This document shows, piece after piece, positions 1 through 39,422 of a DNA stretch of 39,422 nucleotides. Position 1 is the stretch's first letter, and each line of letters begins with the position of its first letter. Under the pieces are notes generated by a model that saw only the letters and a program-made list of their open reading frames with translations, did not search any database and was not told the origin of the DNA. The position numbers were made by a program, and so were the translations under genes. Origin of the DNA: Rhizobium sp. Q54 (lineage in GTDB: Bacteria > Pseudomonadota > Alphaproteobacteria > Rhizobiales > Xanthobacteraceae); assembly GCA_945861265.1 (NCBI GenBank), contig CAMAUC010000027.1, positions 1 to 39,422 of the forward strand. The letters are read 5' to 3'.

Positions 1-641
1 GGGAGCGGTGGCTGGTGGAGGCGTCGGAGATGCGGCGCAACGACTTCACCAGCGGTCCAAGCCGCTTGGTCCTGGCGCGCCTGCCGCGCGCCACCAGGGG
101 CGGAAGTGCGCGTGCGTGGGCGCTGTCTAATGCAAAAGCCGGGATACCACCGGCCGGAGCCAAAGACGGCGGCGCAAGCGTAACGAACCCCCGACAGCGG
201 TGGATAGGCTCACCCTAGAGCAAAAGGGCGCCTGAAAGTGTCAGTCCACCGGGGGCCTTGCGGAGCAAACCTATAAACACCGCGCGCGGAGCGCCGGGAG
301 ATCCGGCAACTGCGTGGTGAATTGCTCGTGAGAACTAACTCAACACATCTCACGAGGGTGCGGGGTTGTTGTGGCCCCGGCGTTCCGCGCGCCCTCGCGG
401 CGCATGTCGGGTTTACCCGATATGCGCGATCGAAAAAGTCGAGGACGCAGAGGGAATGACGTTTGGGAAGACGGCCTGCCCGGGGCCGCTCAAGAACACG
501 GGCGATGAATCACGTCTGCTGCTTGAAAAATGAATCCTGACCGGCACTTCGGCCGCCCGGCGGCGCACCGACCGAATTGACCCGTATCAATGCCGCCCGC
601 CGCTGGAAGGCCGAGCCTGAAGGTAACCAGAGGAGCCAATC
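1..641. other. Non-coding 5' region with strong hairpins
   Basis: I find no convincing gene here; the open frames are short and lack good start contexts. The stretch is structured. A perfect 8-bp inverted repeat (CTCGTGAG at 325-332, CTCACGAG at 349-356) overlaps at 354-356 with a second stem in which GAGGGTGCG (354-362) pairs with CGCGCCCTC (388-396), so the two cannot form together. A third hairpin pairs 401-411 with 416-426 around a TTTA loop. The segment 472-511 resembles the reverse complement of 18911-18949. From memory, similar sequence recurs in Bradyrhizobiaceae genomes, but I cannot verify this. It could be a dispersed repeat, an RNA gene or decayed coding DNA. BA14K promoter elements may also lie in its right end. 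Confidence 0.4.
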
Positions 642-1076
642 ATGCGCGCACTCTCACTGACCCGTTTCACCGCCGCTCTCGGCCTTGCCGCTTTGCTTTC
701 TACCACTGCCCTTCCGGCGCGCGCCGCGCCGGTGCCCTCGGGCACGATCGCGCTGAAGTCGGCGCTATCCAGCGACCTTGTCGATGTGCGTGTCCGCGGC
801 CGCGGCGGACGTGGCGCGGCCATCGTCGGCGGGATTGCCACCGGACTCATTCTCGGCGGCATCATCGGTTCGCAGCAGCCTTATTACTATGGCGGTCCGC
901 CCGCCTATTACGGCCCGCCGACCTATTATCCGCCCGGCTATTACGGACCGGTCTACGGCCCGCGCTATGGCGGTCCGCCGGACTGGATTTCTTATTGCTT
1001 CTCGCGTTACCGCTCATTCGATCCGGCGAGCGGCACCTATATGGGCTATGACGGCCGCCGCCATTATTGCCGCTAG
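642..1076 (+). CDS. BA14K-like secreted protein
   Basis: The 144-residue product starts with a signal peptide (about residues 1-28, ending PARA). A hydrophobic Gly/Ile-rich segment (about 59-77) and a Tyr/Gly/Pro-rich stretch (about 80-112) follow. The C-terminal motif runs W-x3-YC, RYRSFDP, SGTY, GYDG and ends HYCR, with the two cysteines likely disulphide-bonded. That C-terminus is the hallmark of the BA14K family, named after a 14-kDa immunoreactive, lectin-like Brucella protein and common in Rhizobiales. It is likely exported and surface- or membrane-associated; its ligand is unknown. A GAGGAG ribosome-binding site lies about 7 bases before the ATG. The TAG stop coincides with the left edge of a dispersed repeat, which may have supplied it. 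Family assignment is fairly sure; function is inferred. Confidence 0.8.
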   Translation: MRALSLTRFTAALGLAALLSTTALPARAAPVPSGTIALKSALSSDLVDVRVRGRGGRGAAIVGGIATGLILGGIIGSQQPYYYGGPPAYYGPPTYYPPGYYGPVYGPRYGGPPDWISYCFSRYRSFDPASGTYMGYDGRRHYCR

Positions 1077-1124
1077 CGCATGATCCGGAAAAGTGGGAGC
1101 CGGTTTTCGGACAAGATCATGCGC
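1074..1124 (+). repeat. Dispersed palindromic repeat, copy 1
   Basis: The core at 1076-1124 is a 49-base imperfect palindrome starting GCGCATGATCC and ending GATCATGCGC. It matches the reverse complement of 23702-23750 at 44 of 49 positions. CTAG precedes it, and this contains the stop codon of the BA14K-like gene. The element could act as a transcript-end hairpin. Elements like this are frequent between genes in Bradyrhizobiaceae as far as I recall. Confidence 0.75.
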
Positions 1125-1143
1125 AAAACAAAAAAGCGTGCTC

Positions 1144-1180
1144 CATAAAAAAATGCCCGGCGCGTGAGGCCGGGCATTTC
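1144..1180 (-). terminator. Rho-independent terminator of dksA
   Basis: The stem pairs AATGCCCGGC (1152-1161) with GCCGGGCATT (1169-1178). Read on the minus strand it is followed by an uninterrupted T tract (A run at 1147-1153 on the plus strand), giving a canonical terminator about 30 bases past the dksA stop. On the plus strand there is no comparable T tract, so it serves mainly dksA. Confidence 0.85.
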
Positions 1181-1207
1181 CAATTCTTTGCGGCGTCTGG
1201 CCAAGGC

Positions 1208-1621
1208 TCAGTCGTCGCGATAGACCTTCTCGCGCCGCTCGTGGCGTTCCTGAGCTTCGACCGACAGAGTCGCGATCGGCCGGGCCTCGAGGCGGCGCAG
1301 CGAGATCGGCTCGCCGGTTTCCTCGCAATAGCCATAGGTGCCGTCGTCGATGCGGGCGATCGCCTCGTCGATCTTGGCAATCAGCTTGCGCTGGCGGTCG
1401 CGCGAGCGCAGCTCGATCGAGCGGTCGGTCTCCGACGAGGCGCGGTCGGCCAGGTCGGGGTGATTCACGTTCTCCTCCTGCAGGTGCAGGAGCGTTTCCT
1501 TCGCTTCCTTCAGAATGTCTTCGCGCCAGGCGAGCAGTTTCGCGCGGAAATATTCGCGCTGGCGCTCGTTCATGAAGGGCTCCTTATCGGTCGGACGATA
1601 AGGCTTTACTTTGGCTAGCAT
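1208..1621 (-). CDS. dksA: DksA/TraR-family RNA polymerase-binding factor
   Basis: The 137-residue product has the DksA layout: a helical coiled-coil region (about 17-90) that in the family enters the RNA polymerase secondary channel, then a globular zinc-finger-like domain (about 95-130). Only one of the four classical zinc cysteines remains: C99, with T102, S120 and A123 at the other positions. This cysteine-poor form is usual in alphaproteobacteria and is thought to hold its fold without zinc. DksA works with ppGpp to tune transcription during starvation. The first ATG (1621) is used here; an internal Met17 is an alternative start matching shorter homologues. The gene ends at a strong terminator and lies downstream of fliX on the same strand with a 169-base gap, so it may have its own promoter. 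Confidence 0.9.
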   Translation of the reverse strand: MLAKVKPYRPTDKEPFMNERQREYFRAKLLAWREDILKEAKETLLHLQEENVNHPDLADRASSETDRSIELRSRDRQRKLIAKIDEAIARIDDGTYGYCEETGEPISLRRLEARPIATLSVEAQERHERREKVYRDD

Positions 1622-1790
1622 CCCACTGACCCCTGTACTTTTATTGTATTACGAGAAGTCCCCTGCCGATGCGGCGAGCTTATATACGCCCGCCACGCAG
1701 GCGACAATATCTGCCTGCGCCGGCTCCACTTGCCCGATTAGTATGAAAGCTCAATGACTTCGGTCTGGGAAGGGAACTTCGCCGCTATGC

Positions 1791-2207
1791 TTAAGGCTGG
1801 CGTATTCCGGCCTTGGCGATTTCCACCGCCACGCGCAGCTCGATCTCGCCCATCACCGCGTCGAGGCCGGGGTCGCCGGTTCCCTCGGAAAGGCCGTCGG
1901 CAGCCACTTTCAGGCGGGCAATGGTCGAATTATCCAGGCTGCCGTCGAGCATGCCGAGCTTGAGGTCATCGAGCACGTCGAGCGCCTTGCGACCTTTGGC
2001 GACCGCGCGTTTCTTGCGTTCGGTCGGGCTTTCGATGCCTTGCAGGGCCATCAGCCCGTCGAGGTTGGAGACCGCGCGCAACGACGGGGCGGCGGCGGTG
2101 TTGTGCGGCGCGTCCTGCTCGCTGACCGAGAAGCCGCCGGCGGCCGTGCGCCGCGCGGCGCCCGCTTTGCCTGCTATTCCCGCTGCGTTGGTCCCGTAGA
2201 TGCGCAT
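1791..2207 (-). CDS. fliX: Flagellar assembly regulator FliX
   Basis: The 138-residue product starts MRIYGTN and contains a GLMALQGIE segment and a C-terminal helical region rich in Leu and charged residues (LDVLDDLK, LDAVMGEIELRVAVEIAK), the pattern of FliX. In Caulobacter FliX binds the sigma-54 activator FlbD and couples flagellar basal-body assembly to late flagellar gene transcription. The gene is divergent from flgI, as in Caulobacter. An exact CtrA half-site (TTAACCAT read on the minus strand) lies about 60 bases upstream of the start, consistent with its known place as an early, CtrA-controlled gene. Length and context agree with the family. Confidence 0.88.
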   Translation of the reverse strand: MRIYGTNAAGIAGKAGAARRTAAGGFSVSEQDAPHNTAAAPSLRAVSNLDGLMALQGIESPTERKKRAVAKGRKALDVLDDLKLGMLDGSLDNSTIARLKVAADGLSEGTGDPGLDAVMGEIELRVAVEIAKAGIRQP

Positions 2208-2265
2208 TCGAATGATCCCAGCCGATCGGCCGTCGGCCCCCCGACAGGTTCAAACCTGCGCTTTT

Positions 2266-2273
2266 ATGGTTAA
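2266..2273 (-). promoter_or_regulatory. CtrA half-site before fliX
   Basis: The plus strand reads ATGGTTAA, which is TTAACCAT on the minus strand and matches the alphaproteobacterial CtrA 8-mer half-site exactly. It lies between fliX and flgI, about 60 bases from the fliX start. CtrA control of fliX is known in Caulobacter; here it is an inference from the motif. Confidence 0.55.
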
Positions 2274-2400
2274 CCCCCGGTAAATGCCCGGCAAATTCTG
2301 CCGGACCATGACCTTTGCTGCCGGGCTTGCCGCCCGGATCTGGTCCGGGCCCCAAAGAGAAAGCGCCGTCATTACAAGGCTTTGAGCCGCGCTCCCGATC

Positions 2401-2416
2401 TGGCACGGCATTCGCA
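2401..2416 (+). promoter_or_regulatory. Sigma-54 promoter of flgI
   Basis: The sequence TGGCACGGCATTCGCA matches the -24/-12 consensus TGGCACG-N4-TTGC with one mismatch (C for the second T of the -12 box) and exact GG-to-GC spacing. It ends 39 bases before the flgI start, so transcription would begin about 25-30 bases upstream of the ATG. FlbD/FliX-type control would follow. Confidence 0.65.
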
Positions 2417-2455
2417 ATACTCAGGAGACTTAACCGGTCACATTGGGGAGCAGTG

Positions 2456-3571
2456 ATGACGCGGACGTGCTTCACCGCCCTTGTGGCGGCACTACTGATT
2501 TCGTTTGCCTCGGTGCATGCCGGGGCGACGTCGCGCATCAAGGACCTCGCCAATATCGAGGGCGTGCGCCAGAACCAGTTGATCGGCTATGGCCTCGTCG
2601 TTGGTCTCAACGGCACCGGCGATACGCTGAACAACATCCCGTTCACCAAGCAGTCGCTGCAGGCGATGCTGGAGCGGCTGGGCGTCAATGTCCGCGGCCA
2701 GACCCTTCGCACCGGCAACGTTGCCGCCGTGATGGTGACCGCCAATCTGCCCGCCTTCTCGACACAGGGCACCCGCATCGACATTACTGTCTCTTCTCTG
2801 GGCGATGCCAAGAGCCTGCAAGGCGGCATGCTGCTGGTCACCCCGCTCTTGGGCGCCGACGGCAATGTCTATGCGGTCGGCCAGGGCTCGGTGGCGATCG
2901 GCGGTTTCCAGGCCGAAGGCGAAGCGGCCAAGATCGTGCGCGGCGTGCCGACCGTCGGCCGCATCGCCAATGGCGCGCTGATCGAGCGCGAAATCGAATT
3001 CAATCTCAATCGCCAGAGCCAGTTGCGCATGGCTTTGCGCAATCCCGACTTCACCACCGCCAAGCGCATCGCCGCGGCGATCAACGATTATATCGGCGTG
3101 CCGACGGCCGAGTCGCTGGATCCCGGCACGGTCGGCATCACCGTGCCGCAGCAGTACAAGGGTAACGTCATCGCGCTGTTGACCGAAATCGAACAGCTTC
3201 AGGTCGAGCCGGATCTCTCGGCCAAGATCGTCATCGACGAGCGCTCCGGTATCATCGTCATGGGCCGCGATGTGCGCGTGTCGATGGTCGCGGTGGCGCA
3301 GGGCAATCTCACCGTCACCATTTCCGAGAATGCGCAGATCAGCCAGCCGGGCGCCTTCGCGCCGCAGGGCGCCCAAACCGCCCGCGTCGCCCGAACCCGC
3401 ATCGGCGTGCAGGAAGACGGCAAGAAGCTCGCTTTGGTCAAGGATGGCGTCTCGCTGCAGCAACTCGTTGATGGCTTGAACGCACTGGGCATCGGCCCGC
3501 GCGATCTGATCGCCATCCTGCAGGCGATCAAGGCCGCCGGCGCCATCCAGGCCGATATCGAGGTGATGTGA
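2456..3571 (+). CDS. flgI: Flagellar P-ring protein FlgI
   Basis: The 371-residue product forms the periplasmic P-ring around the flagellar rod, anchored at the peptidoglycan. It has a Sec signal peptide (about 1-23), then the FlgI hallmarks SRIKDLANIEGVR, LIGYGLVVGLNGTGD and later TSLGDAKSLQGG-like and IDERSGIIVMG segments, ending in a LQQLVDGLNALG region. Length is normal for the family. I chose ATG 2456 because GGGGAG lies just before it and the signal peptide begins there; the frame is open further upstream, but that part covers the sigma-54 promoter. A GTG at 2453 is an alternative. The stop overlaps the start of flgJ (TGATG), so flgI, flgJ and flbY form an operon. Confidence 0.95.
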   Translation: MTRTCFTALVAALLISFASVHAGATSRIKDLANIEGVRQNQLIGYGLVVGLNGTGDTLNNIPFTKQSLQAMLERLGVNVRGQTLRTGNVAAVMVTANLPAFSTQGTRIDITVSSLGDAKSLQGGMLLVTPLLGADGNVYAVGQGSVAIGGFQAEGEAAKIVRGVPTVGRIANGALIEREIEFNLNRQSQLRMALRNPDFTTAKRIAAAINDYIGVPTAESLDPGTVGITVPQQYKGNVIALLTEIEQLQVEPDLSAKIVIDERSGIIVMGRDVRVSMVAVAQGNLTVTISENAQISQPGAFAPQGAQTARVARTRIGVQEDGKKLALVKDGVSLQQLVDGLNALGIGPRDLIAILQAIKAAGAIQADIEVM

Positions 3572-3948
3572 TGGGAAGCATGTCAGCCCCGATGTCCCTG
3601 CCCGCGCCCGGCATGAATGCCGTCGACCTGCTCAAGAACAATGCGCCGGCGGCCGCCAAGCTCAAGGCAATGGTCGGTGCCGGCACCGGCGCCGGAATTT
3701 CCGATGCCGCCAAAGCCAAGGCAAAGGCCGCCTCGCAGGATTTCGAAGCCGTGTTCCTCAACAGCATGTTCCAGCAGATGTTCACGGGTATCCAAGGCGA
3801 AGGCCCGATGGGCGGCAGCGGCGCAACCGGCATCTGGCGGTCGTTCCTGACCGACGAATATTCGAAGTCCTTCGCCAAAGCCGGCGGCATCGGCATCGCC
3901 AGTCATGTCTATAGCGCTCTGCTCGCACAACAGGAGGCCCGCTCGTGA
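3571..3948 (+). CDS. flgJ: FlgJ-type rod-binding protein, N-terminal domain only
   Basis: The 125-residue product matches the N-terminal rod-capping domain of FlgJ: an ASQDFEAVFLNSMFQQMF segment (about 55-72), a GPMGGSG loop, and a C-terminal stretch ending GIGIASHVYSALL. The C-terminal muramidase domain found in gammaproteobacterial FlgJ is absent, as is usual in alphaproteobacteria, where a separate lytic enzyme opens the cell wall for the rod. The ATG overlaps the flgI stop by one base, with GAGGTG upstream as ribosome-binding site. A GTG at 3568 is a possible alternative start. Translational coupling within the flgI operon is likely. Confidence 0.9.
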   Translation: MGSMSAPMSLPAPGMNAVDLLKNNAPAAAKLKAMVGAGTGAGISDAAKAKAKAASQDFEAVFLNSMFQQMFTGIQGEGPMGGSGATGIWRSFLTDEYSKSFAKAGGIGIASHVYSALLAQQEARS

Positions 3949-4433
3949 CCCAGCCGGCAAAACCCGCCACGCCGCCGAAAGCGCCTGCGATCTCGACTGC
4001 GAGCGAGGCCGAACGCGCCGTCGCCTATCTCAACAAGATCATGGACCGGCTGGTCGAGACCGTCGAAGCGGAGACTGCGCAGGTCCGCGCCGGCCGCCTG
4101 CGCGACGCCGTCGCCAATGACGAGGCCAAGGTCGAACTGGCGCGCGCCTATGCGGCCGAGACCGAGCGGGTCAAGGCGGCCAAGGATATCATCGCCAAAA
4201 GCCTGCCCGACGCGCTTGAACAATTGCGCAAGCGTCATGGCGCGTTGCGCGCTTTGTTGCAGACCAACCTGACGGTGCTGGCGACGGCACATGCGGTGTC
4301 CGAAGGCATCATCCGCGGCGTCTCCGGCGAACTGGCGCGCAAGCAGGCGCCGTCGACCTATGGTGCGACCGGACGCGCCAATACGCCGGGCAGCAAGACC
4401 AGCCAGCCGCTGGCGGTCAGCAAGTCGCTCTAG
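3945..4433 (+). CDS. flbY: FlbY/FlgN-like flagellar chaperone
   Basis: The 162-residue product is mostly helical, with a predicted coiled region (about 20-115, rich in Ala, Glu, Lys and Leu) and an unstructured Ser/Thr/Pro tail. Position directly after flgI-flgJ and the FlgN-like helical pattern match FlbY of Caulobacter. FlgN-type proteins escort the hook-filament junction proteins FlgK and FlgL to the export apparatus. The start is a GTG whose last two bases overlap the flgJ stop (GTGA), so it is probably translationally coupled. The assignment rests on gene order and general character more than on a sharp motif. Confidence 0.7.
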   Translation: MTQPAKPATPPKAPAISTASEAERAVAYLNKIMDRLVETVEAETAQVRAGRLRDAVANDEAKVELARAYAAETERVKAAKDIIAKSLPDALEQLRKRHGALRALLQTNLTVLATAHAVSEGIIRGVSGELARKQAPSTYGATGRANTPGSKTSQPLAVSKSL

Positions 4434-4739
4434 ACTTTCATCTCAGGCTTCATTCTTCTGCAGGCTTCATCGGCCTTCTTCGACGCTCGATTTTCAAACG
4501 TGCGCGGCATCTTTCGCGCGCGCCGCGGCATGGTTAACCGAATGCTAACCGCGGTTAGCGAGCCGTGAAAATTAGCGACAGCAAACCGCGCATAGTTTTT
4601 TCACGGTTATCATTTCATTAACCATACGCTTTTACCCGCCGTTACATTCCGTATGACAGTTTCTGCGCGAGGCACACGCCAGCTTCTAAAGATTGGCGCG
4701 CGCTCATAAGCCAGTACGGCAAACCAGAAAGGTTTTGAC
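4434..4739 (+). promoter_or_regulatory. Control region of flagellin 1
   Basis: This 306-base gap contains no gene. It holds a near-consensus CtrA site, TTAA-N7-CTAA (4534-4548), an exact CtrA half-site TTAACCAT (4618-4625), AT-rich stretches, and a 17-base block ACGGCAAACCAGAAAGG (4716-4732). That block recurs identically at 6592-6608 before the second flagellin and includes the ribosome-binding site. In Caulobacter FlbT binds the flagellin mRNA leader, so the block is a candidate target. I found no convincing sigma-54 element here. Confidence 0.5.
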
Positions 4740-6260
4740 ATGTCATCGGGTATTACTCTCTCCGCCGGCGTCCGGGCGAACTTGCTTTCGCTGCAGAACA
4801 CGGCCTCCTTGATGCAGACGACGCAGAATCGTCTCGCCACCGGTAAGAAGGTCAACTCGGCCCTCGACAATCCGTTGAACTTCTTCACCTCGTCTTCGCT
4901 GAGCGCACGCTCCAGCGATCTGAGCGGCCTGCTCGACTCGATGTCGAACGGCATTCAGACGATCCAGGCGGCGAACAACGGCCTCACCGCCGTGACTTCG
5001 CTGGTTCAGCAGTTGCAGGCGACGGTGTCGCAGGCGCGCGCTGACTCGTCGGCCGGTACCGTTACTCCGGGCACCGCCCTGACGCTCTCGGGCACCACCA
5101 ACACGTCGAACTCCGCCAACAACAAGCTCACCTTCACCGTCGCCAACGGCGTTGCGGTCGACATCGCTGTCGATGGCGGCGTTACGGCGGCGACCCTGAC
5201 CGGCACCGCTACCGCGGCAGTCGACGCAGGCGCGGGCTCCATCAACATCACCAGCGCCGATCTTAACGGCGGCGCGGCGGTGTCGGTTGCCATCGCCAAC
5301 GGCGACACGATGGCGCAGGCGGTTACCAAGATCAACGCCGCACTGACCTCTGCCGATGCCAATACGAAAGTGTCGGCCTCGCTCGACTCGACCAACCACC
5401 TGGTGTTGACCAGCACGAGCGGCAACAACATCACGGTTGCCGACGCTGCCGGTAACGCCAACACGACCACCGCCGAACTCGGTCTGGTCAACGGTGCGTC
5501 CTCGACCAACGGTGTTGTCGGTACGCCGCTGACCAATACTGCGATCGCCGCGGCCATCAACAACCATGCGAGCTTGAATTCGCAGGTTAAGGCCTCGGTC
5601 GATAGCACCAACCACCTGGTGCTGCAGAACCTGACCGCCACTTCGGTCGGCGTAAAGGGTCTCACGTCTGCCGCCGTTACCGGTAAGACGACCGACACCC
5701 AGACGCTGGCAGCCGGTTCGGGCAGCGGTCTCTCGACCGTCCGCCAGAGCTTGCTGACGCAGTTCAATGCCCTGCGTACCCAGATCGACCAGGCGACCGG
5801 CGACTCGGGCTACAACGGCGTGAACTTGCTCAACGGCGACTCGCTGAAGGTGAACTTCAACGAAACCGGCACCTCGTCGATCAACGTCCAGACGAAGGAC
5901 TCGACTGGCGCTGCTTTCGCCATCAACAGCACCAACCTGGGCATCGCCGCCTCCACCACCGGTGTGTTCGGCGACAACACCCAGCTCGACACGTTGAGCA
6001 CGACCCTGACGAACTCGCTCACCACGCTGCGTACCCAGGCTTCGGCTCTCGGTTCGTCGCTCTCGGTTGTGCAGACCCGCCAGGACTTCACCAAGTCGAT
6101 GGTCAACACCCTGCAGACCGGCGCTGACGGCCTCGTCCTCGCCGATACCAACCAGGAAGGCGCCAACCTGCTCGCCCTGCAGACCCGCCAGTCGCTGTCG
6201 ACCACAGCGCTGTCGTTGTCCGCCCAGGCCGACCAGGCGGTGCTGTCGCTGTTCGGCTGA
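4740..6260 (+). CDS. Flagellin 1
   Basis: The 506-residue product is a flagellin filament subunit. The N-terminal D0/D1 region (about 1-110) has NLLSLQNT, RLATGKKVNSALDNP and GIQTIQAANNG. The C-terminal D1/D0 region (about 350-506) has LGSSLSVVQTRQDFTK, LQTGADGLVLAD, ANLLALQTRQSLS and ends QAVLSLFG. The middle contains a flagellin-IN-like unit (about 175-240, LNGGAAVSVAIANGDTMAQA with TNHLVLTSTSG) that is partly repeated (TNHLVLQNL). It lacks a signal peptide and is exported by the flagellar type III system. It is highly similar to the next gene, a recent tandem duplicate. A GAAAGG ribosome-binding site and the shared leader block precede the ATG, and a strong terminator follows. Confidence 0.95.
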   Translation: MSSGITLSAGVRANLLSLQNTASLMQTTQNRLATGKKVNSALDNPLNFFTSSSLSARSSDLSGLLDSMSNGIQTIQAANNGLTAVTSLVQQLQATVSQARADSSAGTVTPGTALTLSGTTNTSNSANNKLTFTVANGVAVDIAVDGGVTAATLTGTATAAVDAGAGSINITSADLNGGAAVSVAIANGDTMAQAVTKINAALTSADANTKVSASLDSTNHLVLTSTSGNNITVADAAGNANTTTAELGLVNGASSTNGVVGTPLTNTAIAAAINNHASLNSQVKASVDSTNHLVLQNLTATSVGVKGLTSAAVTGKTTDTQTLAAGSGSGLSTVRQSLLTQFNALRTQIDQATGDSGYNGVNLLNGDSLKVNFNETGTSSINVQTKDSTGAAFAINSTNLGIAASTTGVFGDNTQLDTLSTTLTNSLTTLRTQASALGSSLSVVQTRQDFTKSMVNTLQTGADGLVLADTNQEGANLLALQTRQSLSTTALSLSAQADQAVLSLFG

Positions 6261-6283
6261 TCTCAGCCTCTACGAAAACGACG

Positions 6284-6317
6284 AAACGGCGGGGCCTTGC
6301 CCCGCCGTTTTTCTTTT
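6284..6317 (+). terminator. Rho-independent terminator of flagellin 1
   Basis: AAACGGCGGGG (6284-6294) pairs with CCCCGCCGTTT (6300-6310) around a 5-base loop, followed by a T-rich tract. It lies 23 bases after the stop. The second flagellin has a nearly identical terminator, so the duplication included the 3' end. Confidence 0.9.
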
Positions 6318-6615
6318 GGGGGCGCGGCAAGACCGGCGTCACTCGGATCCTATAGCGGGTTACCGACGCTCGGTCGCAAAGCCCGCGCCGGCGTCCAGAT
6401 CGCGGCCAGCGCGTCGTTACTTAAACGTAAACAACCACAACCCTTTCATGTCGCTACGCAATTCTTAGTTCGGCGTTAACCATGTCGCCATAAGCTCCGG
6501 TTAACCATAACCGCCGCCGTGTCACTTTTTGCGGCGCCAAGCGCGAGGCCCGCGCCGACTCTGTCGATCGTCAATACGAGCGAGAGCCGGCACGGCAAAC
6601 CAGAAAGGCTACGAC
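6318..6615 (+). promoter_or_regulatory. Control region of flagellin 2
   Basis: With the terminator this makes a 355-base stretch without a gene. It holds two exact CtrA half-sites TTAACCAT at 6476-6483 and 6501-6508 (start-to-start distance 25 bases) and the conserved 17-base leader block at 6592-6608. It differs from the flagellin 1 upstream region outside these elements, so the two copies may be expressed differently. No clear sigma-54 element is visible. Confidence 0.5.
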
Positions 6616-8127
6616 ATGTCATCGGGTATTACGCTCTCCGCCGGCGTCCGGGCGAACCTTCTCTCCCTTCAGAACACGGCGCAGTTGATGCAGACGACGC
6701 AAAATCGTCTCGCGACGGGCAAGAAGGTCAACTCGGCCCTCGACAATCCGCTGAACTTCTTCAGTTCCGCTTCGCTCAGCGCGCGCGCCAGCGACCTGAG
6801 CAGCCTGCTCGACTCGATGTCGAACGGCATTCAGACCATTCAGGCGGCGAACAACGGCATCACCGCCGTAACCTCGCTGGTTCAGCAGCTGCAGGCGACG
6901 GTGTCGCAGGCGCGCTCCGACGCTTCCGCCGGCACGGTGGTTCCCGGCGCCGCTCTGACACTCTCGGGCACCACCAATACGTCGAATGCCACCAACAACA
7001 AGTTGACCTTCAGCGTGGCGAACGGTGTTGCCGTCGACATCAACGTCGATCCGGGCACCACCGCGGCAACCATGACCGGCACGACCACGGCGGCCCTCAC
7101 CGGCGGTGGCGGCAACATCCGCATCACCAGCGCCGATCTCAACTCCGGCGCCGCGGTGTCTGTCGCCCTGGCGAACGGCGATACGTTGGCGCAGGCTGTT
7201 ACCAAGATCAACACTGCCCTCGGCGCCTCGGCTCCGGTGCAGGCGTCGCTCGACAGCACCAACCACCTGGTGCTGACCAGCACGACCGGCAACAATATCT
7301 CGATCACCGATGCCGCCGGCAACGCCAACGGCACCACCGCCGAACTCGGCTTCACCAACGGTCAGACGTCGACCAACGGTGTTGTCGGCACGCCGCTGAC
7401 CGTCGATCAGATCGTGTCGGCCGTGAACGGCTCGGCCGCTCTTTCGACGCAGGTCAAGGCGTCGAAGGACTCGACCGGTCATCTGGTGCTTCAGAACCTG
7501 ACCGCCACCGCGGTCGGCGTGAAGGGCCTCACAGCGGCCGCCGTTACCGGCAAGGCGACCGACACCCAGACGCTCGCGGCTGGCACGGGTGGCGGTCTCA
7601 GCTCGGTCCGCCAAAGCCTGCTGACGCAGTTCAACGCTCTGCGCACCCAGATCGACAAGGTCACCGGTGACTCAGGGTATAACGGCGTCAACTTGCTGAA
7701 CGGCGATACGCTGAAGCTGAACTTCAACGAAAACGGCACAAGCTCCATCGACGTTCAGACCAAGGACACCAATGGCAACGCTTTCGCCATCAACAGCACC
7801 AACCTCGGGATCGCCGCGTCGAACGCGAGCGAATTCGCCGACAACAGTCAACTCGATACGCTGAGCACGAACCTGAACACGGCTCTGACCGCGCTCCGCA
7901 CCCAGGCCTCGTCTCTTGGTTCGTCGCTCTCGGTGGTGCAGACCCGAGAGGACTTCACCAAGGCGATGGTCAACACCCTCCAGACCGGCTCGGACAGCCT
8001 CGTGCTGGCCGACACCAACCAGGAAGGCGCCAACCTGCTCGCCTTGCAGACCCGCCAGTCGCTGTCGACCACGGCGCTGTCGCTGTCCGCCCAGGCCGAC
8101 CAGGCGGTGCTGTCGCTGTTCCAATAA
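6616..8127 (+). CDS. Flagellin 2
   Basis: The 503-residue product is a tandem paralogue of flagellin 1 with the same N-terminus (MSSGITLSAGVRANLLSLQ) and C-terminus (QAVLSLF). Differences concentrate in the central, surface-exposed part (for example GGGGNIRITSADLNSGAAV), and the flagellin-IN-like unit is kept. I placed the start at ATG 6616, where the leader block and GAAAGG ribosome-binding site match those of flagellin 1; the open frame extends 29 codons upstream, but that part has no similarity to flagellin. Multi-flagellin filaments are common in Rhizobiales. A terminator follows at once, so it is probably monocistronic, although flbT and flaF follow on the same strand. Confidence 0.95.
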   Translation: MSSGITLSAGVRANLLSLQNTAQLMQTTQNRLATGKKVNSALDNPLNFFSSASLSARASDLSSLLDSMSNGIQTIQAANNGITAVTSLVQQLQATVSQARSDASAGTVVPGAALTLSGTTNTSNATNNKLTFSVANGVAVDINVDPGTTAATMTGTTTAALTGGGGNIRITSADLNSGAAVSVALANGDTLAQAVTKINTALGASAPVQASLDSTNHLVLTSTTGNNISITDAAGNANGTTAELGFTNGQTSTNGVVGTPLTVDQIVSAVNGSAALSTQVKASKDSTGHLVLQNLTATAVGVKGLTAAAVTGKATDTQTLAAGTGGGLSSVRQSLLTQFNALRTQIDKVTGDSGYNGVNLLNGDTLKLNFNENGTSSIDVQTKDTNGNAFAINSTNLGIAASNASEFADNSQLDTLSTNLNTALTALRTQASSLGSSLSVVQTREDFTKAMVNTLQTGSDSLVLADTNQEGANLLALQTRQSLSTTALSLSAQADQAVLSLFQ

Positions 8128-8150
8128 GACCCGACCGGCAAAGAATACCG

Positions 8151-8183
8151 AACGGCGGGGCTCAAGACCCCGCCGTTTTTCTT
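8151..8183 (+). terminator. Rho-independent terminator of flagellin 2
   Basis: AACGGCGGGG (8151-8160) pairs with CCCCGCCGTT (8168-8177) around a 7-base loop, followed by TTTTTCTTT. It separates flagellin 2 from flbT and is a near copy of the flagellin 1 terminator. Confidence 0.9.
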
Positions 8184-8257
8184 TGGGGCCGGACGATTAC
8201 CGGCTAATAACGGATCAATAGGATCGGATCGCGACCGATTCCTCAGGAGACACAGCC

Positions 8258-8674
8258 ATGCCGTTGAAAGTCGAATTGAAGCCGGGCGAGCGGATCCTGA
8301 TCGGCGAGTGCGTCATCACCAATGCCGGCCATCGCGCCCAGTTCGTCATCGACGGCAAGGTGCCGATCATCCGGGAAAAGGACATCATGAGTTCCGAACA
8401 GGCCAATACCCCGGCCAAGCGGATCTATTTGTCCATTTTGTTAATGTACACGTCGCGCGACGCCCGCGATCAGCACGCGACCTATTTCACGCTCGTGCGC
8501 GACCTCGTCCAGGCGGCGCCAAGTACTTGGCCGCAAATAGAAATTATCAATAATCATATCTTAACGGGCAATCTCTATAAAGCTCTCAAGCAAGCCAAAC
8601 AGTTAATCACCTACGAGCAGGAGCTCATTCGTAATGACGCAAGCGGCGCAGGCCTACGGCAAGACAGCGAATAA
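8258..8674 (+). CDS. flbT: Flagellin synthesis repressor FlbT
   Basis: The 138-residue product starts MPLKVELKPGERILIGECVI, the typical FlbT opening, and has the conserved central RIYLSILLMY and C-terminal GNLYKALKQAKQLI segments. FlbT is a post-transcriptional regulator; in Caulobacter it binds the flagellin mRNA leader and promotes its decay when the filament cannot be assembled. The likely targets are the two flagellins upstream. TCAGGAG lies before the ATG. The 3' end overlaps flaF by 41 bases in another frame, so the two are likely translationally coupled. Confidence 0.93.
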   Translation: MPLKVELKPGERILIGECVITNAGHRAQFVIDGKVPIIREKDIMSSEQANTPAKRIYLSILLMYTSRDARDQHATYFTLVRDLVQAAPSTWPQIEIINNHILTGNLYKALKQAKQLITYEQELIRNDASGAGLRQDSE

Positions 8675-8999
8675 GACCTCAAGTCCGCGCGATCTGGAGG
8701 CCGACCTCCTCCTGCAGGCGGCGTCGCAATTGCAGAGCATTCGCGACGGCTGGGAATCCAAGCATACCGAACTCAACGCCGCGCTGAACAATAACCGCAA
8801 ATTGTGGACCCTTCTGGTGGCGACAGTGACCCGGCCGGAAAATCCGCTGCCCGCCAATATCCGTCAGAACGTCGCCAATATCGGTCTTTATGTTTTCAAG
8901 CAGACCATCGCCGCCATGGCCAATCCGCGGCCGGAGCATCTCGGCTCGCTGATCAACATCAATCGCGAACTGGCATCCGGGCTGCGCAGCCACGCCTGA
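8634..8999 (+). CDS. flaF: Flagellar biosynthesis regulator FlaF
   Basis: The 121-residue product has the FlaF pattern: AAQAYGKTA near the start, RDLEADLLLQAASQL, NNRKLWTLL (about 54-62) and LPANIRQNVANIGLYVFKQT (about 77-96). In Caulobacter FlaF is a chaperone-like activator needed for flagellin synthesis and works opposite FlbT. The ATG at 8634 lies inside the end of flbT, preceded by CAGGAG. The order flbT-flaF and the overlap suggest one mRNA, ended by the terminator at 9021-9056. Confidence 0.92.
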   Translation: MTQAAQAYGKTANKTSSPRDLEADLLLQAASQLQSIRDGWESKHTELNAALNNNRKLWTLLVATVTRPENPLPANIRQNVANIGLYVFKQTIAAMANPRPEHLGSLININRELASGLRSHA

Positions 9000-9020
9000 C
9001 GCAATTCAATTCCGTATGCG

Positions 9021-9056
9021 AAAAGGCCGCGGGCATTGCCCAGCGGCCTTTTCTTT
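9021..9056 (+). terminator. Terminator after flaF
   Basis: AAAAGGCCGC (9021-9030) pairs with GCGGCCTTTT (9043-9052), then TCTTTT. It lies in the 84-base gap between convergent flaF and flgL. On the minus strand the A run at 9021-9024 gives only a short T tract, so flgL may end there less efficiently. Confidence 0.8.
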
Positions 9057-9083
9057 TGGCGTTAACAGACTCCGGCTATCCGG

Positions 9084-10589
9084 CTAGTTCATGAAGTTGA
9101 CCAGGCTGATCTGATACATCATCGATGTGACCTGCATGCTCGCCTGCAACCGCGTCTGCAACGTCAGGATCTGCGCACCGACATCTTCGTTCGACACGCC
9201 TTCGATCTGCTGGAGATAATCGGACAAGGTTGCGGTTTGCTGCTGGTGACGATCCTGCGCCGCCTTGATCGAGACCTGGGCACCGGCAAGGTCGGTCTGG
9301 ATACTGGCAACCGTCTGCGCGCCGGGACTGCCGGTCAGATTCTGCGTCAACCGTCCGTTCAACGCGCTGCTCAGGTCGCCGCCGTTCGGATTGCTCGGCG
9401 CGATCGTCACCGCCGCAAGCGTGGCCAGATTTTGTACGATCGAACGCAATCCCTGCTCGTTGCCGCGCACGCCGTAGCCGACTGCGAGCGTTGGATCGAT
9501 GCGCGCGGTCGCCGTGGCGCGGGCGGAGTCGGTTCCGGTTTCGCCGGTGTACCAGATGACCGTATCGGCCGAACTGCCGGTCGTCATCGCGGTGGCGCTG
9601 CCAAAGCCGGGGCCGGTCACGCGCGGCGGTGGTGTGCTGGCATCGGCGCTGAAGAATTCATTCGATGCCTGTACGGCGGAGGCGGCAGTCAAGGCGGTGG
9701 CGGCCAGTTTTCCGAGCGAGGTGGTGATCGCGCTGCTCAGATTGGCCGCGGTGGCGGTGCCGTCAGCGCCGATCAGAAACTGATTGGGACCTGGCGGCGA
9801 CGTCGTGGTCGCTTTCATAGTCAGGTTTTCAGTGGTGCCGTCCGGCATGTTGAAACGCATCGTCAACGTATCGCCGGCATTCGGAATGCCGCCAGACATA
9901 TCGACCGAGACCGCCGGCGGCGTGCCGGTCGGTCCACTCACCGTCGCATTGGTCAGCGCCGATGAAATCGACGCCAGCTTGAAGCCGAAGGGCGATACCG
10001 CATCCTCGGCCACCGACACCGATGTCGCCGTCGGCGAGGTCACCGTCAGCCGGCCAAGGCCGCTGGTGCCAAGATCGGCCTGGTTGCGCTCGGAGATGAT
10101 CTGCTTGAGGCCGGCCTGCGCGCCGTTGCCGTTCATGATGTGGTCGTAGGTCTCGACCGCCGGCTTGTCGGTGGCGCGGCCGGAAAACAGATAGTGGTCG
10201 CCGGCCTGGGTATTGAGCAGCCCCAATGCCTCATCGAGCGAGAACTGCGCCGTCGACTCCGCGGTATTGGCGCCGACCGCGCCGGTGCCGTAGCTGCCCT
10301 GCATCATCGCCGTTTTCACGGAATTGCCGAGATCGGAGATGCGGCCGAGCGAGGTTTGCGCCACATTGATGCGCGTTTGGACGTTGTCAGCGACAGAGTC
10401 GAAACTGCCGATGGCGGACAGCTGGGAGCGCAAGCCGACGGTCATACCGCGCTCGACACCGAGCCCGGCATAGGTCGTCGCCTTCTTGCCGGTGCTGAGC
10501 TGTCGCTGCAAATCGTCGAGCGTGCTGCGCAGGTCGACAAGGGACTGGATCGCCGCTGACGGCTTACCGCCAATCGAAGATATCGTCAT
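9084..10589 (-). CDS. flgL: Flagellar hook-filament junction protein FlgL
   Basis: The 501-residue product has flagellin-like termini: an N-terminal region with LRSTLDDLQRQLSTGKKATTY and GSYGTG-type segments, and a C-terminal region with LTLQTRLQASMQVTSMMY ending SLVNFMN. This is the pattern of FlgL (HAP3), which joins FlgK to the filament. It is longer than the roughly 300-350 residues common in other bacteria because of a central insertion (about 195-330) rich in Ala, Thr and Gly. It is the last gene of flgE-flgK-flgL: its ATG is 7 bases beyond the flgK stop, and its ribosome-binding site (TGAGGA) overlaps that stop codon. Confidence 0.9.
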   Translation of the reverse strand: MTISSIGGKPSAAIQSLVDLRSTLDDLQRQLSTGKKATTYAGLGVERGMTVGLRSQLSAIGSFDSVADNVQTRINVAQTSLGRISDLGNSVKTAMMQGSYGTGAVGANTAESTAQFSLDEALGLLNTQAGDHYLFSGRATDKPAVETYDHIMNGNGAQAGLKQIISERNQADLGTSGLGRLTVTSPTATSVSVAEDAVSPFGFKLASISSALTNATVSGPTGTPPAVSVDMSGGIPNAGDTLTMRFNMPDGTTENLTMKATTTSPPGPNQFLIGADGTATAANLSSAITTSLGKLAATALTAASAVQASNEFFSADASTPPPRVTGPGFGSATAMTTGSSADTVIWYTGETGTDSARATATARIDPTLAVGYGVRGNEQGLRSIVQNLATLAAVTIAPSNPNGGDLSSALNGRLTQNLTGSPGAQTVASIQTDLAGAQVSIKAAQDRHQQQTATLSDYLQQIEGVSNEDVGAQILTLQTRLQASMQVTSMMYQISLVNFMN

Positions 10590-10596
10590 GATTTCC

Positions 10597-12462
10597 TCAT
10601 ATCCGCATCAAGGTGTCGATCATGTCCTTGACCGCCGACAGGACGCGGGCATTCGCCGCGTATGAGTTCTGCAAAGCCAGCAGGTTCGCCATTTCCTGGT
10701 CGATATTCACGCCGGCCGCATCGTCGAAACGCTGCTGCAACGCCGATTGCACGACGTCCTGGCCCTGCTTGAGAGAGGCCGCGGCATCGGCCGTCTGGCC
10801 TTGCACGCTGACCACCTGACGCAGATAGGTGCTGATTGACCCGGTAAAGGGCGAATTGGTGCTGCCGACGCCGGTGGCCGGCGAATATTGCTGCGACGTA
10901 TTGGTTAGCTGATTGTAGAGGAAATCGGGTCGCGTGCTGTCGCCGTTGGCGATCGAGGGCGCGTAGCCGACAAGCTTGGAGGGATCGGCGATCAAATTGC
11001 CGTTGACATTGATGCGCCCGGCCAGGCCGACACTCTGCGAGCCAGCCGCGCCGATCTTACCGGTATAGAGACTGGTGCCGTCGGTGAAAAACGGCAGTTC
11101 ACTGCTGCCACCTTGCAGGGACGTCACCGTCGCGGTTTTGGTCACCGAATTCACGGCGACGGCATTGGCCGGACCATCGTTGAGAATGCGCAGCGTGGTG
11201 CCGCTCGTATTCGACGCCACCATGCCGGTCGAGCCGATGGCGTTGGCGATCTGGCCATACACCGCGCTCATGCCGCTGGAAAAGTCGATGCCGTAGACCT
11301 TGTCGTTGGCGGCCGCGGTCGCGGTGTCCGACAGCGGCAAAACCGAGGGATCGTCGACACGGATGAGCGTAATCGTGCGCGCCGTATTGGTCAGCGAGTC
11401 GGTATAATTGACGGTAATCTTGTTGCCGGTCGAAAGACCGCTGATATCGAGATCAAAACCGCTTTGGCCGCCCGACGTGACGCCGACCCCGGCCGTAGTT
11501 TTATCCGACAGTCCACTCGACATCGCGGCGGCGATCGCATCGATCTGGGATTGCGCCTGCACCAGGTCCTGGTCGCGCAGTTGTAGGTAAGCCGCGATCG
11601 AGCCGGAGCGGATGGCGTGCGACTGGATCAAATCGACATTGCTGCCATTGGCGGTGGTCAGCGTCAGGGTACCAACCTGGCGGACATTCGGGTCGGCGCT
11701 CCACTGCGTGGTCGCCGACATCGAGCCCTGCGGGCTGAAACTTATTGATCCGGCCTTGTCGCTGACCAACTGAATGCCGGTGTTGGTGTAGATCGTCAAC
11801 TGGCTTTGGTCGCCCTTGATGACGTTGATGTCCATCAGCTTCGACAATTTGTCGATATAGGCGTCGCGTTGATCCAGCATATTGGCCGCGGAGGCATCGA
11901 TCGTGGTCGTTGCCTCGAGCTGCGTATTGAGCTGTGCGATATGCGTCAGCGCGTCATTGACCTGCGACACGGCATCGGAAATGCCCAGTTCGGCGTTCTC
12001 ACGCAGACCCTGGATGCTGGTGGTCATGCTGTTGAGCTGTTGCGTCAGAAGCTGAGCGCTACTGACGACGGACGATCGCGCCGCGACATCGTCCGGACTG
12101 CCGCTCAGCGCCTGCAATGACGATGTGAAGTTGTTGTAAATCGTTTCCAGCGCGGAATCCGACCCGGGCTGACCGTAAATGCCCTGAAGCTGGTTCAACA
12201 CCTGCGACCGGGTCGTCGCATAACTGGCGCCGGAATTCTCCACGCGCAATTGCCGCTGCACATAGGAATCGAGTTCGCGCTGGACACTGGCGATGCGAAC
12301 GCTGACGCCTGTGCCACTGCCAGAGACCGCGACCAGATTGGAGGTCTTGCGGACATAGCCAGCCGTACCGGCATTGGCGACGTTGGCCGACACCAGAGCC
12401 AGCGAGGACTGGTTGGCGTTCAGCCCCGAGATCGCTGAGATGAGTGCCTGAGACAGACCCAT
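10597..12462 (-). CDS. flgK: Flagellar hook-associated protein FlgK
   Basis: The 621-residue product has the FlgK N-terminus (GLSQALISAISGLNANQSS, then SANVANAGTAGYVRK) and the C-terminal GVNIDQEMANLLALQNSY plus AARVLSAVKDMIDTLMRI-like end typical of rod/hook/HAP proteins. FlgK (HAP1) sits at the hook-filament junction and is secreted by the flagellar export system; there is no signal peptide. The middle is a variable region containing a stretch close to flagellin-IN units (SGTTLRIL, about 420). It follows flgE by 43 bases and precedes flgL by 7 on the same strand, so one operon is likely. Confidence 0.95.
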   Translation of the reverse strand: MGLSQALISAISGLNANQSSLALVSANVANAGTAGYVRKTSNLVAVSGSGTGVSVRIASVQRELDSYVQRQLRVENSGASYATTRSQVLNQLQGIYGQPGSDSALETIYNNFTSSLQALSGSPDDVAARSSVVSSAQLLTQQLNSMTTSIQGLRENAELGISDAVSQVNDALTHIAQLNTQLEATTTIDASAANMLDQRDAYIDKLSKLMDINVIKGDQSQLTIYTNTGIQLVSDKAGSISFSPQGSMSATTQWSADPNVRQVGTLTLTTANGSNVDLIQSHAIRSGSIAAYLQLRDQDLVQAQSQIDAIAAAMSSGLSDKTTAGVGVTSGGQSGFDLDISGLSTGNKITVNYTDSLTNTARTITLIRVDDPSVLPLSDTATAAANDKVYGIDFSSGMSAVYGQIANAIGSTGMVASNTSGTTLRILNDGPANAVAVNSVTKTATVTSLQGGSSELPFFTDGTSLYTGKIGAAGSQSVGLAGRINVNGNLIADPSKLVGYAPSIANGDSTRPDFLYNQLTNTSQQYSPATGVGSTNSPFTGSISTYLRQVVSVQGQTADAAASLKQGQDVVQSALQQRFDDAAGVNIDQEMANLLALQNSYAANARVLSAVKDMIDTLMRI

Positions 12463-12505
12463 GGCAGGCCGCTACTCTTTCTGTTTCGGCGCGAGACTTG
12501 CCGAC

Positions 12506-14500
12506 TTAGCGCAGCATGTTCAGGAGATCCTGAACCATCTGATTGGTGGTGGTGATGACTTTGGTGTTGGCCGAATAGGCTTGCTGCGTGACAATCAGCT
12601 TGGTGAACTCGTCGGCGATGTCGACATTGGACCCTTCAAGCGACGAGCCAAGGATTTTTCCGCTCGCACCGTAGACCGCCGAGCCCGATTCCGCCGTTAC
12701 CTCGAACGCGCCGCCGTCCTTTTTCTTGAGCATGTTGGCGCCGGAGAAATTGGCAAGCGTGATTTCGGCAAGATCGACGGTACGGCCGTTTGAATAGGTG
12801 CCGGCGATACGACCCTTGTCGTTGACCGCCACGGATTGCAGCTGGCCGGCGGCATAACCGTTTTGCTGCATCTGGTTGACCTGGACGGTGCCGTTGGCGT
12901 CGGCATATTGGGTGATGCCGTCGGTTGAGTGCACCATGCGGACGTCGCCCAAGGTAACGCCGTCGACCACGACGTTCGTCAGGACGATCGAGTTAACCGC
13001 GGGGCTCAACTTGCCATTGGCGGTGAAAGTGTAATCGGTGTTGGCGTTTTGCCACGCCGCCTGCGAACCGGTCGCCGTGGAATTGGTCTGGTAGAACATG
13101 TTCCAGGTATCTTTGTGGCCGCCGCCCAGCGACGACGAGTCGACCTTGGCCCAGCGGATCTGGACGTTTACGGCGGAACCGGAAGTATCGTAGGCGGTGA
13201 CCGCGCCGCCGGAGATGCTCTCGGAGAGGAACGACGTCACGTCTTGCCCCACCACCGTGTTGTTGGAAGGCAATGCGGACGCGGTTCGAATGCCGAAATT
13301 GCGCGCCGTCGCGGTACCGCCCACGGTGATCGTATCGGTGGTCGTCGACGACGTGACGGTGATGTCGCCGGTCGAGGCATTGGCGGTCGCCGTCCCGCCG
13401 ACTAGCGCGCCGAGCGCGATATTCAGGTCGGCCAGGGTCATCACGTTACTGGCACCAAAGGTAACCGTCAGTGGCGCGTTAGCACCGACGGTGAAGACCA
13501 GCGTCTGGCCGTTCGCAGCCTTGCCTTGCGTGACGATATTGGTGGCGTTGGTGGTGCCGACCGAAACGCCGAGACTCGTCATGAGGGCGAGTGTGCTCGC
13601 GCCGCCGATCTGAATATTGGTCTTGGCGTCGGTGCCGGTGAGAACGAGGTGACCGGAAGGATCGATCGTCGCACCGACATTCGTGGTGCCGGTCTGCAGG
13701 TTGATCTTCGCCATCACCGCGGCCGCGTTGTCGGCGGCGGCGATCGCGATCGGCGTGCCGTTGATCACCAGGTTGCCGGCAGGCGCCGACAAGGCCGTCA
13801 GGTCGGCCGAGGCCGTCAGCACCGCTGCCGCGTCGGGCGAGATTCCAGCACCGAAGCCGGTGAGTTTAGCGACCGCGGGAGAGCCGTTGATCGGGTTCGA
13901 GGTGAAATTCGACGGGTTGAGCAATTCCGAACCGGGCACAGTCGGATCGGCATCGACCGTCTTCGGATAGCTGGCCAGGTTGGCGCGATAGTCGATTTCC
14001 GATGTCTGCTGCGCCGGCAAGAAGCCGTTCTGGAATTGCAGCATGGTCGGCACGCTGCCGGTCAAGTTGCCGGTGGTCGAGTCGACCGGAATACCCATCA
14101 GGTAATAGCCGGCGCCGTTGACCAGATAGCCGTTCTGGTCGAGGCCGAAGTCGCCGCGGCGGGTGTAGTTGTCGACGCCGCTGAAAGTCGGCCGGCCGTC
14201 GGAAAAGCTCTGCGGCTTTTCGACGACGAAGAAGCCGGCGCCGTTGATCGCCATATAGGTCGACACCGCGGCGCTCTGCACGTCGCCCTGCACCGTATTG
14301 GTGGAGCGCGCATTGGCGACGACGTTGCCGGCCTTTTGCTGCGACGGGATGTTGTCCTGGATCAGGTCCTCGAAACTCGTGTCAGTCCGTTTGAACCCGG
14401 TCGTCTGCGAGTTGGCGATGTTGCCCGAGATGTTTTCGAGCGCAAAAGCCTGCGCTCGCATACCGGTCACCGCGGTGGTGAGCGCGCCAAAAATACCCAT
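12506..14500 (-). CDS. flgE: Flagellar hook protein FlgE (enlarged)
   Basis: The 664-residue product starts MGIFGALTTAVTGMRAQAFALENISGN-like, with TTGFKRTDTSFEDL and a GFFVVE motif, and ends SANTKVITTTNQMVQDLLNMLR, the FlgE termini. Many FlgE proteins are about 400 residues; here a long insertion (roughly 230-430) includes a flagellin-IN-like unit (LVINGTPIAIA ... SGHLVLTGTDAK) and a further Thr/Ala-rich part that may decorate the hook surface. I chose ATG 14500, which has GGAG 9-10 bases upstream and the canonical N-terminus; an open frame runs 29 codons further but covers the promoter region. A perfect sigma-54 element lies 72 bases upstream. First gene of flgE-flgK-flgL. Confidence 0.93.
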   Translation of the reverse strand: MGIFGALTTAVTGMRAQAFALENISGNIANSQTTGFKRTDTSFEDLIQDNIPSQQKAGNVVANARSTNTVQGDVQSAAVSTYMAINGAGFFVVEKPQSFSDGRPTFSGVDNYTRRGDFGLDQNGYLVNGAGYYLMGIPVDSTTGNLTGSVPTMLQFQNGFLPAQQTSEIDYRANLASYPKTVDADPTVPGSELLNPSNFTSNPINGSPAVAKLTGFGAGISPDAAAVLTASADLTALSAPAGNLVINGTPIAIAAADNAAAVMAKINLQTGTTNVGATIDPSGHLVLTGTDAKTNIQIGGASTLALMTSLGVSVGTTNATNIVTQGKAANGQTLVFTVGANAPLTVTFGASNVMTLADLNIALGALVGGTATANASTGDITVTSSTTTDTITVGGTATARNFGIRTASALPSNNTVVGQDVTSFLSESISGGAVTAYDTSGSAVNVQIRWAKVDSSSLGGGHKDTWNMFYQTNSTATGSQAAWQNANTDYTFTANGKLSPAVNSIVLTNVVVDGVTLGDVRMVHSTDGITQYADANGTVQVNQMQQNGYAAGQLQSVAVNDKGRIAGTYSNGRTVDLAEITLANFSGANMLKKKDGGAFEVTAESGSAVYGASGKILGSSLEGSNVDIADEFTKLIVTQQAYSANTKVITTTNQMVQDLLNMLR

Positions 14501-14570
14501 GACAATTTCTCCACTGTCGCTTGCGCGGCGTCCGAATGACGCCTCGCGCGCACGATCCCGGGGAGAGCTT

Positions 14571-14586
14571 CGCAATCGCCGTGCCA
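14571..14586 (-). promoter_or_regulatory. Sigma-54 promoter of flgE
   Basis: On the minus strand the sequence TGGCACGGCGATTGCG matches TGGCACG-N4-TTGC exactly, with correct -24 GG to -12 GC spacing. Transcription would start near 14560, leaving a leader of about 60 bases before flgE. This is the expected promoter class for hook operon genes under FlbD/FliX-type control. Confidence 0.8.
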
Positions 14587-14696
14587 CGAAAATAAATCAA
14601 TAATATCAATTACTTATACAAATACGGCGACCCGCATGGGGCCGCCGCAAGGTGCGCTTTCTGCCGCAAACCGGCAGTTTTTGCCGGGAACGACGC

Positions 14697-16064
14697 TCAG
14701 CCGCAACCGCAGCCTTTGCCGGAATCTGCCTTGGCTTTTTCGTCGGCGCGGCAGCAGGCGGACGTGTCTTGCGCCGCCGTACCGCCACAGCAGGCGCTGG
14801 AGTCCGGCGCGCCGCCTGAGAGGTTGCATACGCCGGTCTCCGGCAAGACCAGTTCGACCCGCTCGGCCGCCGCGCGGTCGCCGGCGATATCGGCGACGAT
14901 CGAGCGAACCTGCTCGTAGCCCGTCAGCATCAGGAAGGTCGGCGCGCGGCCATAAGACTTCATGCCGGCAATGTAGAGACCCGGCTCGGGCTGAGCGAGT
15001 TCGCGCGCGCCATGCGGCCGCACCGTGCCGCAGCTATGGTCGTTGGGATCGATCAGCGGCGCCAATGCCGGCGCGCATTCAAGCGCCGGATCGAGCGCCA
15101 AGCGAAGTTCACGCAGGAATGAGAAGTCCGGCCGGAATCCCGTTGCGACCACCAGTTCATCGACTGTTAATGCTCGACCGCAACAGCCCGAGCCGGTGGC
15201 GACGCGCAATTGCTCGGCAACACTGTCGATGTGCGATACGGCAAAGCCGGTTTCGATCTTGACCTGCCCATCGGCCACCAGCCGCTCAAACGCCGCGCCC
15301 AGTTCGCCGCGCGCCACGAGCTTGTCGTTGGCGCCTCCGCCAAACGCCTTTTTGGGATTGTCCCCGCGCAACAGCCAGATCGGTTCCGTTCCCAGCACTT
15401 CACGCTTGAGCTGGACCAGATCGATCAAGGTGCCGATTGCCGAGTGGCCGCTACCGATCACAGCGACGGTCTTGCCGGCGTAACGCGCGCGGTCGCGGCC
15501 GAGCACATCGGGCATCGCATAAGCGATGTTGGCTGACGCTTCGGTTTCGCCCGCGGCAGTGATGCCGTTGCCGCCCGCCGGATTGGGCGACGACCAGGTA
15601 CCGGAGGCATCGATGACCGCATCGGCGCGCAACGTCTTTGGACCGGCGCCGTTCTGATAGCGGATTTCGAATGGCGCTTGCGCGCGGCCCTTGGTCTTCA
15701 CCTTGTCGAAGCCGACGCGGCTGATCGCGGTGACGCGGCTCGCCGTCTGAATGTGGGTTCGCAGCGCCGTGCGGTTGGCCAGCGGTTCGATGTATTGCGC
15801 CAGCAGTTCGGCGCCGGTCGGGTAAACCTGCGGATCGGGCGAATTCCAACCGGCCGAGGCTAGCAGCCGTTCCGCCGCGCGATCGATATTGTATTCCCAC
15901 GGCGAGAACAGCCGCACATGGCGCCACTGTTCGACCGCATGACCTGCTTTCGGCCCCGCCTCCAGCACGATGGGATTCATGCCGCGCTCAAGGACATGAG
16001 CGGCCGCGGCCAAGCCGACGGGACCCGCGCCGATGATCGCTACGGTTTTCCGCGGTTGCGTCAT
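14697..16064 (-). CDS. FAD-dependent oxidoreductase with cysteine-rich tail
   Basis: The 455-residue product has an N-terminal Rossmann FAD site (VAIIGAGPVGLAAAAHV), a second dinucleotide fold for NAD(P) (VAVIGSGHSAIGT, about 200) and an ATG motif (LVVATGFRPDFSFL), as in flavin monooxygenase-like proteins. The last ~45 residues form a Cys-rich tail with two CC pairs and a terminal GCGCG (7 cysteines), and a further CC pair lies mid-protein (GSGCCGRA), pointing to binding of soft metals or metalloids. An ArsR-type gene lies 54 bases upstream on the same strand, so an arsenic role similar to ArsO-type flavoproteins is plausible but not shown. I chose ATG 16064 because AGGATGGG precedes it at good distance; ATG 16073 is an alternative. 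Confidence 0.75.
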   Translation of the reverse strand: MTQPRKTVAIIGAGPVGLAAAAHVLERGMNPIVLEAGPKAGHAVEQWRHVRLFSPWEYNIDRAAERLLASAGWNSPDPQVYPTGAELLAQYIEPLANRTALRTHIQTASRVTAISRVGFDKVKTKGRAQAPFEIRYQNGAGPKTLRADAVIDASGTWSSPNPAGGNGITAAGETEASANIAYAMPDVLGRDRARYAGKTVAVIGSGHSAIGTLIDLVQLKREVLGTEPIWLLRGDNPKKAFGGGANDKLVARGELGAAFERLVADGQVKIETGFAVSHIDSVAEQLRVATGSGCCGRALTVDELVVATGFRPDFSFLRELRLALDPALECAPALAPLIDPNDHSCGTVRPHGARELAQPEPGLYIAGMKSYGRAPTFLMLTGYEQVRSIVADIAGDRAAAERVELVLPETGVCNLSGGAPDSSACCGGTAAQDTSACCRADEKAKADSGKGCGCG

Positions 16065-16118
16065 TTTACCCATCCTGCTAGAAACTTGGAATATCCACGC
16101 AAATAAAGAGGCCCCGCG

Positions 16119-16460
16119 CTACGCTGCTTTGTCTTTGCCGGCCTTGCCGCGCGCGGGCGCGCAGGCGCCATCGGCGCAGCATTCCGCCACCAGAAAATCG
16201 ACCAGACCGCGCATCACGTCGTAGTCGGTGCGGCAGATCAACGTCGTGGTCTGACGCTCCTGCGTCACCAGACCGACCGTGACCAGCGACTTGAGATGAT
16301 GCGACAAGGTCGAGGCCGCCAGATCGAGCCGGCCCTGCAATTTGCCGACCGGCATGCCGGCGTCGCCAGCGCGCATCAAAGTGCGATAGATTTGCAGGCG
16401 GGTCGGATTGCCCAATGCTTCAAGACGGGCGGCGGCGTCATTGGTTTTCATAGGCCGCAT
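16119..16460 (-). CDS. ArsR-family metalloid-type repressor
   Basis: The 113-residue product is a small winged-helix regulator: LEALGNPTRLQIYRTLMR (about 13-30), recognition region LAASTLSHHLKSLVTVGLV (about 47-65) and a beta wing (RQTTTLICRTDY). Cysteines C94, C95 and C100 near the C-terminus (ECCADGAC) resemble the As(III) site of Acidithiobacillus-type ArsR (two adjacent Cys plus one a few residues later). It probably represses its own unit including the flavoprotein and is released by arsenite or a similar ligand. The start is uncertain: ATG 16460 has a weak GGA upstream; ATG 16451 (MKTND) is the alternative. The frame is open upstream but without a plausible protein. Confidence 0.85.
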   Translation of the reverse strand: MRPMKTNDAAARLEALGNPTRLQIYRTLMRAGDAGMPVGKLQGRLDLAASTLSHHLKSLVTVGLVTQERQTTTLICRTDYDVMRGLVDFLVAECCADGACAPARGKAGKDKAA

Positions 16461-16523
16461 AATTCCACAAGCGGTTCCTAATGTCAACTGTATTTCTAGA
16501 ATTATCGAAATATTGGGGAAATC

Positions 16524-16557
16524 GGAGCCCGCCCTGCGGTGAGGCGGGGCAGGCTCC
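16524..16557 (-). terminator. Possible weak terminator after msrB
   Basis: GGAGCC (16524-16529) pairs with GGCTCC (16552-16557), and the stem continues inward with one mismatch around a 6-base loop. It lies directly after the msrB stop. No clear T tract follows on the minus strand, so termination may be partial and transcripts could run into arsR. Confidence 0.4.
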
Positions 16558-16575
16558 GGATATCTTGCGCGGGCC

Positions 16576-17127
16576 TCAGCTCGCCGAACCCGCCGCCGGC
16601 GCAAACTTCATCGCCACGCCGTTCATGCAATAGCGCAGGCCGGTGGGCTTGGGGCCGTCGTTGAAGACGTGGCCGAGATGGCCATCGCAACGGCTGCAAT
16701 GCACCTCGGTACGGGTCATGAAGAACGACTTGTCGGTGGTCTCGCCGACCGCGTTCGGCAACGGCGCATAGAAGCTCGGCCAGCCGGTGCCGCTCTCGAA
16801 CTTGGTCGCGGCATCGAACAGGGCCAGGTCGCAGCCGGCGCAGGCGAAGGTGCCGGCGCGCTTTTCCTTGTTGAGCGGCGAAGTGCCGGCGCGCTCGGTG
16901 CCGTGCTTGCGCAGCACGTAGAACTGCTCCGGCGACAGCCGCTTCTGCCAGTCGGCGGCGGAGAGAGTCTTGAAGTCAGTCGTGGTGTCGGTTGCTGTTG
17001 TCATGGGTGCTGCCAAAGCTCCTGTCCTGCTGAAAGTCGTGGACCCTGCGAGTGCGCCGAGCGCAATGCCGGCCGTCAAAAAAGTGCGTCGATCGATGCC
17101 ATTGGCGAATATATCAGTGGCGATCAT
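16576..17127 (-). CDS. msrB: Methionine-R-sulfoxide reductase MsrB, Tat-exported
   Basis: The 183-residue product reduces methionine-R-sulfoxide. It begins with a twin-arginine signal (DRRTFLTAG at 12-20, hydrophobic stretch to about 40), so it is probably folded in the cytoplasm and exported. The SelR domain (about 52-178) contains zinc ligands C96/C99 and C144/C147, GWPSF (115-119), HLGHVF and the catalytic RYCMNG (C167). The usual second, resolving Cys is not evident. It follows msrA with a 1-base gap, a clear operon for repair of periplasmic proteins. Confidence 0.93.
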   Translation of the reverse strand: MIATDIFANGIDRRTFLTAGIALGALAGSTTFSRTGALAAPMTTATDTTTDFKTLSAADWQKRLSPEQFYVLRKHGTERAGTSPLNKEKRAGTFACAGCDLALFDAATKFESGTGWPSFYAPLPNAVGETTDKSFFMTRTEVHCSRCDGHLGHVFNDGPKPTGLRYCMNGVAMKFAPAAGSAS

Positions 17128-17128
17128 A

Positions 17129-17737
17129 TCAGCCTTCTCCTTTTTTCGGGCCCCATATCTGCTCCAGCCGCTGATCGCGGCCGCAGTTCCAGCGATAGAA
17201 TTTATATTTGGTCGGGTTCTTCTTGTAGAAATCCTGATGATACTCCTCGGCCGCGTAGAACGACCCGGCGGCGGCGATCTCGGTGTAGATCGGCTTTTTC
17301 AACTCAGCCTCGACCTTCTTCTTCGACGCCTCGGCGAGTGTGTGCTCCTCGTCGTTGCGCACGAAAATCGCGGTGCGGTACTGGTTGCCGTGATCGCAGA
17401 ACTGCGCGTCCTTCACGGTCGGATCGATGCTGCGCCAGTAGAAGTCGAGCAATTGCTGATACGTCACTTTTTTCGGATCGTAAGTGACCTCGACTGCCTC
17501 GGTGTGGCCTGTGCCGCCGGCCGAGACCCGCTCATAACCGGGGTTCGGCACTTTGCCGCCGGTGTAGCCCGACGTCGTCGCCAGTACGCCCGGCACATGA
17601 TCGAAATCGCTCTCGGTGCACCAGAAGCAGCCGCCGGCGAAAGTCGCCACCGCCTTTTCCTGAGCCGCGGCTACTTGCGGCGCGATGGGGGCGGCCACGG
17701 CGAAGAGCAAAGCCAAACCGAGCAACAGACGCCGCAT
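17129..17737 (-). CDS. msrA: Methionine-S-sulfoxide reductase MsrA, secreted
   Basis: The 202-residue product reduces methionine-S-sulfoxide. It has a Sec signal peptide (about 1-25), the catalytic GGCFWC motif (C37), the VSAGGTGHTEAV region, YRTAIF and a C-terminal YRWNCG cysteine that can act as resolving residue. I set the start at ATG 17737 because a strong GGGAGGA lies 5-7 bases upstream and the signal peptide begins there; the open frame continues 19 codons upstream without support. With Tat-exported MsrB directly downstream it forms a periplasmic msrAB repair pair. Confidence 0.94.
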   Translation of the reverse strand: MRRLLLGLALLFAVAAPIAPQVAAAQEKAVATFAGGCFWCTESDFDHVPGVLATTSGYTGGKVPNPGYERVSAGGTGHTEAVEVTYDPKKVTYQQLLDFYWRSIDPTVKDAQFCDHGNQYRTAIFVRNDEEHTLAEASKKKVEAELKKPIYTEIAAAGSFYAAEEYHQDFYKKNPTKYKFYRWNCGRDQRLEQIWGPKKGEG

Positions 17738-17903
17738 GCGATCCTCCCGAATTTTCCCTGACCCCCAGATAAGGCTTCCCCGTCGAATAGCCACTCAATT
17801 TGGCATCACGCTTATGCGAGCAAACCCCTCCCCGCGTTCACGAATCCGGCTTGCCCGCAGCCCTCGCCCTGCCTAGTGTCGCCCTGAAATAGCGAGGAAT
17901 TGC

Positions 17904-18749
<846 letters not shown>

Positions 18750-18770
18750 CGCGAACGTCGATTCACACTC

Positions 18771-18844
18771 CGTTCGTTCCCGCGAAAGCGGGAATCCAGT
18801 TCTTTAGCCAAAGCACTGGGTCCCCGCTTTCGCGGGGACGAACG
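18771..18844. repeat. Imperfect palindromic intergenic repeat
   Basis: Two arms of about 30 bases (18771-18800 and 18815-18844) are inverted copies with few mismatches: CGTTCGTTCCCGCGAAAGCG pairs with its counterpart ending GGGGACGAACG. This looks like the dispersed CGCGAAAGCGGG family I associate with Bradyrhizobium relatives. It lies 21 bases after the MoxR stop and may fold as a transcript-end hairpin. Confidence 0.7.
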
Positions 18845-19138
18845 GCAAATTGACTTATTCAATTTTCAAACAGCCGCCTTCGCGAAGGCGCTTCGGTGCG
18901 GCAAGCGCGCGACTCATCGCCCGTATTGTTTGCGGCCCCGGGCAAGCCGACCTCTGATTTTCTTGTCCCTCAAGTATTCGTGGGTGTGGCGCGCCAAGCG
19001 ACGCTCCATTATTTCCGTGTGTGAGCGCTCTGTTGCCAAAGCGCCCGAGCCGGCGGCGATGGCCGCCAGCCGCGCCTTGTCGCGCGCTGGGACAAGCTGG
19101 AGGTCTTCTACGTAGCGCGCAGGAATACCGTTATCAGC
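18845..19138 (-). pseudogene. Possible coding remnant between MoxR and lipoprotein genes
   Basis: I see no clear gene in this stretch. On the minus strand a frame is open from just after the lipoprotein stop (19138) to a TGA at 18916-18914 and reads like protein (for example VEDLQLVPARDKARLAAIAA and ERRLARHTHEYLRDKKIRGR), but its only ATG (19009) would give 31 residues. It may be the 3' end of a lost gene. Its tail (18911-18949) resembles 472-511, which suggests a dispersed element. A plus-strand frame over the same bases seems a shadow. Confidence 0.3.
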
Positions 19139-20023
19139 TCAGTCGGCCGCCGGGGTGTCGTCGGAATCCGCCGGCGCGTCGCCGGCCGGCTTTCTCGCCG
19201 CCCGCGGTTTCGCAGCAGGCTTCGGCTTGGCTTCGGGTTTGGCCTCGGGCTTGGCAGCCGCGGTGCGCGCCGCCGCTGACGGCTTGGCCGGCTTCTCGTC
19301 AATGCCGGGCGCGGCTTCGCTCGACGCCTCGGCGTCGCCGCCGAACCAGCCCTGCGCTTTGCCGAAGGCGATGATCTTGTCGCCGGCGCCGCGGCCGATG
19401 CGGCGCGCGGCTAATTCGACATCGGGTGACAGTTTTTCCGGCGCGGCCTTGTTGGAGGCGAGCGCCTCGGCGACGAGACTGTTGAACGCGGCCGCCTGCT
19501 TGCCGGCGGCCGGCTTGCCGCCGGACGGTTCGGCGGTGAACGCCGACAACTGCTTCTTGCCGAAACTGGAGAAGCTCGACAGCGATATATCGGCGATCAC
19601 GCCGCTCTTGCCGCCGCCGATGCCGGCATCGTTCTTCTTGGCCGACGCATCGGACGGCCGCAGCTTGCCGGAGACCAGCACGGTGCTCTCGGCGAGCGAG
19701 AGGCCCTCCTCGCTGCCCGGCTCGGCGTCGAGGCCGGCTTCGCGCAAGGTGGCGACGACGGTGGCGACGACCTCGTCGGTGACGCGCTCGACCGTGCGCT
19801 GCTTGCGTTCGAATGTCGGAAAGGCGCCGATCTTGCGCTCAAGCCGCGTGGTGAAGGCGCGGTCGAGCACCTGCACGTCCGGCGAAATCGAGAAATCGGT
19901 GACCACGACCACTTTCGGGCGCGGCGAGGAGCCGCCGCCGCCGAGGACGGACGATTGGGTGAGCGTGGATTCGGCGCAGCCCGCCAGCAGGAACGCCGTG
20001 GCGCAAAGAGCGATCAGTCGCAT
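19139..20023 (-). CDS. DUF4410-like lipoprotein
   Basis: The 294-residue product has a lipoprotein signal (lipobox LLAGC, Cys16) and should be anchored to a membrane facing the periplasm. The domain at about 37-215 has VVVTDF, RLERKIG, LREAGLDAE, VLVSGKLRP and AEALASNK segments that resemble DUF4410, a family of unknown function. From about 235 the protein becomes a low-complexity Ala/Pro/Lys tail (for example PEAKPEAKPKPAAKPRAARK), probably unstructured. It follows the MipA-like gene by 38 bases on the same strand, so they are probably co-transcribed; both are envelope proteins. Confidence 0.75.
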   Translation of the reverse strand: MRLIALCATAFLLAGCAESTLTQSSVLGGGGSSPRPKVVVVTDFSISPDVQVLDRAFTTRLERKIGAFPTFERKQRTVERVTDEVVATVVATLREAGLDAEPGSEEGLSLAESTVLVSGKLRPSDASAKKNDAGIGGGKSGVIADISLSSFSSFGKKQLSAFTAEPSGGKPAAGKQAAAFNSLVAEALASNKAAPEKLSPDVELAARRIGRGAGDKIIAFGKAQGWFGGDAEASSEAAPGIDEKPAKPSAAARTAAAKPEAKPEAKPKPAAKPRAARKPAGDAPADSDDTPAAD

Positions 20024-20061
20024 GGGAAAGACTCAGGCTGGAGACCAGTTCTGAGTGTCTA

Positions 20062-20919
20062 TTACCACAATGCCGGAATATTGAAGGAATAAGTCAGACC
20101 GGTGCCGACCACCACCTGATCGCGCTTGCCACGCAGGGAGACCAGGGGCGAATTGGCGACATCGCCGGTCAGGCGCTCATATTCGATGAACACGTTGCTC
20201 GACCATTGCGGGGTCCAGGCATAGAGCGCCTGCGCGCCCGCGCCATAGGAGCGCAGGCCGCCGCGCGCGTCATAGACCGGCAGGCCGGAGGCGACCGACT
20301 GCGTTGGCGTCACGCTGAAATAAGGACTGACGGCGGCACCGCTCGACGCGGTCAAACGCGGGCCGGCCGAGAGCGTGAGTTGCCTGGTGACCGGCATGAC
20401 GACATCGGCGGACAGATCAGCGACGACGCCTTTATGGCCGCCAATGCCCTGACGCAGTTCGGCGCGCGTGCGCAGCCAATCGGTAGCCCAGTATTCGCCG
20501 AAGATACCGAGCTCGACGGTCCAGTTAACGTCGCCGAGGCCGCGCAGATCGCTGGAGTCGCTTTCCTTGCGCTGCATCCTGAGCTTGGCGGTCGGACCGA
20601 TCTTGACCGGGCCCTGATCGAAAAGGGCGATGCTGGCGCCGTCGCGCGGACTGCGGAATTTCTCAGGCGTGCCGGCCTTGCGAATGCGGAAAACCGGGAC
20701 CGGGCGCAGCCGAAAGCTGTCATCGCCTTCAAACTTCGGCCCCAGGCGCGCCTCGGCGCCAAGAGTGATGACCCATTCGGAGGTCGGCGTCGGCACCAGA
20801 TACTGCGAGGTCGAGCGCGGCGCGGGTTGCGCGACGTCGGCGGCCTTGGCCGGCAAGAGCGAGGTCAGACCAACACCCGCAACCGCCATCACCAACGCAA
20901 CGGACTGATTTTTCGTCAT
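20062..20919 (-). CDS. MipA/OmpV-family outer-membrane protein
   Basis: The 285-residue product has a signal peptide (about 1-27, ending PAKAAD). It then shows alternating beta-strand patterns and family features: WVITLGAEARLGPKFEGDD, RPVPVFRIRK, LGDVNWTVELGIFGEYW, LRQGIGGHKG and a C-terminal aromatic strand ending YSFNIPALW. MipA/OmpV proteins are small outer-membrane barrels; some scaffold peptidoglycan enzymes. Start ATG 20919 gives a normal signal peptide. The gene is upstream of the lipoprotein gene and downstream of an oxidoreductase, all on the minus strand. Confidence 0.88.
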   Translation of the reverse strand: MTKNQSVALVMAVAGVGLTSLLPAKAADVAQPAPRSTSQYLVPTPTSEWVITLGAEARLGPKFEGDDSFRLRPVPVFRIRKAGTPEKFRSPRDGASIALFDQGPVKIGPTAKLRMQRKESDSSDLRGLGDVNWTVELGIFGEYWATDWLRTRAELRQGIGGHKGVVADLSADVVMPVTRQLTLSAGPRLTASSGAAVSPYFSVTPTQSVASGLPVYDARGGLRSYGAGAQALYAWTPQWSSNVFIEYERLTGDVANSPLVSLRGKRDQVVVGTGLTYSFNIPALW

Positions 20920-20986
20920 TCGCCAAGCGCCCCACTCGTGTGTTCGAGCTTTCTTTATACCCCAAGATTCTTGAATTGCATCAAGC

Positions 20987-22564
20987 TCAGCCTGGCGGAA
21001 CAGGTTCTATTTTGTCGTTTTTTCCAAGGCGTGTCTTCTTGGTGTCGCCGGTTTTCCCGCGCTTGCCGCGGTTCCGGCGCCGCTCCGGCTCACCCGGCGG
21101 CGGCTCGCCGGCCGGCAGAACCTTGGGCTCGGCCGGCGTGTCCGGAACCGGCGCCGCCGCCAGTTCGGCGGGCGATGGCAAAACCGGCACGACCACCGGC
21201 CCGCCTAATTTGAGCGCTTCTTCCTGCGCCTTCTGCCGCGCGGCTTTGGCGAGGCGGCGCCGTTCGCGGCTGCGCGACAGGACGGCCTTCGCCTCGTCTA
21301 CCAGACTGCGGCCCCAGTACAGCCCCTGCGCAATAGCGCGGCCCAACCGTCCGCCGGCCCAGACCAGTTCGTAGGGCGCAAACAGCCGCCAGGTCTGGTC
21401 GCCGTCGACGATGCCGCGCGCCACCAGGTCGCCCGCCATCGCTGTGGTGTTGAGGCCATGGCCGCCGAAGCCGCTGGCCAGCCAGACGCCGTCCGAGACT
21501 GCGCCAATCTGCGGCATGCGATGGATGGTGCGCCCCAAGGTGCCGCGCCACAGATGCGCGACCTCGACCGCGCCGAGATCGGGATAATTGCGTTTGATGT
21601 CGTCGACCAGCGCGGCCTTGAAGCGCTGCGGGTCGGCCTGCCAGACGCGCATGCGGCCGGACCACTGCAAGCGGTTGTCGCCGACGATGCGGTAGTGATT
21701 GTCGGCCCGGTTGGTGTCGCTGATCGCGCCGCGATAGCGCACCAACTCGTGCAGTTGCGGCCCGAGCGGTTCGGTCACCATCACGAAGGTCGTCACCGGC
21801 AGCAAGGTCGCCGCGATGTCCGGCATCAGCGCGCCGAGTTGCACATTACCGGCCAGCACGACATGGGCGGCGCGCACGCGGCCCTGCGGTGTGACGATGC
21901 GCTTGCGCACGCCGGCCGGATCGATCGACAGCGCCGGCGTGTCCTCGAAAATGCGCGCGCCGGCCTTTTCGGCAAGCGCGGCGAGGCCGAGCGCATAATT
22001 GAGCGGATGAATGTGGAAGGCGTTGCGGAATTGCACGGCGTTGAAATAGCGATCGTTGGCAAGCTGCGCCCGCACCTGCGCCGTCGTCCACATTTCGGCG
22101 TCGGCGCCGATCCAGCGCAAGCGCTCGACCGCGGCGCGCGTCGCGTCGGCATGGTCGGCCTTGTCGACATGCAGCCAGCCGTTGGTCATGGCTATGCCGG
22201 GCAGCTTGTTGTCGTCGATGGTGTGGCGGACGTAGTTTAGTCCCTGCTCTGCCAGCGCCCAGAGCTGCTTGGTGTGATCGAGGCCGACGCGCTCGATCAT
22301 CGCGTCGATGCTTTCGGAATACCCCGGCAGCACGAAACCGGTATTGCGGCCGGAGGCGGCCGAGGCGACGCTCGCGCCCTCCAGTACCGCCACCGACCAG
22401 CCGCGCCGCGCGACTTCGCGCGCCACGGTCAGGCCGGCCAGCCCGGCGCCGATCACGCAGACGTCGGTGTCGAGGTCGAAGGCGAGTCGCTCACGCGCCG
22501 GGCTTGCAACCCGCGTCGCCTCGTACCAGGTCGGCGCTGTGGTCGTGTCTTGCGTCATCGCCAT
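20987..22564 (-). CDS. DAO-type FAD oxidoreductase with basic tail
   Basis: The 525-residue product is a D-amino-acid-oxidase-superfamily flavoenzyme: FAD-binding VIGAGLAGLTVARE (38-51), EGASVASAASGRNTGFV after the first helix, and the C-terminal FAD-contact segment ASGFGGHGLNTTAMAGDLVA (about 390). The type resembles gamma-glutamylputrescine oxidase (PuuB)-like enzymes, but the substrate cannot be told from sequence. The last ~90 residues are a Pro/Lys/Arg-rich tail unusual for the family and likely disordered. ATG 22564 and 22558 are both possible starts. It is divergent from the SixA-type gene. Confidence 0.82.
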   Translation of the reverse strand: MAMTQDTTTAPTWYEATRVASPARERLAFDLDTDVCVIGAGLAGLTVAREVARRGWSVAVLEGASVASAASGRNTGFVLPGYSESIDAMIERVGLDHTKQLWALAEQGLNYVRHTIDDNKLPGIAMTNGWLHVDKADHADATRAAVERLRWIGADAEMWTTAQVRAQLANDRYFNAVQFRNAFHIHPLNYALGLAALAEKAGARIFEDTPALSIDPAGVRKRIVTPQGRVRAAHVVLAGNVQLGALMPDIAATLLPVTTFVMVTEPLGPQLHELVRYRGAISDTNRADNHYRIVGDNRLQWSGRMRVWQADPQRFKAALVDDIKRNYPDLGAVEVAHLWRGTLGRTIHRMPQIGAVSDGVWLASGFGGHGLNTTAMAGDLVARGIVDGDQTWRLFAPYELVWAGGRLGRAIAQGLYWGRSLVDEAKAVLSRSRERRRLAKAARQKAQEEALKLGGPVVVPVLPSPAELAAAPVPDTPAEPKVLPAGEPPPGEPERRRNRGKRGKTGDTKKTRLGKNDKIEPVPPG

Positions 22565-22661
22565 CCGTTGCTTGCGCCATAAAGCAGCGCGACACCCATG
22601 TTAGTGTGCCGCATAATCTGTAACCATAACCCGTGGCCCTTCCTACACGCGAATCGCAACC

Positions 22662-23189
22662 ATGCGCCGACTTTTGCTGCTCAGGCATGCCAAGACCGAA
22701 GGCCACGAGCCGGGCCGGGATGACCGTGCCCGCGTTCTGATTGAGCGCGGCCGCGCCGATGCCGCCCGGATCGGCGCCTATATGGCCAGCCACGGACTGA
22801 CGCCGGACCGCGTCATCGTGTCGCCGGCGGCCCGCTGCCAGGAAACCTGGACGCCGATGGCCGCCGCCATGCGCCCGGCGCCCGCCGTCTCGACGCTGGA
22901 GCAGATCTACGACGCCACGCCGCAGGATATCGTCGCCGCCGTCCTCGATGCACCGGCGGAGGCCACCGCGCTGCTGATCGTCGGCCACAATCCCGGCCTG
23001 CACGAAGTGGCCCTGCTGCTGATCGCCTCCGGCAATATCGACGCGCGCGAAAGCCTGCGCGAGCAACTGCCGACATCCGGGCTCATCGTTATCGACTTTG
23101 CCTTCGACGACTGGCGCGACCTTCATCCGCGATGCGGCCGGCTGGAACGCTTCGTCACGCCGCGTTCGCTCGAGGCCGCGACACGGTAG
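22662..23189 (+). CDS. SixA-type histidine phosphatase
   Basis: The 175-residue product belongs to the histidine phosphatase superfamily: N-terminal LLLLRHAKTE with catalytic H9 and the second histidine in VGHNPGLHE (H109). The compact size and lack of an extra cap fit the SixA group, which removes phosphate from phosphohistidine, for example on the histidine-containing phosphotransfer domain of ArcB in E. coli or on Npr proteins. The target here is unknown. It lies 69 bases before the universal stress protein gene on the same strand. Confidence 0.88.
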   Translation: MRRLLLLRHAKTEGHEPGRDDRARVLIERGRADAARIGAYMASHGLTPDRVIVSPAARCQETWTPMAAAMRPAPAVSTLEQIYDATPQDIVAAVLDAPAEATALLIVGHNPGLHEVALLLIASGNIDARESLREQLPTSGLIVIDFAFDDWRDLHPRCGRLERFVTPRSLEAATR

Positions 23190-23258
23190 TGCACGTCGCG
23201 ACGGCGGCGGCAAAATGTGGGATGATCCGTCGGGCTGTCGGGCAACGGGAGCATGGCC

Positions 23259-23690
23259 ATGTACAGACACATTCTGGTGCCGGTCGATCTGGCCGATACC
23301 GATCTGGCAAAGCCGGCGATCGAAACCGCGATCGAGATGGCGCGCACCTGCGGCGGCACGGTGCGGCTGGTCAATGTGCAGCCGCTGACGCCGGTGATGC
23401 TGGCGGAATATGTGCCGCCTGATTTCGAGGCGCAGCAGCGCCGCTCGTCGGAATATGCACTCGGCCTCATCGCCGGCGAATGCGGCCTCGACCGCGCACA
23501 TGTTTCATACACAGTGCGCAGCGGCGGCATCTATCACGAGGTGCTGGAAGAGGCGAAGGCGATCGACGCCGATCTGATCGTCATGAGTTCGCACCGCCCG
23601 GCGATGCGCACTTATTTCCTCGGCTCCAATGCCGGGCATGTCGTGCGTTACGCGAAATGCTCGGTGCTGGTGGTGCGCAACAAGATGTAA
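23259..23690 (+). CDS. Universal stress protein (UspA family)
   Basis: The 143-residue product has the UspA fold pattern: YRHILVPVDLADTD at the start, VRLVNVQP, ADLIVMSSHRP and the nucleotide-site segment GSNAGHVVRYAKCSVLVVR at the end. Such proteins bind ATP and help survival under stress. ATG 23259 is chosen because GGGAG lies 7 bases before it; ATG 23253 (two codons earlier) is possible but too close to that site. A dispersed palindromic repeat lies just after the stop. Confidence 0.9.
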   Translation: MYRHILVPVDLADTDLAKPAIETAIEMARTCGGTVRLVNVQPLTPVMLAEYVPPDFEAQQRRSSEYALGLIAGECGLDRAHVSYTVRSGGIYHEVLEEAKAIDADLIVMSSHRPAMRTYFLGSNAGHVVRYAKCSVLVVRNKM

Positions 23691-23701
23691 TATTTTTGTT
23701 T

Positions 23702-23752
23702 GAGCATGATCTTATCCGAAAACCGGTTCCCACTTTTCGGGATCATGCTCTA
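23702..23752 (-). repeat. Dispersed palindromic repeat, copy 2
   Basis: The core 23702-23750, read on the minus strand, starts GAGCATGATCC and ends GATCATGCTC, matching 1076-1124 at 44 of 49 positions. As in copy 1, the element begins with CTAG, so the stop codon (TAG) of the gene read into it falls in its edge. Between the convergent UspA and PH-like genes it could act as a bidirectional transcript end. Confidence 0.75.
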
Positions 23753-24346
23753 GCCTTTCGGCACCAGAAGTTCCGGCAGCGCGCCGGGCGAATAGACGCC
23801 GGGGCGGTTGCGGCGGAAGTAATTACCGCCGTGCCAGAGAAACAGTCCGAGGAACGCGGCGATGAACAAGGCGCCACCCGGCGCTTCGCTTTGCAGGGCG
23901 CGCAGGATGAGAAACGCCAGCCCGAGTGACACGGCGGAAAATACCGCCAGCCCCGGCCAATATCCCAGCGGATGACTGCCCTGTTCGAACGATACCGGCG
24001 CCTTGGCCTCGGCCAACCGCCGGTGCAATTCGGCCACGAACGCGGAGTAGGCTTTGTCCAGCCGTTCATGCTCGACCATGCTTTTCCACGAACTGGACAC
24101 CGCCTGGAGCTTGGGCGCGCCGGCTCCCCATACCTCCATGACATATCTCTGCGTCTGCAGGCTCACCGGCTTGAACGAGAGGCGCACGCGGCGGATGTCC
24201 CGATACAGGACATGACCGGAGCGGCGGCCGTTTTCCCAAGCCAGCCCGTCCGACGTCAAATGAAAAACCCAGGGCGCGCCCATCAGCGACGGGCGATAGC
24301 TGTATTGTCGCGCGTCAGCCGGTAGACCGTCAGGAACTGTGCTCAT
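23750..24346 (-). CDS. Membrane protein with PH-like N-terminal domain
   Basis: The 198-residue product has a soluble N-terminal half (about 15-115) with beta strands and a final helix (VLYRDIRRVRLSFKP, RYVMEVWG, YSAFVAELHRRL) that suggests a bacterial PH-like domain. Two transmembrane helices follow (about 131-149 and 157-172) and a short tail. No function is known to me; such proteins are common in Rhizobiales. The start lies upstream of a divergent coiled-coil gene; the 200-base gap contains a CtrA half-site. The stop codon falls in the edge of repeat copy 2. Confidence 0.7.
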   Translation of the reverse strand: MSTVPDGLPADARQYSYRPSLMGAPWVFHLTSDGLAWENGRRSGHVLYRDIRRVRLSFKPVSLQTQRYVMEVWGAGAPKLQAVSSSWKSMVEHERLDKAYSAFVAELHRRLAEAKAPVSFEQGSHPLGYWPGLAVFSAVSLGLAFLILRALQSEAPGGALFIAAFLGLFLWHGGNYFRRNRPGVYSPGALPELLVPKG

Positions 24347-24403
24347 AGGTGACTTCTATATGACAAACCCGCATCTGCCCAGAATTTGCGCGCGATTTCG
24401 CCG

Positions 24404-24411
24404 TTAACCAT
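24404..24411 (+). promoter_or_regulatory. CtrA half-site before coiled-coil gene 1
   Basis: An exact TTAACCAT half-site lies 136 bases before the start of the coiled-coil gene at 24547, in the gap shared with the divergent PH-like gene. It matches the motif type before fliX and the flagellins. Control by CtrA is inferred. Confidence 0.45.
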
Positions 24412-24546
24412 GATCATGTTCAGCCACGCCAAAGGCGCGCGCCGACCCTTTGCGTGTGTTTCAATCGCGTATCGTATATATTAGGTTAATGGCGAGTTCG
24501 TCGTACGCGCAGGCAGAATGTCAGGCGTTGGGTTGGAGTACTGATC

Positions 24547-25272
24547 ATGGCTAAATTGTCGGATATTTTCGGTCGCCGCGGCAGCGAAGGCGACGCGCCG
24601 CCTCGTCACACACCCGGCAATGCCAACGGCAATACCGGCCGCTATGTCACCCCCGAGAATTTCTCCGATGCCGGCGCGCGCATGGGCGAGGAAAATGAAG
24701 CCCTGCGCAACCTGTTGAGCGACACCGGCCGCAAGATCGGCGAACTCGACGAACTCAAGGATGCCTTCGACAAGATCGTCGCGCCGTTCAATTCGACCTT
24801 GCGCGCGCTCGAACTGGAAAAGTCGCAGACCTTGGGCCTGTCCGGCATGCTCGCCGAATCGCGCGCGTCCTACGACACGCTGCGCACCGAATTCTACCAG
24901 ATCGAACGCAAGGCGACCGCGCTCGAAAGCGAATCCGAAAAACTGCGCGAGGATCTCGAACTGGCGCGCGAATCCAACCGCAGTCTGGAAAGCACGCGCA
25001 TCGAACTGCTCGACGGCATTTCCGCCCGCGCCGTGCAGATCGCCGAACTCGAGCGCCAGTTGGCGCAGGAAACCTCGCAGCGCCGTTCGCTCGGCGAGGC
25101 GCGCCGCACCGCGCAAGACCAACTCGACGCGGCTGAGAAGCGCATCGTCGAACTGGAAGGCGAACTGGCCGCCGCGCGCGAGAAGCTGGCGCTGCTGGAA
25201 GACGAAAAGCGCTCGCTGCAGATCGGCATCGACCAGGCGCTCAACGAAACCGCCGCCTCACCCGCCGCCTGA
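24547..25272 (+). CDS. Coiled-coil filament-like protein, N-terminal part (frameshifted)
   Basis: The 241-residue product is the first part of a long coiled-coil protein. A short head (MAKLSDIFGRRG) is followed from about residue 40 by heptad-rich helix (GEENEALRNLL, IGELDELK, LELEKSQTLGLSG). It is clearly paralogous to the intact protein at 28884-30314. Translation stops at the TGA 25270-25272, but similarity to the paralogue continues in the -1 frame from about 25254 to 26048, so a full product would be about 500 residues. The break is a likely single-base deletion (or a 4-base loss relative to the paralogue-like sequence). The family may be intermediate-filament-like (crescentin-type). CtrA half-site upstream. 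It could be a pseudogene or a sequencing error. Confidence 0.75.
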   Translation: MAKLSDIFGRRGSEGDAPPRHTPGNANGNTGRYVTPENFSDAGARMGEENEALRNLLSDTGRKIGELDELKDAFDKIVAPFNSTLRALELEKSQTLGLSGMLAESRASYDTLRTEFYQIERKATALESESEKLREDLELARESNRSLESTRIELLDGISARAVQIAELERQLAQETSQRRSLGEARRTAQDQLDAAEKRIVELEGELAAAREKLALLEDEKRSLQIGIDQALNETAASPAA

Positions 25273-25421
25273 CCGAATCCGAAAACACCTTAACCGCGAC
25301 CCGCGCCCAGCTCGGCAAGGTCGAGTCGAGCTTCGCCGAGGCGTACGCCGAACGAGGCCGCCTCTCCGCCGCGCTCGACGAATCCAAGGAACAGCATCAG
25401 GCCGAACACAACAGCCTGAAC

Positions 25422-26048
25422 ATGCGCCTTGACGCGCTGGTCTCGCGCGCCGCCACCGCCGAGCGCCTGCTCGGCGAAGCGCGGCAGAACCTGCTGGCCC
25501 GCACTGAGGAAGTGCGCGCCTTCGACCGCAAATCGGTCGAAGCGACGATCTCGCGCAACAACGCCGAAAAGCGTCTGGCGCAGATCGAAGCCTCGCACGA
25601 AGCCCGCGAACGCCAGATCAAGGATCTCGAGCAGGCGCGCGTGGCGTTGACCGAGCGCAACAATGCGATGGCCAAGACGCTCAAGGCGCGCGAAACCGCG
25701 CTCGCCCGCGCCGACGAAAAGATCTCGGCGCTGACCGAGCGCAACGGCCATCTCGAGGCCGACGTCCAAGTCAGCCGCACCAATATCGAAAAGCGCGTCG
25801 AGGATTTGAACTCGGCGCTGCAGCGCGAGCGAATGGAACGCGCCGTGGTCGAAGGCGCGCTGGAAGCCGCGCGCAAGGACAATTCGCGCCTGCAAAGCGA
25901 AGTCGGCGCGCTGCGCTCGACCCTGCGCCGTGGCGCGCCGCTCGTGGAGACGCAAACGGCGCATCACGCCGAGGTCGAGATCGATGCCGACGTCGTCGAT
26001 CCGGACGAGGAAAAGCCGGCCAAGGCGAAAGCCAAGCAGTCGACCTGA
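25422..26048 (+). CDS. Coiled-coil filament-like protein, C-terminal part (frameshifted)
   Basis: This 208-residue frame continues the preceding gene after the frameshift. Its first ATG is at 25422, but matching residues start near 25254 (RLTRRLTESENTLTATRAQ and following). It aligns along its length with residues of the 28884 protein, for example LLGEARQNLLAR against LLGEAREHLLAR and MERAVVEGALEAARKD against LDRSVVEGALEAGRKD. It has no ribosome-binding site of its own at a good position, so it is probably not made independently. The end carries an acidic/lysine tail (EEKPAKAKAKQST). A hairpin terminator follows at 26122-26150. Confidence 0.7.
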   Translation: MRLDALVSRAATAERLLGEARQNLLARTEEVRAFDRKSVEATISRNNAEKRLAQIEASHEARERQIKDLEQARVALTERNNAMAKTLKARETALARADEKISALTERNGHLEADVQVSRTNIEKRVEDLNSALQRERMERAVVEGALEAARKDNSRLQSEVGALRSTLRRGAPLVETQTAHHAEVEIDADVVDPDEEKPAKAKAKQST

Positions 26049-26121
26049 GGTACGGGTTCCGTCGGCGGCCGGGTTCCGGCGCACCGGCGGGTTCCACGAT
26101 TTAATCTTTCGTCATTTTCAG

Positions 26122-26150
26122 GAACGCGGGACGCAAGTCCCGCGTTCTTT
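26122..26150 (+). terminator. Rho-independent terminator after coiled-coil gene 1
   Basis: GAACGCGGGAC (26122-26132) pairs with GTCCCGCGTTC (26137-26147) around a GCAA loop, followed by TTT. It closes the coiled-coil gene 1 unit before the PRC-barrel gene. Confidence 0.8.
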
Positions 26151-26224
26151 CGTCATGGGCGCGCGGCTGCGCGCCGCATGTACCGCCCGTCAATTTGAAA
26201 ACAGACTGAAGGAGATACCTCCCT

Positions 26225-26767
26225 ATGATGAAACATACATTGACCGCCGCGGCGCTGGCCGTCGTTTTGGCGACACCCGCGTTTGCGCAGACCGGCGCGC
26301 CGGCGACCGCGGCGCAGAGTTCGAGTTCCACCATGCCGCCCGCATCAACTACTAACAGCGGCGACGCAACGTTCCTGCAAGGCCAGCAGGTCACCGACTG
26401 GCGCGGTTCCAAGCTGATCGGCGCGACCGTTTACGGTTCCGATAACGCCTCGATCGGCGAAGTGAACGATCTGGTCCTCGCCAGCGACGGCAAGGTCAAC
26501 GCCGTCGTCATCGGCGTCGGCGGTTTCCTCGGCGTCGGCTCAAAGAATGTCGCCGTGCCGTTCGACAAGCTCAACGTCACGCGCAAGCCCAACTCGGCGA
26601 CGATCGACAAGATCACTGTCGCGTTCAGCAAGGACGAGTTGAAGAACGCGCCGACATTCGCCTTCTATGAACCCGAAAAGTCGGCGACCACCGGTTCGGC
26701 CACGCCGGAACGGCCGCGCGGCATCAGCCCGATGGGCGGCCCGGCGCCGAGCGCGCCGCAGAAATAA
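26225..26767 (+). CDS. Secreted PRC-barrel protein
   Basis: The 180-residue product has a signal peptide (about 1-22, ending AFAQ), a Ser/Thr/Ala-rich linker, and a PRC-barrel domain (about 50-125) with LIGATVYGSDNASIGEVNDLVL, AVVIGVGGFLGVGSKNVAVPF and a final strand. The PRC-barrel fold occurs in RimM and photosynthetic reaction-centre H subunits; secreted stand-alone forms are common in Rhizobiales with unknown roles. A strong AAGGAG lies 10 bases before ATG 26225; ATG 26228 is an alternative. A good terminator follows. Confidence 0.88.
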   Translation: MMKHTLTAAALAVVLATPAFAQTGAPATAAQSSSSTMPPASTTNSGDATFLQGQQVTDWRGSKLIGATVYGSDNASIGEVNDLVLASDGKVNAVVIGVGGFLGVGSKNVAVPFDKLNVTRKPNSATIDKITVAFSKDELKNAPTFAFYEPEKSATTGSATPERPRGISPMGGPAPSAPQK

Positions 26768-26793
26768 CGGGCCTCAGTCATTCTGATTCCCGT

Positions 26794-26826
26794 GGCGCCC
26801 GGCCTCGTGCCGGGCGCCATTTTTTT
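26794..26826 (+). terminator. Rho-independent terminator of PRC-barrel gene
   Basis: GGCGCCCGGC (26794-26803) pairs with GCCGGGCGCC (26809-26818) around a 5-base loop, followed by a run of seven T. A canonical strong terminator. Confidence 0.93.
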
Positions 26827-26883
26827 GCCGCCGCAATGATTCCGCGGTGTGACAAGCGCGCCACCAGCGCCTATATAAAACGC

Positions 26884-27126
26884 ATGCGCAAAATGCTCTG
26901 GCTGATCCCGCTGTTCGCCCTGCTTGCCGTGTCGCTGTGGTTTGCCGGCACCGCTTGGAGTCATTTTGACGCCAGTTCGATCGACATCCCGTTCTACGGC
27001 TATCTGGCGATTGGCGGCGGCGTGGTGATGTCGCTTCTGGTCGGCGGCGGCCTGATGGCTTTGGTTTTTTATTCAAGCCGTCACGGCTATGACGATCTTT
27101 CCGGCGGCGACGGCAAACAGCCGTAA
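26884..27126 (+). CDS. Small membrane protein with two TM helices
   Basis: The 80-residue product has two likely transmembrane helices (about 5-25 and 40-63, the second Gly-rich: AIGGGVVMSLLVGGG) and a polar C-terminus ending GDGKQP. I recognise no family. I chose ATG 26884 (MRKMLWLIP), where the hydrophobic N-terminus begins; the frame is open back to 26836, close to the upstream terminator. No good ribosome-binding site is visible, so expression is uncertain. Confidence 0.6.
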   Translation: MRKMLWLIPLFALLAVSLWFAGTAWSHFDASSIDIPFYGYLAIGGGVVMSLLVGGGLMALVFYSSRHGYDDLSGGDGKQP

Positions 27127-27304
27127 CGAAACCCGCGCGGAACCTGGCCATTTTTAGAAATGCCGACGGCGCACCGCACGACAACATTATTTTTTTATAG
27201 GCGCGATTTTACCCCGTTTTTGGAATAACTGTCCGCGCCGGACGCCCGGTATCGCGGCGCGGCCGAAACGGCTATGACTTCGGCTTTCCAGCCAAGGGGC
27301 CGCC

Positions 27305-28060
27305 ATGAACAAATCGCTGTCGCAGGAACAGTTCGGCAAGAACGCCGCGCATTACCTTACCTCGACACCGCATGCGACCGGCAAAAGCCTGCAGCGCCTG
27401 GTCGACCTGACCAGCCCGCAAAAGTCCTGGCGCGTGCTCGACATCGCCACCGGCGGCGGCCATGTCGCCTACACTTTCGCGCCGCATGTCGCGCGCGTCT
27501 GGGCCACCGACATCACCCAGGAAATGCTCGACATAGCGAAGGCGGAAGCCGCCAAGCGCGGACTGGCCAACCTGCGCACCACCTACGCCAAGGCCGAGGC
27601 GCTGCCGTTCGAGGACGAGAGCTTCGACCTCGTCACCTGCCGGGTCGCGCCGCACCACTTCGACTCGATCCCCGAATTTCTCGCCGAGGCGCGCCGCGTG
27701 CTCAAACCCGACGGCACGCTCGCCATCGTCGACAATGTCGTGCCGCCGGGTCCGGTCGGCGATTACGTCAATGCGTTCGAGCGGCTGCGCGATCCGAGCC
27801 ACCTGCGCGCCTGGACCATGGACGAATGGCGCGACGCCATCAAAGCCGCCGGCTTTTCTCTCGGCTTCGACGAGCAGTTGTTCAAGAAGATGGAATTCAA
27901 GAGCTGGGCGGCGCGCTATGACGATGTCATGAAGCGCCTTCTCAGCGCGATGCTGACGCAGGCCACGCCCGAGGTGACGGCCTTGCTCGAGCCGAAAGGC
28001 GACGGCGAAACGCTGACCTTCCGGCTGTGCGAGGGCTTGTTCATCGCGAAGCGGGATTAA
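27305..28060 (+). CDS. Class I SAM-dependent methyltransferase
   Basis: The 251-residue product has the Rossmann-type methyltransferase motif I VLDIATGGGHVA (44-55), an acidic motif II (ATDIT, D69), motif III region ALPFEDESFDLVTCR and LKPDGTLAIVD, the Methyltransf_11/UbiE pattern. These enzymes methylate small molecules such as quinones; the substrate cannot be deduced. AAGGGG precedes the ATG. The gene stands alone, with convergent transcription of the next gene and a shared terminator at 28074-28107. Confidence 0.88.
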   Translation: MNKSLSQEQFGKNAAHYLTSTPHATGKSLQRLVDLTSPQKSWRVLDIATGGGHVAYTFAPHVARVWATDITQEMLDIAKAEAAKRGLANLRTTYAKAEALPFEDESFDLVTCRVAPHHFDSIPEFLAEARRVLKPDGTLAIVDNVVPPGPVGDYVNAFERLRDPSHLRAWTMDEWRDAIKAAGFSLGFDEQLFKKMEFKSWAARYDDVMKRLLSAMLTQATPEVTALLEPKGDGETLTFRLCEGLFIAKRD

Positions 28061-28071
28061 GCGCCCCGAAA

Positions 28072-28107
28072 AAAAACGCCGGCGTGGTTCTCACCACGCC
28101 GGCGTTT
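28072..28107 (-). terminator. Convergent terminator
   Basis: AAACGCCGGCGTGG (28074-28087) and CCACGCCGGCGTTT (28094-28107) form a 14-bp stem with a 6-base loop. On the minus strand a run of T follows (A run before 28077 on plus), so it ends the minus-strand gene at 28130; on the plus strand it follows the methyltransferase stop closely and can also act there. Confidence 0.88.
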
Positions 28108-28129
28108 CATTTAAGAGCGAAAGTCGCGC

Positions 28130-28558
28130 TTACGCCTTCTTGTGGCGGCGGTGATGCTTGCGCACCGGTCGGCCTTCCCATTCCGGATGGGCGTTATAGG
28201 CCTCGTTGACCAGCCAGCCGCCGACGATCGGCAGCACGCAGGAACCGACCAGCACATGGCCTTCGCGCATGGTGAGCGGGCGCTTGACCAGGACGGTGGC
28301 GACCATCGGCGCGACCGCGGCGCAGCCGAGCGTGGTGGCGCCGTAAGCGGCCAGGCTGGTCAGGCCGCTGCTGTTGTTCTGCCAGCGCCATTTCCAGTCG
28401 TTGATGGCGAAATAAGTCACCGTCGCGGCCGCGCCGGTGACGATCGCCGCGACTTTTACCTCCTTGGCGATATGACGGCGGCCACGCGCATCGGCGCTCT
28501 GCACGGTCAAGGAAAAGGCCGCGATCAAGGCGGCGGCCAGCACCAAACTACGTTTCAT
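28130..28558 (-). CDS. Small exported protein of unknown function
   Basis: The 142-residue product has a signal peptide (about 1-24, ending SADA), further hydrophobic stretches (about 33-51, 66-90 and 103-120) and a very basic C-terminus (RPVRKHHRRHKK). I recognise no family; it may sit in the inner membrane or envelope. ATG 28558 is chosen because GGGAG lies about 9 bases upstream and the signal peptide begins there; the open frame extends 56 codons further into the control region of the divergent coiled-coil gene. Confidence 0.65.
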   Translation of the reverse strand: MKRSLVLAAALIAAFSLTVQSADARGRRHIAKEVKVAAIVTGAAATVTYFAINDWKWRWQNNSSGLTSLAAYGATTLGCAAVAPMVATVLVKRPLTMREGHVLVGSCVLPIVGGWLVNEAYNAHPEWEGRPVRKHHRRHKKA

Positions 28559-28883
28559 CTCAAATTCTCCCGGTACGTTTCGATTGAGGAATCGCCGCCA
28601 TTTGTCCGCCGCTTCCGGTTCCAAGTCGAGACCGCGCGTTTCCCCGATTCGCGTTATTAACAGGGCAAAATCTGCCGAGTGGGCCGCTTTTTCGGCCGAA
28701 AACCAACTTTTCCGGCGATCCGCCAAAGCCCGACAAGCTTCTGATAAGTCTAGGTATTCCTATCGGGCCGGGCGATCATTAACGGGCCATTAACCAGGTC
28801 CGTTCACATTCCCTTAGGACAGTTGCCAATGTGATTCGGCGTCGCTTCGGCCGGGCGGATCGGCGTTTAAAGGGATCACGTTT
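28559..28883. promoter_or_regulatory. Control region between small exported gene and coiled-coil gene 2
   Basis: This 325-base gap has no convincing gene. Its main feature is TTAACGGGCCATTAAC at 28779-28794, an exact TTAA-N7-TTAAC CtrA-type site about 90 bases before the coiled-coil start. A GATTC (CcrM-type site) lies about 40 bases further downstream. An AAAGGGA ribosome-binding site precedes the coiled-coil ATG. Confidence 0.5.
28779..28794 (+). promoter_or_regulatory. Full CtrA-type site before coiled-coil gene 2
   Basis: TTAA (28779-28782), seven bases, then TTAAC (28790-28794) match the CtrA consensus TTAA-N7-TTAAC exactly. Its distance of about 90 bases to the ATG fits promoter control. 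Binding is inferred from the motif. Confidence 0.6.
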
Positions 28884-30314
28884 ATGAGCAAATTCGGGGG
28901 CCTATTCGCCCGTAAGCCGGGTGTATTCGATCAGCTGGCGCAGCCGTCGCCGACCGGCGCGGCCGTCCCCGAGAACCCGCTGGAACTCGACGAGGAGCTG
29001 TTCTCGGTGCTCGGCGCCCAGATCGGCGGCGACAACGAGACCCTGCGCAACCTTTTGCTCGATGCCAACGCCAAAATCGGCGAGCTCGACGCCATCAAGG
29101 CCGCGGTCGGCAAGCTGGCCGATCCGGTCTCCAAGACCTTGCGCGCCTATGAGGCCGAGAAATCGGAAAAGCTCAGCCTGCAGGCCGTGCTCAACAATAC
29201 CCGCACCGCCTACGGCAAGCTGCGCAACGAAGTCGCCGAATTCGAGAAGAAGGCGACGCATTTCGAGCATGAATGCGGCGCGCTGCGCCAGGAACTGACC
29301 ACCACGCAGAGCCTTTTGCGCGCCGTCGAGGCGACCAAGGCCGAGATCTCCATCGATATCGCCGCCCGCCGCGCCCAGATCGCCGATCTGGAAGGCCGGC
29401 TGACGCAGGAAACCGGCGAAAGCCAGGCGCTGCGCGAGGAAAACCGCCGTCTCGACGAGCGTCTCACCGCCCTGAACAAGCGCGTCATCACGCTCGAATC
29501 CGACCTCAACGCGGCGCGCCAGCGCCTGTTGATGGCCGACGACGAGAAGCGCGCGCAGCAGGCCACGCTCGACAAGATGAACTCCGATGCGTCGCGCCTG
29601 TCGCGCAAGCTGGCCGAGACCGAAGCCAGCCTGAGCGCCACGCAAGGCCGCCTGCGCCATGTCGAAGGCAACTTCACCGAAGTGAACAACGAACGCGCCC
29701 GCCTGGTCAGCGCGCTCGACGAGAGCAACGAGCGCCACGACCACGAACTGACCAGCCAGCGCATGCGCTTCGACGCGCTGCAGGCCCGCGCCACCTCCAC
29801 CGACAACCTGCTCGGCGAAGCGCGCGAACATCTTTTGGCCCGCGCCGAGGAAATCCGCGAATACGACCGCCGCGTCAGCGAAGTCAGCAACGAGCGCGAC
29901 AATTTGCAGGCCCGCGTCGCCGATCTCGAGGCCGACCGCATTCGCCGCGAATCCGAGATCAAGGAAATGGATCACGCGCGCCAGACTTTGATGGAACGCG
30001 GCGGCGCGCTGACCCGCGCCTATTCCGCCAAGGAAGCGGCGCTGACCCGCGCCGAAGACAGCGTCGCCGCGCTCAGCGCCCAAGTCGATATGCTGACCAA
30101 GGAACGCGCCAACGACAAGATGCTGGCCGAACAGGCGATCGAGGAACTCAAGGCCGCCCTGCAACGCGAGAAGCTCGACCGTTCGGTGGTCGAGGGCGCG
30201 CTCGAAGCCGGCCGCAAGGACTTCGCCCGCGTCATGCGCGAGGTGATGAGCCTGCAGCGTTCGCAGCAGGCGGCCGAGGAGCCGGAAGTGCTGGAAGCCG
30301 CCAACGCTGCGTGA
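28884..30314 (+). CDS. Crescentin-like coiled-coil protein
   Basis: The 476-residue product is almost entirely coiled coil (about 45-465) with a short head (MSKFGGLFARKPG) and an acidic/alanine tail. It has no signal peptide or membrane segment, so it is cytoplasmic. Length and build resemble crescentin, the intermediate-filament-like protein that curves Caulobacter cells; this family is my best guess, but coiled coils give weak evidence. It is paralogous to the frameshifted gene at 24547-26048 in head-to-tail order. The full CtrA site upstream suggests cell-cycle-timed expression, so a role in shape or polarity is plausible. A strong terminator follows. Confidence 0.75.
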   Translation: MSKFGGLFARKPGVFDQLAQPSPTGAAVPENPLELDEELFSVLGAQIGGDNETLRNLLLDANAKIGELDAIKAAVGKLADPVSKTLRAYEAEKSEKLSLQAVLNNTRTAYGKLRNEVAEFEKKATHFEHECGALRQELTTTQSLLRAVEATKAEISIDIAARRAQIADLEGRLTQETGESQALREENRRLDERLTALNKRVITLESDLNAARQRLLMADDEKRAQQATLDKMNSDASRLSRKLAETEASLSATQGRLRHVEGNFTEVNNERARLVSALDESNERHDHELTSQRMRFDALQARATSTDNLLGEAREHLLARAEEIREYDRRVSEVSNERDNLQARVADLEADRIRRESEIKEMDHARQTLMERGGALTRAYSAKEAALTRAEDSVAALSAQVDMLTKERANDKMLAEQAIEELKAALQREKLDRSVVEGALEAGRKDFARVMREVMSLQRSQQAAEEPEVLEAANAA

Positions 30315-30343
30315 TTTGACCTAAATAATCGTCGAAAACTGCG

Positions 30344-30373
30344 TCGCCGGGCCAAAAGCCCGGCGATTTTTTT
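30344..30373 (+). terminator. Rho-independent terminator of coiled-coil gene 2
   Basis: TCGCCGGGC (30344-30352) pairs with GCCCGGCGA (30358-30366), loop CAAAA, then seven T. It closes the coiled-coil gene 2 transcript. Confidence 0.92.
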
Positions 30374-30397
30374 ATGCGCCCGCCGCCCGCGCGGCGG

Positions 30398-30411
30398 TTG
30401 ATATACCGCAA
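30398..30411 (+). promoter_or_regulatory. FixK/Fnr-like box before hemN
   Basis: TTGATATACCGCAA fits the TTG-N8-CAA core and matches TTGAT-N4-ATCAA at 8 of 10 fixed positions. It lies 106 bases before hemN. In Bradyrhizobium hemN genes are activated by FixK2 at low oxygen, so this is a plausible oxygen-response site. Confidence 0.5.
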
Positions 30412-30516
30412 AGCACCACAGGGCGCTGACGCGCTAGTTTGGCTGCGACATCCTGGCGGGGCCAATATCCAAGTTCCGTGCATGCCTATTTCATGCCTCA
30501 CTGAAGCAAAATCGAC

Positions 30517-31854
30517 ATGAGCAACTCGCCTCCGGCTTCGCTGGCGCTCGCCGAGCGCAATGTGCCGCGCTACACGTCCTATCCGTCGGCGCCGCATTTT
30601 TCCGCCAAGATCGGCGCGGAGACCTATCGCGGCTGGCTGGCCGCGCTGCCGCGCGCCGCGCGCGTGTCGCTCTATATCCATGTGCCGTACTGCACCGAGC
30701 TTTGCTTCTATTGCGGCTGCAACACCCGCGCCGTGCGCAAGCGCGCGCCGGTCGACGCCTATGCCGAACACCTGATCGCGGAAATCGCCTTGCTCGGCGA
30801 TCTCAACGGCGCGCGGCTGACGCATATCCACTGGGGCGGCGGCACGCCGTCGATCCTCGGGCCGCAATGGCTGGAGACGATTTCGGGCAAGATCGCGTCG
30901 CGCTTCGACCTGAGCGAACTGAAAGAACACGCTATCGAACTCGACCCGCGGCGGATGGACCAGCCGCTGGTGCGCACGCTGAAAGCCATCGGCATCAACC
31001 GCGCCAGCCTCGGCATGCAGGATGCCTCGCCGCATGTGCAGCACGCCATCGGCCGGGTGCAGCCCTTCGAGCAGGTCGAGCGCGCCGCCCAGTGGCTGCG
31101 CGAAGCGGGCATTGAAAACCTCAATCTCGATCTGATGTACGGCCTGCCGAAACAGACCGGCCAGGACGTCGCGCGCAGCGCCGAGCTTGCCGCGTCGCTG
31201 CATCCGCAGCGGTTGGCGCTGTTCGGCTACGCCCATGTGCCGTGGTTCAAGACGCATCAGCGCCTAATCGACCCCGCTACCTTGCCAGGCGCGGCCGAGC
31301 GCATCGCGCAGGCCGCGATCGCCGCCGAGACTTTGGCGAGCTTCGGCTATCGGACAATCGGCCTCGATCACTTTGCCCTGCCCGATGACGAACTCAGCAT
31401 TGCCGCGCGCGAAGGCCGGCTGCATCGGAATTTTCAGGGCTACACCACCGACGATGCCGACGCGTTGATCGGCATCGGCGCATCGTCCATCGGCAAACTG
31501 CCGCAAGGCTATGTGCAGAATGCGCCGGACATGGGGCATTATTCACGTAGCATCACCGCCGGCACGTTCGCGACGGTGAAAGGTCTGGCGCTCTCCGACG
31601 ACGACCGCTTGCGTGCGGCCATCATCGAACGGCTGATGTGCGATCTGGCGCTCGATCTCGATGACTTCGGCGGCGTTGCGCGCTTTGCCGGTGAGATGGA
31701 AACGCTGCAAGGCTTGGCGGCGCAGAGCCTGCTGACCATCGACGGCGGCAGAATCGCGATCACCGAAGCGGGGCGGCCGTATATCCGCATCGCGGCGGCG
31801 GCCTTTGACAGCTATCTGACAGCCAGCCAAAAGCGGCATTCGGTGGCGGTCTAA
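30517..31854 (+). CDS. hemN: Oxygen-independent coproporphyrinogen III dehydrogenase
   Basis: The 445-residue product is a radical-SAM enzyme that converts coproporphyrinogen III to protoporphyrinogen IX without oxygen. The radical-SAM cluster motif is YCTELCFYCGC (C59, C63, C66, with C68 following, as in HemN). The N-terminal VPRYTSYPSAPHF, the GGGTPS segment and the HemN C-terminal domain (from about 360) fit true HemN rather than the HemW look-alikes. It works in the cytoplasm. A FixK/Fnr-like box upstream supports low-oxygen expression. Next to it on the opposite strand is a DUF6455-like gene. Confidence 0.95.
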   Translation: MSNSPPASLALAERNVPRYTSYPSAPHFSAKIGAETYRGWLAALPRAARVSLYIHVPYCTELCFYCGCNTRAVRKRAPVDAYAEHLIAEIALLGDLNGARLTHIHWGGGTPSILGPQWLETISGKIASRFDLSELKEHAIELDPRRMDQPLVRTLKAIGINRASLGMQDASPHVQHAIGRVQPFEQVERAAQWLREAGIENLNLDLMYGLPKQTGQDVARSAELAASLHPQRLALFGYAHVPWFKTHQRLIDPATLPGAAERIAQAAIAAETLASFGYRTIGLDHFALPDDELSIAAREGRLHRNFQGYTTDDADALIGIGASSIGKLPQGYVQNAPDMGHYSRSITAGTFATVKGLALSDDDRLRAAIIERLMCDLALDLDDFGGVARFAGEMETLQGLAAQSLLTIDGGRIAITEAGRPYIRIAAAAFDSYLTASQKRHSVAV

Positions 31855-31867
31855 TTTTTTCCGGAAA

Positions 31868-32152
31868 TTACGGCTTTGCCGATTTAGTCAACGCATCCAC
31901 GTTCCGGCAAAAGGCCGGCGGCGTTGCGATTTTTTTCGGTGCGCGAGCCAGCCAATCGGCGCAGACTTCATCGGCATCGCAGCGCTGACAGGCATCGACC
32001 ATCTGCGCCAGCAGCGAGACGCCAGTCGGCCAGCTTGCCGCACGCGGCGACGGCGCGGAATCCCCGCCGAGCCGCGCGCTCATATCGGCCAATGGCTGGG
32101 CGGGAAAGATTTGCCCGCGGGTTGGCGCTATGCGTTTGTGATTCCAGTTCAT
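31868..32152 (-). CDS. DUF6455-like cysteine protein
   Basis: The 94-residue product has a C-terminal pattern LLAQMVDACQRCDADEVCADWL followed by P-x-FC-x-N, whose four cysteines match DUF6455, a small family of unknown function common in Rhizobiales and possibly metal-binding. The first ~50 residues are less conserved looking. I chose ATG 32152; the open frame extends upstream through the terminator of the small-ORF element, which argues against the longer form. It is convergent with hemN (13-base gap), suggesting a link to low-oxygen metabolism, but this is only context. Confidence 0.6.
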   Translation of the reverse strand: MNWNHKRIAPTRGQIFPAQPLADMSARLGGDSAPSPRAASWPTGVSLLAQMVDACQRCDADEVCADWLARAPKKIATPPAFCRNVDALTKSAKP

Positions 32153-32243
32153 GGTTGCAAAATGGACTAATCCAGCCAGCCCCGCATTGATTTGGCGCAA
32201 TGGATTCCGATACCGCCTCGCGGTTCGCCGCGCGTGAGCCGGC

Positions 32244-32277
32244 AAAAAGAAGGGCCACCTTTGCGAGGCGGCCCTTC
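32244..32277 (-). terminator. Terminator of the small-ORF unit
   Basis: Read on the minus strand, GAAGGGCCGCC (32277-32267) pairs with GGTGGCCCTTC (32259-32249), with one G-U pair, followed by TTTTT (32248-32244). A canonical terminator that lies between the small-ORF element and the DUF6455-like gene. Confidence 0.88.
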
Positions 32278-32349
32278 CATTGTCGAAACCGTGGCCCGAT
32301 TGCACGCAGCCTTACCCGCCGCGTGTCGTGACCCAGGTGACTTCTCAAA

Positions 32350-32427
32350 TCACCTGCACTGGACCTCGGCAGAGGCGAGGACCCAGTTCACGAATGCCGG
32401 CGACCGCGGCGATAGACAATGAGACAC
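32350..32427 (-). CDS. 25-residue small ORF with extended Shine-Dalgarno
   Basis: A GTG at 32427 starts a 25-residue ORF (MSHCLSPRSPAFVNWVLASA then EVQCR). The ribosome-binding region GAAAGGAGGTGATCCAG (32443-32427) complements the 3' end of 16S rRNA over 17 bases, and GGAGG is 7 bases from the GTG, an ideal distance. The ORF contains two cysteines and no signal peptide or membrane segment. It may encode a microprotein, or the GTG reading may be a by-product of an RNA that binds the ribosome. Nothing in the sequence reveals a function. Confidence 0.4.
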   Translation of the reverse strand: MSHCLSPRSPAFVNWVLASAEVQCR

Positions 32428-32463
32428 TGGATCACCTCCTTTCGGTTGTTGATGGACCCGATA

Positions 32464-32469
32464 AATATA
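32464..32469 (-). promoter_or_regulatory. Possible -10 box of the small-ORF unit
   Basis: Minus-strand TATATT lies about 37 bases upstream of the GTG, in an AT-rich stretch that stands out in this GC-rich window. No clear -35 element is visible, so this is tentative. Confidence 0.3.
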
Positions 32470-32516
32470 GAGGGGGTTTGGGGAGAAGAAAGGGGCATTC
32501 TGGGGCCAACCAGCCC

Positions 32517-33689
32517 CTACCTCACCAACTCCCGCATCGCCCGATCCAATCCGTCCAGCGTCAAAGGATACATCCGCCCGCCCATCAGCTGCTTCACCAT
32601 CTGGATCGAGTGCGTGAAGTCCCATTCGCGCTCGGGCGTCGGGTTGAGCCACACCGCGTGCGGATAAATGCGCAGCACGCGCTCCATCCACACCTGCCCG
32701 GATTCTTCGTTGTAGTGCTCGACCGAGCCGCCGGGCGCGGCTATCTCGTAAGGCGACATCGAGGCGTCACCCACGAACACGACTTTATAGTCGTGCGGAA
32801 AGGTGTGCAGCACGTCGAAGGTCGGTGTCGTCGCCTGGAAGCGCCTTCGGTTTTCCTTCCACACCTTCTCGTACAGGCAATTATGGAAGTAGAAATGCTC
32901 CATGTGCTTGAACTCGGTGCGCGCCGCCGAAAACAATTCCTCGGTCGCCTTGATGTGCCAGTCCATCGAACCGCCGATGTCGAAGAACAGCAGCACCTTC
33001 ACCGCATTGTGCCGCTCCGGCCGCATCTGGATGTCGAGATAACCCTTGTGCGCGGTGCCTTTGATGGTGCCGTCGAGGTCCAACTCATCCGGCGCGCCGG
33101 TGCGGGCGAATTTGCGCAAACGTCGCAGCGCCACCTTGATGTTGCGGGTGCCGAGCTCGACCTCGTCGTCGAGATCCTTGAACTCGCGCTTGTCCCAGAC
33201 TTTCACGGCGCGCCGGTGCGTGCTCTCGCCGCCGATGCGGATGCCTTCCGGGTTGTAGCCGCCATTGCCGAAGGGCGACGTGCCGCCGGTGCCGATCCAT
33301 TTCGAGCCACCCTGGTGGCGGCCTTTCTGCTCGGCCAATCGCTCTTTGAGAGTCTCCAGCAATTTATCGAGCCCACCGAGCGCCTGGATCTGCGCCTTCT
33401 CTTCCTCGGTGAGATATTTGTCGGTCATCTTCTTCAGCCACTCGGCCGGGATGTCGGCGGCCAGGCCGTCGCCGAGCATTTCCAGCCCCTTGAACGCCGT
33501 GCCGAAGACGCGGTCGAACTTGTCGATGTTGCGCTCGTCCTTCACCAACACGGCGCGCGCCAGATAATAGAAATCCTCGACGCGGCGCGAAGCCAGATCG
33601 GCATGCATCGCCTCCATCAGCGTCAGATATTCGCGCAAAGACACCGGCACGCCGGCGGCTTTGAGGTCGTGGAAGAAATTGACGAACAT
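32517..33689 (-). CDS. CoxE-like VWA-domain protein
   Basis: The 390-residue product has an N-terminal helical region (about 1-120) and a C-terminal von Willebrand A-like domain from about 225, with a MIDAS-like DIGGSMD (237-243) in which the first serine of the D-x-S-x-S motif is Gly. This modified motif is common in CoxE-like proteins. Such VWA proteins act with MoxR ATPases in complex assembly. Partner candidate: the MoxR gene at 17904-18749. ATG 33689 fits the conserved start (MFVNFFHDLKAAGVPVSLRE). It is divergent from the BioF2-like gene. Confidence 0.88.
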   Translation of the reverse strand: MFVNFFHDLKAAGVPVSLREYLTLMEAMHADLASRRVEDFYYLARAVLVKDERNIDKFDRVFGTAFKGLEMLGDGLAADIPAEWLKKMTDKYLTEEEKAQIQALGGLDKLLETLKERLAEQKGRHQGGSKWIGTGGTSPFGNGGYNPEGIRIGGESTHRRAVKVWDKREFKDLDDEVELGTRNIKVALRRLRKFARTGAPDELDLDGTIKGTAHKGYLDIQMRPERHNAVKVLLFFDIGGSMDWHIKATEELFSAARTEFKHMEHFYFHNCLYEKVWKENRRRFQATTPTFDVLHTFPHDYKVVFVGDASMSPYEIAAPGGSVEHYNEESGQVWMERVLRIYPHAVWLNPTPEREWDFTHSIQMVKQLMGGRMYPLTLDGLDRAMRELVR

Positions 33690-33800
33690 TCATTAACTCT
33701 TGGCCGACAGGAGGCGACAATCAGTCGCGGGGGCGGTCAACCCGACGGAAACCACTCTTACCGCAAATGTCAGGCTCCCGGTCCAATCGGTCAAGCAGGC

Positions 33801-35000
33801 ATGTTAACCGCCCTTTTCCTTGAAGATTTCGGCCTGATCGTCGACGCCATGTCGAGCGCCTCGTCGACGCTTGCCGCGCGGCTGCGGCCGCGCGCCCTCG
33901 TCACTGATACCGCATCGCCTGCCGTCGCTGTGTTTCAGGGCGCGAACGCGGTGGAACAGGCTTCCGCCGACTGGCAGGCGACCGAGCGCGCCGGCGGCGC
34001 GGCGACGCCGTTCCAGAGCTTTGCCATGGCGCGCGCCGCCGCCGACGGGCATCTGCGGCGCGGCGAGGTTCCGCGCATCGTCGTGGTGCGGCGCGACGGC
34101 CGCCCGGTGGTCATTCTGCCGACCGTGCTGGTCAAGCAGTTCGGCCTCACCGTCGCGCGCTTCCTCGGCGATCCGCTCATTCAATATGGCGACCTGCTGT
34201 GCGAGCCGGGCACGGCGAAACGCGACATCGAGGCCGCCTGGCGGGCGGCGGCCGATCCCGCCGTTGCGCACGCCGTCCATTTCCGCAAAGTGCGCGCCGA
34301 TGCGCGCATCGCGCCGGTGCTGAGAGATGAAGCCACGGCGTCGAACCGCGACGAGGCGCCGTTCCTCGACATTGCCCGCGCCCCCGCGCACGGCGGCGAC
34401 GAGCCGCGCAAGTTGCGGCTCAGCCGGCGCAAGCTCTCAAGTCTCGGCGAACTGCGCCTCGACGTCACGCAAGGCGACGATGCGCGCGCGCATTTGCGCG
34501 CGGCGCTGGCGGTCAAGCGCTCATGGCTCGCGGCGCGGCGGCTCCCCAGCAGCGTGATCGGTGACCGCGATTGGGAAGAAGCGCTGGAGCGGCTGATCGA
34601 CCACGGTGGCGCTATGCGCCTGCGCGTCGCGGTGCTCAGCGTGGCCGAGCGGCCCGCAGCCTATGAGGTCGCCTTCACCATTGGCGACCGCTGGTATGCG
34701 TTCATGGGCGCGATCGTCGAGGAGTTCGCCCGCTACAGTCCGGGCCGGGTGCAGGTCGCCGACACGATTCACCATTGCCGCGCCAACGGCTTTTCCCACT
34801 ACGACCTGCTGGCGCCGGCCGACGACGTGAAGCGCGGCTATTGCAGCGGCGCCGTCGCGGTCGCCGATTATAGCTGCGCGCTGCGGCCGGGCGGCTATCT
34901 GTTGTCTGCTGCAACAAGGCTGTCGCCCGCCGCCAAGACCTTGTTCGTGCGGCTGCCCGCGCGCGTGCGCCAGCCGTTGCTGACGCTGGCCGGGCGCTGA
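33801..35000 (+). CDS. BioF2/GNAT-type acetyltransferase (CelD-like)
   Basis: The 399-residue product has a GNAT_6 (BioF2-like) domain in its second half: KRSWLAARR, LRVAVLSVAERPAAYEVAFT, WYAFMGAIVEEFARYSPGRV and FSHYDLLAPADDVKRGY. In this family the proteins are often annotated CelD/BcsL, linked to cellulose or polysaccharide production, though the true substrate is unknown. I used ATG 33801, which has AGCAGG just before it; ATG 33849 is an alternative. A much longer frame is open upstream but overlaps the VWA gene on the other strand and is not credible. It precedes three membrane-protein genes on the same strand. Confidence 0.8.
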   Translation: MLTALFLEDFGLIVDAMSSASSTLAARLRPRALVTDTASPAVAVFQGANAVEQASADWQATERAGGAATPFQSFAMARAAADGHLRRGEVPRIVVVRRDGRPVVILPTVLVKQFGLTVARFLGDPLIQYGDLLCEPGTAKRDIEAAWRAAADPAVAHAVHFRKVRADARIAPVLRDEATASNRDEAPFLDIARAPAHGGDEPRKLRLSRRKLSSLGELRLDVTQGDDARAHLRAALAVKRSWLAARRLPSSVIGDRDWEEALERLIDHGGAMRLRVAVLSVAERPAAYEVAFTIGDRWYAFMGAIVEEFARYSPGRVQVADTIHHCRANGFSHYDLLAPADDVKRGYCSGAVAVADYSCALRPGGYLLSAATRLSPAAKTLFVRLPARVRQPLLTLAGR

Positions 35001-35111
35001 CGTTAATCCTGCCAACAAAGCGCCGGCCGTGATGCGAATTTCCCTGTTCCGGCAACGGGGAAAGGGCTAATCAGGACATAACAAAAAACGGAACTGCCGG
35101 GGAGGATTCGA

Positions 35112-36488
35112 GTGACGCGGCGCGACCGCGCCTGGTGGGCGCTTGCGATTATATTGTCGGTGGCGATTCTGATCGCGCCGGCGATCTGGAACCGGTTTCC
35201 TTTGCTGCAATACGACACCGGCGGCTATCTGGCGCGCTGGTACGAGGGCACATTGGTGCCTAGCCGCGCCGTGGTCTATGGCCTCATTCTCAATGCCGGC
35301 GTGCCGTTGTCGTTCTGGCCGGTGCTGATCGCGCAGTCGGCGCTGACCGTGTGGGTTCTCGCGTTGATGTTGCGGGTGCACGGCTTTGGCGGCCGGCCCT
35401 GGCTGCTGCTCGGCGGCGTGACCGCGCTGTCGATCCTCACCACGCTGCCGTTTCTGACCGCGATCCTGCTCACCGACATCTTCTGCGGCCTCGGCGTGCT
35501 GGCGCTTTATCTGCTGCTGATGCGCGGCGATGCGCTCTCCCGCTCCGAGCGGATCGGCCTGGTTGTGCTGGGCGCGGTGTCGGCCGCGACGCACAGCGCC
35601 ACCATCGCGGTGATGGGCGCGCTGGTCGCGTCCGCCGCGCTGCTTTATCTGATCAATCGCAAGCGCGTGCCGCGCGCCGCCCTCGGTCACGGCGTCCTGG
35701 CGTTGCTGCTCGGCGCGGTCATGGTGTTCGCAGCCAATTACGCGGTCGCCAAACGCCTCGCCTGGACGCCGGGCGGCTTCGCGCTGTCGTTCGGGCGCAT
35801 GTTGCAGGATGGCATCGTCAACAAATACCTCGATGCGCATTGTCCCGATGCGCGGCTCCGCCTGTGTGCCTACAAGGACGAACTGCCGCGCTACGCCGAT
35901 GTCTGGTTCTGGGGCAGTCCGCTGTTCGACAGGCTCGGCCGCTTCGCCGGGCTCGGCAAGGAAATGGAACACATTGCCGTTCAAAGCCTGATCGACTATC
36001 CGGCGCTTCAGATCAAGACCGCGGCGATTGCCACCGCGCGGCAACTGATCGACGTGCACACCGGCGAAGGCGTCGTGCACTGGGTCTGGCACACTTATTT
36101 CATCGTCCACGATTATACGCCGCAGCTCGAACCGGCGATGAAAGCGGCGCGCCAGCAACTCGGCGAATTCTCGTTCGAGACGATCAACAAGGTGCATTAC
36201 CCGCTGGCGCTCCTGAGCATGGCGCTGCTGCCGGCCATCGTCGTGTGCGCCTGGCGGCGGAAGCTACCGGCCGCCTTGGGTGAACTGGCGGCGTTCTGCG
36301 CGCTGGCGCTTTTTGCCAATGCGCTTGTGTGCGGCGCCTTGTCCAATCCGCACGACCGCTATGGCGCGCGCATCGTCTGGCTGGCGGCAGTCGCCGCCGG
36401 ACTAGCGCTGGCCTGCGTAATCGAGCGCAGAAAAGCGCCGCTGCCGGCGCAAGGCCGCGACATTTTGCCTGCGCAAGGCCAGGCCTGA
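35112..36488 (+). CDS. GT-C-like polytopic membrane protein 1
   Basis: The 458-residue product has about ten transmembrane helices. After the first helix (about 8-26) comes FPLLQYDTGGYL with D35 in the first outside loop, the place where GT-C glycosyltransferases carry a key acidic residue. Conserved with the next two genes are GFGGRPWL, LTDIFCGL-like after helix 4, FSLGR-like GGFALSFGRMLQDGI, CPDARLRLCAY and a C-terminal HDRYGARIVWL. Start GTG 35112 has GGGGAGGA upstream. A glycosyltransferase role is inferred only from topology and the acidic loop. Least similar of the three paralogues. Confidence 0.65.
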   Translation: MTRRDRAWWALAIILSVAILIAPAIWNRFPLLQYDTGGYLARWYEGTLVPSRAVVYGLILNAGVPLSFWPVLIAQSALTVWVLALMLRVHGFGGRPWLLLGGVTALSILTTLPFLTAILLTDIFCGLGVLALYLLLMRGDALSRSERIGLVVLGAVSAATHSATIAVMGALVASAALLYLINRKRVPRAALGHGVLALLLGAVMVFAANYAVAKRLAWTPGGFALSFGRMLQDGIVNKYLDAHCPDARLRLCAYKDELPRYADVWFWGSPLFDRLGRFAGLGKEMEHIAVQSLIDYPALQIKTAAIATARQLIDVHTGEGVVHWVWHTYFIVHDYTPQLEPAMKAARQQLGEFSFETINKVHYPLALLSMALLPAIVVCAWRRKLPAALGELAAFCALALFANALVCGALSNPHDRYGARIVWLAAVAAGLALACVIERRKAPLPAQGRDILPAQGQA

Positions 36489-36617
36489 CGGCCGCCCGCG
36501 GCCGAACCAAAACCACTTGCCTGCGTTCTTCCTAAGGGAAAGCCCTGAGTTCGGCGCGCCGAATGGAAGGGCTAGCCTAGATCGCGGTACGGCGACCGCT
36601 TGGCGGGACATTAGGCT

Positions 36618-38054
36618 ATGGCTGACATTCTTGTTGCGCGTCCCGGTGCGCTGGCGCTGCCGGAGGCAGGGGCCGGTTTCCGGTCTCTCGCAATCAAGGG
36701 TGCCGTCTGGACTATTGCCAGCGTTGCCATCCTGGTTGTGCTGCTGTCGCCAGCCATCTGGAACGGTTTCCCGCTGATTTTTCCCGATACCGGCGGCTAT
36801 CTCGACAGGCCAATATTGGGCACGCTCGGCATGGGCCGCTCGGCGCTGTATGGCGCGTATCTTTATCTCGGAATTCCGTCGAGCTTCTGGCTCAATATCG
36901 TTCTGCAAGCAGCGCTGATGACCTGGCTGATCGTGCTGACGTTGCGCACGCACGGGCTCGGCGGCCGGCCATGGCTTGCCCTCGGCATCGTCGCGCTGCT
37001 GACGGTCACCACCAGCATGCCGTGGTTCACGGCACAGCTGATGCCCGACATCCTGTTTCCGGCGGCGGTGCTGGCGCTGCACATGTTGATATTCCGCGAT
37101 CGCATGCTCAGCGGCGTCGAGCGCTGGGCGCTGGCGGCCATCATCGTTTTCGCCATGCCCAGCCACATGGCGGCGGCGGGAATGTGTGTCGGCATTGTTC
37201 TTGCGGTTCTTGCGATGGTCCTCCTGTCGCGCCTTCGCTTCGTCGCCCTGCCGCCAGCGCGGCTGACATTCGCGGCCGGCGCCGTCGCCGCCGGGCTGGC
37301 ACTGTGCCCGGTCTCCAATTACGCGATCACCGGCAATTTCGCGATGACGCCGGGCGGCTCGAGTTTCCTCGTTGGCCGGCTGGTCGAAGACGGCATCGTC
37401 ATCCGCTATCTCAACGACAAATGCCCCGATCCGGCGATGCGGCTGTGCGCCTTCACGTCGAATTTTCCGACCGACGCCGACGGCTGGCTGTGGGACGGCA
37501 ATTCGCCGTTCCGCAAACTGAAAGACTTCGAGGGCAGCGCGGAAGAAAAAGCCATCCCGCTGGCAACGTTGAAAGCCTATCCGTTCATGCACTTGACCGC
37601 GGCGGCCCGCGCGGCGCTGGCGCAGATGGTGACCTTCGCGACCGAAGTCAGTTTCGCCAATAACGAGCCGACCATCGCCATGTTCAAGGATCACTTCCCG
37701 GCCCTGTTTCCGCGATTCATGCAGGCGCGTCAGCAAACCGAGACTTTCGATCCGGCGCCGTGGAACGCCGTGCATGTTCCGGTGGCCGCATTCGCCATGC
37801 TGGCTCTCGGCGCCGCGCTGTTGCTGCGGCGCCAGCTCGGCCTGCCGCCGGCGTTCGCCGGCCTCGCCGTCACCGTGGCTCTGGCGCTTTGCGCCAATGC
37901 GGTGATCTGCGGCGTCTTCTCACATCCCGTCGACCGCTATCAAAGCCGGCTGGTGTGGCTCGCCGTGTTCGCCGCGGCCATGATGGCCGCATGGCTCATT
38001 GTCAATCGGCGGCGGGGCGATGCGACAGCCGGCCAGCGGACCACGACCAATTAA
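36618..38054 (+). CDS. GT-C-like polytopic membrane protein 2
   Basis: The 478-residue product is a paralogue of its neighbours, with a 25-residue N-terminal extension before the first helix (about 29-48). Conserved parts: PAIWNGFPLIFPDTGGYL (45-62, D57), GLGGRPWL, LMPDILF, PSHMAAAG, SNYAITGNFAMTPGGSSFL, RLVEDGIVIRYL, CPDPAMRLCAF and HPVDRYQSRLVWL. These motifs in non-membrane loops suggest a shared active site facing the periplasm. It starts at ATG 36618; ribosome-binding site unclear (GCGGGACA). The gap to gene 1 is 129 bases, to gene 3 81 bases. Confidence 0.68.
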   Translation: MADILVARPGALALPEAGAGFRSLAIKGAVWTIASVAILVVLLSPAIWNGFPLIFPDTGGYLDRPILGTLGMGRSALYGAYLYLGIPSSFWLNIVLQAALMTWLIVLTLRTHGLGGRPWLALGIVALLTVTTSMPWFTAQLMPDILFPAAVLALHMLIFRDRMLSGVERWALAAIIVFAMPSHMAAAGMCVGIVLAVLAMVLLSRLRFVALPPARLTFAAGAVAAGLALCPVSNYAITGNFAMTPGGSSFLVGRLVEDGIVIRYLNDKCPDPAMRLCAFTSNFPTDADGWLWDGNSPFRKLKDFEGSAEEKAIPLATLKAYPFMHLTAAARAALAQMVTFATEVSFANNEPTIAMFKDHFPALFPRFMQARQQTETFDPAPWNAVHVPVAAFAMLALGAALLLRRQLGLPPAFAGLAVTVALALCANAVICGVFSHPVDRYQSRLVWLAVFAAAMMAAWLIVNRRRGDATAGQRTTTN

Positions 38055-38135
38055 CCCGTCCGCTGCAATCGCGGTGCATTTCGTGGCCTGCCGTGCCAAG
38101 TTGTCAGGCATGCAGGCGCGGTGGATCTAGAAGCG

Positions 38136-39422
38136 ATGGCGGACAGTCTGGTTACGAGGGGCGACACGACCGCTGGTCTTGGCGGCCATTCGAATGCCGC
38201 CAGTCGTGCGAACTGGATTTTGTCCGGCGCGGCCATGACGCTGGCGCTGCTGACGCCGGCCATCTGGAACGGCTTCCCGATCATCTTTCCCGACACCGGC
38301 GGCTATCTCACGGTGGCCATCACCGGCACGCCGCTGCCGGGCCGCTCGGCGCTGTACGGCCTGTTTCTGATCGCCGGCCTTCCCCTCGCCTTCTGGCCTT
38401 GCGTCATCCTGCAATGCGCACTGATGGCCTGGCTGTTCGCCGTCACGCTGCGCGTCAACGGTCTCGGCGGGCGGCCGTGGCTGACGCTTTGCATCGTCGC
38501 GGGTTTGGCCGTCACCACCAGCCTGCCGTGGCTCGCCGGACAATTGATGCCCGACATTCTGTTCGCAGCTTCGGTGCTGGCGCTTTACCTGCTCGGCTTT
38601 GCGCATGAGCGGCTGGCGCGCTTTGAGCGATACGCGCTCGCCGCCGTCATTGCCCTGTCCATTCCGACGCATATGGCGGCCGCGGGACTCTGCGTCGCGC
38701 TGCTCGCCGCGCTCGCGCTGATCGCGGCGGCGGCGCGCGTGCGGCCGCTTCTATGGCCGGCGCCGCGCCTTAGCCTCGCCGCTCTCGCGGTTGCCGCCGG
38801 CATAGCGCTCTGCCCGGTATCGAATCTCGCTGTCACCGGCAACTTCGCCTTTACGCCGGGCGGGCCGGGCTTCCTGTTCGGCCGGCTGATCGAGGACGGC
38901 ATTGTCGAACGCTATCTCGGCGACCATTGCCCGGACCCGACGATAAAGCTTTGCCCGTACATGGACGACATGCCCGACCAGGCCGACGACTGGCTGTGGG
39001 GCAATGACTCGATCCTCTACAAGCTCGGCGGCTGGGACGCGCACAGAGCGGAGCAGGAACGCATCATCCGCCAGACCCTCTTGATGTATCCCGGCATGCA
39101 TCTGGAAGCCGCAATCGTCGCGACCGCGATGCAGCTCGTCACATTCGATACCGAGGTAAGCCTCGACGACAACGATCCGACCTTCGATGCCGTGTCGCAG
39201 TTCATTCCGGCTTTGTTGCCGTCGCTGAACGCAGCGCGGCAAAATAACGAACGTTTCAATGTCGTCGCGCTGAACTATGTACACCGGCCCGTCGGCGGGC
39301 TGGCGATGGCCGCGCTGATCCTGGCACTGATCCTGGCGCTGATCCCGCGGGGGCAACTGAAGCTGACGCCTGAGGCGGCGGCGCTGTGCGTCACCATCCT
39401 GCTCGCGCTCGCCGCCAATGCG
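38136..39422 (+). CDS. GT-C-like polytopic membrane protein 3 (partial)
   Basis: The frame runs from ATG 38136 to the window end and gives 429 residues; about 40-50 more are expected. It matches protein 2 along its length: PAIWNGFPIIFPDTGGYL (D53), GLGGRPWL, LMPDILFAA, THMAAAGLCVA, SNLAVTGNFAFTPGGPGFLF, RLIEDGIVERYL, CPDPTIKLCPYM, WLWGND. Protein 3 is more like protein 2 than protein 1, so the array likely grew by successive tandem duplication. Function is inferred only. Confidence 0.65.
   Translation, partial: MADSLVTRGDTTAGLGGHSNAASRANWILSGAAMTLALLTPAIWNGFPIIFPDTGGYLTVAITGTPLPGRSALYGLFLIAGLPLAFWPCVILQCALMAWLFAVTLRVNGLGGRPWLTLCIVAGLAVTTSLPWLAGQLMPDILFAASVLALYLLGFAHERLARFERYALAAVIALSIPTHMAAAGLCVALLAALALIAAAARVRPLLWPAPRLSLAALAVAAGIALCPVSNLAVTGNFAFTPGGPGFLFGRLIEDGIVERYLGDHCPDPTIKLCPYMDDMPDQADDWLWGNDSILYKLGGWDAHRAEQERIIRQTLLMYPGMHLEAAIVATAMQLVTFDTEVSLDDNDPTFDAVSQFIPALLPSLNAARQNNERFNVVALNYVHRPVGGLAMAALILALILALIPRGQLKLTPEAAALCVTILLALAANA

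Follow-up and report, generated by a model that had tools for sequence, protein, structure and literature searches.

The minus strand of the window (the whole stretch of 39,422 nt analysed here) carries, between positions 32470 and 32244, one compact unit in which a -10-like sequence, an extended Shine-Dalgarno sequence (SD), an open reading frame (ORF) with a GTG start, hairpins and a terminator can be read. This element is a putatively stand-alone small RNA or small mRNA of an already described kind, that of the Rfam family RF01867 (CC2171) and of rreB and rreR. We infer, tentatively and with slightly less than even confidence, that it is a ribosome-engaging regulatory RNA in which ribosome binding and ribosome passage are selected rather than the peptide, and which would act as a translation-gated regulator or as a sensor of initiation capacity. 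Its parts are the following:

32461 to 32470, minus strand: -10-like CTATATTTAT, a presumed promoter, read from the sequence
32427 to 32443, minus strand: extended Shine-Dalgarno GAAAGGAGGTGATCCAG, the complement of the 16S rRNA 3' end (pattern match, conservation, duplex energy)
32350 to 32427, minus strand: ORF of 25 codons with GTG start and TGA stop, VSHCLSPRSPAFVNWVLASAEVQCR (sequence; length conserved in relatives)
32415 to 32421, minus strand: 5' strand of helix P1, CAUUGUC, codons 3-5 (Rfam consensus structure, RNAalifold, pair counts)
32405 to 32410, minus strand: 5' strand of P1b, GCCGCG (RNAalifold, pair counts)
32359 to 32386, minus strand: predicted hairpin within the ORF's 3' half, CUGGGUCCUCG...CGAGGUCCAG (MFE structure)
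32335 to 32355, minus strand: predicted hairpin spanning the stop codon, AGGUGAUUUGAGAAGUCACCU (MFE structure)
32288 to 32293, minus strand: 3' strand of P1b, CACGGU (RNAalifold, pair counts)
32278 to 32284, minus strand: 3' strand of P1, GACAAUG, immediately 5' of the terminator (Rfam consensus structure, RNAalifold, pair counts)
32244 to 32277, minus strand: intrinsic terminator, a G+C-rich stem and T run (sequence, fold, RF01867 model stem)

A sequence-only reading of this DNA had placed a 25-codon GTG ORF directly behind the SD, and this stands, with the frame running from 32427 to 32350 (minus strand) and the final G of GAAAGGAGGTGATCCAG serving as the first base of its start codon. The hairpins and terminator that it had described within a compact unit are likewise borne out by the MFE structure, with a fold of -91.2 kcal/mol (z -3.83) that is more stable than 200 of 200 shuffles. 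As regards a stand-alone transcript, promoter-like and terminator sequences are both present at the level of sequence; relatives (n = 149) show A/T-rich and T-rich positions at promoter-like distances, conserved weakly, and a terminator finder detected a terminator in 183 of 271 related loci. The predicted hairpin at 32335..32355 is not family-wide, because most loci of the clade A alignment (A1) have gaps there.

The claim that the unit lies outside any known gene has to be withdrawn, since the covariance-model search that had been proposed as a check returned RF01867 (CC2171 sRNA) at 32251-32451 of the minus strand, with 83.9 bits against a gathering cut-off of 75. The match is full length (model positions 1-159), with 5' end, P1 and terminator shared, and membership is indicated both by the score and by the presence of the consensus long-range pairing and terminator stem. 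The element's own genome has one RF01867 match. At E<=0.001 the family model matches 123 of 249 genomes of the order, the cut-off being reached in 20 of 249, and 85 of 385 genomes of the class. About 214 distinct RF01867 places were counted and 158 inspected (L002 duplicates L001); nine of the 158 carry no SD at the expected place and appear chance-like, and their removal, with GGAGGT required by the filter, gives the 149 loci used below. A search with the pattern GAAAGGAGGTGATCCNRTG (at most one mismatch) matched 88 of 385 class genomes, at one place each except for two in G260, with no reversed-control matches in the table for these 385 genomes. In a phylum draw, 78 of 398 genomes matched, G725 being the sole one outside the class, and the reversed control matched in one genome (G708). 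A named-genome scan gave at least 120 stretches; the 80 records listed from it carry alphaproteobacterial names or are MAGs labelled just Proteobacteria. Among the genomes searched in the order, class and phylum draws and the named-genome scan, matches are almost confined to Alphaproteobacteria. Genomes in which no match was seen may carry forms that have diverged.

SD and start-codon features of 120 pattern-found loci were not counted as evidence, because the search pattern fixes both. Phage carriage was considered and rejected: two stretches of a viral collection match, one without a start codon and the other with a 150-codon ORF, and both were taken as chance. The 271-locus set behind the terminator, neighbour and duplex counts includes these two viral loci, and the 213-locus set for ORF length excludes them. 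Forty further loci of several clades with lower RF01867 scores reach no Rfam cut-off over the element, and the three Rfam matches among these loci all lie beside it. Two loci have an FMN riboswitch ~250 bases or less away from the element (L073:167-317 and L157:129-273). G260 carries two element types (L050 and L142), one of 24 codons (MSHC) and one of 18 codons (MSHG), and the difference between them suggests paralogous branches.

The identity of plus-strand positions 32427-32443 with the 16S 3' end, the central claim of the sequence-only reading, held. CTGGATCACCTCCTTTC lies there with 0 mismatches and is the sole match in the window at <=3 mismatches, versus a mean of 0.12 matches in shuffled sequence at the same threshold (at least one match in 11 of 100 shuffles). 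Two same-family genomes (G035 and G216) contain GGCTGGATCACCTCCTTTCTAA, so that their 16S 3' ends and the 17 nt agree at every base; some match was obtained in 4 of 32 genomes and none in the element's own. The 15-nt core GGATCACCTCCTTTC (at most one mismatch) has a single place in the draft genome, at the element, from which it follows that this genome contains no assembled 16S 3' end; the identity is that with the 16S of the two relatives. A 16S-mimicking RNA, which had also been suggested, agrees with the plus-strand sequence, whereas the strand that RF01867 matches is the 16S complement.

The duplex between SD and 16S is predicted at -28.8 kcal/mol for the window element. Long-ORF starts pair less strongly, the 700 taken from fetched flanks having a median of -7.6 and a best value of -18.0 kcal/mol and the 31 of the window a median of -7.2 and a best value of -13.6 kcal/mol, which upholds the description of the minus strand as a complement extending beyond a normal ribosome-binding site. 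Over 271 elements the median is -28.6 kcal/mol (two chance viral loci included), and the weakest of them still pairs more strongly than all 700 long-ORF starts. Among the 149 loci, GGAGG is preceded by GAAA in nearly constant surroundings (144, 140, 148 and 149 of 149 at the four bases) and GGAGGUG is followed by AUCC (135, 146, 149 and 138 of 149) and then RUGUC, with conservation dropping beyond, although this conservation is partly built in, as the RF01867 model and the GGAGGT filter both contain the SD. The complement ends at the C of the 16S ...UUUC; in 126 of 149 loci C or T takes the next position, where A would be required. In 148 of 149 loci a distance of 12 nt separates GGAGG and the start codon, a figure again partly built in, as the model covers the region. 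By its sequence, then, the 5' part is able to pair with 15-17 nt of the 16S 3' tail, with the start codon at a fixed distance. No special openness of the SD is predicted by ViennaRNA (unpaired probability 0.32 on average versus 0.33 for the whole RNA; more open than the whole RNA in 55 of 100 representatives), and the idea of an SD exposed in a free tail was dropped as unsupported by predicted accessibility. An internal anti-SD (aSD) switch, in which the 16S-like segment CTGGATCCTC of the ORF would sequester the SD, was likewise rejected: it is not general, because ViennaRNA predicts an aSD-like partner in just 23 of 100 representatives.

Downstream of the SD, RNAalifold recovered a long-range helix (P1) in which codons 3-5 pair with the stretch that precedes the terminator, both in clade A (alignment A1, 19 loci) and in clade B (alignment A2, 27 loci); 30 loci had been chosen for each alignment, and those without a detected terminator were left out, as were L111 and L158, whose terminator was wrongly assigned. 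P1 covaries in both clades, as judged from the alignments. In clade A, 93.1% of cells are paired versus 30.8-53.9% when the strands are slid, with a covariation score of 0.154 versus 0.098 shuffled, and in clade B, where the counts include a CARC hairpin, 89.4% are paired versus 38.6-50.2% slid, with a covariation score of 0.372 versus 0.277 and 22 versus 9.9 cells changed on both sides; the relatedness of loci is not corrected for in these counts. The two innermost pairs of clade B are often unpaired (12 of 27 and 8 of 27). The two alignments share no stretch besides the 5' SD region, and the P1 strands differ while their pairing is kept. When a single register was imposed on 144 representatives of all clades, 0.564 of cells were paired versus a swap mean of 0.438 (maximum 0.476). 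Because this signal comes mostly from clade A (0.865 in 38 loci; 0.485, 0.391 and 0.433 in the other groups), P1 outside clades A and B was judged by inspection. Thermodynamics without alignment gives at least four expected P1 pairs in 61 of 100 representatives, a figure with no control run, and in a whole-duplex swap test the own partner surpassed 95% of swaps in 28 of 148 loci (median rank 0.146), a weaker result than the per-clade counts. Through the pairing of codons 3-5 (further in some loci) with the pre-terminator segment, P1 closes the remainder of the RNA in clades A and B.

The length of the ORF is kept across relatives. After dereplication of 308 loci to 213, the in-frame stop lies at 18-30 codons in 202, whereas reading the other frames gives 27 and 33; stops before codon 14 number 0 in frame versus 93 and 101 in the others. 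Of the 149 RF01867-derived loci, 137 have their stop at 18-30 codons; the other two frames give 13 of 145 and 19 of 149, and the shuffle control a mean of 30.6 (maximum 44). Unlike the SD, the stop position is not built into the search. Going by these sequences, the open frame usually spans 18-30 codons, and in one large clade it ends next to a hairpin. ORFs of the clade with MSSE or MSSG starts end at a YGGAG-CARC-CUYCR hairpin, read as EQPS, RSSL or GAA. This CARC hairpin is present in 85 of 305 ORFs, most of the 305 being without one, and is read in the three frames 62, 20 and 3 times, and in 70 of these 85 ORFs the stop lies 0-13 nt beyond the hairpin; a few of the 85 hairpins appear chance-like (e.g. 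L030, L037, L198, L212 and L247), all in the second-commonest frame. Three loci (L123, L155 and L188) have a 55-56-codon ORF behind an extended SD, by eye with a signal peptide and a polar tail.

The peptide, on the other hand, drifts. No amino-acid constraint was detected in 70 disjoint near pairs of equal ORF length and 70-98.5% identity, where 93 of 323 single-change codons are synonymous versus 94.2 expected and where changes from codon 4 onward number 206, 217 and 190 at codon positions 1, 2 and 3. RNA structure may restrain silent changes too, but amino-acid constraint should give a deficit at positions 1 and 2. The purifying selection on amino acids that would mark a microprotein gene was thus not seen in these pairs. 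Peptides are dissimilar between clades, and within the family they measure 14 aa in two other genera (g2 and g4) and 25 aa in the window and g3. Because the ORF length is kept in many relatives and the protein sequence is not, these results suggest that being translated matters more than the product. The available portions of the literature searched gave no description of an ORF length conserved without its sequence.

In the mechanism that we favour, a 30S subunit would be captured with very high affinity, engagement of the start codon would require P1 to open, and the ribosome would traverse P1 and the ORF hairpin and terminate at a set place. From such capture, opening and run-through would follow two states differing in stability, one closed and ribosome-free and one open and translated. 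Ribosome engagement would open P1 and speed turnover of the RNA, so that closed RNA would accumulate when initiation fails, and selection would maintain engagement and passage and not the peptide. Set beside the three options of the sequence-only reading, a ribosome-engaging, dual-function RNA would fit best. Against this mechanism stand the SD that is not predicted to be specially open, the P1 register signal that comes mostly from clade A, the P1 pairs that thermodynamics gives in 61 of 100 representatives with no control, the weak duplex swap test, and the CARC hairpin that is found in a minority of ORFs; binding rather than passage might be the point if translation is weak, as is reported for rreB. 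We see it as possible, though short of likely, that the element is a normally single-copy RNA gene whose function is ribosome binding and passage, a gauge or holder of 30S initiation capacity, with CC2171, rreB and rreR as branches of one family. If true, the element would offer a clear natural example of a frame that is translated for the sake of translation itself rather than of its peptide. Common laboratory alphaproteobacteria would then allow the role of very strong SD pairing to be tested, and the Rfam sRNA family RF01867 and the small mRNAs rreB and rreR would appear to be one and the same.

The main rival is a 30S decoy or buffer: by occupying the 16S 3' end the RNA would reduce initiation capacity or hold it in reserve, and the ORF would be translated only to free trapped subunits. 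The duplex energies, with a median of -28.6 kcal/mol and all 700 long-ORF starts weaker than the weakest of 271 elements, the strong (partly built-in) conservation of the 16S complement and the reported co-sedimentation of rreB RNA with 30S agree with this; a decoy alone, however, requires no set ORF length and would need an abundance comparable with that of ribosomes, and we consider it rather unlikely. The set length at which the ORF stays open would also be expected of a small mRNA for a functional microprotein, the strongly translated product once proposed, and the 55-56-codon ORFs of L123, L155 and L188 have the look of secreted peptides. In addition, S. meliloti SEP1 reportedly has 23 aa, a Western blot signal, a pI of 4.18 and the highest TE of 54 non-annotated sORFs, beside which the element of a Rhizobiaceae MAG encodes a peptide of 23 aa with a pI of 4.05 (Biopython); SEP1 could be a homologue and would then show a real peptide. 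The microprotein is nevertheless disfavoured, and distinctly improbable, given the missing synonymous excess in the near pairs, the CARC hairpin read in three frames within one clade, and peptides that are unlike between clades and change from 14 aa in g2 and g4 to 25 aa in the window and g3.

A classical trans-acting sRNA, with SD and ORF serving only protection or processing, would account for the Rfam type (sRNA), the element's own terminator and the listing of a CC2171-type RNA as sRNA MH_s33 in Mesorhizobium (in the available part of that source), but is unlikely in view of the two clade alignments, which have no common stretch beyond the 5' SD and P1 strands that vary with pairing kept. 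The short ORF, hairpins and terminator together also resemble an attenuator or leader of a downstream gene. In the window, however, the next gene, of the HemN-type radical SAM kind (30517-31854, plus strand), is convergent with the element, and a CoxE-like VWA gene (32517-33689) lies upstream on the same strand as the element. The most widespread neighbour family occurs at 22 of 271 loci and the most widespread downstream same-strand family at 16 of 271, counts that are lower bounds because many loci have only ~400 nt of flank per side; within these short flanks no linked downstream gene is widely shared. We take the element not to be tied to one host gene, and regard an attenuator as very improbable. 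L262 and 15 other loci (16 of 271) have an ORF downstream on the same strand, which we take to resemble UPF0178/DUF188. Elsewhere in the window, a 476-aa protein (28884-30314, plus strand) matches the crescentin rod domain (Rod_CreS, E 7e-80).

A ribosome-engaging RNA has its nearest likeness in rreB and rreR, which reportedly combine a 16S complement of ~17 nt, a GTG start and a short ORF in an RNA of ~165 nt. The type reportedly requires that 16 nt or more directly ahead of a short ORF be complementary to the 16S 3' end, and the window element has 17 nt when compared with the 16S of the two same-family genomes. rreB is also reported to co-sediment with 30S, to be weakly translated owing to its extended SD and GTG, to be stabilised by a start-to-stop mutation and to encode 14 aa, rreR encoding 18 aa. 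The RF01867 search gave 14-codon ORFs, the length reported for rreB, at seven loci in two genera of the same family (6.3-8.8 Mb), and 18-codon ORFs, the length reported for rreR, at other loci. The window ORF differs in having 25 codons and an unrelated peptide. As the 25-aa peptide is unlike the 14-codon ORFs of the same-family loci, we file the element as of the rreB/rreR kind and not as an rreB peptide orthologue.

With RF01867, the family of the Caulobacter sRNA CC2171, the window element has 5' end, P1 and terminator in common; the family is typed as sRNA, with 16S complement and ORF absent from its name, and many loci of like anatomy score below its cut-off. The literature searched gave no link between CC2171 and rreB, and the text of Hahn et al. 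2017 (RNA Biol 14:1353), the reference for rreB and rreR, lay outside that search, so we do not claim that the link is unpublished. Named S. meliloti RNAs gave no counterpart in the available parts of their sources: sra56 is 6S RNA, and neither sra25 nor SmelC671 could be linked to the element there. rnTrpL/peTrpL of S. meliloti (PMC10117765, from its available part) is similarly a short alphaproteobacterial RNA with a tiny ORF, and of dual function, but rnTrpL is a leaderless RNA that is the counterpart of the trp attenuator, whereas the element has an extreme SD and no linked gene was found within the flanks. The extended SD motifs of S. aureus (PMC13009471, likewise from its available part) resemble the element in pairing beyond the SD core towards the start codon; they are general, at ~30% of initiation sites by the estimate given there, whereas the element usually occupies one place per genome and offers nearly the whole 16S tail for pairing.
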